Of a stretch of 36,021 nt of DNA, positions 1-36,021 are shown in pieces. The notes below the pieces were generated by a model that was not told where the DNA came from, ran no database searches, and was given only the letters and a program-made list of their open reading frames with translations. The stretch covers positions 1 through 36,021 of the forward strand of contig JANYDJ010000232.1 in assembly GCA_025363675.1 (NCBI GenBank), in the 5' to 3' direction. The translations under genes were made by a program, and so were the position numbers. Numbering within the stretch: the stretch's first letter is position 1; every line of letters starts with the position of its first letter. Origin of the DNA: Flavobacteriaceae bacterium. Its GTDB lineage: Bacteria > Bacteroidota > Bacteroidia > UKL13-3.

Positions 1-166
1 ACGAAAACAGAATAAGTAAGTTATCTGCTGTTCCTAAAGATATAGCTGCATTGCCACCAATAAGAACCAATCTATTTTTTGTCTTAGAATTTGTAAAATA
101 GTCTTCGGTTATAAAGAAGTCAGTAGTATTAATTTCAGATAAAAGAGTAAAATTTATCCTAGCTAT
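1..166 (-). CDS. possible partial reading frame running off the left edge
   Basis: One minus-strand frame is open from an in-frame TAA just upstream (167-169) to the window edge, about 55 codons. Its translation is protein-like, with a hydrophobic stretch rich in Leu, Ile, Gly and Ala. There is no ATG; the only obvious candidate start is an internal TTG. It could be the 5' part of a gene continuing to the left, a truncated gene, or chance. I do not recognise a family. From 167 to 385 I see no gene and no clear -7 box for the next gene. Confidence 0.22.
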   Translation of the reverse strand, partial: MARINFTLLSEINTTDFFITEDYFTNSKTKNRLVLIGGNAAISLGTADNLLILFS

Positions 167-385
167 TTATAAAGATGCATTGAAGCAAGAAGGAGCGACA
201 CCGTAAAACATTTGAAATAGAAAGGCATCTTTAAAATCCTTAATTAGTGAAGTAGCGAAATTGTGTATGTGGTTTAAAAGTATGAATGATATAATACTTT
301 TAAATATTGGTGTAACGGCTAATTTATCCAATAGGTTCAATTTTGTAGGATAATAATTAAATCAACATTTTTAACAAACACAAAC

Positions 386-1069
386 ATGAAAAAATTACTT
401 ACCTTCAGCTTGGCATTTTTTATTCTCTTAATAAGTGTATCAAAAGCACAAATAGCAGAACTTACCTTAAGAAGGGTAGAATTGGGAGTTAGATTTATGC
501 CCACTATCTCTAACTTTGATATCAAGGGATATAATGGCAGTGCGGTGCAAGGGCAAGCTACACTTGGCTACGGCGTGGGAGCTATGCTGGCTGTTAATTT
601 AAACGAGCACAGTGCTATACAGGGCGAGGTGATTTATAATTCTCTTACTCAAAAATATAAAGACGCGAACACCGATAGAAAAATACATGTGGACTATGTT
701 AATGTACCCTTGTTATATTGCTTAAGTACCGCTAAGTCAAAGCCTGTTCATTTAAGTATTGTTGCGGGTCCACAAATGGGATTTAGTGTGGGCTCTAATA
801 TATATGCAGCCAATGGTAGTGGGGCTGATACTGCCAAAGCAATATTTGCTGTAAAAAATGGAGATTTAGGTTTTGCATACGGTGTAGGTTTGGGCTTTGC
901 CCTAAACTCTCTTCGTACCTACCGTTTTGATATAGGTTTGCGAGGTGTTTATGGTTTCACCAATGTTAGCAATACCAGTGCAGCATCTGGCAGCAATTCG
1001 CGTTATGTAGTTGATTATGCAGCGGTAAGAACCACTTCACTATATTTCGGGTTAACTCTGCTTCTTTAA
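386..1069 (+). CDS. outer-membrane beta-barrel protein, PorT-like fold
   Basis: This is a 227-residue exported protein. Residues 1-21 form a clear signal peptide (MKK, a hydrophobic run, then SKAQ before the cut). The rest alternates short polar and hydrophobic strands with many Gly and aromatic residues, ending in hydrophobic residues (FGLTLLL). This is the pattern of the small 8-strand outer-membrane barrels common in Bacteroidota and annotated as PorT-family or outer membrane beta-barrel proteins. No specific function can be inferred. The ATG is the natural start because the signal peptide begins there. Its last 18 bp overlap the end of the convergent MATE gene, so no terminator fits between them. 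Confidence 0.75.
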   Translation: MKKLLTFSLAFFILLISVSKAQIAELTLRRVELGVRFMPTISNFDIKGYNGSAVQGQATLGYGVGAMLAVNLNEHSAIQGEVIYNSLTQKYKDANTDRKIHVDYVNVPLLYCLSTAKSKPVHLSIVAGPQMGFSVGSNIYAANGSGADTAKAIFAVKNGDLGFAYGVGLGFALNSLRTYRFDIGLRGVYGFTNVSNTSAASGSNSRYVVDYAAVRTTSLYFGLTLLL

Positions 1070-2416
1070 GAATTTTACCAATCCAAAAAAACGCACATTT
1101 AAAGCAAGGGCAGCAAAGCAAAGGCCAGCACACAAGGCCCACCAAATACCTTCGCCCCCGTAGCCCAGCGTTCTGCCCAGTATCCAGCCCAAAGGAAGGC
1201 CTATTACCCAATATGCAATAAGTGTTATCCAGGTTGGCACACGCGTATCGCCTATGCCACGCAGTATGCCTAGGCCCACACACTGCAATCCATCTGCCAG
1301 CTGAAAAAAACCAGCAATTACTAATAAATTTTCCGCATATTGCTGTAACTCGGGTTCATGCTTGTGGTTAAATAAAGTGGTAAGCTCTTGGCTAAAAGCA
1401 ATGAAACAAATGCAGGTAAAACCCATCCATACGGTTACCATTATTAAGCTACGCCTGCCCGCCAATAATATTCCTTGCATATCGCCTGCTCCACGAGCAT
1501 TGCCCGTAAGTATGCTGCCTGCTACTGAAAAGCCTGTAGCGGCCATATAAGTAAGTGCGGCCAATTGTATAGCCACTACGTGCGACGCACCTGCCACCAC
1601 ACTAATATTCCCCATCATTGCGGCTGCACCACCAAAGGCAGCTATCTCAAAAAAGAATTGTAGTCCCGAAGGTAGGCCAATACGCAAAAAATCATTCAAC
1701 TCTTTGCGAAAAGGTTGGGCTTTCAACCAATCTTTAAAAGTGATAGCGTGCCGCCATACACTATATTTTTTATTACTTCGCAGATAATACCAAATAGCCA
1801 AGACCATGCAAATTCGAGTAACTAAAGTAGCCCAGGCCGAACCATTAAAACCAAGATTAAAGGTCCATATAAAAAGAGGATTAAGTAAAGCATTTAGCAC
1901 CACTGCTGCCAATGATATGAGCAACCCTGGTGTGGTATCCTCATGCCCATCGCTCATATTTTTTAGACCAATAAATAGGGTGAGCGGCACCACAGATAGT
2001 CCCAATATATTTAAGTAAGTTGGTGCTATATCATTTACCTGAGCCGTTTGCTGAAACCAGTGAAAGTTGAATGAAAGAAACAGAACTACCAAGTTCATTA
2101 CCAAGCCAAACATAACACCACACCACACCACACTGTGGTATAATTTGCCAACACGTTCAGGATCCTTATTGCCCAAAGCTTCAGCTACCACTGACGAGCC
2201 GGCTACCATCATTCCAATACATATAACAATAGTGGTAAAAAAAACCGAGTTCCCTATTCCTGAAGCTGCAATCTCTATAACACCTAGTTTCGACACAAAG
2301 AAAGTGTCTGTAAGCCCCATAAGCACATTGCCCACTTGCCCAATAATAATAGGAAGAGCAAGTTTAAATATCAGACCATAGCTATACTTATGTGTATTTA
2401 ATGTTGCTAGGCTCAA
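1052..2416 (-). CDS. MATE family multidrug/Na+ efflux transporter
   Basis: The 454-residue protein is almost entirely hydrophobic, with about 12 predicted membrane helices, the usual size for MATE (NorM/DinF-like) antiporters. The N-terminal part (LALPIIIGQVGNVLMGLTDT) matches the family signature of the first helix, and the two halves look homologous as expected. It should export cationic compounds using a Na+ or H+ gradient across the inner membrane; the substrate is unknown. The start codon is TTG at 2416-2414, overlapping the TGA stop of tgt as TTGA, which suggests translational coupling. The next Met lies inside the first helix, so the TTG is well supported. It is last in a porT-tgt-MATE operon. 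Confidence 0.88.
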   Translation of the reverse strand: MSLATLNTHKYSYGLIFKLALPIIIGQVGNVLMGLTDTFFVSKLGVIEIAASGIGNSVFFTTIVICIGMMVAGSSVVAEALGNKDPERVGKLYHSVVWCGVMFGLVMNLVVLFLSFNFHWFQQTAQVNDIAPTYLNILGLSVVPLTLFIGLKNMSDGHEDTTPGLLISLAAVVLNALLNPLFIWTFNLGFNGSAWATLVTRICMVLAIWYYLRSNKKYSVWRHAITFKDWLKAQPFRKELNDFLRIGLPSGLQFFFEIAAFGGAAAMMGNISVVAGASHVVAIQLAALTYMAATGFSVAGSILTGNARGAGDMQGILLAGRRSLIMVTVWMGFTCICFIAFSQELTTLFNHKHEPELQQYAENLLVIAGFFQLADGLQCVGLGILRGIGDTRVPTWITLIAYWVIGLPLGWILGRTLGYGGEGIWWALCAGLCFAALALNVRFFGLVKFLKKQS

Positions 2417-3531
2417 TATCGTTTACAAATAATAGGTAATATATATTCTTTCCAGCGGGCAAAATCTCCCTCCAATATATGTTGGCGAGCTTCACGCACC
2501 AACCACAAATAAAAGGAAAGGTTTTGAACCGATGCTACAATATATCCCAAATATTCAGAACTCTTAAGCAAGTGTCTCACATAGGCCATGCTATATTCAG
2601 GAGTGAGCAGGGGGTCTAGCGGAGAAAAGTCATTTTTCCACCTTTCATTTTTAACTATAATGATGCCTTTGGTTGTAAAAATATACCCATGTCGAGCATT
2701 ACGGGTAGGCATCACGCAATCAAACATGTCAATACCTCGTGCAATACACTCCAGTATATTTTCGGGTTTGCCTACACCCATTAAATAGCGGGGCTTTTCT
2801 TTTGGGAGTATATCACATACCAAGGCAGTCATACTATACATATCTTCAGTGGGTTCGCCCACACTCAAGCCTCCAATAGCATTGCCCTCAGAATTTGTAT
2901 TAGCGATATACTCTGCCGATTTTATACGCAAATCTGGATGGACGCCTCCCTGCACTATGGGAAAGAGTGATTGTTCATACCCATATAGAGCATTGGTGTT
3001 TGCCATTTGTGCGATACATCTTTCAAGCCAGCGATGGGTGAGGTGCATGCTGTTTTCTACATATCTTTTCTCGGCAGGGTAGGGAGGGCATTCATCAAAA
3101 GCCATCATAATATCAGCCCCAATTATGCGTTGCGTGTCCACCACATTCTCTGGTGTAAACATAATCTTGCTTCCATTAATATGCGACTGAAAAGCGGCCC
3201 CTTCTTCGGTTATTTTTCTGCTATTTGCCAAAGAGAATACTTGGTATCCGCCACTATCGGTGAGCATTGCACCAGGCCAATTTATAAATTTGTGAAGTCC
3301 GCCTGCTTCCTGCAAAGTGTCATTTCCCGGCCTCAAAAACAAATGATAGGTATTTCCTAATATGATGGGAGCCTTAATACGGTTCCATAAATCGTGCTGG
3401 GTAACAGATTTTACACTGCCTACGGTGCCCACTGGCATAAATATAGGAGTTTCTATAATACCGTGTGCTGTATGTAACACACCCGCCCTTGCTTGGGTGG
3501 CATTATCAGTGGCCAGCAGGTCAAACTTCAC
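2413..3531 (-). CDS. tgt: queuine/preQ1 tRNA-guanine transglycosylase lacking the zinc-site residues
   Basis: Tgt exchanges guanine-34 of GUN-anticodon tRNAs for preQ1 in queuosine synthesis. The 372-residue length is typical. Visible motifs are DSGGYQVFS (Asp92, catalytic), FPIVQGGVHPDLR (189-202), GGLSVGEP (220-227) and DCVMPTRNARHG (271-282; Asp271 is the expected nucleophile). The bacterial zinc site is normally C-x-C-x2-C plus a His in an HNL motif. Here the corresponding region (307-315) has no cysteine and the His position reads Gln (SVQNL, 334-338), so all four ligands are absent. The start codon is GTG (3531-3529). It lies 25 bp downstream of porT and overlaps the MATE start. Confidence 0.95.
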   Translation of the reverse strand: MKFDLLATDNATQARAGVLHTAHGIIETPIFMPVGTVGSVKSVTQHDLWNRIKAPIILGNTYHLFLRPGNDTLQEAGGLHKFINWPGAMLTDSGGYQVFSLANSRKITEEGAAFQSHINGSKIMFTPENVVDTQRIIGADIMMAFDECPPYPAEKRYVENSMHLTHRWLERCIAQMANTNALYGYEQSLFPIVQGGVHPDLRIKSAEYIANTNSEGNAIGGLSVGEPTEDMYSMTALVCDILPKEKPRYLMGVGKPENILECIARGIDMFDCVMPTRNARHGYIFTTKGIIIVKNERWKNDFSPLDPLLTPEYSMAYVRHLLKSSEYLGYIVASVQNLSFYLWLVREARQHILEGDFARWKEYILPIICKRY

Positions 3532-3556
3532 AGTACAGTATCATTAATAAAATGCA

Positions 3557-4270
3557 CTATTCAATATAAAAATTGAACTGCAATATTTTAGAAAATAAAC
3601 CACTAATGGCATTGCTATATAGCGAACCGTCCTTTACCAATACATTGTTAATGCCGTTGGTCAATTTTATTTCTGGCGAGAACTTGAAATAGGGGAAGTA
3701 AAAATCGAATCCCATTCCTAATTGATAACCAAAGTTATTAGTGCCAACAGCTACAAACGCCTCTCCTGGCTTTCGTGCCACCGCTTTATTAGAAGTAAAA
3801 TCGAAACTATATACCAAGCCACCCACTACATAAAAACGGGTATTCTTTATCCTATCAGATTTGTATTTAAATATAAGCGGAATTTCTCCATAGGTAGACT
3901 CAATTTTAGCCACAGCCATAATACTATCAACTGGCGAAGTATGGAAAGTGTATTCTATATTCCGTTGAGCAAAATGCAGCGAAGGTATCAGCCGGATATC
4001 AAAATGATCGCCTAAGTGCAAATCAGCCAAAACCCCCAAATTAAAACCCGCCTGTGGCTTACATATAACAGAAGCTAAAGTATCATTATGCCAAAAATAC
4101 TTGTCGTCATGATTAATCTTGAAATTGGTAGAACTGAAACCAACAGTAAACCCGTAATGCAATAACTTGTAATCGTACGAAGGTAGGTTGCGTTGGGCTT
4201 TACTATGAAGTGCCACACATAACATCATTATTATCAACAGTTTTAGTTGTTTCTTCGTGTTAAAAAGCAT
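3557..4270 (-). CDS. porT: type IX secretion system protein PorT (SprT)
   Basis: PorT is an outer-membrane beta-barrel protein required for type IX secretion and, in gliders, for motility. The mature N-terminus has the family pattern: NLPSYDYKLLHYGFTVGF, a short variable loop, then KPQAGFNLGVLADLHLGDHF and IRLIPSLHFAQR. The protein is about 237 residues when started at the ATG at 4270. An upstream start at 4318 is possible in frame, but the signal peptide (MLFNTKKQLK, hydrophobic run, HSKAQ) begins at 4270. It is first in an operon with tgt and the MATE gene. Identification rests on recalled family patterns; a generic PorT-fold barrel is the alternative. Confidence 0.85.
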   Translation of the reverse strand: MLFNTKKQLKLLIIMMLCVALHSKAQRNLPSYDYKLLHYGFTVGFSSTNFKINHDDKYFWHNDTLASVICKPQAGFNLGVLADLHLGDHFDIRLIPSLHFAQRNIEYTFHTSPVDSIMAVAKIESTYGEIPLIFKYKSDRIKNTRFYVVGGLVYSFDFTSNKAVARKPGEAFVAVGTNNFGYQLGMGFDFYFPYFKFSPEIKLTNGINNVLVKDGSLYSNAISGLFSKILQFNFYIE

Positions 4271-4376
4271 GTTAGAATTTGGTAGTAAAAAGCAACGTAT
4301 TTTTAACCTGCAAATCAACTACCTGTAAGCCATAACGCAAAATGTTAAATTTTATTGCTTTTTAAGTGCAAGATAG

Positions 4377-4396
4377 TTGGGACTTTGAGCTCCCAA
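4377..4396 (-). terminator. weak hairpin downstream of the 4427-5128 gene
   Basis: TTGGGA (4377-4382) and TCCCAA (4391-4396) can pair around an 8-nt loop. On the minus strand the hairpin is not followed by a T-run, so it is at best a weak terminator or mRNA 3'-end stabiliser. Confidence 0.22.
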
Positions 4397-4426
4397 AAAT
4401 AATCTGAAAAGTAGTTTATATCTAGG

Positions 4427-5128
4427 TTAGAACCTATACCCCAAAGTCAATCCAAAGCCGGTGTTTTTATTTGTAATTTTGCTATTAACATCATTATTAT
4501 TTTTAGGGTTGATATTCACTAATCCTAATTGCGAGGTAAAGGTTAGCGTGACGTTATTAGCAAATTCATATCCAGCAAATATATTGGCACCCACATCTAG
4601 GTGTTTAAAATAGGTACCATTATTAGGGTCGTTCATATCATTTGATGATACGCTGTTGGCAAATTTAATATCTTGAGTTGCATTATAAGAATCACTGGTA
4701 TATTTAGCTTTTCCCATAAAGGCATAACCCACATAGGGGCCAAATCCAAATAAAACATGACCACTGCCTACCAAAGGTTTGTATAATAAATTTAGGGGCA
4801 TTTCTATATAGTTTATATTCACTTCTCGGGTCATGGGTTTGCTATTAAACATCATATTTTCTTTGGCTCCTTTGCCAATATATTGTAGTCCAATCTGAAC
4901 AAAAAACTCAGGAGCTACTGGTATTTCTTGATTAATACCAAGTGTAAACCGGGTAACCATGGAGTTAGCAAGAGCATTTCCACTCGCATCTTTACCATTT
5001 ATATTTTGGAAGTTAACGCCTCCATATACACCTATTGAGTAGGGCCCCATAGCTGGTTGTGCGGCATCTTGTGTCATAGCATTTAAACTAATGAGCATGA
5101 GGGTCGAAAGTAATATTTTGTGTATCAT
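4427..5128 (-). CDS. outer-membrane beta-barrel protein, PorT-like fold
   Basis: This is a 233-residue protein with a signal peptide (MIHKILLSTLMLISLNAMTQ). Alternating amphipathic strands follow: YSIGVYGGVNFQNI, FFVQIGLQYIGKG, INYIEMPLNLLYKP, VLFGFGPYVGYAFMGKAKY. The C-terminus is FGLTLGYRF, a classic outer-membrane barrel end with terminal Phe. The motif YIEMPLNLLYK is typical of the Bacteroidota PorT-fold barrel family. No substrate or function can be assigned. It stands between porT and the OmpA-like lipoprotein on the same strand with gaps of 75 bp or more, so it may be transcribed alone. No TAnnTTTG box was found upstream. Confidence 0.78.
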   Translation of the reverse strand: MIHKILLSTLMLISLNAMTQDAAQPAMGPYSIGVYGGVNFQNINGKDASGNALANSMVTRFTLGINQEIPVAPEFFVQIGLQYIGKGAKENMMFNSKPMTREVNINYIEMPLNLLYKPLVGSGHVLFGFGPYVGYAFMGKAKYTSDSYNATQDIKFANSVSSNDMNDPNNGTYFKHLDVGANIFAGYEFANNVTLTFTSQLGLVNINPKNNNDVNSKITNKNTGFGLTLGYRF

Positions 5129-5203
5129 AGTATTTTTTTAGTTATTATATATAATAGATATTTATTTTTTCTCAGCTTCTTTTTTTGCATCTGATCTCAT
5201 TTT

Positions 5204-5842
5204 TTAATTGGCCGTAATCATAAATTCCACTCGGCGGTTTTGTGCCCTGCCTTCTTCTGTTTCATTAGAATAATTGGGAGCAGATTCACCATAAGGTTTA
5301 GTAGTTACTCGGCCAGAAGATATTCCTCTCTGGGTGATGTATCCTGATACAGCCATTGCACGTCGTTCTGATAAATCCTTATTATATTGGTCGGCTCCCA
5401 CATTGTCGGTATGCCCTTGTATTTCTATATTAGTTTCGGGATATTTGTTGAGTATTGTTACCAAATTATCTAGATTGCCTTTTGCACCATCTGATAATTC
5501 AGATTTGTCAAATGCAAATAGAATTTTACTATTAAATTCAACTACGATTCCTTCGCCCACCCTGGTTACTTTTGCACCGGGTACGGTATTTTTAATTTCG
5601 GCAGCTTGTTTGTCCATTTTGGTGCCAATTACAGCACCCGCCACTCCACCCACTGCGGCTCCTATAATAGCTCCCAACGCTGTGTTTCCTGATGCTCTTC
5701 CCACCACGGCTCCAATTGCTCCGCCCCCAACTGTGCCTATTGCGGCTCCCTTTTTGGTGCGGCTCATTGTAGTGCAGCCATTTGCTATAAAACTTAGGAT
5801 CAACATCCCGAAAATTGTATTTTTAATTGTACGCATAATCAT
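5204..5842 (-). CDS. OmpA-family lipoprotein with glycine-zipper segment
   Basis: This is a predicted outer-membrane lipoprotein that binds peptidoglycan. The N-terminus has a lipoprotein signal ending in a FIANGC lipobox. Next is a Gly/Ala-rich glycine-zipper segment at about residues 32-75 (KGAAIGTVGGGAIGAVVG and similar), then an OmpA C-terminal domain at about 95-210. That domain contains the peptidoglycan-contacting pattern IQGHTDNVGADQYNKDLSERR and ends RAQNRRVEFMI. The architecture matches the YiaD/YfiB-like group. Residue 3 is also a Met (5836) and makes a more standard lipoprotein signal; a one-mismatch -7 box (TAATCTTG, 5863-5856) lies 19 nt upstream of it, so the true start may be 5836. 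Confidence 0.9.
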   Translation of the reverse strand: MIMRTIKNTIFGMLILSFIANGCTTMSRTKKGAAIGTVGGGAIGAVVGRASGNTALGAIIGAAVGGVAGAVIGTKMDKQAAEIKNTVPGAKVTRVGEGIVVEFNSKILFAFDKSELSDGAKGNLDNLVTILNKYPETNIEIQGHTDNVGADQYNKDLSERRAMAVSGYITQRGISSGRVTTKPYGESAPNYSNETEEGRAQNRRVEFMITAN

Positions 5843-6084
5843 ATATTTTAAGATGCAAGATTATGCCGTTTTTAAATTACGGATGTTATATTATTATAAA
5901 TTTAAGTTACATATTTCACACTTTTTGTTGCCCCCTCCATATTATATATTTCGATAAAATGTAGAGAGATTTGCAGACTCAAAAAATTGAAAATCCTATT
6001 TTTCTCTGTACCCGAATGGTTTAGTTGTTATATAACTAATGTACATAAAGAATAAGCGTAAATATATAGTTCGATTTAAAAAAA

Positions 6085-6516
6085 CTATTTTTTTCTCAAA
6101 TAGCACCTCGAATTGACCAACGAAGGGAAGGGGATGCAGAAAGTATTCATATCTATAATATCCAAACAACTGTGTTCGCCTACTTTTTTCGATTCCATAA
6201 GGCAAAGCTGGTTATCTTTTATTTTATATCCAACGGTGTCTTGTATAATAGTGCTGTCAGTATGGCTATACTGATAAAGTATGATAGACACTTTATTATT
6301 GGGCAAGAAACTTAAAGTTAGTCCAAAATCTTTAGGGGCATTGGCATTTGCGGTTTCCTTCACTTTTTTTATAAATGATTTGAGAGATACAGAATCGCCT
6401 TTGTATATAATGGAAATAGCAGAATAAGTTCCCGTAAATTGCTTTGGATTTTGTGCCAATAAACTATTATAAACTAATACGAATAGAATTAATATAGCGA
6501 GGTTTTTTAATATCAT
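6085..6516 (-). CDS. small exported protein of unknown function
   Basis: About 143 residues when started at the ATG at 6516, where a signal peptide begins (MILKNLAILILFVLVYNSLLAQ). The frame is open to 6543, but that extension would put charged residues ahead of the signal and overlap the protease gene. The mature part begins NPKQFTGTYSAISI and contains GYKIKDNQLCLM and several Cys. It loosely resembles lipocalin-like domain proteins of Bacteroidota (a GTY start followed by short strands), but I do not recognise a family. It begins 16 bp after the M4 protease stop on the same strand, so the two are probably co-transcribed. From 5843 to 6084 I see no gene. Confidence 0.55.
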   Translation of the reverse strand: MILKNLAILILFVLVYNSLLAQNPKQFTGTYSAISIIYKGDSVSLKSFIKKVKETANANAPKDFGLTLSFLPNNKVSIILYQYSHTDSTIIQDTVGYKIKDNQLCLMESKKVGEHSCLDIIDMNTFCIPFPSLVNSRCYLRKK

Positions 6517-6532
6517 ATTATATATTTCTAAT

Positions 6533-9500
6533 CTATCGTTCAATTATTAATTTCGTATGGTACGAACGAATATTTGCAGGATTGTATATTGTATAAATGC
6601 CGTTAGGCAAATGAGATAAATTTAATATTGCCGTGCCACTATTTGTATAATATTGATACACTTGTTTACCCATCAAATTATATATAGTTATCATACTATT
6701 GGGCATGGTGGCAATATTAACCACACCTGCACTGGGGTTGGGCCAAAGCTCTGTGTTATTATTCGTTTCAATGGTGTATATACCTACAGGCTGTTGCAAA
6801 GTAATTGTGTAGTTTTTGGTAGAGCCATCTTGTGCTTGAATAGTATAGGTAATGGTATTTTTTAAATTATTTGCAGTGGCTCCGCTCGTTTGTTCTATAT
6901 TCGATATATAAGCAGTGGCCAGTGGCGATATTTTAAAAGTGGGGACCAGTGTAGTAATATCCACACCAGAAGGTATAGTGGCCGTTACATTGGTGCCGTT
7001 TATAGTGCAGGTAATTTGGGGGGTAATTCCCAAAAATTTGAATTCAAGTAAATCTTTATTGCCACTTAATAATTTGCGGGTACCTTGTGCAATCCAGACA
7101 CCCCATTTTGCATCCTTAATAAACGAGGTAGCGGTGCCGGCTTTGGGCGTTATCTTATCCGTATTCATATCAATGGTAGCAAGTATGGTGTCACCATTTG
7201 TATTTTCGGTAGTGAATAGTATTATATTGTCTGTTTTAGAATAGTTGGGATAAGAAAGCATAGAATTGGCAAACACGGAAGTTACTTTTTGGGTGATTAG
7301 GTTCGATGCTATTAAACCATACTGCGTGGTACTGCCAGACTTGTCGATATAATCGAAAGCAACTATATATGGTGAGTTTTTGCTAATAGACGGATTTCCA
7401 ATGCTCACATCTGCTGGCAGGCTGCTAAATACTTTTTGCACCTTGCCATCGCCTACTACATTCTTCTTGTTGTCCCATACTCGTATCATACCCACATCCC
7501 AGTAACTAATGTCGCTGCCACTATTGTTGGGTATTTTATTATAAGCATCATATATAATATATTCACCTGTGTAGTCCCATTCCAAAGCCCCAGCATATAA
7601 TACACCCGAAGATGTTTGTCCATTGCCCGTGGTGGGGTTATATAAATGGAAACGTGTCCAGTTGTTGCCATCGTATATCCATATACTGCTATCAATGGAA
7701 GTGGTGATACCTGCTATCTTTTTTCCGTCTTTCGATATAGCCATATTGTCCCATATCGCTTGGTTCTGAGCATAAGTTTCAGTGAAACCATTCACGGTAA
7801 TTTTATGCATCATACAATCCCAACCAATAAAATATCCCGCTGAACCATCGTCAGTAACTGACATCGGTTCTTTGGCACTACTTGTTGTCATCGGCAGAAA
7901 GTTACTGGGTGTGGTGGTCGATTTATACCAACGGTTGTTTGTTCCGCTATAGTTCACATCATAACTTAATATATAGTCAGTTCCTGGATTGGTGGGTAGG
8001 TCAACACCTGTGGTATTGCCACTACTACCGCTGCCCGCATTGGGGTCATATATCTGCACTTTGTCGAAAGCTACCATAGCCGCATTGGCTTCGGTTGTTC
8101 CATATAAATCTTTGCAACACTGAACAACTGCATATCGTAAATCGAGAAATTGTGAGGTGGCAGTCAGATATTTACTTAGTGCCCTATAATATACTTGCTC
8201 GGCTTTTGCTTTAGTAATACTTGTAGCAAAAAAATAATAAGCATAGCTGGGAATACCGGAGTTTATATGCACCCCTCCGTTGTCTTTACTGCCTGTATAA
8301 TATTCTTTCATCACCGCAGGTTGCCACCCATTATCGCTAAGACTGTTGCCTCCATTGTGCGGATTGCTCAAATCACGCAACGCACCTGTAGGAAAATAAT
8401 TTTTTCGAACCACATCTTCACCCATTTGCCAATTAAGTCCTTCTATCATAGCCCCAAATATATCTGCCATCGATTCGTTCATAGCACCGCTTTGTGTTTT
8501 ATATTCTAGGTTTGCTGTTTTTTCTACAACACCATGTGTCATTTCGTGGCCGCCCACATCCAATGCTCCAGCCAAAGGTTTAAAAGCCACATCGCCATTT
8601 CCATAATACATTGCTTGTCCGTTCCAATAGGCATTGTCCATGGCACTTCCATCGCTTTCAGTTACATTAATAATACTTATAATATTTCCACCCGCCCCAT
8701 TAATACTGTTGCGACTATGTACATTTTTCCAGTAGTCGTAGCATACTTTGGCGTTGTATTGTGCCGATACAGTTTTTTGAGACCACGAACTGTTATTGGA
8801 TTGCTTTATTTGTGCAATTCCTGAACCGCTTGTATAATTTGCATCTAAAGTCCAGATAACACCCTCGGGGCCATCGGGAAACTGCGATTGGGCAGAATTA
8901 AACATGGGTTCACTTGCATCAATAGGATAGAATGAACCATTGTATTCGTAAGTGTTTATTGTGCGTTGTTTATTGTTGAGGTCATTCATGGTGGCGGTTT
9001 TTGGCCCGTTTGCAGTACATGTGTGATTGTATTGGTCCAGTGTTTCGCCAGTGTTTGCATCTATAACTATAATATATCTTTCTATAAAATTAGGTCTCAA
9101 GTTTATATGATATGCAAGTGACGGCTTTAATAATTCATTATAATATATTTCTAATTTTATTTCAGGAATATTCTCGCCAAATAATTTAATTTGTTCGGGA
9201 GTCCATGGATGAATATTAGTAACTTCAGAGAGTTTCTTACGGGCCATTAGCAGTGCCTGTTCTTTTGAAAGCAAGGGCACTGTAGTTATTCCGCTGGGAG
9301 TAGGATACATGCGACCCATGGATATTTCTATATAGTTATTTCTAGTTACCACTATCCAATCGCTGCCGTGCACGGGCACTCCCTTGTATATTTGTGTTAT
9401 ATGGTAAAATGACTGTTTGGTAACCGGGTCTTTTTCGGCTTTAGATATTTTTAACTCCTCACTATTTTGCACTTGCAGGGCTAACTTTATTTTCTCAATA

Positions 9501-9787
9501 TATGGAGATAGGGAATTCTCAGATGCAGAAGAAATCATATACTTTCCATCTATCTTTATTACTAAATTATTATTGGGGTCACGGCTTACATGCAGAGCAC
9601 TCGCAGCGTTTATAGTAGAACCACCATCATTAATAATAGCTTGTTGGTATTGATCGGATGCCATCCTTCCATCCACAGTTTGGTATTGAAAAGTGGGCTG
9701 TTTGCTTCCTGTTTTAGCTTTGTGCAATTGGGCATACACCGAATTTGCAAAACATAGAATTGCAATTATATATATAAGTTTTTTCAT
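6533..9787 (-). CDS. secreted M4 (thermolysin-type) metalloprotease with T9SS tail
   Basis: This is a secreted zinc endopeptidase of 1084 residues. Signal peptide 1-19. An FTP/PepSY-like propeptide spans about 50-250 (QIYKGVPVHGSDW; IIVIDANTGE at 239-248). The M4 catalytic domain spans about 260-620, with HEMTH at 414-418, the third zinc ligand Glu438 in NESMADIFG, and DNGGVHINSGI (502-512) carrying His507. A beta-propeller-like region (about 680-940) follows. Next comes a small Ig-like domain ending YTIQAQDGSTKNYTITLQ, then a T9SS C-terminal domain (WPNPSAG ... LPNGIYTI). The frame is open 48 codons further up, but the signal peptide fixes the start at 9787, 20 nt after a TATATTTG box. M4 proteases of this layout usually act on extracellular protein. 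Confidence 0.93.
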   Translation of the reverse strand: MKKLIYIIAILCFANSVYAQLHKAKTGSKQPTFQYQTVDGRMASDQYQQAIINDGGSTINAASALHVSRDPNNNLVIKIDGKYMISSASENSLSPYIEKIKLALQVQNSEELKISKAEKDPVTKQSFYHITQIYKGVPVHGSDWIVVTRNNYIEISMGRMYPTPSGITTVPLLSKEQALLMARKKLSEVTNIHPWTPEQIKLFGENIPEIKLEIYYNELLKPSLAYHINLRPNFIERYIIVIDANTGETLDQYNHTCTANGPKTATMNDLNNKQRTINTYEYNGSFYPIDASEPMFNSAQSQFPDGPEGVIWTLDANYTSGSGIAQIKQSNNSSWSQKTVSAQYNAKVCYDYWKNVHSRNSINGAGGNIISIINVTESDGSAMDNAYWNGQAMYYGNGDVAFKPLAGALDVGGHEMTHGVVEKTANLEYKTQSGAMNESMADIFGAMIEGLNWQMGEDVVRKNYFPTGALRDLSNPHNGGNSLSDNGWQPAVMKEYYTGSKDNGGVHINSGIPSYAYYFFATSITKAKAEQVYYRALSKYLTATSQFLDLRYAVVQCCKDLYGTTEANAAMVAFDKVQIYDPNAGSGSSGNTTGVDLPTNPGTDYILSYDVNYSGTNNRWYKSTTTPSNFLPMTTSSAKEPMSVTDDGSAGYFIGWDCMMHKITVNGFTETYAQNQAIWDNMAISKDGKKIAGITTSIDSSIWIYDGNNWTRFHLYNPTTGNGQTSSGVLYAGALEWDYTGEYIIYDAYNKIPNNSGSDISYWDVGMIRVWDNKKNVVGDGKVQKVFSSLPADVSIGNPSISKNSPYIVAFDYIDKSGSTTQYGLIASNLITQKVTSVFANSMLSYPNYSKTDNIILFTTENTNGDTILATIDMNTDKITPKAGTATSFIKDAKWGVWIAQGTRKLLSGNKDLLEFKFLGITPQITCTINGTNVTATIPSGVDITTLVPTFKISPLATAYISNIEQTSGATANNLKNTITYTIQAQDGSTKNYTITLQQPVGIYTIETNNNTELWPNPSAGVVNIATMPNSMITIYNLMGKQVYQYYTNSGTAILNLSHLPNGIYTIYNPANIRSYHTKLIIER

Positions 9788-9807
9788 AATACTATTTTTT
9801 GTTAGTG

Positions 9808-9834
9808 CAAATATAAGTAGAGTCAGATAGACAA
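9808..9834 (-). promoter_or_regulatory. putative Bacteroidota promoter of the M4 protease gene
   Basis: On the minus strand the -7 box TATATTTG occupies 9815-9808 and matches TAnnTTTG exactly. A TTG at 9834-9832 is a possible -33 element, but the 16-nt spacer is slightly short. The box ends exactly 20 nt before the ATG at 9787. Confidence 0.5.
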
Positions 9835-9887
9835 AAATTTGGAAAGTATAATAATCGAAGTCTGCGTTTAGTTCACACAGATTAAGG

Positions 9888-12152
9888 TTATATCTTAATG
9901 ATATATTGCAGGGTAAAACTACGGGGGGCACCCATATTGCCTAGATAATACATGTACTCTTTGTTTAACAAGTTTTTGCTTACAAAAGAAAATTTATGTT
10001 TTTTGTAGGTATATCCTATTCTTATATCCCACAAACTATATCCATTGTTGTGAGCCTCCCTATAAGCTTTAGCCCCATGTATAATTAGTTCTGAAGCAAG
10101 GAAATCATTAACTCGCAACATATAACTATTAAACTTGAAGGTAACACCCGCGAAAAATCTTTTATATTCAATATCCGTATTTACTTTCCAAGTATGACGG
10201 AAGCGGCTTTGCAAATAATTATAATATGGAGTTTGCTTAGCCGTTTCGCTATATACCGAATCGAGATACACAGGTTCTATATAAGTGTAGCCTGCCAATA
10301 AAATAATATTTACCTTTTTAATTTTGCCTTCTCCGCCAATAGATGCATCAAGGCCAGTAATTCTAGCTTTTTTGGCAGTGTTTTGTGTTTGAAAAGCAAC
10401 GGGATAAGCAGGGTCATATACATACATAAAATCAACCATATTATTATATTGATTCCAAAAGCCAGCCAAGTCTGCATAGCCCATCCATTTGCCAATTTTT
10501 ATACCTTGTTTTATCCCTATTTCTGCACTCTCACCCGTTTCGCTCTTTACATCCGGATTGGGTAAAACCCTTACTGCTCCGCCTGTCGAGGTATTTATAT
10601 ATCTTTCAGCCACCGATGGGAAACGATAACCTGTGCCATAGCTAGCACGCATATAGGTATATTTTGCCAAAGGGTGGCTTAAACCAAAACGAAATACAGG
10701 TAGTCCTTCTGCTTTGCGGTCGTCAATTTTATTGTGTTCATAACGTATACCGCCCGATAAATTTAGCTTACGCCATTTGCCATCTATTTGCAAATACAGA
10801 GCTGCATTAGTACCTTGATGGTCGTGATACAGGCTGTCACTTTTTATGGTATTAATAGTATATACAGCACCACCTGTAATGGTTAATTTTAATTGCTTTT
10901 CTATATTATTATAATACTTTTGATATTGCAGTTCATTATAAGCCAAAGTAGCATGGGTATGTATACCTGTAGTGTCAAATTTATCGGCACTATAACTATT
11001 GTTATTGGTAACATACAATCTACTTCTAAGTATTATTTTATAGTTATTCGGTTTTGCATATTCTATATAGGGGTCTATATTATACCTTTGATTTATCATA
11101 TTGCTGGCTGTATTTGGTGCGGCAATGAAAGGTGAATCGGCCTGCTTCCAAAATAAAAAATTACCAACCTGTGCTGAAAAAAAAGAGGCATAAGCACCAA
11201 TTTGCAATCCTTTTATATTGTCGAATTTTTGCTTTAAACCTATGCTAAGTCTCTTGTTGTTGGTGGCTTCAAATTGGCGATAGCCATCGTCTTGTAAACT
11301 ATATACAGCAAAAGTAACTCCCGTGTTTTTATAAGTTTGCGAATGAAATACATGGATACCATTGGTGCTTTGTCGTTGTTTGAATATTTTAAAATGGGCA
11401 TTGGCAGGATTGTCATAGAAACCCGTAAAAGCAGTTATTTTGGTTAATGGCACTATACTAGGCTCTGCTGTGCGAATATTAATTACACCACCCATAGCCC
11501 CCGATCCAAACAAAGCTGATGATGCTCCTTTTACAATCTCCACTTGTTTTATATTTTCAACAGGTAAGGCATCCCATTTTATATCAGCAGCATCGGCACT
11601 AAGCATGGGCATATCGTCTACCATTAGCAACACCCTGCTGCCTGTGCCATAACTAAAACCGCTCCCTCCCCTAATATTGGCTTGTCCAAAAACTATATTA
11701 ACTCCGGGGATATTTTCTACCGCCGCATCCATTTTTATAGCATTGGTATTCTCAATAAGTTTGGGTTTTAAAGTAGCAATCGACACCGTAACATCCGTTA
11801 CTTTCTGTGAAGTTTTTCCAGATGTTACTACTATATCATTTAGCGTATAAGTATTTTCTTCAAGTACAATATATATATATGCCTTATCTACTATTCGTTC
11901 AAGTGGTTTGTATCCATAGTGGTTTATAAAAAATGTAGCAGGGGTGTCAATATTCTCAAACTTGTAATATCCAGTATCGTCAGATAAAATAGAGATTTCC
12001 TTGCCGTTCGATTTGCAAAAAATCTTTACATTCTTAATCCCCTCGGCGGTGGTGGCTTGTATCACCCTGCCTTCTATAGTCAAGTTTTTTTGGGCCAGTG
12101 CATTGTGGCAGAATAAGGTAAATAAGACTACAAAAGGTAAATATTTAGTCAT
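9888..12152 (-). CDS. TonB-dependent outer-membrane receptor
   Basis: The 754-residue protein takes up a siderophore, cobalamin or other ligand across the outer membrane. Signal peptide 1-20. A carboxypeptidase-regulatory-like domain (about 23-105; IEGRVIQATTAEGIKNVKI) is typical of Bacteroidota receptors. The plug domain (about 115-235) carries GGSGFSYGTGSRVLLMVDDMP and VEIVKGASSALFGSGAMGGVINI, the standard plug signature. The remainder is a long beta-barrel with aromatic-rich strands and ends FTLQYIIKI. There is no adjacent SusD, so it is of the BtuB/FepA-like rather than SusC type; the ligand is not identifiable. It has its own promoter and lies 100 bp upstream of the protease gene, which also has one. 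Confidence 0.92.
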   Translation of the reverse strand: MTKYLPFVVLFTLFCHNALAQKNLTIEGRVIQATTAEGIKNVKIFCKSNGKEISILSDDTGYYKFENIDTPATFFINHYGYKPLERIVDKAYIYIVLEENTYTLNDIVVTSGKTSQKVTDVTVSIATLKPKLIENTNAIKMDAAVENIPGVNIVFGQANIRGGSGFSYGTGSRVLLMVDDMPMLSADAADIKWDALPVENIKQVEIVKGASSALFGSGAMGGVINIRTAEPSIVPLTKITAFTGFYDNPANAHFKIFKQRQSTNGIHVFHSQTYKNTGVTFAVYSLQDDGYRQFEATNNKRLSIGLKQKFDNIKGLQIGAYASFFSAQVGNFLFWKQADSPFIAAPNTASNMINQRYNIDPYIEYAKPNNYKIILRSRLYVTNNNSYSADKFDTTGIHTHATLAYNELQYQKYYNNIEKQLKLTITGGAVYTINTIKSDSLYHDHQGTNAALYLQIDGKWRKLNLSGGIRYEHNKIDDRKAEGLPVFRFGLSHPLAKYTYMRASYGTGYRFPSVAERYINTSTGGAVRVLPNPDVKSETGESAEIGIKQGIKIGKWMGYADLAGFWNQYNNMVDFMYVYDPAYPVAFQTQNTAKKARITGLDASIGGEGKIKKVNIILLAGYTYIEPVYLDSVYSETAKQTPYYNYLQSRFRHTWKVNTDIEYKRFFAGVTFKFNSYMLRVNDFLASELIIHGAKAYREAHNNGYSLWDIRIGYTYKKHKFSFVSKNLLNKEYMYYLGNMGAPRSFTLQYIIKI

Positions 12153-12172
12153 GGTTATTTGGTATTTGCCGT

Positions 12173-12204
12173 CAAATATATTACTTAATTAGATATTATA
12201 ACAA
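12173..12204 (-). promoter_or_regulatory. putative Bacteroidota promoter of the TonB receptor gene
   Basis: On the minus strand: TTG (12204-12202), a 21-nt spacer, then TATATTTG (12180-12173), matching the TTG/TAnnTTTG consensus. The box ends exactly 20 nt before the ATG at 12152. The intergenic region to 12389 also holds a small inverted repeat, GTTGAT-CC-ATCAAC (12333-12346), with no T-run. Confidence 0.65.
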
Positions 12205-12389
12205 CCGATTATTTCCATCCGTTATTAATAGGTTCTTGTCAAGTATTCTAACCAAATTTTGAAAATACATATTGCAGAAGGATTTCTTTTAATAGGACCT
12301 TTTATTCGCTTGTTTCACAGTATTTAATCGATGTTGATCCATCAACCGAATCCCGCTTACTGAATCCGTTCTTGCTATAAACCTATCAG

Positions 12390-14693
12390 TTAATTTTCCA
12401 ACATCAATTTCTCTTCATAGATTTCCCCATCATTTTTCAGAATGCTAATTACATACATGCCACTTTTCAATTCAGGGAGTACCAAGTGATAAGGAGAGTT
12501 TGTGGAATTTAAAATAGGAGTAGTGTATACCAATCTGCCATCAATGCTATATAGTTTTATGGTTGCTTTTCCATTGATATCGATATAAATATTTCTACTT
12601 GCAGGGTTGGGATAGATAGCTGTTCTGCTTAAGTAGGGGCGATCTAATCCATTAGCAACAACCCCGCTCTTAATATTCACAACTTGTGATACCGTATCGG
12701 TTCCGCAATAACCTTTTGCAGTTATTAGTACTTTATAGGTTCCCACCGTTGCATATATGTGGTTGGGGTTGGGAGAAGAAGCAGTTTGCCCGTCGCCAAA
12801 ATCCCATATATAGCTTGTTGCATTGCTAGAGGTATTAGTAAAAGTAACCGAACTGTCAAAAGCGATATTATTAAAACTGGCTTTAACTTTGGGCATCACA
12901 TATACTGTAAATTGTGCCTGTGCAGTTTGTGTACCCGTAGTTCCTGTAGCAGTATAAGTAGTTGTGCTACTAGGCGATACATTTACGCTCGCTCCTGATA
13001 AATTACCAGGCTGCCAACTATAGCTCGTAGCTCCACTGCCTGTTAAGGTACTGGTATTGCCCGCACAAATAGTATCAGTCCCCGAGATTGTGATACTTAA
13101 ACTCCCTTGGGCTTTTGCTATATAACCTACTACCGATATAAATTTTGAACCAAAAGTGGGCGAGGCAATATTGAAATCTTCGTATTCTGTTCCAGCAAAT
13201 ACAGGCTTGTAACGTATATATATGATCTGCCCGGTAATTAATTTATTTGTGGGTGTAAGAGTGAGCAAGCTGGAATAACCGCTGCTTGCGTTTGTCGAAA
13301 TTTCGAAATGTGTGGGAGCTGCAATTACCACATTAAAGAAAGGAATCACAGCATCTACCTGAAAACTTTGGGCAGCAGAGGCTGTGCCTATGCTGTTTGA
13401 TACAAATGGGTCAAAATTGGGCTGTATGTATAATGCCGATGCATTGCTTGCATTGCTGGTCCCCGATAAAGATAAATTTTGTGTAGTGGCACCAGTACTG
13501 CTCACACTCAAGGTTCCTGTTTGGCTGCCCGATGTGGTAGGGTAGTACTTAATAAATACATTCACTGGGGCAATACTGCCACTAACAGGCGATAGGTTTA
13601 CGGAAGAACCATAGCTGCCACCTTGTGTACTGGCCACTTTAAAAGGTGCAGTAACACTAACGATAGCGTTGGCGGTAAGATTGCTGCCTATTATAGTAAT
13701 TTGTTGCGATGCAGAATTATTGCCCACCGCAATGCCGAAGGGCACCACGTTTCCCGCAAGAGTTAACTGTGAAGAGCCGCTAGAATATGCACTGCCGGTT
13801 ACTGCCACTGATAAGCTAGTTGCCCCGCCACCCGTTATAGTAACATTGCCACTTACCGCACCAGCACTGCTGGGTTTAAGTCTGATATAAACTGGTGTTA
13901 GTCGCAACGAACCTGATGTAGTGCTTAGGGTTACAGAACTGGTATAGCCTGTGCTCGAAGCAAATGATGCTTCATAACCCGAGGGTGCAGAAACAGTAAT
14001 ATTCCCACTCAAATATTCTCCCGATACATAAATTTTTTGCCCCGCCGAATTGCTGCTTACAAAAGCATTGAAGGGCCATAAACTGCTTACTTGTGTTAGC
14101 AAAGCAGTGGAGGCAGGGGTGGCGGTAATAGAGGTTGTATATATATTATCGCCACTCGCCAGTCCGTCATTATTTGCGGCATTCCCAACGGCATAAAAAT
14201 TTATGTTTCCAGTATAATTGCTTGGAGCTTTCCAATCGAAATTGAAGGTTTTATTATTATTTGCAGCACCCCCATTTTTTATATGTCCTATATTTATTCG
14301 CCCCGCTGGATTAGTGCCACCTAAGTACGATGAGTTGTGAAGGTTGGTCTCGGTTGATTTGGTAACTATAATAGTTCCTACATTATTGTTGGCCGTATCT
14401 AGTGCCTCAAATCCAAATCCAAATAACGATTTACCGCCCTCACTAATAGATATCGAAATATGATAGGTTTGGCCCGGTGTGTACTGCATGCTACTCATAT
14501 TGGAACTCGAAATAGCGATACCACCAGCACCTGAATTTGCAGCATTGTCATTGTGGCAACCACTAGATGCACACGTGGACTCGCCGGGGGCACCTACATA
14601 TCCATTTTTTCCATTACTGTCGTTAGTAGCTTGTATAGAAGCATAAGTTATAAAACTAACTGATATTAAGATGATAAGTAATTTTTTTTTCAT
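12390..14693 (-). CDS. T9SS surface protein with C-x4-C-H domain, Ig-like repeats and one PKD module (paralogue 1)
   Basis: This is an exported protein of 767 residues. The signal peptide begins at the ATG at 14693; the frame is open 33 codons further up without signal character. After it comes GAPGESTCASSGCHND (Cys41, Cys46, His47), resembling the haem-type motif of Bacteroidota Reelin-like (choice-of-anchor V) domains, but with four residues between the cysteines instead of two. The domain runs to about 195 (YTPGQTYHISI, FGFGFEALD, FNFDWKAPS). Several Ig-like repeats follow (VYIRLKPSSAGAVSGNVTI and variants), then an Ig-like segment with SYSWQPGNLSG, a PKD domain (YIWDFGDGQTASSPNPNHIYA) and a T9SS tail (IYPNPASRNIYIDI ... 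KSGMYVI). It is a tandem paralogue of the next gene; function unknown. Confidence 0.85.
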   Translation of the reverse strand: MKKKLLIILISVSFITYASIQATNDSNGKNGYVGAPGESTCASSGCHNDNAANSGAGGIAISSSNMSSMQYTPGQTYHISISISEGGKSLFGFGFEALDTANNNVGTIIVTKSTETNLHNSSYLGGTNPAGRINIGHIKNGGAANNNKTFNFDWKAPSNYTGNINFYAVGNAANNDGLASGDNIYTTSITATPASTALLTQVSSLWPFNAFVSSNSAGQKIYVSGEYLSGNITVSAPSGYEASFASSTGYTSSVTLSTTSGSLRLTPVYIRLKPSSAGAVSGNVTITGGGATSLSVAVTGSAYSSGSSQLTLAGNVVPFGIAVGNNSASQQITIIGSNLTANAIVSVTAPFKVASTQGGSYGSSVNLSPVSGSIAPVNVFIKYYPTTSGSQTGTLSVSSTGATTQNLSLSGTSNASNASALYIQPNFDPFVSNSIGTASAAQSFQVDAVIPFFNVVIAAPTHFEISTNASSGYSSLLTLTPTNKLITGQIIYIRYKPVFAGTEYEDFNIASPTFGSKFISVVGYIAKAQGSLSITISGTDTICAGNTSTLTGSGATSYSWQPGNLSGASVNVSPSSTTTYTATGTTGTQTAQAQFTVYVMPKVKASFNNIAFDSSVTFTNTSSNATSYIWDFGDGQTASSPNPNHIYATVGTYKVLITAKGYCGTDTVSQVVNIKSGVVANGLDRPYLSRTAIYPNPASRNIYIDINGKATIKLYSIDGRLVYTTPILNSTNSPYHLVLPELKSGMYVISILKNDGEIYEEKLMLEN

Positions 14694-14772
14694 AGTATTT
14701 ATATGTTTGTTTTTAGCAAAGACATAAGTACCATTAAAAAGGTTGTGCTGATAGTTGATAATAAAAAGAAAT

Positions 14773-14814
14773 AACCCTAAAAAATTGTACAAGCAAAGCC
14801 AATTTTTCAGGGTT
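14773..14814 (-). terminator. long inverted repeat between the tandem paralogues, probable terminator
   Basis: AACCCTAAAAAATTG (14773-14787) and CAATTTTTCAGGGTT (14800-14814) are 15-bp arms with one mismatch around a 12-nt loop. The hairpin lies 44 bp after the stop of the 14858-17632 gene and is followed on the minus strand by a T-rich run. It can form on either strand and probably separates the two transcripts. Confidence 0.55.
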
Positions 14815-14857
14815 AAGTCCTAGTTGAGGGGTTGAGTTTTCCCCATCCTGTCAATTA

Positions 14858-17632
14858 TCAATTGTCAATCATGAATTTCGTTTGATAGGTTTCACCATTT
14901 TCCTTTTGTATGTTTATTATATAGATACCATTTTTCAAATCAGGGAGCGACAGACTAAACGGACCTGAGTTCATATTAGAGATATTGGTATTATATACAA
15001 GCTTGCCGTCTATACTATATAGTTTAACAGTTGCCTTTCCTTTTATATTGAATTGAATATTCCTATTAGCAGGGTTAGGGTATATATCAATATGGGTTAT
15101 ATTGGGATTACTAATACTTGCATTGTGGTGGGTGGTTGTATCTACTTTTTTAGTAGTTGTATCGAAATAAATTTTGATATATTGCGATGTGGTATCAGTG
15201 CCGCATGCTCCGGTAACTTTTATGCTTACTTTATAAGTGCCTAGTTTAGTATAGATATGTTCTGGACTGGGCAAACCAGATGTGACGCCATCTCCGAAAT
15301 CCCAAAGGTATGTGCCGGCATTGTTAGAGTTGTTGGTAAAAGTAATATCGGAGTCATTGGCTTTACTTGTGAATGCAGCTTTTGGCAACGGTTTCACATT
15401 AACGGTAAATTGTGCATTTGCAGTTTGCGATCCACTTGTTCCCGTAACACTATAGGTAGTGGTTTGTAGCGGCGAAACTTTCATACTACTAGTTGTTATA
15501 TTTCCTGGCTGCCAGCTATAGCTTGTAGCTCCAGTAGCAGTTAAATTGGTACTGTCACCTTTGCATATCGAGTTGTTACCGCTTATCGCTACAATAGTAG
15601 GGGCGAGGGTTACGGTCACAGTCTGGGTAATGCTGTCAGTGCCACAAAGCCCGTTCGATTTAATAAATACTTTGTAGGTACCGGCTGCATTATATATATG
15701 TTTAGGGTTGGCTAAAGTAGATGTTTGACCATCTCCGAAATCCCAACTATAAGAAGATGAATAGGTGGAGGTATTGCTAAAAGACACATCGGAATCATTT
15801 GCTTGTGTACTGAAATCAGCTACAGGTGTCGACAATACATTAACGATAAATTGGCCTTTTGCAGTCTGCGAACCAGTAGTTCCAGTTACCGTGTAGGTAG
15901 TGGTTTGGGTGGTCGATAAAGTAATGGTGCTAGCAGATAGATTACTGGGTTGCCAGTTATAGCTTGTTGCACCGCTCACTTCCATGGTAGTGCTGCCACC
16001 ATTGCATATAGAGTCCTTGCCTTCAATAGTTATCTTTATATTTCCTTGGGCCTTTGCCACATAGCCAACAACAGATATAAACTTAGTTGCAAATGAACTA
16101 CAGGCAATATTGAAATCTTCATATTCATTAGCTTCGAATAAGGGATTATATCTTATATAAATTGTTTGAGCTGAAATAGTATTATTGCTTGGGGTAAGTG
16201 ATAATACTTTAGCATAACCCGAGGTTGATTGTTTTGAGATTTCAAAATGTGTAGGGGCAGCTAAAACTACAGAGGTACTAATACTTGTGGCATCTAGCAA
16301 AAATGTTTGAGCAGCAGAGGGTATACCTACCTTATTGGTTACAAAAGGATCAAAATTGGTCTGCACATATATTGCCGCCGCATTATTTGCACTAGCAGTG
16401 CCGGTCATAGATATAGTTTGTGTAGTAGCTCCTGTACTGCTAATTGTTAGACTTGAGTTATGAGTGCCGGTAGTGGTAGGATAGTACTTGATAAATAGGT
16501 TGGTTGCAGCAATGCTTCCGTTGGTAGGTGTTAGGGTAAGGCTGTTGGCGTAAGTACCACCTTGTGTTGCACAAATTTTAAAAGGTGCAGAAATATTGAA
16601 CGTCGCATCAGTAGTTAAATTATTTGCACTTACACTAATTGTTTGAGAAGCTGAATTATTACCTACCGCGATAGCAAAGGGCACCAAATTTCCTTGATAA
16701 CCGATTTTAGGGACTCCCTCACTGCATGCTGCACCGGTAACGGCTACAGAAACGCTAGAGGCTCCACCCCCAGATATAACAATGTTCCCACTTATAGTTC
16801 CTGTGTTAGTAGGCTTTAGCCTAATATATATAGGTGAAAGACGCAGTGAATTGGATGTAGGGCCTAATTTTATTGAGTCGGCATATTCTCTGCCCAAAGC
16901 TAAAGAAACTTCATAACCTGATGGGGCTACAACAGTAACACTGTCATTCAAATACTCGCCTGATACATACATTGTTTGCGAAACAGAATGCGTTGCTACA
17001 AAAGAGGAGAAAGGAGCAAGCTTGCCCACAACTCCTATAATACCAGTTGCAGCAGGTGTTACAGTTTCAGCACTCGTATACACATTGTCTCCACTGGCAG
17101 AACCGTCTCTATTACAGGCTGTGCCTACTGCGTAAAAACGAATATTGCCGCAATAGTTATTAGGTGCCTTCCAGTCAAAATTAAAGGTTTTACTATTGCT
17201 GTTTACGCCTCCATTTTTCACATGGCCAATATTAATTCTTCCCGCTGGGTTTGTGCCACCCAAATAGGAAGTATTGTGCAAAGATGTTTCACCTGATTTG
17301 GTAACTATAATTGTTCCAACGCTATTGTTTGCAGAATCCAGAGCTTCAAATCCAAATCCAAATATAGATTTGCCGCCTTCGCCAATAGAGATGGAGATAT
17401 TATAAGTTTGACCCGGGGTATACTGCCAATTGCTCATATTAGAGCTACTTATTGCAATGCCCCCCGCACCAGCATTTACAGAATTGTCGTTATGGCAACC
17501 ACTTGATGCACAAGTCGCTTCGCCAGGGCTCCCTACAGAGCCATTCTTGCCGCTATTATCGTTAACTGATTGTATTGAAGCATAAGCAATAAATCCGGCA
17601 GATAGTAATAGTGTTAGTAGATGTTTTTTCAT
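14858..17632 (-). CDS. T9SS surface protein with C-x4-C-H domain, Ig-like repeats and two PKD modules (paralogue 2)
   Basis: The 924-residue protein is closely similar to the downstream paralogue over its whole length. Signal peptide about 1-21. GSPGEATCASSGCHND follows, with Cys41, Cys46 and His47 at the same positions. The Reelin-like N-terminal domain and Ig-like repeats (VYVSGEYL-type and IYIRLKP-type) come next. There are then two copies of an approximately 148-residue Ig+PKD module: SYNWQPSNLSA with SYSWDFGDGQT, then SYSWQPGNITT with TYLWDFGDGVT. The T9SS tail reads IDIYPNPANRNIQF to LKNGIYIINIQ. The paralogue has only one module, and the 157-residue length difference is about one module. 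It is probably a cell-surface or matrix protein; its ligand is unknown, and haem binding by the C-x4-C-H motif is speculative. Confidence 0.85.
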   Translation of the reverse strand: MKKHLLTLLLSAGFIAYASIQSVNDNSGKNGSVGSPGEATCASSGCHNDNSVNAGAGGIAISSSNMSNWQYTPGQTYNISISIGEGGKSIFGFGFEALDSANNSVGTIIVTKSGETSLHNTSYLGGTNPAGRINIGHVKNGGVNSNSKTFNFDWKAPNNYCGNIRFYAVGTACNRDGSASGDNVYTSAETVTPAATGIIGVVGKLAPFSSFVATHSVSQTMYVSGEYLNDSVTVVAPSGYEVSLALGREYADSIKLGPTSNSLRLSPIYIRLKPTNTGTISGNIVISGGGASSVSVAVTGAACSEGVPKIGYQGNLVPFAIAVGNNSASQTISVSANNLTTDATFNISAPFKICATQGGTYANSLTLTPTNGSIAATNLFIKYYPTTTGTHNSSLTISSTGATTQTISMTGTASANNAAAIYVQTNFDPFVTNKVGIPSAAQTFLLDATSISTSVVLAAPTHFEISKQSTSGYAKVLSLTPSNNTISAQTIYIRYNPLFEANEYEDFNIACSSFATKFISVVGYVAKAQGNIKITIEGKDSICNGGSTTMEVSGATSYNWQPSNLSASTITLSTTQTTTYTVTGTTGSQTAKGQFIVNVLSTPVADFSTQANDSDVSFSNTSTYSSSYSWDFGDGQTSTLANPKHIYNAAGTYKVFIKSNGLCGTDSITQTVTVTLAPTIVAISGNNSICKGDSTNLTATGATSYSWQPGNITTSSMKVSPLQTTTYSVTGTSGSQTANAQFTVNVKPLPKAAFTSKANDSDITFTNNSNNAGTYLWDFGDGVTSGLPSPEHIYTKLGTYKVSIKVTGACGTDTTSQYIKIYFDTTTKKVDTTTHHNASISNPNITHIDIYPNPANRNIQFNIKGKATVKLYSIDGKLVYNTNISNMNSGPFSLSLPDLKNGIYIINIQKENGETYQTKFMIDN

Positions 17633-17808
17633 GATCGTGCTTGTTTAATTATCTAATAGGTGCAAATAACTAACAAAAGGCATGATATATTTACTGAAAA
17701 AAACATGATAAAAATCAGTATACAGAAAATCAACGAGTTATACAAGCCTGTTTTCTTACATATCGCTTTCGATGTTTGATTTCTTAAAAAATAGCTCTTA
17801 TATTATAA

Positions 17809-17839
17809 TTGTGCTGTATGGCTAAGCCCCTTAACTTTG
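17809..17839 (+). promoter_or_regulatory. Bacteroidota promoter of glmM
   Basis: TTG (17809-17811), a 20-nt spacer, then TAACTTTG (17832-17839), an exact TAnnTTTG match. The box ends 20 nt before the GTG at 17860. It lies inside the longer open frame that begins at 17809, which argues against the longer start. Confidence 0.7.
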
Positions 17840-17859
17840 CACCCCAATTTATAAAATCT

Positions 17860-19248
17860 GTGAGCTTAATTAAATCTATTTCTGGAATTCGAGGAACCAT
17901 CGGTGGTTCAATAGGTGAGAACCTTACCCCCATCGACATTGTAAAATTTACCTCTGCATTTGCAACCCTTTTAGCTCGTGAGTCAGAAAATAGAACATTG
18001 ATAGTTGGCCGCGACGCTCGGTTAAGTGGTGAAATGCTAAATAACCTAGTAGTTGGCACCCTTACTGGGATGGGTTTTGATGTAGTGGATTTGGGTCTGT
18101 CCACCACTCCAACAGTAGAGATGGCGGTAACAAATGAAAAAGCAGTAGGGGGAATTATTCTTACGGCAAGTCACAATCCCAAGCAATGGAATGCTCTAAA
18201 ACTTCTCAATTCAGCAGGAGAATTTATTTCAGCAGAAGAGGGTGAGGAGTTACTTAGAATTGCAGAAGCAGGTAATTTCGAATATGCACCAGTGGACAAA
18301 CTGGGAAAAGTATCCCACAAGAATTCTTATATACAGTATCATATAGACCAAATTATTGCATTGGAATTAGTGGATGTGAAAGCTATTAAAAGCAGAAAAT
18401 ATAAAATTGTTGTAGATGCCGTAAATAGTTGTGGAGGTTTTGCAGTGCCTATGCTTCTTAATGCATTGGGTGTAGATGAAGTAATTGAGATTAATTGTGA
18501 GCCAACGGGCAAGTTCGCTCATAACCCAGAACCACTTCCCGAAAACCTAGTAACAACTGCAAGTGAAGTAAAATTTCATAAAGCTCATTTGGGAATTGTA
18601 GTCGATCCAGATGTAGATAGGCTGGCTCTTATATGCGAGGATGGCAGCTTCTTTGGAGAAGAATACACATTAGTAGCCGTTTCCGATTATGTACTGAGAA
18701 ATAAAAAGGGAGCTACAGTTTCTAATTTGTCAAGTACGCGTGCACTTAAAGACATAACAGAAAAGCATGGCGGTGAACATTATGCAACTGCCGTAGGCGA
18801 GGTAAATGTAGTTAAGATGATGAAGGAGAAAAATGCAGTAATAGGTGGCGAAGGAAATGGTGGTATCATTTATCCCGAATTGCATTATGGTCGAGATGCA
18901 CTGGTTGGTATTGCTCTCTTCCTCTCAAATATGGCTAAAACAAAATCGGTAGCATCTATTTTACGCAGCACGTATCCCAATTATTTCATTTCCAAAAACA
19001 AGATAGAACTCACCCCCGATATTGATATAGATCACTTACTACTCCAATTAAAAAACAAGTATGTAAAGCAACCGGTTAATACTATTGATGGTTTGAAAAT
19101 AGAATTTGATAAAGAATGGGTGCATTTGCGTAAATCAAATACAGAACCTATTATACGTATTTATGCCGAAAGCGAAAATGAAAGTACGGCTCAGCACCTA
19201 GCCCAAAAAATAATTTCCGACATTAAAACTGTAATTAAAGGAAGGTAG
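17860..19248 (+). CDS. glmM: phosphoglucosamine mutase
   Basis: GlmM converts glucosamine-6-phosphate to glucosamine-1-phosphate for UDP-GlcNAc and hence peptidoglycan synthesis. Visible are the N-terminal SISGIRGTIGG, the catalytic serine loop ILTASHNPKQWNALK, the metal-binding loop DPDVDRLAL, the sugar-binding region GGEGNGGIIYPELHYGRDA and the phosphate-binding loop RKSNTEPIIRIYAES. The frame is open from a TTG at 17809 and has an ATG at 17818, but homologues of this type start at the equivalent of SLIKSISGIRG. A promoter whose -7 box is at 17832-17839 would also cut off the longer forms. I therefore choose the GTG at 17860, giving 462 residues. It ends 8 bp from the convergent epimerase gene. 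Confidence 0.93.
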   Translation: MSLIKSISGIRGTIGGSIGENLTPIDIVKFTSAFATLLARESENRTLIVGRDARLSGEMLNNLVVGTLTGMGFDVVDLGLSTTPTVEMAVTNEKAVGGIILTASHNPKQWNALKLLNSAGEFISAEEGEELLRIAEAGNFEYAPVDKLGKVSHKNSYIQYHIDQIIALELVDVKAIKSRKYKIVVDAVNSCGGFAVPMLLNALGVDEVIEINCEPTGKFAHNPEPLPENLVTTASEVKFHKAHLGIVVDPDVDRLALICEDGSFFGEEYTLVAVSDYVLRNKKGATVSNLSSTRALKDITEKHGGEHYATAVGEVNVVKMMKEKNAVIGGEGNGGIIYPELHYGRDALVGIALFLSNMAKTKSVASILRSTYPNYFISKNKIELTPDIDIDHLLLQLKNKYVKQPVNTIDGLKIEFDKEWVHLRKSNTEPIIRIYAESENESTAQHLAQKIISDIKTVIKGR

Positions 19249-19256
19249 GCTATTAA

Positions 19257-19655
19257 TTATAAAATAGTCTCACATAATTCAATTAATACGCCATTGGTGC
19301 TCTTGGGGTGAAGAAAACAAATACGTTTGCCATCGGCTCCTGGTTTAGGAATTTCACTTACAAATTCGAGCCCTTCGGTTTTCAGCCTATTTATTTCCTG
19401 TTCTATGTTTTGTACTTCAAACGCTAAATGGTGAATTCCCTCACCACGCTTTTCTATATGTTTATATATAGCACTTTCGTTGCTATTAGCTTGTAGCAAC
19501 TCAATTTTAGAACTACCTGTTTGGTAAAAAACAGTGGTCACTTTTTCACTTTCAACGGTTTCAGTCTTATAGCTTTGATAACCAAATAAGCTGTCAAAAA
19601 TTTTTTTGGAATAGTCAAGGTCTTTTACGGCAATGCCCACATGTTCTAGTTTCAT
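19257..19655 (-). CDS. mce: methylmalonyl-CoA epimerase
   Basis: This 132-residue VOC-superfamily enzyme interconverts (R)- and (S)-methylmalonyl-CoA in propionyl-CoA metabolism. The two VOC half-domains are visible. The first starts MKLEHVGIAVKDLDYSKKIF (His5 is an expected metal ligand) and includes SKIELLQ; the second starts GEGIHHLAFEVQNIEQEI and ends TNGVLIELCE. These hold the expected His/Glu metal ligands, and the length is normal. It begins 38 bp after the stop of the PKD/T9SS gene on the same strand. It may be read from that operon or from a TAnnTTTG match (TAAATTTG, 19696-19689) that overlaps the upstream stop codon. There is no functional link to its neighbours. Confidence 0.93.
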   Translation of the reverse strand: MKLEHVGIAVKDLDYSKKIFDSLFGYQSYKTETVESEKVTTVFYQTGSSKIELLQANSNESAIYKHIEKRGEGIHHLAFEVQNIEQEINRLKTEGLEFVSEIPKPGADGKRICFLHPKSTNGVLIELCETIL

Positions 19656-19693
19656 GGGTCAAACTTCGGGTTTGGGCATAGTACCACCCAAAT

Positions 19694-21688
19694 TTATTTT
19701 TTAATTAATGGGAGACTTTTAATAAAACCATCCTTGCCAGTAATTACACACCAATACATGCCCTGCGAAAGATTGCTAATGTCCATGGTGTGAAATTCTT
19801 TAATAATGGTTTCCTGTCTTTTCATTTGTCGGCCCATAGCATCAATCACCATCACTTGCATTTTGTAGTTATCTCCTTGGTTTTGCTCTATTAAGCTCAT
19901 ACTTGTGTGTATGGTTAATTGTTCATTAGCTGGAACAGGAAATAAACTGATATCAGAAGCAGGAGCGGGAGTTTGGATAATGGAGGTACTCAAATTCTCG
20001 TAAGGATAAACTTTGAAACCATCAATTTTAAAATATACTGCAGCAGTTGGTGGTGCTAACTTAATAAAGCTTACTATTACGCCCTGTGGTTCTTTGCCTA
20101 CCACATCAAATCTAATAAGATAGAGGCCAGTGGATGGCAAATGATCAAATGTTATTTTCCCTTGCGAGTCAGTTAGCCCTGTTTGTAGGGGATTTTCACT
20201 AACATCGTACAAGGTTGCACTTTGGTTTTGCTGAGAATATTTTTCTTTAATAGATTTGTCAATAGTTAAGAAAACTTCAATAGCATTTGAACCAGCGGTG
20301 GCAGTTGTTTTCTTATTTAGTTCTACTGATTGTAATATATGCTGTGTTAAAAGATAGTATTGGGCGTTTATCCAATTCTTATGATTTCCTATATATACAG
20401 GAAAATATTTTTTATAGTATATCGAGGTATTACTTATTACCACTTTTATAGTATATCTCCCGGGCTTTTTTTTCTCGAAAACATATAATCCTGAATCACT
20501 AGCAGTAACCACAAATGTATCAACTACATGTGGTATGTTATTGGTGTTGCTGTCATTTTCAATTAATAAAACAAAAGCTTCATCAATAGGTGTCCCATTT
20601 TCTAATTTTATCTGCCCCCCCAAACTATAGGTAGCGGTATCTTTAGCTACAAGGATGGTGAATTTTTTAATAACAGGCAATGCAGATATAGGGGTATCAA
20701 CAACAGTAAGTTCTATATCATAATTTCCATAAACACTGTAAGTATGGTCTACCAGATTTCCTCTTCCTGTTGTACCATCGCCAAATTTCCAATTGTATAC
20801 AAATTCTTTTTGCTGGTTGAATTTTGCTGCTGCTTCAAAAGAAACAGTTTGTTTGCTTATATTGTAGGAATAATTCAACTTAAAAGCAGGAAGCGTGGTG
20901 ATAGCTACATAGCTGCTCCAAGTTTGTTTACAGCCCGATATGGTGTCTTCCATGGTAAGCGTAGCTTTGTAGTTGCCATTGTATTCGTACTTATGGTCCG
21001 GCCTCAATGCTATGGTGGTAGAGTTATCACCAAAATCCCAAAAATAGACCGCATTTGGGTTGTAAGTTTTGATTACAAATGTGGTGGTATCGCCACTTGT
21101 TGAAGTTTCAAATGTGGCGTCACAAGTATATTTAGGTTTAATATATATATCGCTTTCCAATGAATCAGTACAACTTTGACTCTCTATTAAAAGTTTAACA
21201 TATCGGGTTCCAGTTTTTGGATATTTCCAAATAGGGTTTTCATCATTCGAAAACTCATGATTCTCAAAAAACCAAGTGTACGTAGTCGAACTATCTGTGC
21301 CTGTAGAGAGGCTGGTGCAAATAATAGAATCTCCTTTTACCTCAACTCTATAATTTGCTTTACATCCAGGACTTTGAGCAACAATCCTAACGGTATCCAT
21401 AAAAATGTCTTTACAGCTATTAACAGCATCTTCCACCTTAAGAAAAACGTAGTATTCTCCGGGGTTTGTATATGCATGTATAGGGTTATCGGTAAGCGAG
21501 TAATTGCCATCCCCAAAGTTCCAATAGCTTTTATAAAAGCCTGAGACCGATGAGGAAACATTTTTAAACGTTACAATATAGCTTGCAGTATCAAAGTTAA
21601 ATTTTGCAGTGCAATTTTGTGCTTGGGCACTACTCATAAAAAAGGTAAGAGCAGCAAATAGTATTATGGATAGATTTCTGCGTATCAA
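19694..21688 (-). CDS. PKD-repeat surface protein with T9SS tail
   Basis: This is a 664-residue exported protein. Signal peptide 1-23 (ending SSAQAQ). Four PKD-type domains occupy about 25-350; three keep the core motif (YWNFGDGNYS, YFWDFGDNST, YNWKFGDGTT) and the second is degenerate (YTWFFENHE). Carboxypeptidase-regulatory or CnaB-like domains follow (YSLGGQIKLENGTPIDEAFV; TGLTDSQGKITFDHLPSTGL). The T9SS C-terminal domain begins at about 575 (ISLFPVPANEQLTI ... LSQGMYWCVI). The start codon is TTG at 21688, overlapping the upstream stop as TTGA; the signal peptide begins exactly there and the next Met is inside it. It is third in the sigma-factor operon. The role is unknown; it is probably a secreted or surface adhesin-like cargo. 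Confidence 0.85.
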   Translation of the reverse strand: MIRRNLSIILFAALTFFMSSAQAQNCTAKFNFDTASYIVTFKNVSSSVSGFYKSYWNFGDGNYSLTDNPIHAYTNPGEYYVFLKVEDAVNSCKDIFMDTVRIVAQSPGCKANYRVEVKGDSIICTSLSTGTDSSTTYTWFFENHEFSNDENPIWKYPKTGTRYVKLLIESQSCTDSLESDIYIKPKYTCDATFETSTSGDTTTFVIKTYNPNAVYFWDFGDNSTTIALRPDHKYEYNGNYKATLTMEDTISGCKQTWSSYVAITTLPAFKLNYSYNISKQTVSFEAAAKFNQQKEFVYNWKFGDGTTGRGNLVDHTYSVYGNYDIELTVVDTPISALPVIKKFTILVAKDTATYSLGGQIKLENGTPIDEAFVLLIENDSNTNNIPHVVDTFVVTASDSGLYVFEKKKPGRYTIKVVISNTSIYYKKYFPVYIGNHKNWINAQYYLLTQHILQSVELNKKTTATAGSNAIEVFLTIDKSIKEKYSQQNQSATLYDVSENPLQTGLTDSQGKITFDHLPSTGLYLIRFDVVGKEPQGVIVSFIKLAPPTAAVYFKIDGFKVYPYENLSTSIIQTPAPASDISLFPVPANEQLTIHTSMSLIEQNQGDNYKMQVMVIDAMGRQMKRQETIIKEFHTMDISNLSQGMYWCVITGKDGFIKSLPLIKK

Positions 21689-23103
21689 AATTTATAAGAT
21701 AGACTTAAGTTAACACCTTTGGCAGTAAGTTTTTGTCCGCCCAAAGGAGAGGTTGCAGTTTGCCTGTTTACTTGGCTGTTCATAAATGGCTCAATTCCCA
21801 AATTCATTTTATCACATACTTTGTAATTAACTTTTATTGCGAAAGCAGCACTAATCATCATACGTTGGTTAAGTGAAAGGGAATTGGCTTCGGCCATTTT
21901 AGTATATTCAGTGGGCTTGCCTGCATTTAATTTGGGCCCAATATTGCTCATTAAATATGCTGTGTTAATACCAATTTGTGGAATGATATTTATCTTTTTT
22001 GAAGCATTAAGCACATAGCCCAAAGCAGAGCTTACAGAAACAAATTTATAATTGGTTAAAACATTGGTATTTGCTATGGATGTGTATGATTTATAATAGT
22101 CTTCTTGTTTAAACGGTTTAGGGTCATTGGGGCTCTGAAAATTGGGACGGAGGTTTATCGAATCTTCTTTTTGGAATATATAAGTACCTGTGTAATTATA
22201 TTGTGATACACCTATACCGTTTGTAAACAAAAGGTGGTTTTTAACTATATTAAATTTGATTCCCCACTGGTTTGCGTATGAAGCTTTTTCTGATTCTTTG
22301 CGAATAGAAGCCACATGAGCATCCGCATTGTTATCTATTTTGCGGAATGTGCTAGAGGCCCCACCAAATATTTCTATACTTGTTTCAATAGCATTTGGTT
22401 TTTTATGACGGGGTGCCCTATAGTTCAAATTATTTTGTGGAATATTGGGAATGCCAAAACCAAGAGTGGGGACAGAGATATTAGCAAATACAGATGCTAA
22501 ACTAAAAGCTTCGGGCGATGGGATTACTGTTGGTTCGCTAGCAATTACCGCAGGGATTACTATATCCGATAAGTTATGATTGTCTGCTATCATATTTTCC
22601 AATATCGGTGTATTTACCTTAGCAAGTATATCTTTAATGATAGGCTGACGTTTGGTAAATAGGGTATAATTTTTTTCAGCAGCAATTGAAGGTGTGTGAG
22701 CAGGGTTTAGTGCTTGTTCCTGTAAAATGATAGGGTTGATAGGAGTTGTTTGTACAATTAAATTATCATCTTTTTCAAAAGAGAATAGAGAGTCTATGGT
22801 GCTGCTGGCCGCAAATTGGCTTGCAATTAGACCGCTTAGGGAAATAAAGAATAAGCTGGCAGCTGCAACACGTTTATATAGTTTAATCTTTTGGCGGTTT
22901 TTAAGTATATTGCTAAGACTTGTCCAAACCCATTGAGGGGGTTGTGGTTGGTGTTTGTCAAATTTGTTGTACAATGTTTCCTCTGCATTGCTATTCCCCA
23001 ATCCGTTCTTTACTCTGCTCCATACATTTCCTGGAGGAGTAGGTTCATATTCCTCGAAATGATTTTTAAAAATGTCGTCAATATGTTCTTTATCGTTGCT
23101 CAT
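21685..23103 (-). CDS. inner-membrane-anchored protein with C-terminal outer-membrane barrel (possible anti-sigma/sensor)
   Basis: The 472-residue protein has no N-terminal signal peptide. Residues 1-75 are soluble and contain two copies of a 24-residue motif (12-35 and 44-67; pattern N-x-F-x5-P-x-PP-x2-VW-x4-N-x-L). One membrane helix follows at about 79-97, then a low-complexity linker rich in Pro, Ile and Thr (about 110-230). The C-terminal half (about 235-472) has the strands of an outer-membrane beta-barrel and ends NLSLSYKF. Such proteins often follow ECF sigma factors in Bacteroidota. By position the cytoplasmic part could bind the sigma factor; this is inference. The start overlaps the sigma gene by 14 bp and the stop overlaps the next start. 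No canonical anti-sigma domain was recognised. Confidence 0.7.
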   Translation of the reverse strand: MSNDKEHIDDIFKNHFEEYEPTPPGNVWSRVKNGLGNSNAEETLYNKFDKHQPQPPQWVWTSLSNILKNRQKIKLYKRVAAASLFFISLSGLIASQFAASSTIDSLFSFEKDDNLIVQTTPINPIILQEQALNPAHTPSIAAEKNYTLFTKRQPIIKDILAKVNTPILENMIADNHNLSDIVIPAVIASEPTVIPSPEAFSLASVFANISVPTLGFGIPNIPQNNLNYRAPRHKKPNAIETSIEIFGGASSTFRKIDNNADAHVASIRKESEKASYANQWGIKFNIVKNHLLFTNGIGVSQYNYTGTYIFQKEDSINLRPNFQSPNDPKPFKQEDYYKSYTSIANTNVLTNYKFVSVSSALGYVLNASKKINIIPQIGINTAYLMSNIGPKLNAGKPTEYTKMAEANSLSLNQRMMISAAFAIKVNYKVCDKMNLGIEPFMNSQVNRQTATSPLGGQKLTAKGVNLSLSYKF

Positions 23104-23656
23104 ACTCGTTGTCGTATTGTTTGTTTATCATAGCTTGCAGTATTACTCGTGCTCTAGCCATTTGAGATTTGGAAGTCCCCTCAGATATTCCAAGTACCTC
23201 ACCTATTTCTCTGTGATTATATCCTTCTATAGCGTACAGGTTAAATATATTTCGGTAGCCGGGGGCCAACTTTTGAACTAGTTTGATTAGATCGTCAGTC
23301 TGCATTTTTTGTAGTGGGGAAAAATCATTTTCATTCGCAGACTCACCCATCACATCGGCATTAAAGTCCATCAATTGATATACCCGCTCGCGTTTGTATT
23401 TTTTTAGGGCTGTGTTAATCATGATACGCCTCACCCATCCTTCAAAGGCACCGCGAGATTCGAATCGATTCAAAGTTTCAAACACCGCCATAAAGCCTTC
23501 ATGTAAGGTATCTTCTGCTTCCATTCGGCTGCTACTGTACCGCAGGCAAACACCAAACATTTTAGCCGCATACTTATTGTACAAAGCCTCTTGTGCCCTA
23601 TGATTGCCAGCAAGGCAACCATCAATTAGTTCTTGTTCTTCAGTGAAGTTAGACAT
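23090..23656 (-). CDS. ECF-type RNA polymerase sigma factor (sigma-70 family)
   Basis: The 188-residue length is typical of ECF sigma factors. Region 2 spans about 20-85 (EALYNKYAAKMFGVCLRYSS, EAEDTLHEGFMAVFETLNRF, GWVRRIMINTALKKYKR). Region 4 spans about 125-180 (LAPGYRNIFNLYAIEGYNHREIGEVLGISEGTSKSQMARAR), with a clear helix-turn-helix. It heads an overlapping three-gene operon with a membrane/barrel protein and a T9SS cargo. In Porphyromonas gingivalis an ECF factor, SigP, acts with PorX on T9SS genes. This protein resembles that broad group, but the group has many members per genome, so SigP identity is unproven. It probably controls envelope or secretion genes. Confidence 0.92.
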   Translation of the reverse strand: MSNFTEEQELIDGCLAGNHRAQEALYNKYAAKMFGVCLRYSSSRMEAEDTLHEGFMAVFETLNRFESRGAFEGWVRRIMINTALKKYKRERVYQLMDFNADVMGESANENDFSPLQKMQTDDLIKLVQKLAPGYRNIFNLYAIEGYNHREIGEVLGISEGTSKSQMARARVILQAMINKQYDNEYEQR

Positions 23657-23721
23657 TTTAATTTACAGATTAGTGTAAATGTGTTACATGGGTTTTTGGG
23701 CAATTTATACTTAGTAGAGTA

Positions 23722-23755
23722 CAAAAATAGCAAAAGGGTTGCATCCATTTATCAA
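23722..23755 (-). promoter_or_regulatory. possible promoter of the sigma-factor operon
   Basis: On the minus strand TATTTTTG (23729-23722) matches TAnnTTTG, with a TTG at 23755-23753 and a 23-nt spacer at the long end of the accepted range. The ATG is 65 nt from the box, a longer leader than at other genes here. Confidence 0.35.
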
Positions 23756-23811
23756 AAAAATCATTTTTTTTTAGTGATGGACAAAAAGACTAAGTGAATA
23801 ATGGTGGAAAG

Positions 23812-26217
23812 TTAGAACATTGCAGGGAATTCGCCAGGAGCATATTCGTGCATCATGTTATACAATACTTCAAATACATCGTTCACTTGGGGTTTTGAGA
23901 AAAAATCTCCATCTGTTCCATAAGCAGGGCGATGTGCCTTGGCAGTAATAGTGCGTGGTGGCGAGTCTAGATATTGATAACCTCCTTGATGTTCGAGCAC
24001 TTGCTGCATCATAAAAGCCGTGGCACCGCTTGGTACATCTTCGTCGAGAAACACAATTTGACCTGTCTTTTTCAGGGATTCTACTATGCTATTTTTGGTA
24101 TCGAAAGGGAGCAGGCTTTGCACATCAACCACTTCAATATAGATGCCCAAAGGTTCCAATTTTTGAGCTGCTTCCATAGCCACTCTGCAGCAAGAGCCAT
24201 AGGTTACAAGAGTAATATCAGTTCCTTGTTTTAACACTTCAGGTATACCAGGAAGCAAAGTTATTTCACCTATATTATCGGGCATTTTTTCTTTTAGGCG
24301 GTAGCCATTTAAACATTCCACAACTAAAGCGGGCTCATCGGCCAACAGCAAAGTATTATAATAAGCAGCAGCTTGTGTCATATTACGTGGCACCAATATG
24401 TGCATACCTCTTAGGGCATTTATAATCATACCCATGGGTGAGCCAGAGTGCCAGATACCTTCCAGTCTATGGCCACGCGTTCGCACAATAAGCGGACATT
24501 TTTGGCCTCCTTTGGTCCTATATTGCAGGGTGGCCACGTCGTCGCTTAATATTTGCAGGGCATATAAAAAATAGTCGAGGTACTGTATCTCTATAATAGG
24601 TCTCAAGCCACGCATAGCTGCACCAATTCCTTGCCCTGTAATGGTCCATTCTCGAATTCCGGTATCGGTTACACGCAGTTCACCATATTTATCTTGCATG
24701 CCGGCAAATCCTTGATTTACATCTCCAATCTTTCCCACATCTTCACCTATAGCAAATAATTCTGGAATGCGTTCAAAAGCTTTATCGAAGCAGGCTTGTA
24801 GCACTTCCCGCCCGTCCATGTTTTTACTTTCTTCAGTATATATGGGTGAGACTTGTTGTGTGTTTGCAATAGCATCTATTGACTGGCTATATAAATGAGA
24901 ATTATACCTATCTCTATTAATTTCTTTATACCGGTTTAGTAAATCTAATAAGCTGCCCCGTTCAGAAGATTGGTCCCCAATGGTTAGTTGAAGGGTATGA
25001 TAAATTGCTTCATAAATATCACGACGAGTAGGTTCCGATATGGTTGCCAAATCATTCGCCGCTTTGGTAATAGATTCAGTCTTGTTAGAAATTGTTGCGA
25101 ATAATTGAAGATGTGCAACGGTTTCGCTTACATCCATTTTTATTTTTGAAAGATACGATTGCCAAGCAGCTTTTTGTTCCTCTTTTACTTGTTGTATACT
25201 GGCAGTCTCAATTTCCTCAAGTTCTTGCGGCGAAGATATATTATTGGCCAATATCCATTCCCGCATTTTTTTAATACAGTCAAAATCTTGTTCCCATTGT
25301 AAGCGTTCTTTGGTTTTGTACCTTTCGTGCGAACCAGAGGTGGAATGGCCTTGGGGCTGAGTCATTTCTTCTACATGTATAATTGCAGGTATATGTTTTT
25401 CTCTGGCAAGTTTGGTAGCGTCTTCGTAAACCCTGCATAATTCTGCGTAATCCCATCCTTTTACACGGTATATATTAAAGCCTTCATTTTGATCGTCACG
25501 TTGAAAACCTTGAAGAATTTCGCTGATACTTTCTTTGGTAGTTTGATATTTTGCAGGAACAGATATTCCATATCCATCGTCCCAAACAGAAACCACTACA
25601 GGAACCTGTAATACACCGATAGCATTGATAGCTTCAAAGAAACCTCCTTCACTGGTACTCGCATTGCCTATGGTTGCAAATGCTATTTCATTTCCTTTGT
25701 CAGAAAATTGGGTGAGGTGCTGTATGTTTGGATTGTTGCGAAATAATTTGGAAGCATATCCCAATCCCACCACTCGGCTCATTTGAGATGCTGTGGGCGA
25801 AATATCAGAGGTAGAGTTTTTTAGTTGGGTAAGGTTTTTCCAGTTTCCCTTATCGTCTAAAAAACGGGTACCGAAATGGCCATTCATGCTACGACCAGCA
25901 CTCGATGGTTCAGCTTCTATGGATGGTTCGGCATATAGTTGGGCAAAGAATTCTTGTATAGTAAGTTCGTTAATGGCAAACATAAATGTTTGGTCTCTAT
26001 AATAACCCGAACGAAAATCGCCATTTTTAAAAACACGTGCCATGGCAAGTTGTGCCACTTCTTTTCCGTCGCCAAAAATACCAAACTTAGCTTTGCCTGT
26101 TAATACTTCTTTGCGGCCAATAAGACTGGTCTGTCTGCTTTTATAAGCTGTAGCATAATCTGTTAGCACTTCTTGTTTGAAGGTGTCGAAAGTGATGGCG
26201 GTTTCTTTTTCTTGCAT
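23812..26217 (-). CDS. 2-oxoacid dehydrogenase E1, fused alpha and beta subunits
   Basis: This thiamine-diphosphate enzyme decarboxylates a 2-oxoacid and passes the acyl group to a lipoyl E2. The 801 residues equal an alpha subunit (about 1-400) plus a beta subunit (about 460-801). The alpha part has a cofactor-binding region (184-219) reading GNASTSEGGFFEAINA and WDDGYGIS, and a loop QPQGHSTSGSHERY (287-300). The beta part has VNQGFAGMQDKYG, RVTDTGIREWTITGQGIGAAM, RTRGHRLEGIWHSGSP and DEDVPSGATAF. Such fusions are widespread in Bacteroidota and are usually annotated as branched-chain 2-oxoisovalerate or general dehydrogenase E1. No E2 or E3 gene is nearby, so the substrate is open. A one-mismatch -7 box, TACCTTCG (26248-26241), precedes it. 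Confidence 0.88.
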   Translation of the reverse strand: MQEKETAITFDTFKQEVLTDYATAYKSRQTSLIGRKEVLTGKAKFGIFGDGKEVAQLAMARVFKNGDFRSGYYRDQTFMFAINELTIQEFFAQLYAEPSIEAEPSSAGRSMNGHFGTRFLDDKGNWKNLTQLKNSTSDISPTASQMSRVVGLGYASKLFRNNPNIQHLTQFSDKGNEIAFATIGNASTSEGGFFEAINAIGVLQVPVVVSVWDDGYGISVPAKYQTTKESISEILQGFQRDDQNEGFNIYRVKGWDYAELCRVYEDATKLAREKHIPAIIHVEEMTQPQGHSTSGSHERYKTKERLQWEQDFDCIKKMREWILANNISSPQELEEIETASIQQVKEEQKAAWQSYLSKIKMDVSETVAHLQLFATISNKTESITKAANDLATISEPTRRDIYEAIYHTLQLTIGDQSSERGSLLDLLNRYKEINRDRYNSHLYSQSIDAIANTQQVSPIYTEESKNMDGREVLQACFDKAFERIPELFAIGEDVGKIGDVNQGFAGMQDKYGELRVTDTGIREWTITGQGIGAAMRGLRPIIEIQYLDYFLYALQILSDDVATLQYRTKGGQKCPLIVRTRGHRLEGIWHSGSPMGMIINALRGMHILVPRNMTQAAAYYNTLLLADEPALVVECLNGYRLKEKMPDNIGEITLLPGIPEVLKQGTDITLVTYGSCCRVAMEAAQKLEPLGIYIEVVDVQSLLPFDTKNSIVESLKKTGQIVFLDEDVPSGATAFMMQQVLEHQGGYQYLDSPPRTITAKAHRPAYGTDGDFFSKPQVNDVFEVLYNMMHEYAPGEFPAMF

Positions 26218-26373
26218 AAAACGAATAAACTTATAGCCTACGAAGGTACGAAAATGTGAGGTTATTTTAGTATGAAATTGTGGTTTTTTTACGGTGATGA
26301 AAGATCCGATATTGGAGATATCAGGTTGCGAAAAATCGACGTTTAATTTCTACGCTTCAGAATATCTCTTTTC

Positions 26374-26381
26374 TACTTTTG
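26374..26381 (+). promoter_or_regulatory. possible -7 box of the small membrane-protein gene
   Basis: TACTTTTG matches TAnnTTTG exactly, 46 nt before the ATG at 26428. No TTG is found at the proper distance upstream, so the assignment is weak. Confidence 0.3.
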
Positions 26382-26427
26382 AGTAATTAGAATAGATATT
26401 TGCCGATATTATAGTAATAGCATAAAA

Positions 26428-26793
26428 ATGATTCGTGTTCTCAGTATTTCAAATAAATTTAAGCGAGCCAATTCGTATGTACTTGTTGCAGGAATAGTTT
26501 TCATTCTTATATCATCGGCACTAAGTCTTTATACTACTGAAGAAATATTTGCCATGTTTTTAAAAGACAGATACCAATTAATTGTGGTTCATGTGCTCAT
26601 CAATTTATTAATTTCAGTATTACTGATGATAGCAACTTGGCAAATAAACAAACGTGTACTTGGCGATGCTTTTGATAGATTGAATATTCAAAACCAACTA
26701 TGGTTTGCTATGCGATATTTTTGGATTTTCGGATTGGTGTCCATCTTTGCCCCGCTAGTTTTTTGGCTGCATACAGTGGTTGGAGAAGTATAA
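26428..26793 (+). CDS. small integral membrane protein of unknown function
   Basis: This 121-residue protein has three predicted membrane helices at about 18-38, 49-70 and 93-115, joined by short charged loops (TTEEIFAMFLKDRYQ; NKRVLGDAFDRLNIQ). The N-terminus is basic (FKRAN), suggesting a cytoplasmic N-terminus. I do not recognise a family or catalytic residues. It stands alone on the plus strand, between the divergent E1 gene and the convergent lipoprotein gene, and is not in an operon. The 74 bp to the next gene contain no clear terminator. Frame length, helix pattern and codon use support a real gene. Confidence 0.6.
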   Translation: MIRVLSISNKFKRANSYVLVAGIVFILISSALSLYTTEEIFAMFLKDRYQLIVVHVLINLLISVLLMIATWQINKRVLGDAFDRLNIQNQLWFAMRYFWIFGLVSIFAPLVFWLHTVVGEV

Positions 26794-26867
26794 TTATTAT
26801 ATAATACATCTCTGCTCTTTACGAATCAATCCTGTCAAAATAGTTTTCTTGGTAAAATTAAAATATA

Positions 26868-27650
26868 TTAATAGTATTGTATTTTCCTTTGAATTATTTG
26901 CTGTGGCCGACCAGCTCCGTGTGGGTCATAAGTAGTCTGTTTTATCCAATTATCCTTTTCATCTAATTCGTAAGTATATAGGTTTGTACGTTTAATTTTA
27001 CCACCTGAGTCATAAAAAATTTGTTTACTTACATTTCCATTATCATCATATTCAAAATTGCTTTTAGAAGAAACATCTGAGACATTAACAATTTCTTCTA
27101 TTCTTCTATTTTGACTATTATATTTATATAAAGCTTCAGGAATAATTGAATTACTTGAGGCAGAATCATTTTCTTGAATCAAATTATTATTTTCGTCATA
27201 ATAATAAGTTATTTTATTGTGGAACAATGAACTAGAATTGATGTAATCAAAATAAGTATTTGTTTTTAGAAGCCCATTAATGTATGTTTTAATTATTTTT
27301 CTGTGAAGAGAGCTGTCATATTTCTGTGAAGTAGTTTTACTAAAAATACTATCAAAACGATATATTAATATTTCAATATTCTTATTAGTTGAATCATGCA
27401 GATAAAAGCTTTTAAATTTAGTTTGTCGGTCATAGAAATATATTAATTGAGTAGAAGATATTAAATAGCCCATTTCATTGAAATAATAATATTGTTTATT
27501 GTTTTCATTAGGATTTTGGTCAAACTCTTCAATAGATTTTACTTTGCCTTTCATATTCATTTTTTCTAAATCATTTTCTATATTTTTACGAGTTGAAGAG
27601 CAACTATATAGTAATATTATTATAGTGATAAATGCACTGGAATTTTTCAT
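26868..27650 (-). CDS. lipoprotein with YD (Rhs-like) repeats
   Basis: The 260-residue protein has a lipoprotein signal (hydrophobic run, then LLYSCSS with Cys at about 17). The mature part has degenerate YD repeats of the Rhs/wall-associated type: YYYFNEMGYLISST, TYYYDENNNLIQEND, YKYNSQNRRIEEI, FEYDDNGNVSKQIFYD and DEKDNWIKQTTYD. Proteins of this size in Bacteroidota are usually cell-surface or periplasmic lipoproteins of unknown role, and no toxin domain follows the repeats. The gene is more AT-rich than its neighbours. It starts 25 bp after the stop of the ATPase gene on the same strand and has no promoter motif of its own, so the two probably form one transcript. Confidence 0.72.
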   Translation of the reverse strand: MKNSSAFITIIILLYSCSSTRKNIENDLEKMNMKGKVKSIEEFDQNPNENNKQYYYFNEMGYLISSTQLIYFYDRQTKFKSFYLHDSTNKNIEILIYRFDSIFSKTTSQKYDSSLHRKIIKTYINGLLKTNTYFDYINSSSLFHNKITYYYDENNNLIQENDSASSNSIIPEALYKYNSQNRRIEEIVNVSDVSSKSNFEYDDNGNVSKQIFYDSGGKIKRTNLYTYELDEKDNWIKQTTYDPHGAGRPQQIIQRKIQYY

Positions 27651-27675
27651 ATTTTAGTTGTTTTTTTGAATGGTC

Positions 27676-28803
27676 TTATCCATCAATCCAATCTAAATAA
27701 TTTTCTTGGTTTATAGTTTGGAACAACGCTTTTGGATATGATTTTGTAAACGCAGTAGGGGCTTTTATTTTTGTATCTTTCCATTTACATTCGAAAGCAG
27801 AAAGTTTTTTATTTTTCAGTTCTATTAAATCAATTTCCTGCCCATCGTAGGTTCTCCAAAAATAACTTTCAACCATCAGTTGTTTATATTCGTTGAGTTT
27901 TATTCTTTCGCCCAATATATATTGTTCCCACAAAATACCGATATCACTTCGCAATGCTGCGGGCCTAAAATCGTTGATAATGGCATTACGTACACCATTA
28001 TCGATAAAGTACCATTTTTTGCTTTTCACGATTTCTTTTCTCAAGTTATTATTATAGCCACTTCGGCTATATATTACAAAAGCTTTCGATAATAAATCTA
28101 GATATCTAGATACTGTATTTTTGCTCATTCCCAGTTGTTTTCCCAACTCGTCTAGTGATACCTCGGAACCTACTTGGTAGGCAATCAGTTTGAGCAAATC
28201 TCTTAGTTTTTGTGAGTTATTTATATTTTCAAATATCAATATATCTTTTAATAAATAGGTATTTACCAATTCCTTTAAATATATAGCTTTTTCATCATCA
28301 TTATCCATAGTGCTTAATTCAGGGTAGCTGCCATATATTAATCGGTCTTCCAAATTTTGTTTTGTTTGTAACAGATTTTCATTTTGGTTCCATTCTATTT
28401 GAGCCAATGGGTATAAATGATATGATATACTTCTCCCCACCAAAGGTTCTCCCATTTGCACCAAATCGAATGCGGAAGAACCAGTAAGAATAATATGTAA
28501 TGGCTTAAGGGTATCAATCATTAACTTTACTTTTCTCGAAATATCTTTTATATATTGTGCTTCATCTATAATTAATAGTTTATATCCTTTCAGCAACTTC
28601 CGATAATTGGCTTCGCTTCTTCTCTCTAATAATACTTCGGTATCTCGGTCTTCTCCATTTAGCCAAAGCGTGGTTTCTTTTCGGGCTTCATATATCGTTT
28701 GCAAAATCTCAGTTTTGCCCACTCTTCTTGCTCCCAACACTAGGGATACTTTTTGCTTGGATAGGTTCTTTTCTATTACTTTTTGAAGAGTTCTGTTATA
28801 CAT
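27676..28803 (-). CDS. DUF4143-type AAA ATPase with winged helix and nuclease-like C-terminus
   Basis: This is a 375-residue P-loop ATPase. Walker A is GARRVGKT (24-31) and Walker B is LLIIDEAQ (76-83), followed by sensor IILTGSSAF. A helix-turn-helix region lies at about 200-235 (VSLDELGKQLGMSKNTVSRYLDLL). A C-terminal DUF4143 domain has a restriction-nuclease-like core (GQEIDLIELKNKKLSAFECKW). Family members are common in Bacteroidota and Archaea, often in accessory DNA; the biological role is not established. The frame is open to 28836, but the ATG at 28803 gives the usual family start and lies 19 nt after a TATATTTG box. The 32-bp repeat array lies directly upstream and the lipoprotein gene directly downstream. 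Confidence 0.88.
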   Translation of the reverse strand: MYNRTLQKVIEKNLSKQKVSLVLGARRVGKTEILQTIYEARKETTLWLNGEDRDTEVLLERRSEANYRKLLKGYKLLIIDEAQYIKDISRKVKLMIDTLKPLHIILTGSSAFDLVQMGEPLVGRSISYHLYPLAQIEWNQNENLLQTKQNLEDRLIYGSYPELSTMDNDDEKAIYLKELVNTYLLKDILIFENINNSQKLRDLLKLIAYQVGSEVSLDELGKQLGMSKNTVSRYLDLLSKAFVIYSRSGYNNNLRKEIVKSKKWYFIDNGVRNAIINDFRPAALRSDIGILWEQYILGERIKLNEYKQLMVESYFWRTYDGQEIDLIELKNKKLSAFECKWKDTKIKAPTAFTKSYPKALFQTINQENYLDWIDG

Positions 28804-28822
28804 AATCGCATAATTAACCCCG

Positions 28823-28830
28823 CAAATATA
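28823..28830 (-). promoter_or_regulatory. -7 box of the DUF4143 ATPase gene
   Basis: On the minus strand TATATTTG (28830-28823) matches TAnnTTTG exactly and ends 19 nt before the ATG at 28803. A TTG in the first repeat unit (28859-28857) is 26 nt upstream, rather far for a -33 element. The repeat array begins only 10 bp upstream of the box. Confidence 0.6.
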
Positions 28831-28840
28831 ACACAAAAAA

Positions 28841-28973
28841 CATTAATTCAGTCAGTCAATCGACCAAATTAACATTAATTCAGTCAGTCAATTGACCAAA
28901 TTAATGTTAATTCAGTCAGTCAATTGACCAAATTAATGTTAATTCAGTCAGTCAATTGACCAAATTAACATTA
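28841..28973. repeat. four 32-bp tandem repeats upstream of the ATPase gene
   Basis: Units start at 28841, 28873, 28905 and 28937; a partial CATTA follows at 28969. Each contains AATTCAGTCAGTCAA and ACCAAATTAA. Units 2-4 have the perfect 10-bp palindrome GTCAATTGAC (28887-28896, 28919-28928, 28951-28960); unit 1 has GTCAATCGAC. The first bases of units 1 and 2 are CATTAA and those of units 3 and 4 are TGTTAA, so the junctions read TTAACATTAA or its exact reverse complement TTAATGTTAA. There are no spacers, so it is not CRISPR. By position it is a candidate operator array or a recently expanded repeat. Confidence 0.9.
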
Positions 28974-29014
28974 TATAATCATAAAATATTGATAAACAGC
29001 AAAATGTCTTTTTA

Positions 29015-31627
29015 CTAAACTAGCATGCCTAATTGTTCCTTCAAAGTAGCTAGTTTATTTTCAGCATCGGCTTTCTTTTGAAGTTCCTTTTCTATTACAT
29101 CGGGTTTGGCATTGGCCATAAATCTTTCGTTGCTTAATTTAGTTTCTACACTTTTGAGGAAACCTTCCAGATAATTTATTTCTTCACCAATTCGTTTTGA
29201 TTCTGTATCTTTATCAAGTTCTACTGGGATAAATGCTTCATCGGTATTTATTAAAAAACTATAGGCACCATGTATTTTTTCTGTAGTGAAATTTAATGCA
29301 GATATATTCGCTAGTTTAATAATTAATTCTTCAAAGTTTTTATAATCATTTTTATGCTGAGTTATTATATATAATTCCACAGATTCTTTGGGAGATATTC
29401 CTTTACTATTGCGAAAAGCACGAACTTCTGAAATAAGAAGCAAAGCTTTATCGGCATCAACTTTAGGTGAGCCAAAAGTTTTTGGCCATTGGGCTATACA
29501 TATACTATCACCATCATTTCTAGCTTGCAACTCTTGCCAAAGTTCTTCTGTAATAAAAGGCATAATAGGATGAAGCAATCGTAAGATGCTGTCAAATACA
29601 ATAATTGTAGCATCATATAATTCTTTAGCTATGGGTTGTCCATATACAGGTTTTACCATTTCTAAATACCAAGAGCAGAAATCGTCCCAAACCAATTTAT
29701 ATATTTTCATCAAACCTTCGCTCAAACGGAATTTCTCGAAGTCGTCATTTACTTCATTTATTATTTCATCGAAACGATTGTGAAACCAATCAATATATAG
29801 TTTTTGATTGTTCGATTCGTCCGCCGGGGTGGATAGGTTTTCATCCACTTCCCAACTTTTTATAAGTCGGAAAGCATTCCAAAGTTTGTTGCTGAAATTT
29901 CTGCCTTGCTCTACTTGGCTTTCATCAAACAATATATCATTTCCGGCAGGCGAACATAATAGCATCCCTAGTCGCACACCATCAGCACCATATTTTGCTA
30001 TAAGGTCTAGGGGGTCAGGGCTGTTGCCAAGGCTTTTGCTCATTTTGCGGCGTTGTTTGTCGCGAACAATTCCAGTTAGATATACATTGTTAAAAGGTTT
30101 TTGTCCTCGGTATTCGTAGCCTGCCATAATCATACGGGCCACCCAAAAGAATAAAATTTCTGGAGCAGTTACAAGATCATTTGTTGGGTAGTAATAATTT
30201 ATTTCAGGATTATCGGGGTGCTCAATGCCATCGAATAAACTGATAGGCCACAGCCATGACGATGCCCAGGTATCCAAGCAATCTTCGTCCTGTTTTAAAG
30301 TATTATATAATATGTTCTGTTCTTTACATTTTTCTTTCGCATCTTCTAAAGTTGCAGCAACTACAAATTGCCCATCTTCATTATACCAAGCAGGTATGCG
30401 GTGGCCCCACCAAAGTTGGCGGCTCAAGCACCAGTCCTTCACATTCTCCATCCAGTGTTTGTAGGTATTGATAAATTTATTGGGAATTAAATTTACTTCA
30501 CCATTTATAACAGCATCGTAAGCGGGTTTGCTAAATTCTTTCATTTTCAAAAACCATTGCATACTAAGCTTTGGCTCTATTGCTGCATCTGTTCTTTCGC
30601 TATACCCTACATTGTTTGTATAGTCTTCTATTTTTTCTAACAGACCTTGAGCTTCTAATTCTTTGATAGCTTGTTTGCGGGCCACAAATCTATCAAGCCC
30701 TACAAATGCACCAGCCCCTTCAGCAATAGTTCCATCATCATTTAAGCAATCAATTACTGGGAGCCCATGACGCTGGCCGATTTCGTAATCGACTATATCA
30801 TGGGCGGGAGTAACTTTTAAACAGCCTGTTCCAAATTCTATATCAATTGCTTCATCAAATATGATAGGCACTGCACGATTCACAAACGGAACAATTACTT
30901 TTTTGCCCTGCAAATGATTGTATCTTTCATCAGCAGGATTTACGGCAATTGCTACATCACCCATTATAGTTTCTGGACGAACAGTTGCTACAGTCAGGTA
31001 TCCTGAACCATCTTCATACATATATTTCACATAACACATTTTGCTATGTGTAGCCCTTGGAATTACTTCTTCATCGCTCACAGTTGTCTTTGCCGCAGGA
31101 TCCCAATTCACCATCCGGATGCCGCGGTATATATATCCCTTATTATATAAATCAATAAATACATTTACTACATCGCGTGAATATCCTTCATCCATAGTGA
31201 AAGCGGTACGATCCCAATCGCAGGAAGCTCCTAGCTTTTTAAGTTGGGCGAGTATAATCCCCCCATATTTATCTTTCCATTCAAAGGCATATTTCAAAAA
31301 TTCGTCCCTACTGATATCTGTTTTTTTGATTCCCTTTTCTTCCAGCATTTTTACCACTTTTGCTTCTGTTGCAATACTGGCATGGTCGGTTCCCGGAACC
31401 CAAAGTGCATTTTTGCCAAGCATTCTTGCACGGCGTATCAGCAGGTCTTGTATGGTGTTGTTGAGCATGTGGCCCATGTGTAAAACCCCTGTTACATTAG
31501 GCGGGGGAATTACGATGGTGTAGGGCTCACGTTCATCGGGCACCGAACGAAATAATTTCTTATCGAGCCAATATTTATACCACTTGTCTTCAACTGCGGC
31601 TGGATTATATTTGGTGTCTAAACTCAT
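29015..31627 (-). CDS. valS: valyl-tRNA synthetase
   Basis: ValS charges tRNA-Val. The 870-residue class I synthetase starts MSLDTKYNPAAVEDKWYKYW, the usual ValS opening. It has PPPNVTGVLHMGH (HIGH-type motif, 50-53), the editing domain with TVATVRPETIMGD (212-224) and GTGCLKVTPAHD, the WWGHRIPAWY segment (406-415), and KMSKS at 528-532. A C-terminal coiled coil (about 800-868) matches the family tRNA-binding arm. All expected motifs are intact. The ATG at 31627 lies exactly 20 nt after a TATTTTTG box. It is followed by 41 bp with no clear terminator and then the repeat array of the next gene. Confidence 0.97.
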   Translation of the reverse strand: MSLDTKYNPAAVEDKWYKYWLDKKLFRSVPDEREPYTIVIPPPNVTGVLHMGHMLNNTIQDLLIRRARMLGKNALWVPGTDHASIATEAKVVKMLEEKGIKKTDISRDEFLKYAFEWKDKYGGIILAQLKKLGASCDWDRTAFTMDEGYSRDVVNVFIDLYNKGYIYRGIRMVNWDPAAKTTVSDEEVIPRATHSKMCYVKYMYEDGSGYLTVATVRPETIMGDVAIAVNPADERYNHLQGKKVIVPFVNRAVPIIFDEAIDIEFGTGCLKVTPAHDIVDYEIGQRHGLPVIDCLNDDGTIAEGAGAFVGLDRFVARKQAIKELEAQGLLEKIEDYTNNVGYSERTDAAIEPKLSMQWFLKMKEFSKPAYDAVINGEVNLIPNKFINTYKHWMENVKDWCLSRQLWWGHRIPAWYNEDGQFVVAATLEDAKEKCKEQNILYNTLKQDEDCLDTWASSWLWPISLFDGIEHPDNPEINYYYPTNDLVTAPEILFFWVARMIMAGYEYRGQKPFNNVYLTGIVRDKQRRKMSKSLGNSPDPLDLIAKYGADGVRLGMLLCSPAGNDILFDESQVEQGRNFSNKLWNAFRLIKSWEVDENLSTPADESNNQKLYIDWFHNRFDEIINEVNDDFEKFRLSEGLMKIYKLVWDDFCSWYLEMVKPVYGQPIAKELYDATIIVFDSILRLLHPIMPFITEELWQELQARNDGDSICIAQWPKTFGSPKVDADKALLLISEVRAFRNSKGISPKESVELYIITQHKNDYKNFEELIIKLANISALNFTTEKIHGAYSFLINTDEAFIPVELDKDTESKRIGEEINYLEGFLKSVETKLSNERFMANAKPDVIEKELQKKADAENKLATLKEQLGMLV

Positions 31628-31647
31628 ATACTATATAATAATTGCTG

Positions 31648-31655
31648 CAAAAATA
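31648..31655 (-). promoter_or_regulatory. -7 box of valS
   Basis: On the minus strand TATTTTTG (31655-31648) matches TAnnTTTG and ends exactly 20 nt before the ATG at 31627. No TTG is visible at the normal -33 distance. The rest of the valS-hpf gap (to about 31890) holds no convincing gene; a 70-codon minus-strand frame there lacks any recognisable feature. Confidence 0.45.
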
Positions 31656-31892
31656 GATATATAGCTTTTATAATCCCCCTTAAAATATGGGGCTGAAAAA
31701 AAAAACACAGATTTATCAATATCTGTGGATATGAAAAAATAATGAAGTGATTCATAACATTATGGAAACTAATCATAGAGAAATGACTATTTATATTTGG
31801 ATTTATCAATCTGATGTTCTTAATTCGAAGGTGCATTGCAGCCTGGTCCGCTAAAAGCCTTTAGAACCAAGAGACCAAACCAAATACTGCCC

Positions 31893-31921
31893 TTGGGTTC
31901 ACGAACCCGCACTTAGTTTTC
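31893..31921 (+). promoter_or_regulatory. possible hpf promoter with a palindrome in its spacer
   Basis: TTG (31893-31895), an 18-nt spacer and TAGTTTTC (31914-31921; one mismatch to TAnnTTTG) precede hpf. The inverted repeat GGGTTC-AC-GAACCC (31895-31908) fills most of the spacer and could be an operator. It superficially resembles a tRNA T-arm, but no complete tRNA fold was found. Confidence 0.35.
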
Positions 31922-31949
31922 TGAAATTTTTAATTTAATAACCAAAGAC

Positions 31950-32249
31950 ATGAAAATTGACATCCAATCTATCCATTTCGACGCCGACAAAAAGTTAATT
32001 GATTTTATCAACGCCAAAGTTGAGAAACTACGCACGTTTTACGATGGACATTTAGATTTAAAGGTATTCCTCCGCCTACAGAAAGTTGAGGTAAAACACA
32101 ACAAATTAGTAGAAATGAAATTGATGGTGAACGGACAAGTGCTATTTGTAGAGCACGAGCACCAATCATTTGAAGCCGCTCTCGATATGGCACTCGACTC
32201 ATTAGTGGCCCAATTGAAACGTTTCAAGGAAAAAATGAAAGGACTTTAA
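31950..32249 (+). CDS. hpf: ribosome hibernation-promoting factor, short form
   Basis: HPF/RaiA-type protein that binds the small ribosomal subunit in slow growth and inactivates or pairs ribosomes. The 99 residues match the short HPF (YfiA) form without the C-terminal dimerisation domain. The fold pattern is visible: MKIDIQSIHFDADKKLIDFI, KVEKLRTFYDGHLDLKVFL, a strand with VEMKLMVNGQVLFVE, and a final helix AALDMALDSLVAQLKRFKEK. It is transcribed alone, between a possible promoter and a strong terminator. In many Bacteroidota hpf is next to tRNA genes and tuf; none is seen here. Confidence 0.93.
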   Translation: MKIDIQSIHFDADKKLIDFINAKVEKLRTFYDGHLDLKVFLRLQKVEVKHNKLVEMKLMVNGQVLFVEHEHQSFEAALDMALDSLVAQLKRFKEKMKGL

Positions 32250-32271
32250 TTCAATCTATTCTCTAAACAAT

Positions 32272-32306
32272 AAAAAAACCGAACAAGTAATTGTCCGGTT
32301 TTTTTT
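32272..32306 (+). terminator. rho-independent terminator of hpf
   Basis: AAAAAAACCG (32272-32281) pairs with CGGTTTTTT; after one A/C mismatch, ACAA pairs with TTGT around a GTAA loop. The right arm runs into eight T. The hairpin begins 22 bp after the hpf stop and can work in both directions. Confidence 0.85.
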
Positions 32307-32350
32307 ATGGGTTTTAAAAATTAGGCTTATATTGCAGGTCTATTTATAAA

Positions 32351-32710
32351 ATGATAACCCACAAATGGGTAGAAGACAACCCAGACAGTAGTGGTGTAGC
32401 ATTTCAAGACTTTGTGCCTGACACTACAACTATTATTGATACAGTTCATATAAATACTATATTATACCCCAACCCCACTAGTAACTTAATAACGTTAGAT
32501 ATTACCAATAAAGACTTGACAAGTCCTACGTTTACTCATCAAATAACAGATATGTACGGCACTCTTAAAGAAACGCACACCATAACTGTACCAAACGGCA
32601 CAACAGGGCATTATACTTATGATGTAAGTGCCTACACAGCAGGGGTATACTTTCATTATGTGCTACAAAACAGCAAAGTCTACGTTTCAGATATATTTAT
32701 AAAATACTAA
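32351..32710 (+). pseudogene. orphan T9SS C-terminal domain fragment, 5'-truncated
   Basis: The 119-residue open frame consists almost only of a T9SS type A sorting domain: INTILYPNPTSNLITLDI, then HQITDMYGTLKETHTI, then YDVSAYTAGVYFHYVLQNSK. It has no signal peptide, and an in-frame stop lies upstream at 32315-32317. The sequence before the sorting domain begins abruptly. The best reading is the 3' remnant of a T9SS cargo gene whose 5' part was lost, perhaps by recombination next to the hpf terminator. An intracellular product could not use the Sec/T9SS route. The next gene begins 3 bp after its stop. A small real gene with an unusual function is the less likely alternative. Confidence 0.65.
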
Positions 32711-32713
32711 ATT

Positions 32714-34300
32714 ATGAGAATTGCTAAATGTATTTTAATATTTATTACTACAATAAATATGGTGAATGCACAGCCTTACAAAAAAATGTTACCTGACGAT
32801 GGTGGGCTTACATGGCATAATTATGAAGCATATGATAAAGGGTTCTATTTGTTTAAACCTTTCTATTCTAATAATTCAATTTTAAAAGTAGATGCCAACG
32901 GCAATAAACTTTGGCAACGAGACATTAGAAGTGATAAATATTATCTTAACCCAACTGCCATATACCCCACTGATGATGGTGGGGTATTGGTGGGGGGATA
33001 CAGCAGCTTAGTGGACAGTACAGGAAGTTTTTTTTTAATGAAACTAAATGCTTGTGGCGAAAAAGAGTGGTGTAAAGACTATGACAAAGGGAATTATATA
33101 AGCAATGCCTATGTATTCGCACTATACAAAAACGGTGAAAACTATATAATGGGTTGCCAATCTATTATAAGTCCAGATAATTATGGTTCCTATTATACAT
33201 TTGACACCTTAGGAAATATGATAAACCAGTTCCATGTCAAAAATCATGATGCTGTATACCGATATTTTAGATATATGAACCCTCAATACTGCTTTGCCTA
33301 TTCAAGCATATATACTTATGTTTATCCCCATGATACCAACGCTATAGGTACACATAGCTGTAATATTGGCATTGATACAAATGGGGATTGTAGGTGGATA
33401 GATGTGGTAGGGGTAGATAGTGGTAATTTTGTGAGCCGTTCATTAAATGCTGTTAATTATAGAAACGGTTTTGCTTACGGTGGTGGGAACTGTATGGGCA
33501 ACGCACTTTTAACAAAATTAAATGGTAAGGGAAATATTAGTTGGTTAAAATATATAGGAAAATATAATCCCCTAACCTATGAAAATGGAATCCACGCCTT
33601 AAATTTTGCTTCTGACTCTACTTTGTTAATTGGTATGGTCACGACTGAGATTTTGAATTTCAACGCAGAATATTCTACTGTATTATACCTCTGCGATACA
33701 GCAGCCAATATAAAAGACAGCTTAGTATTTGGTGATACCGGCACCATGGAAAAATATAGATGTTTGGATATATTAAACACCAGCGATGGTAATTTCCTAT
33801 TAATATTCCAGTATAAAAAAGGACCAGGCGATAGTGATTTTGTTTACCTGCAAAAAATAAATAATAAACTACAAACTGTAAATTTTGATACCGCTACTCA
33901 TATATATGACTGGAAGTGTGGACATGCTGTTAAGCCTTATGATTCGATAAATATAGACGATGCTAAGCGGGTAAAGATATTATATGATTCCACCAAGTTT
34001 ATAACGTATGTGCATTACCCGGCATCAATAAACAATATAGTAGCTATTAAGTACACTGTAAATCTTTACCCCAACCCTGCTACAGATATTCTCCATATAG
34101 ATTTATCTGATTTTAGTTCACTGCACAATTTATATATAGAACTTATAGATATGACCGGAAAAACTATTATACAACAAAAGGTATCTGCGGGTACTAACAT
34201 ACATACATTAGATATACAAAATATTGCTGTTGGCACTTATAATGTTGTTGTATTATCGGGCAATGAGAAGTTATCGTGGAGTATGGTGGTGAAACATTAG
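32714..34300 (+). CDS. secreted beta-propeller-like protein with T9SS tail
   Basis: This 528-residue exported protein has a signal peptide (MRIAKCILIFITTINMVNAQ). Repeated blade-like segments occupy about 25-430. They follow the pattern LKVDANGNKLWQRDI, YPTDDGGVLVGGYSS, FFLMKLNACGEKEWCKDY and LLTKLNGKGNISWLKYIG, as in many Bacteroidota T9SS cargo proteins (K-L-x-x-x-G-x-x-x-W motifs). The T9SS sorting domain begins at about 445 (VNLYPNPATDILHIDL) and ends VGTYNVVVLSGNEKLSWSMVVKH. Ligand or activity is unknown; no enzyme motif was seen. It starts 3 bp after the orphan fragment and could have been expressed with its parent gene. It ends at a shared bidirectional terminator. Confidence 0.82.
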   Translation: MRIAKCILIFITTINMVNAQPYKKMLPDDGGLTWHNYEAYDKGFYLFKPFYSNNSILKVDANGNKLWQRDIRSDKYYLNPTAIYPTDDGGVLVGGYSSLVDSTGSFFLMKLNACGEKEWCKDYDKGNYISNAYVFALYKNGENYIMGCQSIISPDNYGSYYTFDTLGNMINQFHVKNHDAVYRYFRYMNPQYCFAYSSIYTYVYPHDTNAIGTHSCNIGIDTNGDCRWIDVVGVDSGNFVSRSLNAVNYRNGFAYGGGNCMGNALLTKLNGKGNISWLKYIGKYNPLTYENGIHALNFASDSTLLIGMVTTEILNFNAEYSTVLYLCDTAANIKDSLVFGDTGTMEKYRCLDILNTSDGNFLLIFQYKKGPGDSDFVYLQKINNKLQTVNFDTATHIYDWKCGHAVKPYDSINIDDAKRVKILYDSTKFITYVHYPASINNIVAIKYTVNLYPNPATDILHIDLSDFSSLHNLYIELIDMTGKTIIQQKVSAGTNIHTLDIQNIAVGTYNVVVLSGNEKLSWSMVVKH

Positions 34301-34313
34301 AATTGAGAATCAT

Positions 34314-34348
34314 AAAAAAGCCAGACTATATTATAGCCTGGCTTTTTT
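34314..34348. terminator. bidirectional terminator between the T9SS cargo gene and porX
   Basis: AAAAAAGCCAG (34314-34324) pairs perfectly with CTGGCTTTTTT (34338-34348) around a 13-nt loop. It has a T-run on either strand and sits 13 bp after the plus-strand stop and 19 bp before the porX stop. Confidence 0.88.
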
Positions 34349-34367
34349 ATGAATAGCAACTTGCAGT

Positions 34368-35921
34368 TTATTTACTACTTAACACCGCTACGGGTATTAA
34401 CATTTCTTCTAAGGAGATGCCCCCATGCTGGAAAGTATCGCGGTACATATTTACAAAATAATTATAATTATTGGGATAAGCGAAGAAATTATCCTCATAG
34501 CAAAAAGCAAAAGTGCTGCTTACATGCGGGCAGGGCAAGCTGGCTTCTTTTGGGTTGCGTATTTCAAATACTTCTCGTTTATCATAGTTTAAATTTTTGC
34601 CTTGTTTGTAACGCAGGTTTGAAGTTGTATTTCTATCGCCAATAATTTTTACCGGATTTTTTACACGAATAGAACCATGATCGGTGGTGATGATAATTTT
34701 AACTTTTTTCTGGGCTATTTTTTTGATGGCCTCAAACAAAGGAGAATGCTCGAACCAGCTGCGAGTTAATGAACGATATGCGGCTTCATCTTCGGCTAGT
34801 TCTTTTATCATACCCATTTCGGTGCGGGCATGGCTAAGCATATCCACAAAATTATATACAATTACATTTAATTTGTTTTGAAACATGTTGCTCACATTGT
34901 CAACCATGGCCCTGCCTTGATCTAGGTTTACAACTTTGGTATAGCTCATTTTTATATCATGGCCTTGGCGTTTCAAATTTTCTGCTAGGAATTCTTCTTC
35001 ATGTAAATTTTTTCCGCCTTCTTCTTCATCATTGCTCCACAAGGTTGTAAACTTGCGTTCTATCTCGCCAGGAGGCAATCCGGCAAATAAAGCATTCCTG
35101 CAATAATGGGTAGTGGTTGGGAGTATGCTCATATATAAATCGTCCTGTTCTACACGGCAATGGCTGGCTAGGTAAGGTTGTATCATTTTCCATTGGTCGT
35201 AACGCAGGTTGTCAATTAGTATAAAAAATACAGGATCGGGTTGTTCTAATAAGGGGAATACTTTATTTTTCATTAACTGATGCGACATGATTAATCCACC
35301 CTCGCCTGGGTTTTTCATCATTTTCATATAGTTGTTGTTTATATATTTTGCCCAACTTCTATTTGCTTCTTGTTTTTGCATGGCTATAATTTCGCCCATC
35401 TGGTTGTCTTCAACCGAATCAAGTTCCAGTTCCCAATATACCAGTTTACGATATACGGCCAGCCATTCTTCGAAATTGAGATTATCATTGAGCATCATCC
35501 CAATATTTCTAAATTCCTGTTGGTATGATTGGTTCGTTTTTTCGCTGGTAAGTCGTGCGTTTTCCGTTAGTTTTTTAATGGAGTGGAGAATCTGATTTGG
35601 GTTTACAGGTTTGATTAGATAATCGGCAATTTTAGAACCGATGGCATCTTCCATTATATATTCTTCTTCGCTTTTGGTAATCATTACACAGGGCACATCG
35701 CGGAGTGCTTTTATTTGCGTAAGAGCTTCCATACCACTTATTCCAGGCATGTTCTCATCGAGAAATACCAAATCGAAAGCACGCTTTTTTATTTCTTCTA
35801 CTGCATCTACGCCGCTAGCTACAGGTGTTATATCGTATCCTTTATTTTCAAGGAATAGGATATGGGGTTTAAGTAGGTCAATCTCGTCGTCGGCCCACAG
35901 AATGGAAATTTTAGTTGACAT
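34368..35921 (-). CDS. porX: T9SS response regulator/effector PorX (receiver plus PglZ-type phosphatase domain)
   Basis: PorX is the response regulator that, with the kinase PorY, controls type IX secretion. The 517 residues match the family. The receiver domain (1-120) has acidic residues Asp11 and Asp12, phosphoacceptor Asp55 in LVFLDENMPG, Thr82 and Lys104. A helical linker follows, then an alkaline-phosphatase-superfamily (PglZ) domain (about 210-517). Its expected zinc/catalytic motifs are FFILIDNLRYDQW, ILPTTTHYCRNALFAG (a Thr nucleophile), YNFVDMLSHARTEM, IIITTDHGS and PCPHVSSTF. The enzyme half is complete and so probably active. PorY is not in the window. It is transcribed towards the shared terminator from a start at 35921. 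Confidence 0.95.
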   Translation of the reverse strand: MSTKISILWADDEIDLLKPHILFLENKGYDITPVASGVDAVEEIKKRAFDLVFLDENMPGISGMEALTQIKALRDVPCVMITKSEEEYIMEDAIGSKIADYLIKPVNPNQILHSIKKLTENARLTSEKTNQSYQQEFRNIGMMLNDNLNFEEWLAVYRKLVYWELELDSVEDNQMGEIIAMQKQEANRSWAKYINNNYMKMMKNPGEGGLIMSHQLMKNKVFPLLEQPDPVFFILIDNLRYDQWKMIQPYLASHCRVEQDDLYMSILPTTTHYCRNALFAGLPPGEIERKFTTLWSNDEEEGGKNLHEEEFLAENLKRQGHDIKMSYTKVVNLDQGRAMVDNVSNMFQNKLNVIVYNFVDMLSHARTEMGMIKELAEDEAAYRSLTRSWFEHSPLFEAIKKIAQKKVKIIITTDHGSIRVKNPVKIIGDRNTTSNLRYKQGKNLNYDKREVFEIRNPKEASLPCPHVSSTFAFCYEDNFFAYPNNYNYFVNMYRDTFQHGGISLEEMLIPVAVLSSK

Positions 35922-35955
35922 TTTTGTTAATTAAATTGGTGAGGTAAATCTGCTT

Positions 35956-35963
35956 CAAATGTA
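35956..35963 (-). promoter_or_regulatory. possible -7 box of porX
   Basis: On the minus strand TACATTTG (35963-35956) matches TAnnTTTG exactly, 34 nt before the ATG at 35921. No TTG is found at the expected upstream distance. Confidence 0.4.
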
Positions 35964-36021
35964 ACGACTTTGTGTGAAGTTACCTAAACGTGGTAAAGGG
36001 TTGCATTTGTTACAAGGGAAT

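Follow-up and report, generated by a model that had tools for sequence, protein, structure and literature searches.

A candidate Das/Dma-type sigma factor switch with a duplicated cytoplasmic motif and a T9SS cargo gene in a Flavobacteriaceae operon

Three overlapping genes on the minus strand of the analysed DNA (a stretch of 36,021 nucleotides from a Flavobacteriaceae bacterium, hereafter referred to as the window) encode an ECF sigma factor, a 472-residue membrane protein and a PKD/T9SS protein. I propose, with a probability of roughly 0.8, that this operon is a switch of the Das/Dma type, in which the membrane protein would act as a tethered anti-sigma factor. The sigma/tether design itself has already been published for the Dma proteins; what looks new is a cytoplasmic motif of ∼29 amino acids, present in two copies in the window protein, which, from its distribution and by analogy to the Dma design, is likely the element that holds the sigma factor.

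Organization of the operon and its products

The reading frames described in the first-pass annotation, and their overlaps of 14 bp (sigma factor and membrane protein) and 4 bp (membrane protein and PKD protein), were confirmed, and are listed with the other identified features in Table 1. Two congeneric species (L050 and L052) keep the same three-gene order, including the overlaps, and orthologues of the 472-residue protein within the genus show 67% and 61% identity. The source genome encodes ∼14 sigma/tether pairs, one of which is the window pair. A 4HBT thioesterase gene found 3' of Chitinophagaceae pairs was considered, but judged to be a neighbour rather than a third component.

Table 1. 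Location in the window of the operon genes, of the predicted regions of their products, and of the candidate promoter.
Feature	Position	Strand	Basis or remark
Candidate autoregulatory ECF promoter, TGCAAC-N15-GTACTCT	23716..23743	-	60 bp upstream of sigma start
ECF sigma factor (Das-like), 188 aa	23090..23656	-	Pfam Sigma70_r2 and r4_2; TIGR02937, 84.9 bits
Candidate dual membrane-spanning anti-sigma (Dma-like), 472 aa	21685..23103	-	AlphaFold model, Foldseek barrel matches, orthologues
Candidate sigma-binding motif copy 1, residues 9–36 (DDIFKNHFEEYEPTPPGNVWSRVKNGLG)	22996..23079	-	HMM E=1.7e-10; predicted helices 8–15 and 25–36
Candidate sigma-binding motif copy 2, residues 41–68 (EETLYNKFDKHQPQPPQWVWTSLSNILK)	22900..22983	-	HMM E=4e-8; second helix continues into the membrane helix (model)
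Predicted inner-membrane helix, residues 79–97	22813..22869	-	Hydropathy peak; R/K-rich N-terminal side; model helix 57–99
Predicted disordered periplasmic tether, residues 98–239 (142 residues, ∼48 nm fully extended)	22387..22812	-	Low pLDDT; composition and length
Predicted C-terminal 8-strand outer-membrane barrel, residues 240–471	21691..22386	-	AlphaFold strands; Foldseek
T9SS cargo, 664 aa, TTG start	19694..21688	-	Pfam, NCBIfam; 4-bp overlap with the tether gene

The solved relatives closest to the window sigma factor include CnrH, RpoE, SigW and SigH. It scores 77 bits against TIGR02985, below the cut-off of 126. Class I anti-sigma domains were defined as a recognisable domain of four helices, often with a zinc motif; no Pfam anti-sigma family matched above cut-off in the operon, and no HxxxCxxC motif is present in residues 1–78 of the 472-residue protein. 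A class I domain is encoded near only about 6% of Bacteroidetes ECFs (PMC7406223), and another anti-sigma class is therefore expected.

The promoter sequence TGCAAC-N15-GTACTCT is kept in three species of the genus, while G013 has TGCAAC-N15-GTTGTCT. Upstream of the sigma genes of relatives, the looser pattern GCAAC-N15-18-[GC]TC[TA] was found in 45 of 211 cases, against 0.7 expected and none on the reverse strand. This pattern suggests that the sigma factor induces its own operon.

For the membrane protein, the motif HMM, hydropathy, AlphaFold and Foldseek all agree with the layout originally read from the sequence, namely a duplicated cytoplasmic motif, one membrane helix, a flexible linker and a barrel. 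AlphaFold places helices at residues 8–15/25–36 and 40–47/57–99, forming two helix-PP-helix units, followed by a linker with pLDDT below 50 (residues 95–236) and by eight long strands within residues 240–471, with pLDDT mostly between 70 and 95. The predicted barrel matches OmpA, NspA, OmpX and OmpW in Foldseek. These models support a single chain spanning from the cytoplasm to the outer membrane.

The PKD protein is, judging from its sequence, a type-A cargo of the T9SS. It possesses a signal peptide (by inspection), three PKD domains, a CarboxypepD_reg-like domain and a type-A sorting domain, the latter scoring above cut-off (Por_Secre_tail, 44.6 bits, cut-off 27; TIGR04183, 37.5 bits, cut-off 23). 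The translocon SprA is encoded in the source genome (537 bits); it was employed as the T9SS marker because the GldL model gave no match even in controls.

A duplicated motif as the candidate sigma-holding element

The two motif copies of the window protein are identical at 9 of 28 positions, and no Pfam model covers the motif. Across the class Bacteroidia it is found in ECF partners, in 1 to 9 tandem copies N-terminal to a membrane helix (173 of 176 copies), and the flanks of this helix are richer in K/R on the N-terminal side in 83 proteins, versus 5 with the opposite bias. The motif HMM, which was built from these same partner proteins, gave no match in 1,940 shuffled proteins, and the motif is therefore not a product of chance. 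At 80 loci, 3 of 1,851 other ORFs matched, all of them sigma partners. A wider set yielded 14 matches among 3,509 other ORFs, which on inspection proved to be ORFs of sigma partners, apart from a second motif gene in one locus; there the shuffles gave none in 1,120.

Covariation between the sigma factor and the motif exceeds that of within-clade permutations (z of 4.3 to 6.0), while control windows in the membrane helix and the C-terminal region do not (z of -0.6 to 1.2); since these control windows align less well than the motif, part of the signal could be due to alignment quality. The top-ranked covarying pairs do not define a single clear interface. For an in-frame read-through fusion of the sigma factor and two motifs from one relative (L124), AlphaFold, using a 9-row alignment, returned a pTM of 0.36 and a motif pLDDT of 57–68.

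It had been suggested that the membrane protein could hold the sigma factor directly, with no separate anti-sigma gene. Both the association of the motif with ECF partners and the covariation agree with the Dma design and support this suggestion, the duplicated cytoplasmic motif being the likely holding element.

The proposed switch and its alternatives

In the proposed Das/Dma-type switch, the motif copies would capture the sigma factor on the cytoplasmic side of the inner membrane, keeping it away from RNA polymerase, while the barrel would sit in the outer membrane, joined to the inner-membrane part by the tether. Having two copies could strengthen binding, with sigma domains 2 and 4 being clamped, or could allow two sigma molecules to be held. 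An event at the outer membrane (loss or mis-assembly of the barrel, binding of a ligand, or an altered contact with a surface protein) would set the sigma factor free, possibly by way of proteolytic cleavage in the tether. Once released, the sigma factor would transcribe its own operon from the TGCAAC-N15-GTACTCT promoter, the additional tether resetting the switch. The increased amount of T9SS-exported PKD surface protein would be the output, and might in addition serve the barrel as a ligand.

There is about an even chance that, within such a switch, the PKD/T9SS cargo takes no part in sensing, being just an output or passenger. Related sigma/tether pairs are present in two other genera (L053 and L054) with no cargo gene after them, so the cargo gene is not an essential part. 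The Bacteroides dma2 mutant induces the genes that follow dma2, yet its vesiculation phenotype does not depend on these genes (PMC13088901); type-A cargo is very frequent in the source genome, with at least 150 matches. In contrast, cargo genes are found downstream of sigma/tether pairs in 26 of 89 cases and upstream in 11 of 131 (p=8e-5), and six of the eight complete third genes in the source genome encode cargo. In four relatives of the window operon, a PorP/SprF barrel is fused to the motif, and the next gene encodes a type-B cargo, the class which such barrels bind. The link to T9SS cargo drawn in the first-pass annotation thus stands in part: cargo is over-represented 3' of the pairs, and some tethers possess T9SS parts, but pairs without cargo exist.

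I consider it very unlikely that the 472-residue protein is an ordinary outer-membrane protein unrelated to the sigma factor, its first ∼98 residues forming a long cleaved export signal. By inspection, a weak signal-peptidase site could lie in residues 95–101, and the L124 fusion model shows no confident sigma contact. However, the 78 residues preceding the helix hold two copies of a motif found almost only in ECF partners, this region covaries with the sigma factor, relatives without any barrel still carry the motif and the helix, and the published Dma proteins have the same layout.

Finally, it had been proposed that the operon is a SigP-like T9SS circuit, the sigma factor driving T9SS machinery genes under PorX control. 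The porX gene is indeed close (806 bits against the PorX model, cut-off 300), starting ∼10.7 kb from the sigma gene with unrelated genes between, and an ECF/anti-sigma pair of Flavobacterium psychrophilum has its promoter class in common with T9SS genes (PMC9723704). This reading is nevertheless highly improbable: SigP interacts directly with PorX and is lost in its absence (PMC4800418), and the passages of the SigP studies considered here describe its stabilisation by this binding and mention no anti-sigma partner (PMC4800418, PMC8265659), whereas the window sigma factor has its own tether and promoter; the exact promoter pattern has 4 matches in the genome, versus 2 in the control, with none at SprA (a weak test of T9SS machinery regulation), and ∼13 paralogous pairs in the genome have an equal claim.

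Relation to known systems and to other outer-membrane ends

The window operon probably holds a further pair of the Das/Dma type. The Dma proteins of Bacteroides thetaiotaomicron possess an anti-sigma domain, a membrane helix, a disordered tether and a barrel, and are encoded next to an ECF21 sigma factor (PMC13088901). The window protein is likened to Dma1 and Dma2 by this published architecture. Both systems form short operons with a third gene; that of Dma2 is strongly induced when Dma2 is deleted (PMC13088901), while for the window self-induction is suggested by the promoter. They differ in that the window has a doubled cytoplasmic motif, a T9SS cargo as third gene and a T9SS-possessing host, whereas in Bacteroides a DUF4943 gene comes after dma2.

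Other known systems share individual features. In CnrY there is a single unit, and a barrel is lacking, whereas the window units repeat. The likeness is one of analogy, between the helix-PP-helix unit and the short two-helix cytoplasmic anti-sigma element of CnrY (PMC7406223); CnrH is among the solved sigma factors closest to that of the window. PorP-PG1035 and SprF-SprB pair an outer-membrane barrel with a type-B CTD cargo (PMC9143113), similar to the pairing of barrel and cargo in the window, but the window barrel is small and OmpA-like, and its cargo has a type-A sorting domain. PorXY-SigP of Porphyromonas gingivalis also combines an ECF sigma factor with a T9SS context, and porX is found in the window region as well; there, however, PorX rather than a membrane tether binds the sigma factor, and the targets are T9SS machinery genes.

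Across the class, 41 of 127 partners end in a T9SS type-B sorting domain, and the idea of the barrel as a general sensor was therefore dropped. More speculatively, and with doubt prevailing, much of ECF control in Bacteroidia may proceed via an unmodelled anti-sigma class, in which the ∼29-residue helix-PP-helix motif, in 1 to 9 copies ahead of a single membrane helix, would be a multivalent sigma holder, and the outer-membrane end would be modular (a small barrel, a PorP/SprF barrel, or a type-B sorting domain). Where this end is T9SS-linked, the signal would be its engagement, either by the T9SS itself or by the co-encoded cargo, and surface-protein genes would thereby be transcribed in step with the actual export of their products.

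A motif of variable copy number offers a concrete, testable answer as to how a large group of Bacteroidetes ECFs is held in check, and allows sigma partners to be annotated on the basis of sequence. Judging by their T9SS-linked end domains, some switches may monitor the export of surface proteins, which would open feedback from the T9SS to transcription to direct testing. The motif and helix are also combined with a barrel-like C-terminus in the Bacteroidales relatives L066, L090, L125 and L136.

Conserved operon and predicted membrane-bridging protein

The operon on the reverse strand comprises genes for an ECF sigma factor (23090–23656), a 472-residue membrane protein (21685–23103) and a 664-residue protein (19694–21688). 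Gene positions from the first-pass annotation were borne out by the open reading frames, and the overlaps and gene order are preserved in two further species of the genus (L050 and L052). The sigma factor is a typical ECF protein. Matches above cut-off in the 664-residue protein comprise three PKD domains and a T9SS sorting domain of type A; together with the presence of a gene for the translocon protein SprA in the genome, they justify naming it a T9SS cargo. Elsewhere in the window (6533–12152, reverse strand), a gene for an M4 metallopeptidase bearing a T9SS sorting domain shares 44 bp with a TonB-dependent receptor gene, and the two may constitute an operon.

The 472-residue protein has no match above cut-off in Pfam. 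In an AlphaFold prediction from 16 sequences, the N-terminal part folds into two helix-PP-helix units, one long helix (residues 57–99) takes in the membrane span, residues 95–236 are disordered, and eight long strands, mostly at pLDDT 70–95, lie within residues 240–471. Foldseek matched the protein to small barrels (OmpA, NspA, OmpX and OmpW). The tether, 142 residues and ∼48 nm when fully extended, would be long enough to cross a periplasm.

I had previously proposed a single-chain, membrane-bridging putative sigma holder; the proposal correctly matched a design already known, the Dma type of Bacteroides thetaiotaomicron, to which the pair is assigned by its architecture. There, dma2 belongs to a three-gene operon, and its deletion strongly increases expression of das2 and the downstream genes, with log2 fold changes of 2.5 to 6.0 (PMC13088901). 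The membrane protein of the window's operon would bind the sigma factor, sense the outer membrane and release the factor.

A SigP-like T9SS circuit, also suggested earlier, is not supported. PorX binds and stabilises SigP (PMC4800418), which is a different logic, and in the window only distance (10.7 kb from the sigma gene) connects porX with the operon. An ECF–T9SS link may exist in other lineages, since a Flavobacterium ECF/anti-sigma pair has been associated with T9SS promoters (PMC9723704).

Distribution of the cytoplasmic motif and its possible contact with sigma

The window's genome holds ∼14 sigma/partner pairs of this type; in one (L049, contig C74) the sigma gene as assembled is interrupted by an in-frame stop, and the partner gene is intact. 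Scanning named genomes yielded 80 relatives; in all 80 the sigma gene is followed by that of a motif-type partner, the motif in L119 being recognised by eye only. A class-wide search (E < 1e-30) found the sigma type in 160/198 genomes, and 135 of these places were retrieved with their surrounding DNA. One locus, L101 (JACSSC010000024.1), is titled Candidatus Competibacteraceae and bears a Bacteroidota-type operon; a contig of equal size (175,804) occurs in G102, a Bacteroidia genome, so either the bin or its label is probably mistaken.

The motif profile has the consensus DKLFKEKLSNFEVTPPAGVWDKIAAELDK, and Pfam has no family covering it. Tandem copies number up to nine; the window has two, and its relatives from two further genera (G005 and G013) have three. 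The first 97 partners contain 176 copies, and 173 of these precede the membrane helix. The profile was derived from these same proteins, so its presence there is partly by construction, but its absence from other ORFs is an independent result: shuffled proteins gave 0/1,940 matches, and the other ORFs of the 80 loci gave 3/1,851, all true sigma partners. A larger set gave 14 matches among 3,509 other ORFs, which on inspection are sigma-partner ORFs (one protein twice) and one extra motif gene, in L294 (6526, forward strand), a few kb downstream of the sigma/partner pair. Most partners scoring zero show a weaker form by eye, such as SLENYEAKYNPADWSDLQNKL in L194. In four Saprospiraceae loci (L062, L083, L086 and L088) the putative sigma-binding motif is repeated five to nine times in tandem at the N-terminus, the 752-residue protein of L088 having nine copies. 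Small partners in L102, L105 and L121 carry the motif once ahead of the membrane helix, and a further motif-like match lies beyond the helix, near the C-terminus.

A read-through fusion of one relative's sigma factor and motifs gave no confident model. Covariation between sigma and motif columns was computed over 215 pairs, with permutations within sigma clades. The top column pairs exceeded the permutations (z 4.3 to 6.0), and control windows around the membrane helix and over the C-terminal 29 residues of these proteins did not (z -0.6 to 1.2); background similarity was raised in all three windows. Since the controls align worse than the motif and the top pairs point to no single surface, the covariation lends moderate support to a sigma–motif contact.

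T9SS cargo and the outer ends of the partners

T9SS cargo accounts for 6/8 complete third genes in the window's genome (p ≈ 1e-5, and ≈ 1e-4 once the window is left out), over a genomic background of at most ∼9% (150 of the 273 candidates were scored, in an estimated ∼3,000 genes). Class-wide, a sorting domain occurs in 26/89 third genes versus 11/131 upstream genes (p = 8e-5). For the window's operon the cargo is accessory, because a related sigma/tether pair occurs in two other genera without it.

A type-B sorting domain replaces the barrel at the end of 41/127 class-wide partners (within L167–L301), and for 13 of the 41 the gene that comes next also encodes a sorting domain. Such ends were confirmed by Pfam CHU_C in 43/44 tested and by TIGR04131 in 42/44 (E < 1e-5), and these partners often carry PKD too. 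In four other partners, which have several weak motif copies each, the chain terminates as a PorP/SprF barrel (61 to 86 bits against a cut-off of 22). Each is followed, with a 1- to 4-bp overlap, by a gene for a ∼215-residue type-B CTD cargo; PorP-like barrels bind type-B cargo (PMC9143113). A literature search for anti-sigma factors together with PorP and SprF returned only a transcriptome paper, which in the passages retrieved describes no such protein.

Partners ending in a type-B sorting domain or a PorP/SprF barrel
Feature	Locus and position	Strand	Remark
Type-B-ended partner (motif and membrane helix)	L043:3969-5207	-	window's own genome
Type-B-ended partner (motif and membrane helix)	L119:10534-11460		
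Type-B-ended partner (motif and membrane helix)	L082:10539-11579		
Type-B-ended partner (motif and membrane helix)	L133:3768-4700		
Partner fused to PorP/SprF barrel	L263:5401-7167	-	
Partner fused to PorP/SprF barrel	L279:5262-7157	-	
Partner fused to PorP/SprF barrel	L286:5228-7156	-	
Partner fused to PorP/SprF barrel	L288:5133-7160	-	

Conserved candidate self-promoter

The sequence TGCAAC-N15-GTACTCT precedes the sigma gene, and three species of the genus have kept it; G013, from another genus, has the same pattern, differing in the -10 part only. The looser pattern GCAAC-N15-18-[GC]TC[TA] lies before the sigma genes of 45/211 relatives (0.7 expected, none on the opposite strand), and before 6/14 sigma genes of this type in the window's genome. 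The window's exact pattern has four sites in the genome versus two for the control, and only the operon's own and one other are near a gene start; the regulon may therefore be small, like that of Dma2, which acts chiefly on its own operon and on some polysaccharide loci. In the same genome, a promoter-like GCAAC-N17-GTCTA (L313, contig C202, 15809–15835) lies 42 bp upstream of a gene for a PKD surface protein with no obvious sigma gene adjoining, and is a possible extra target of one paralogous sigma factor.
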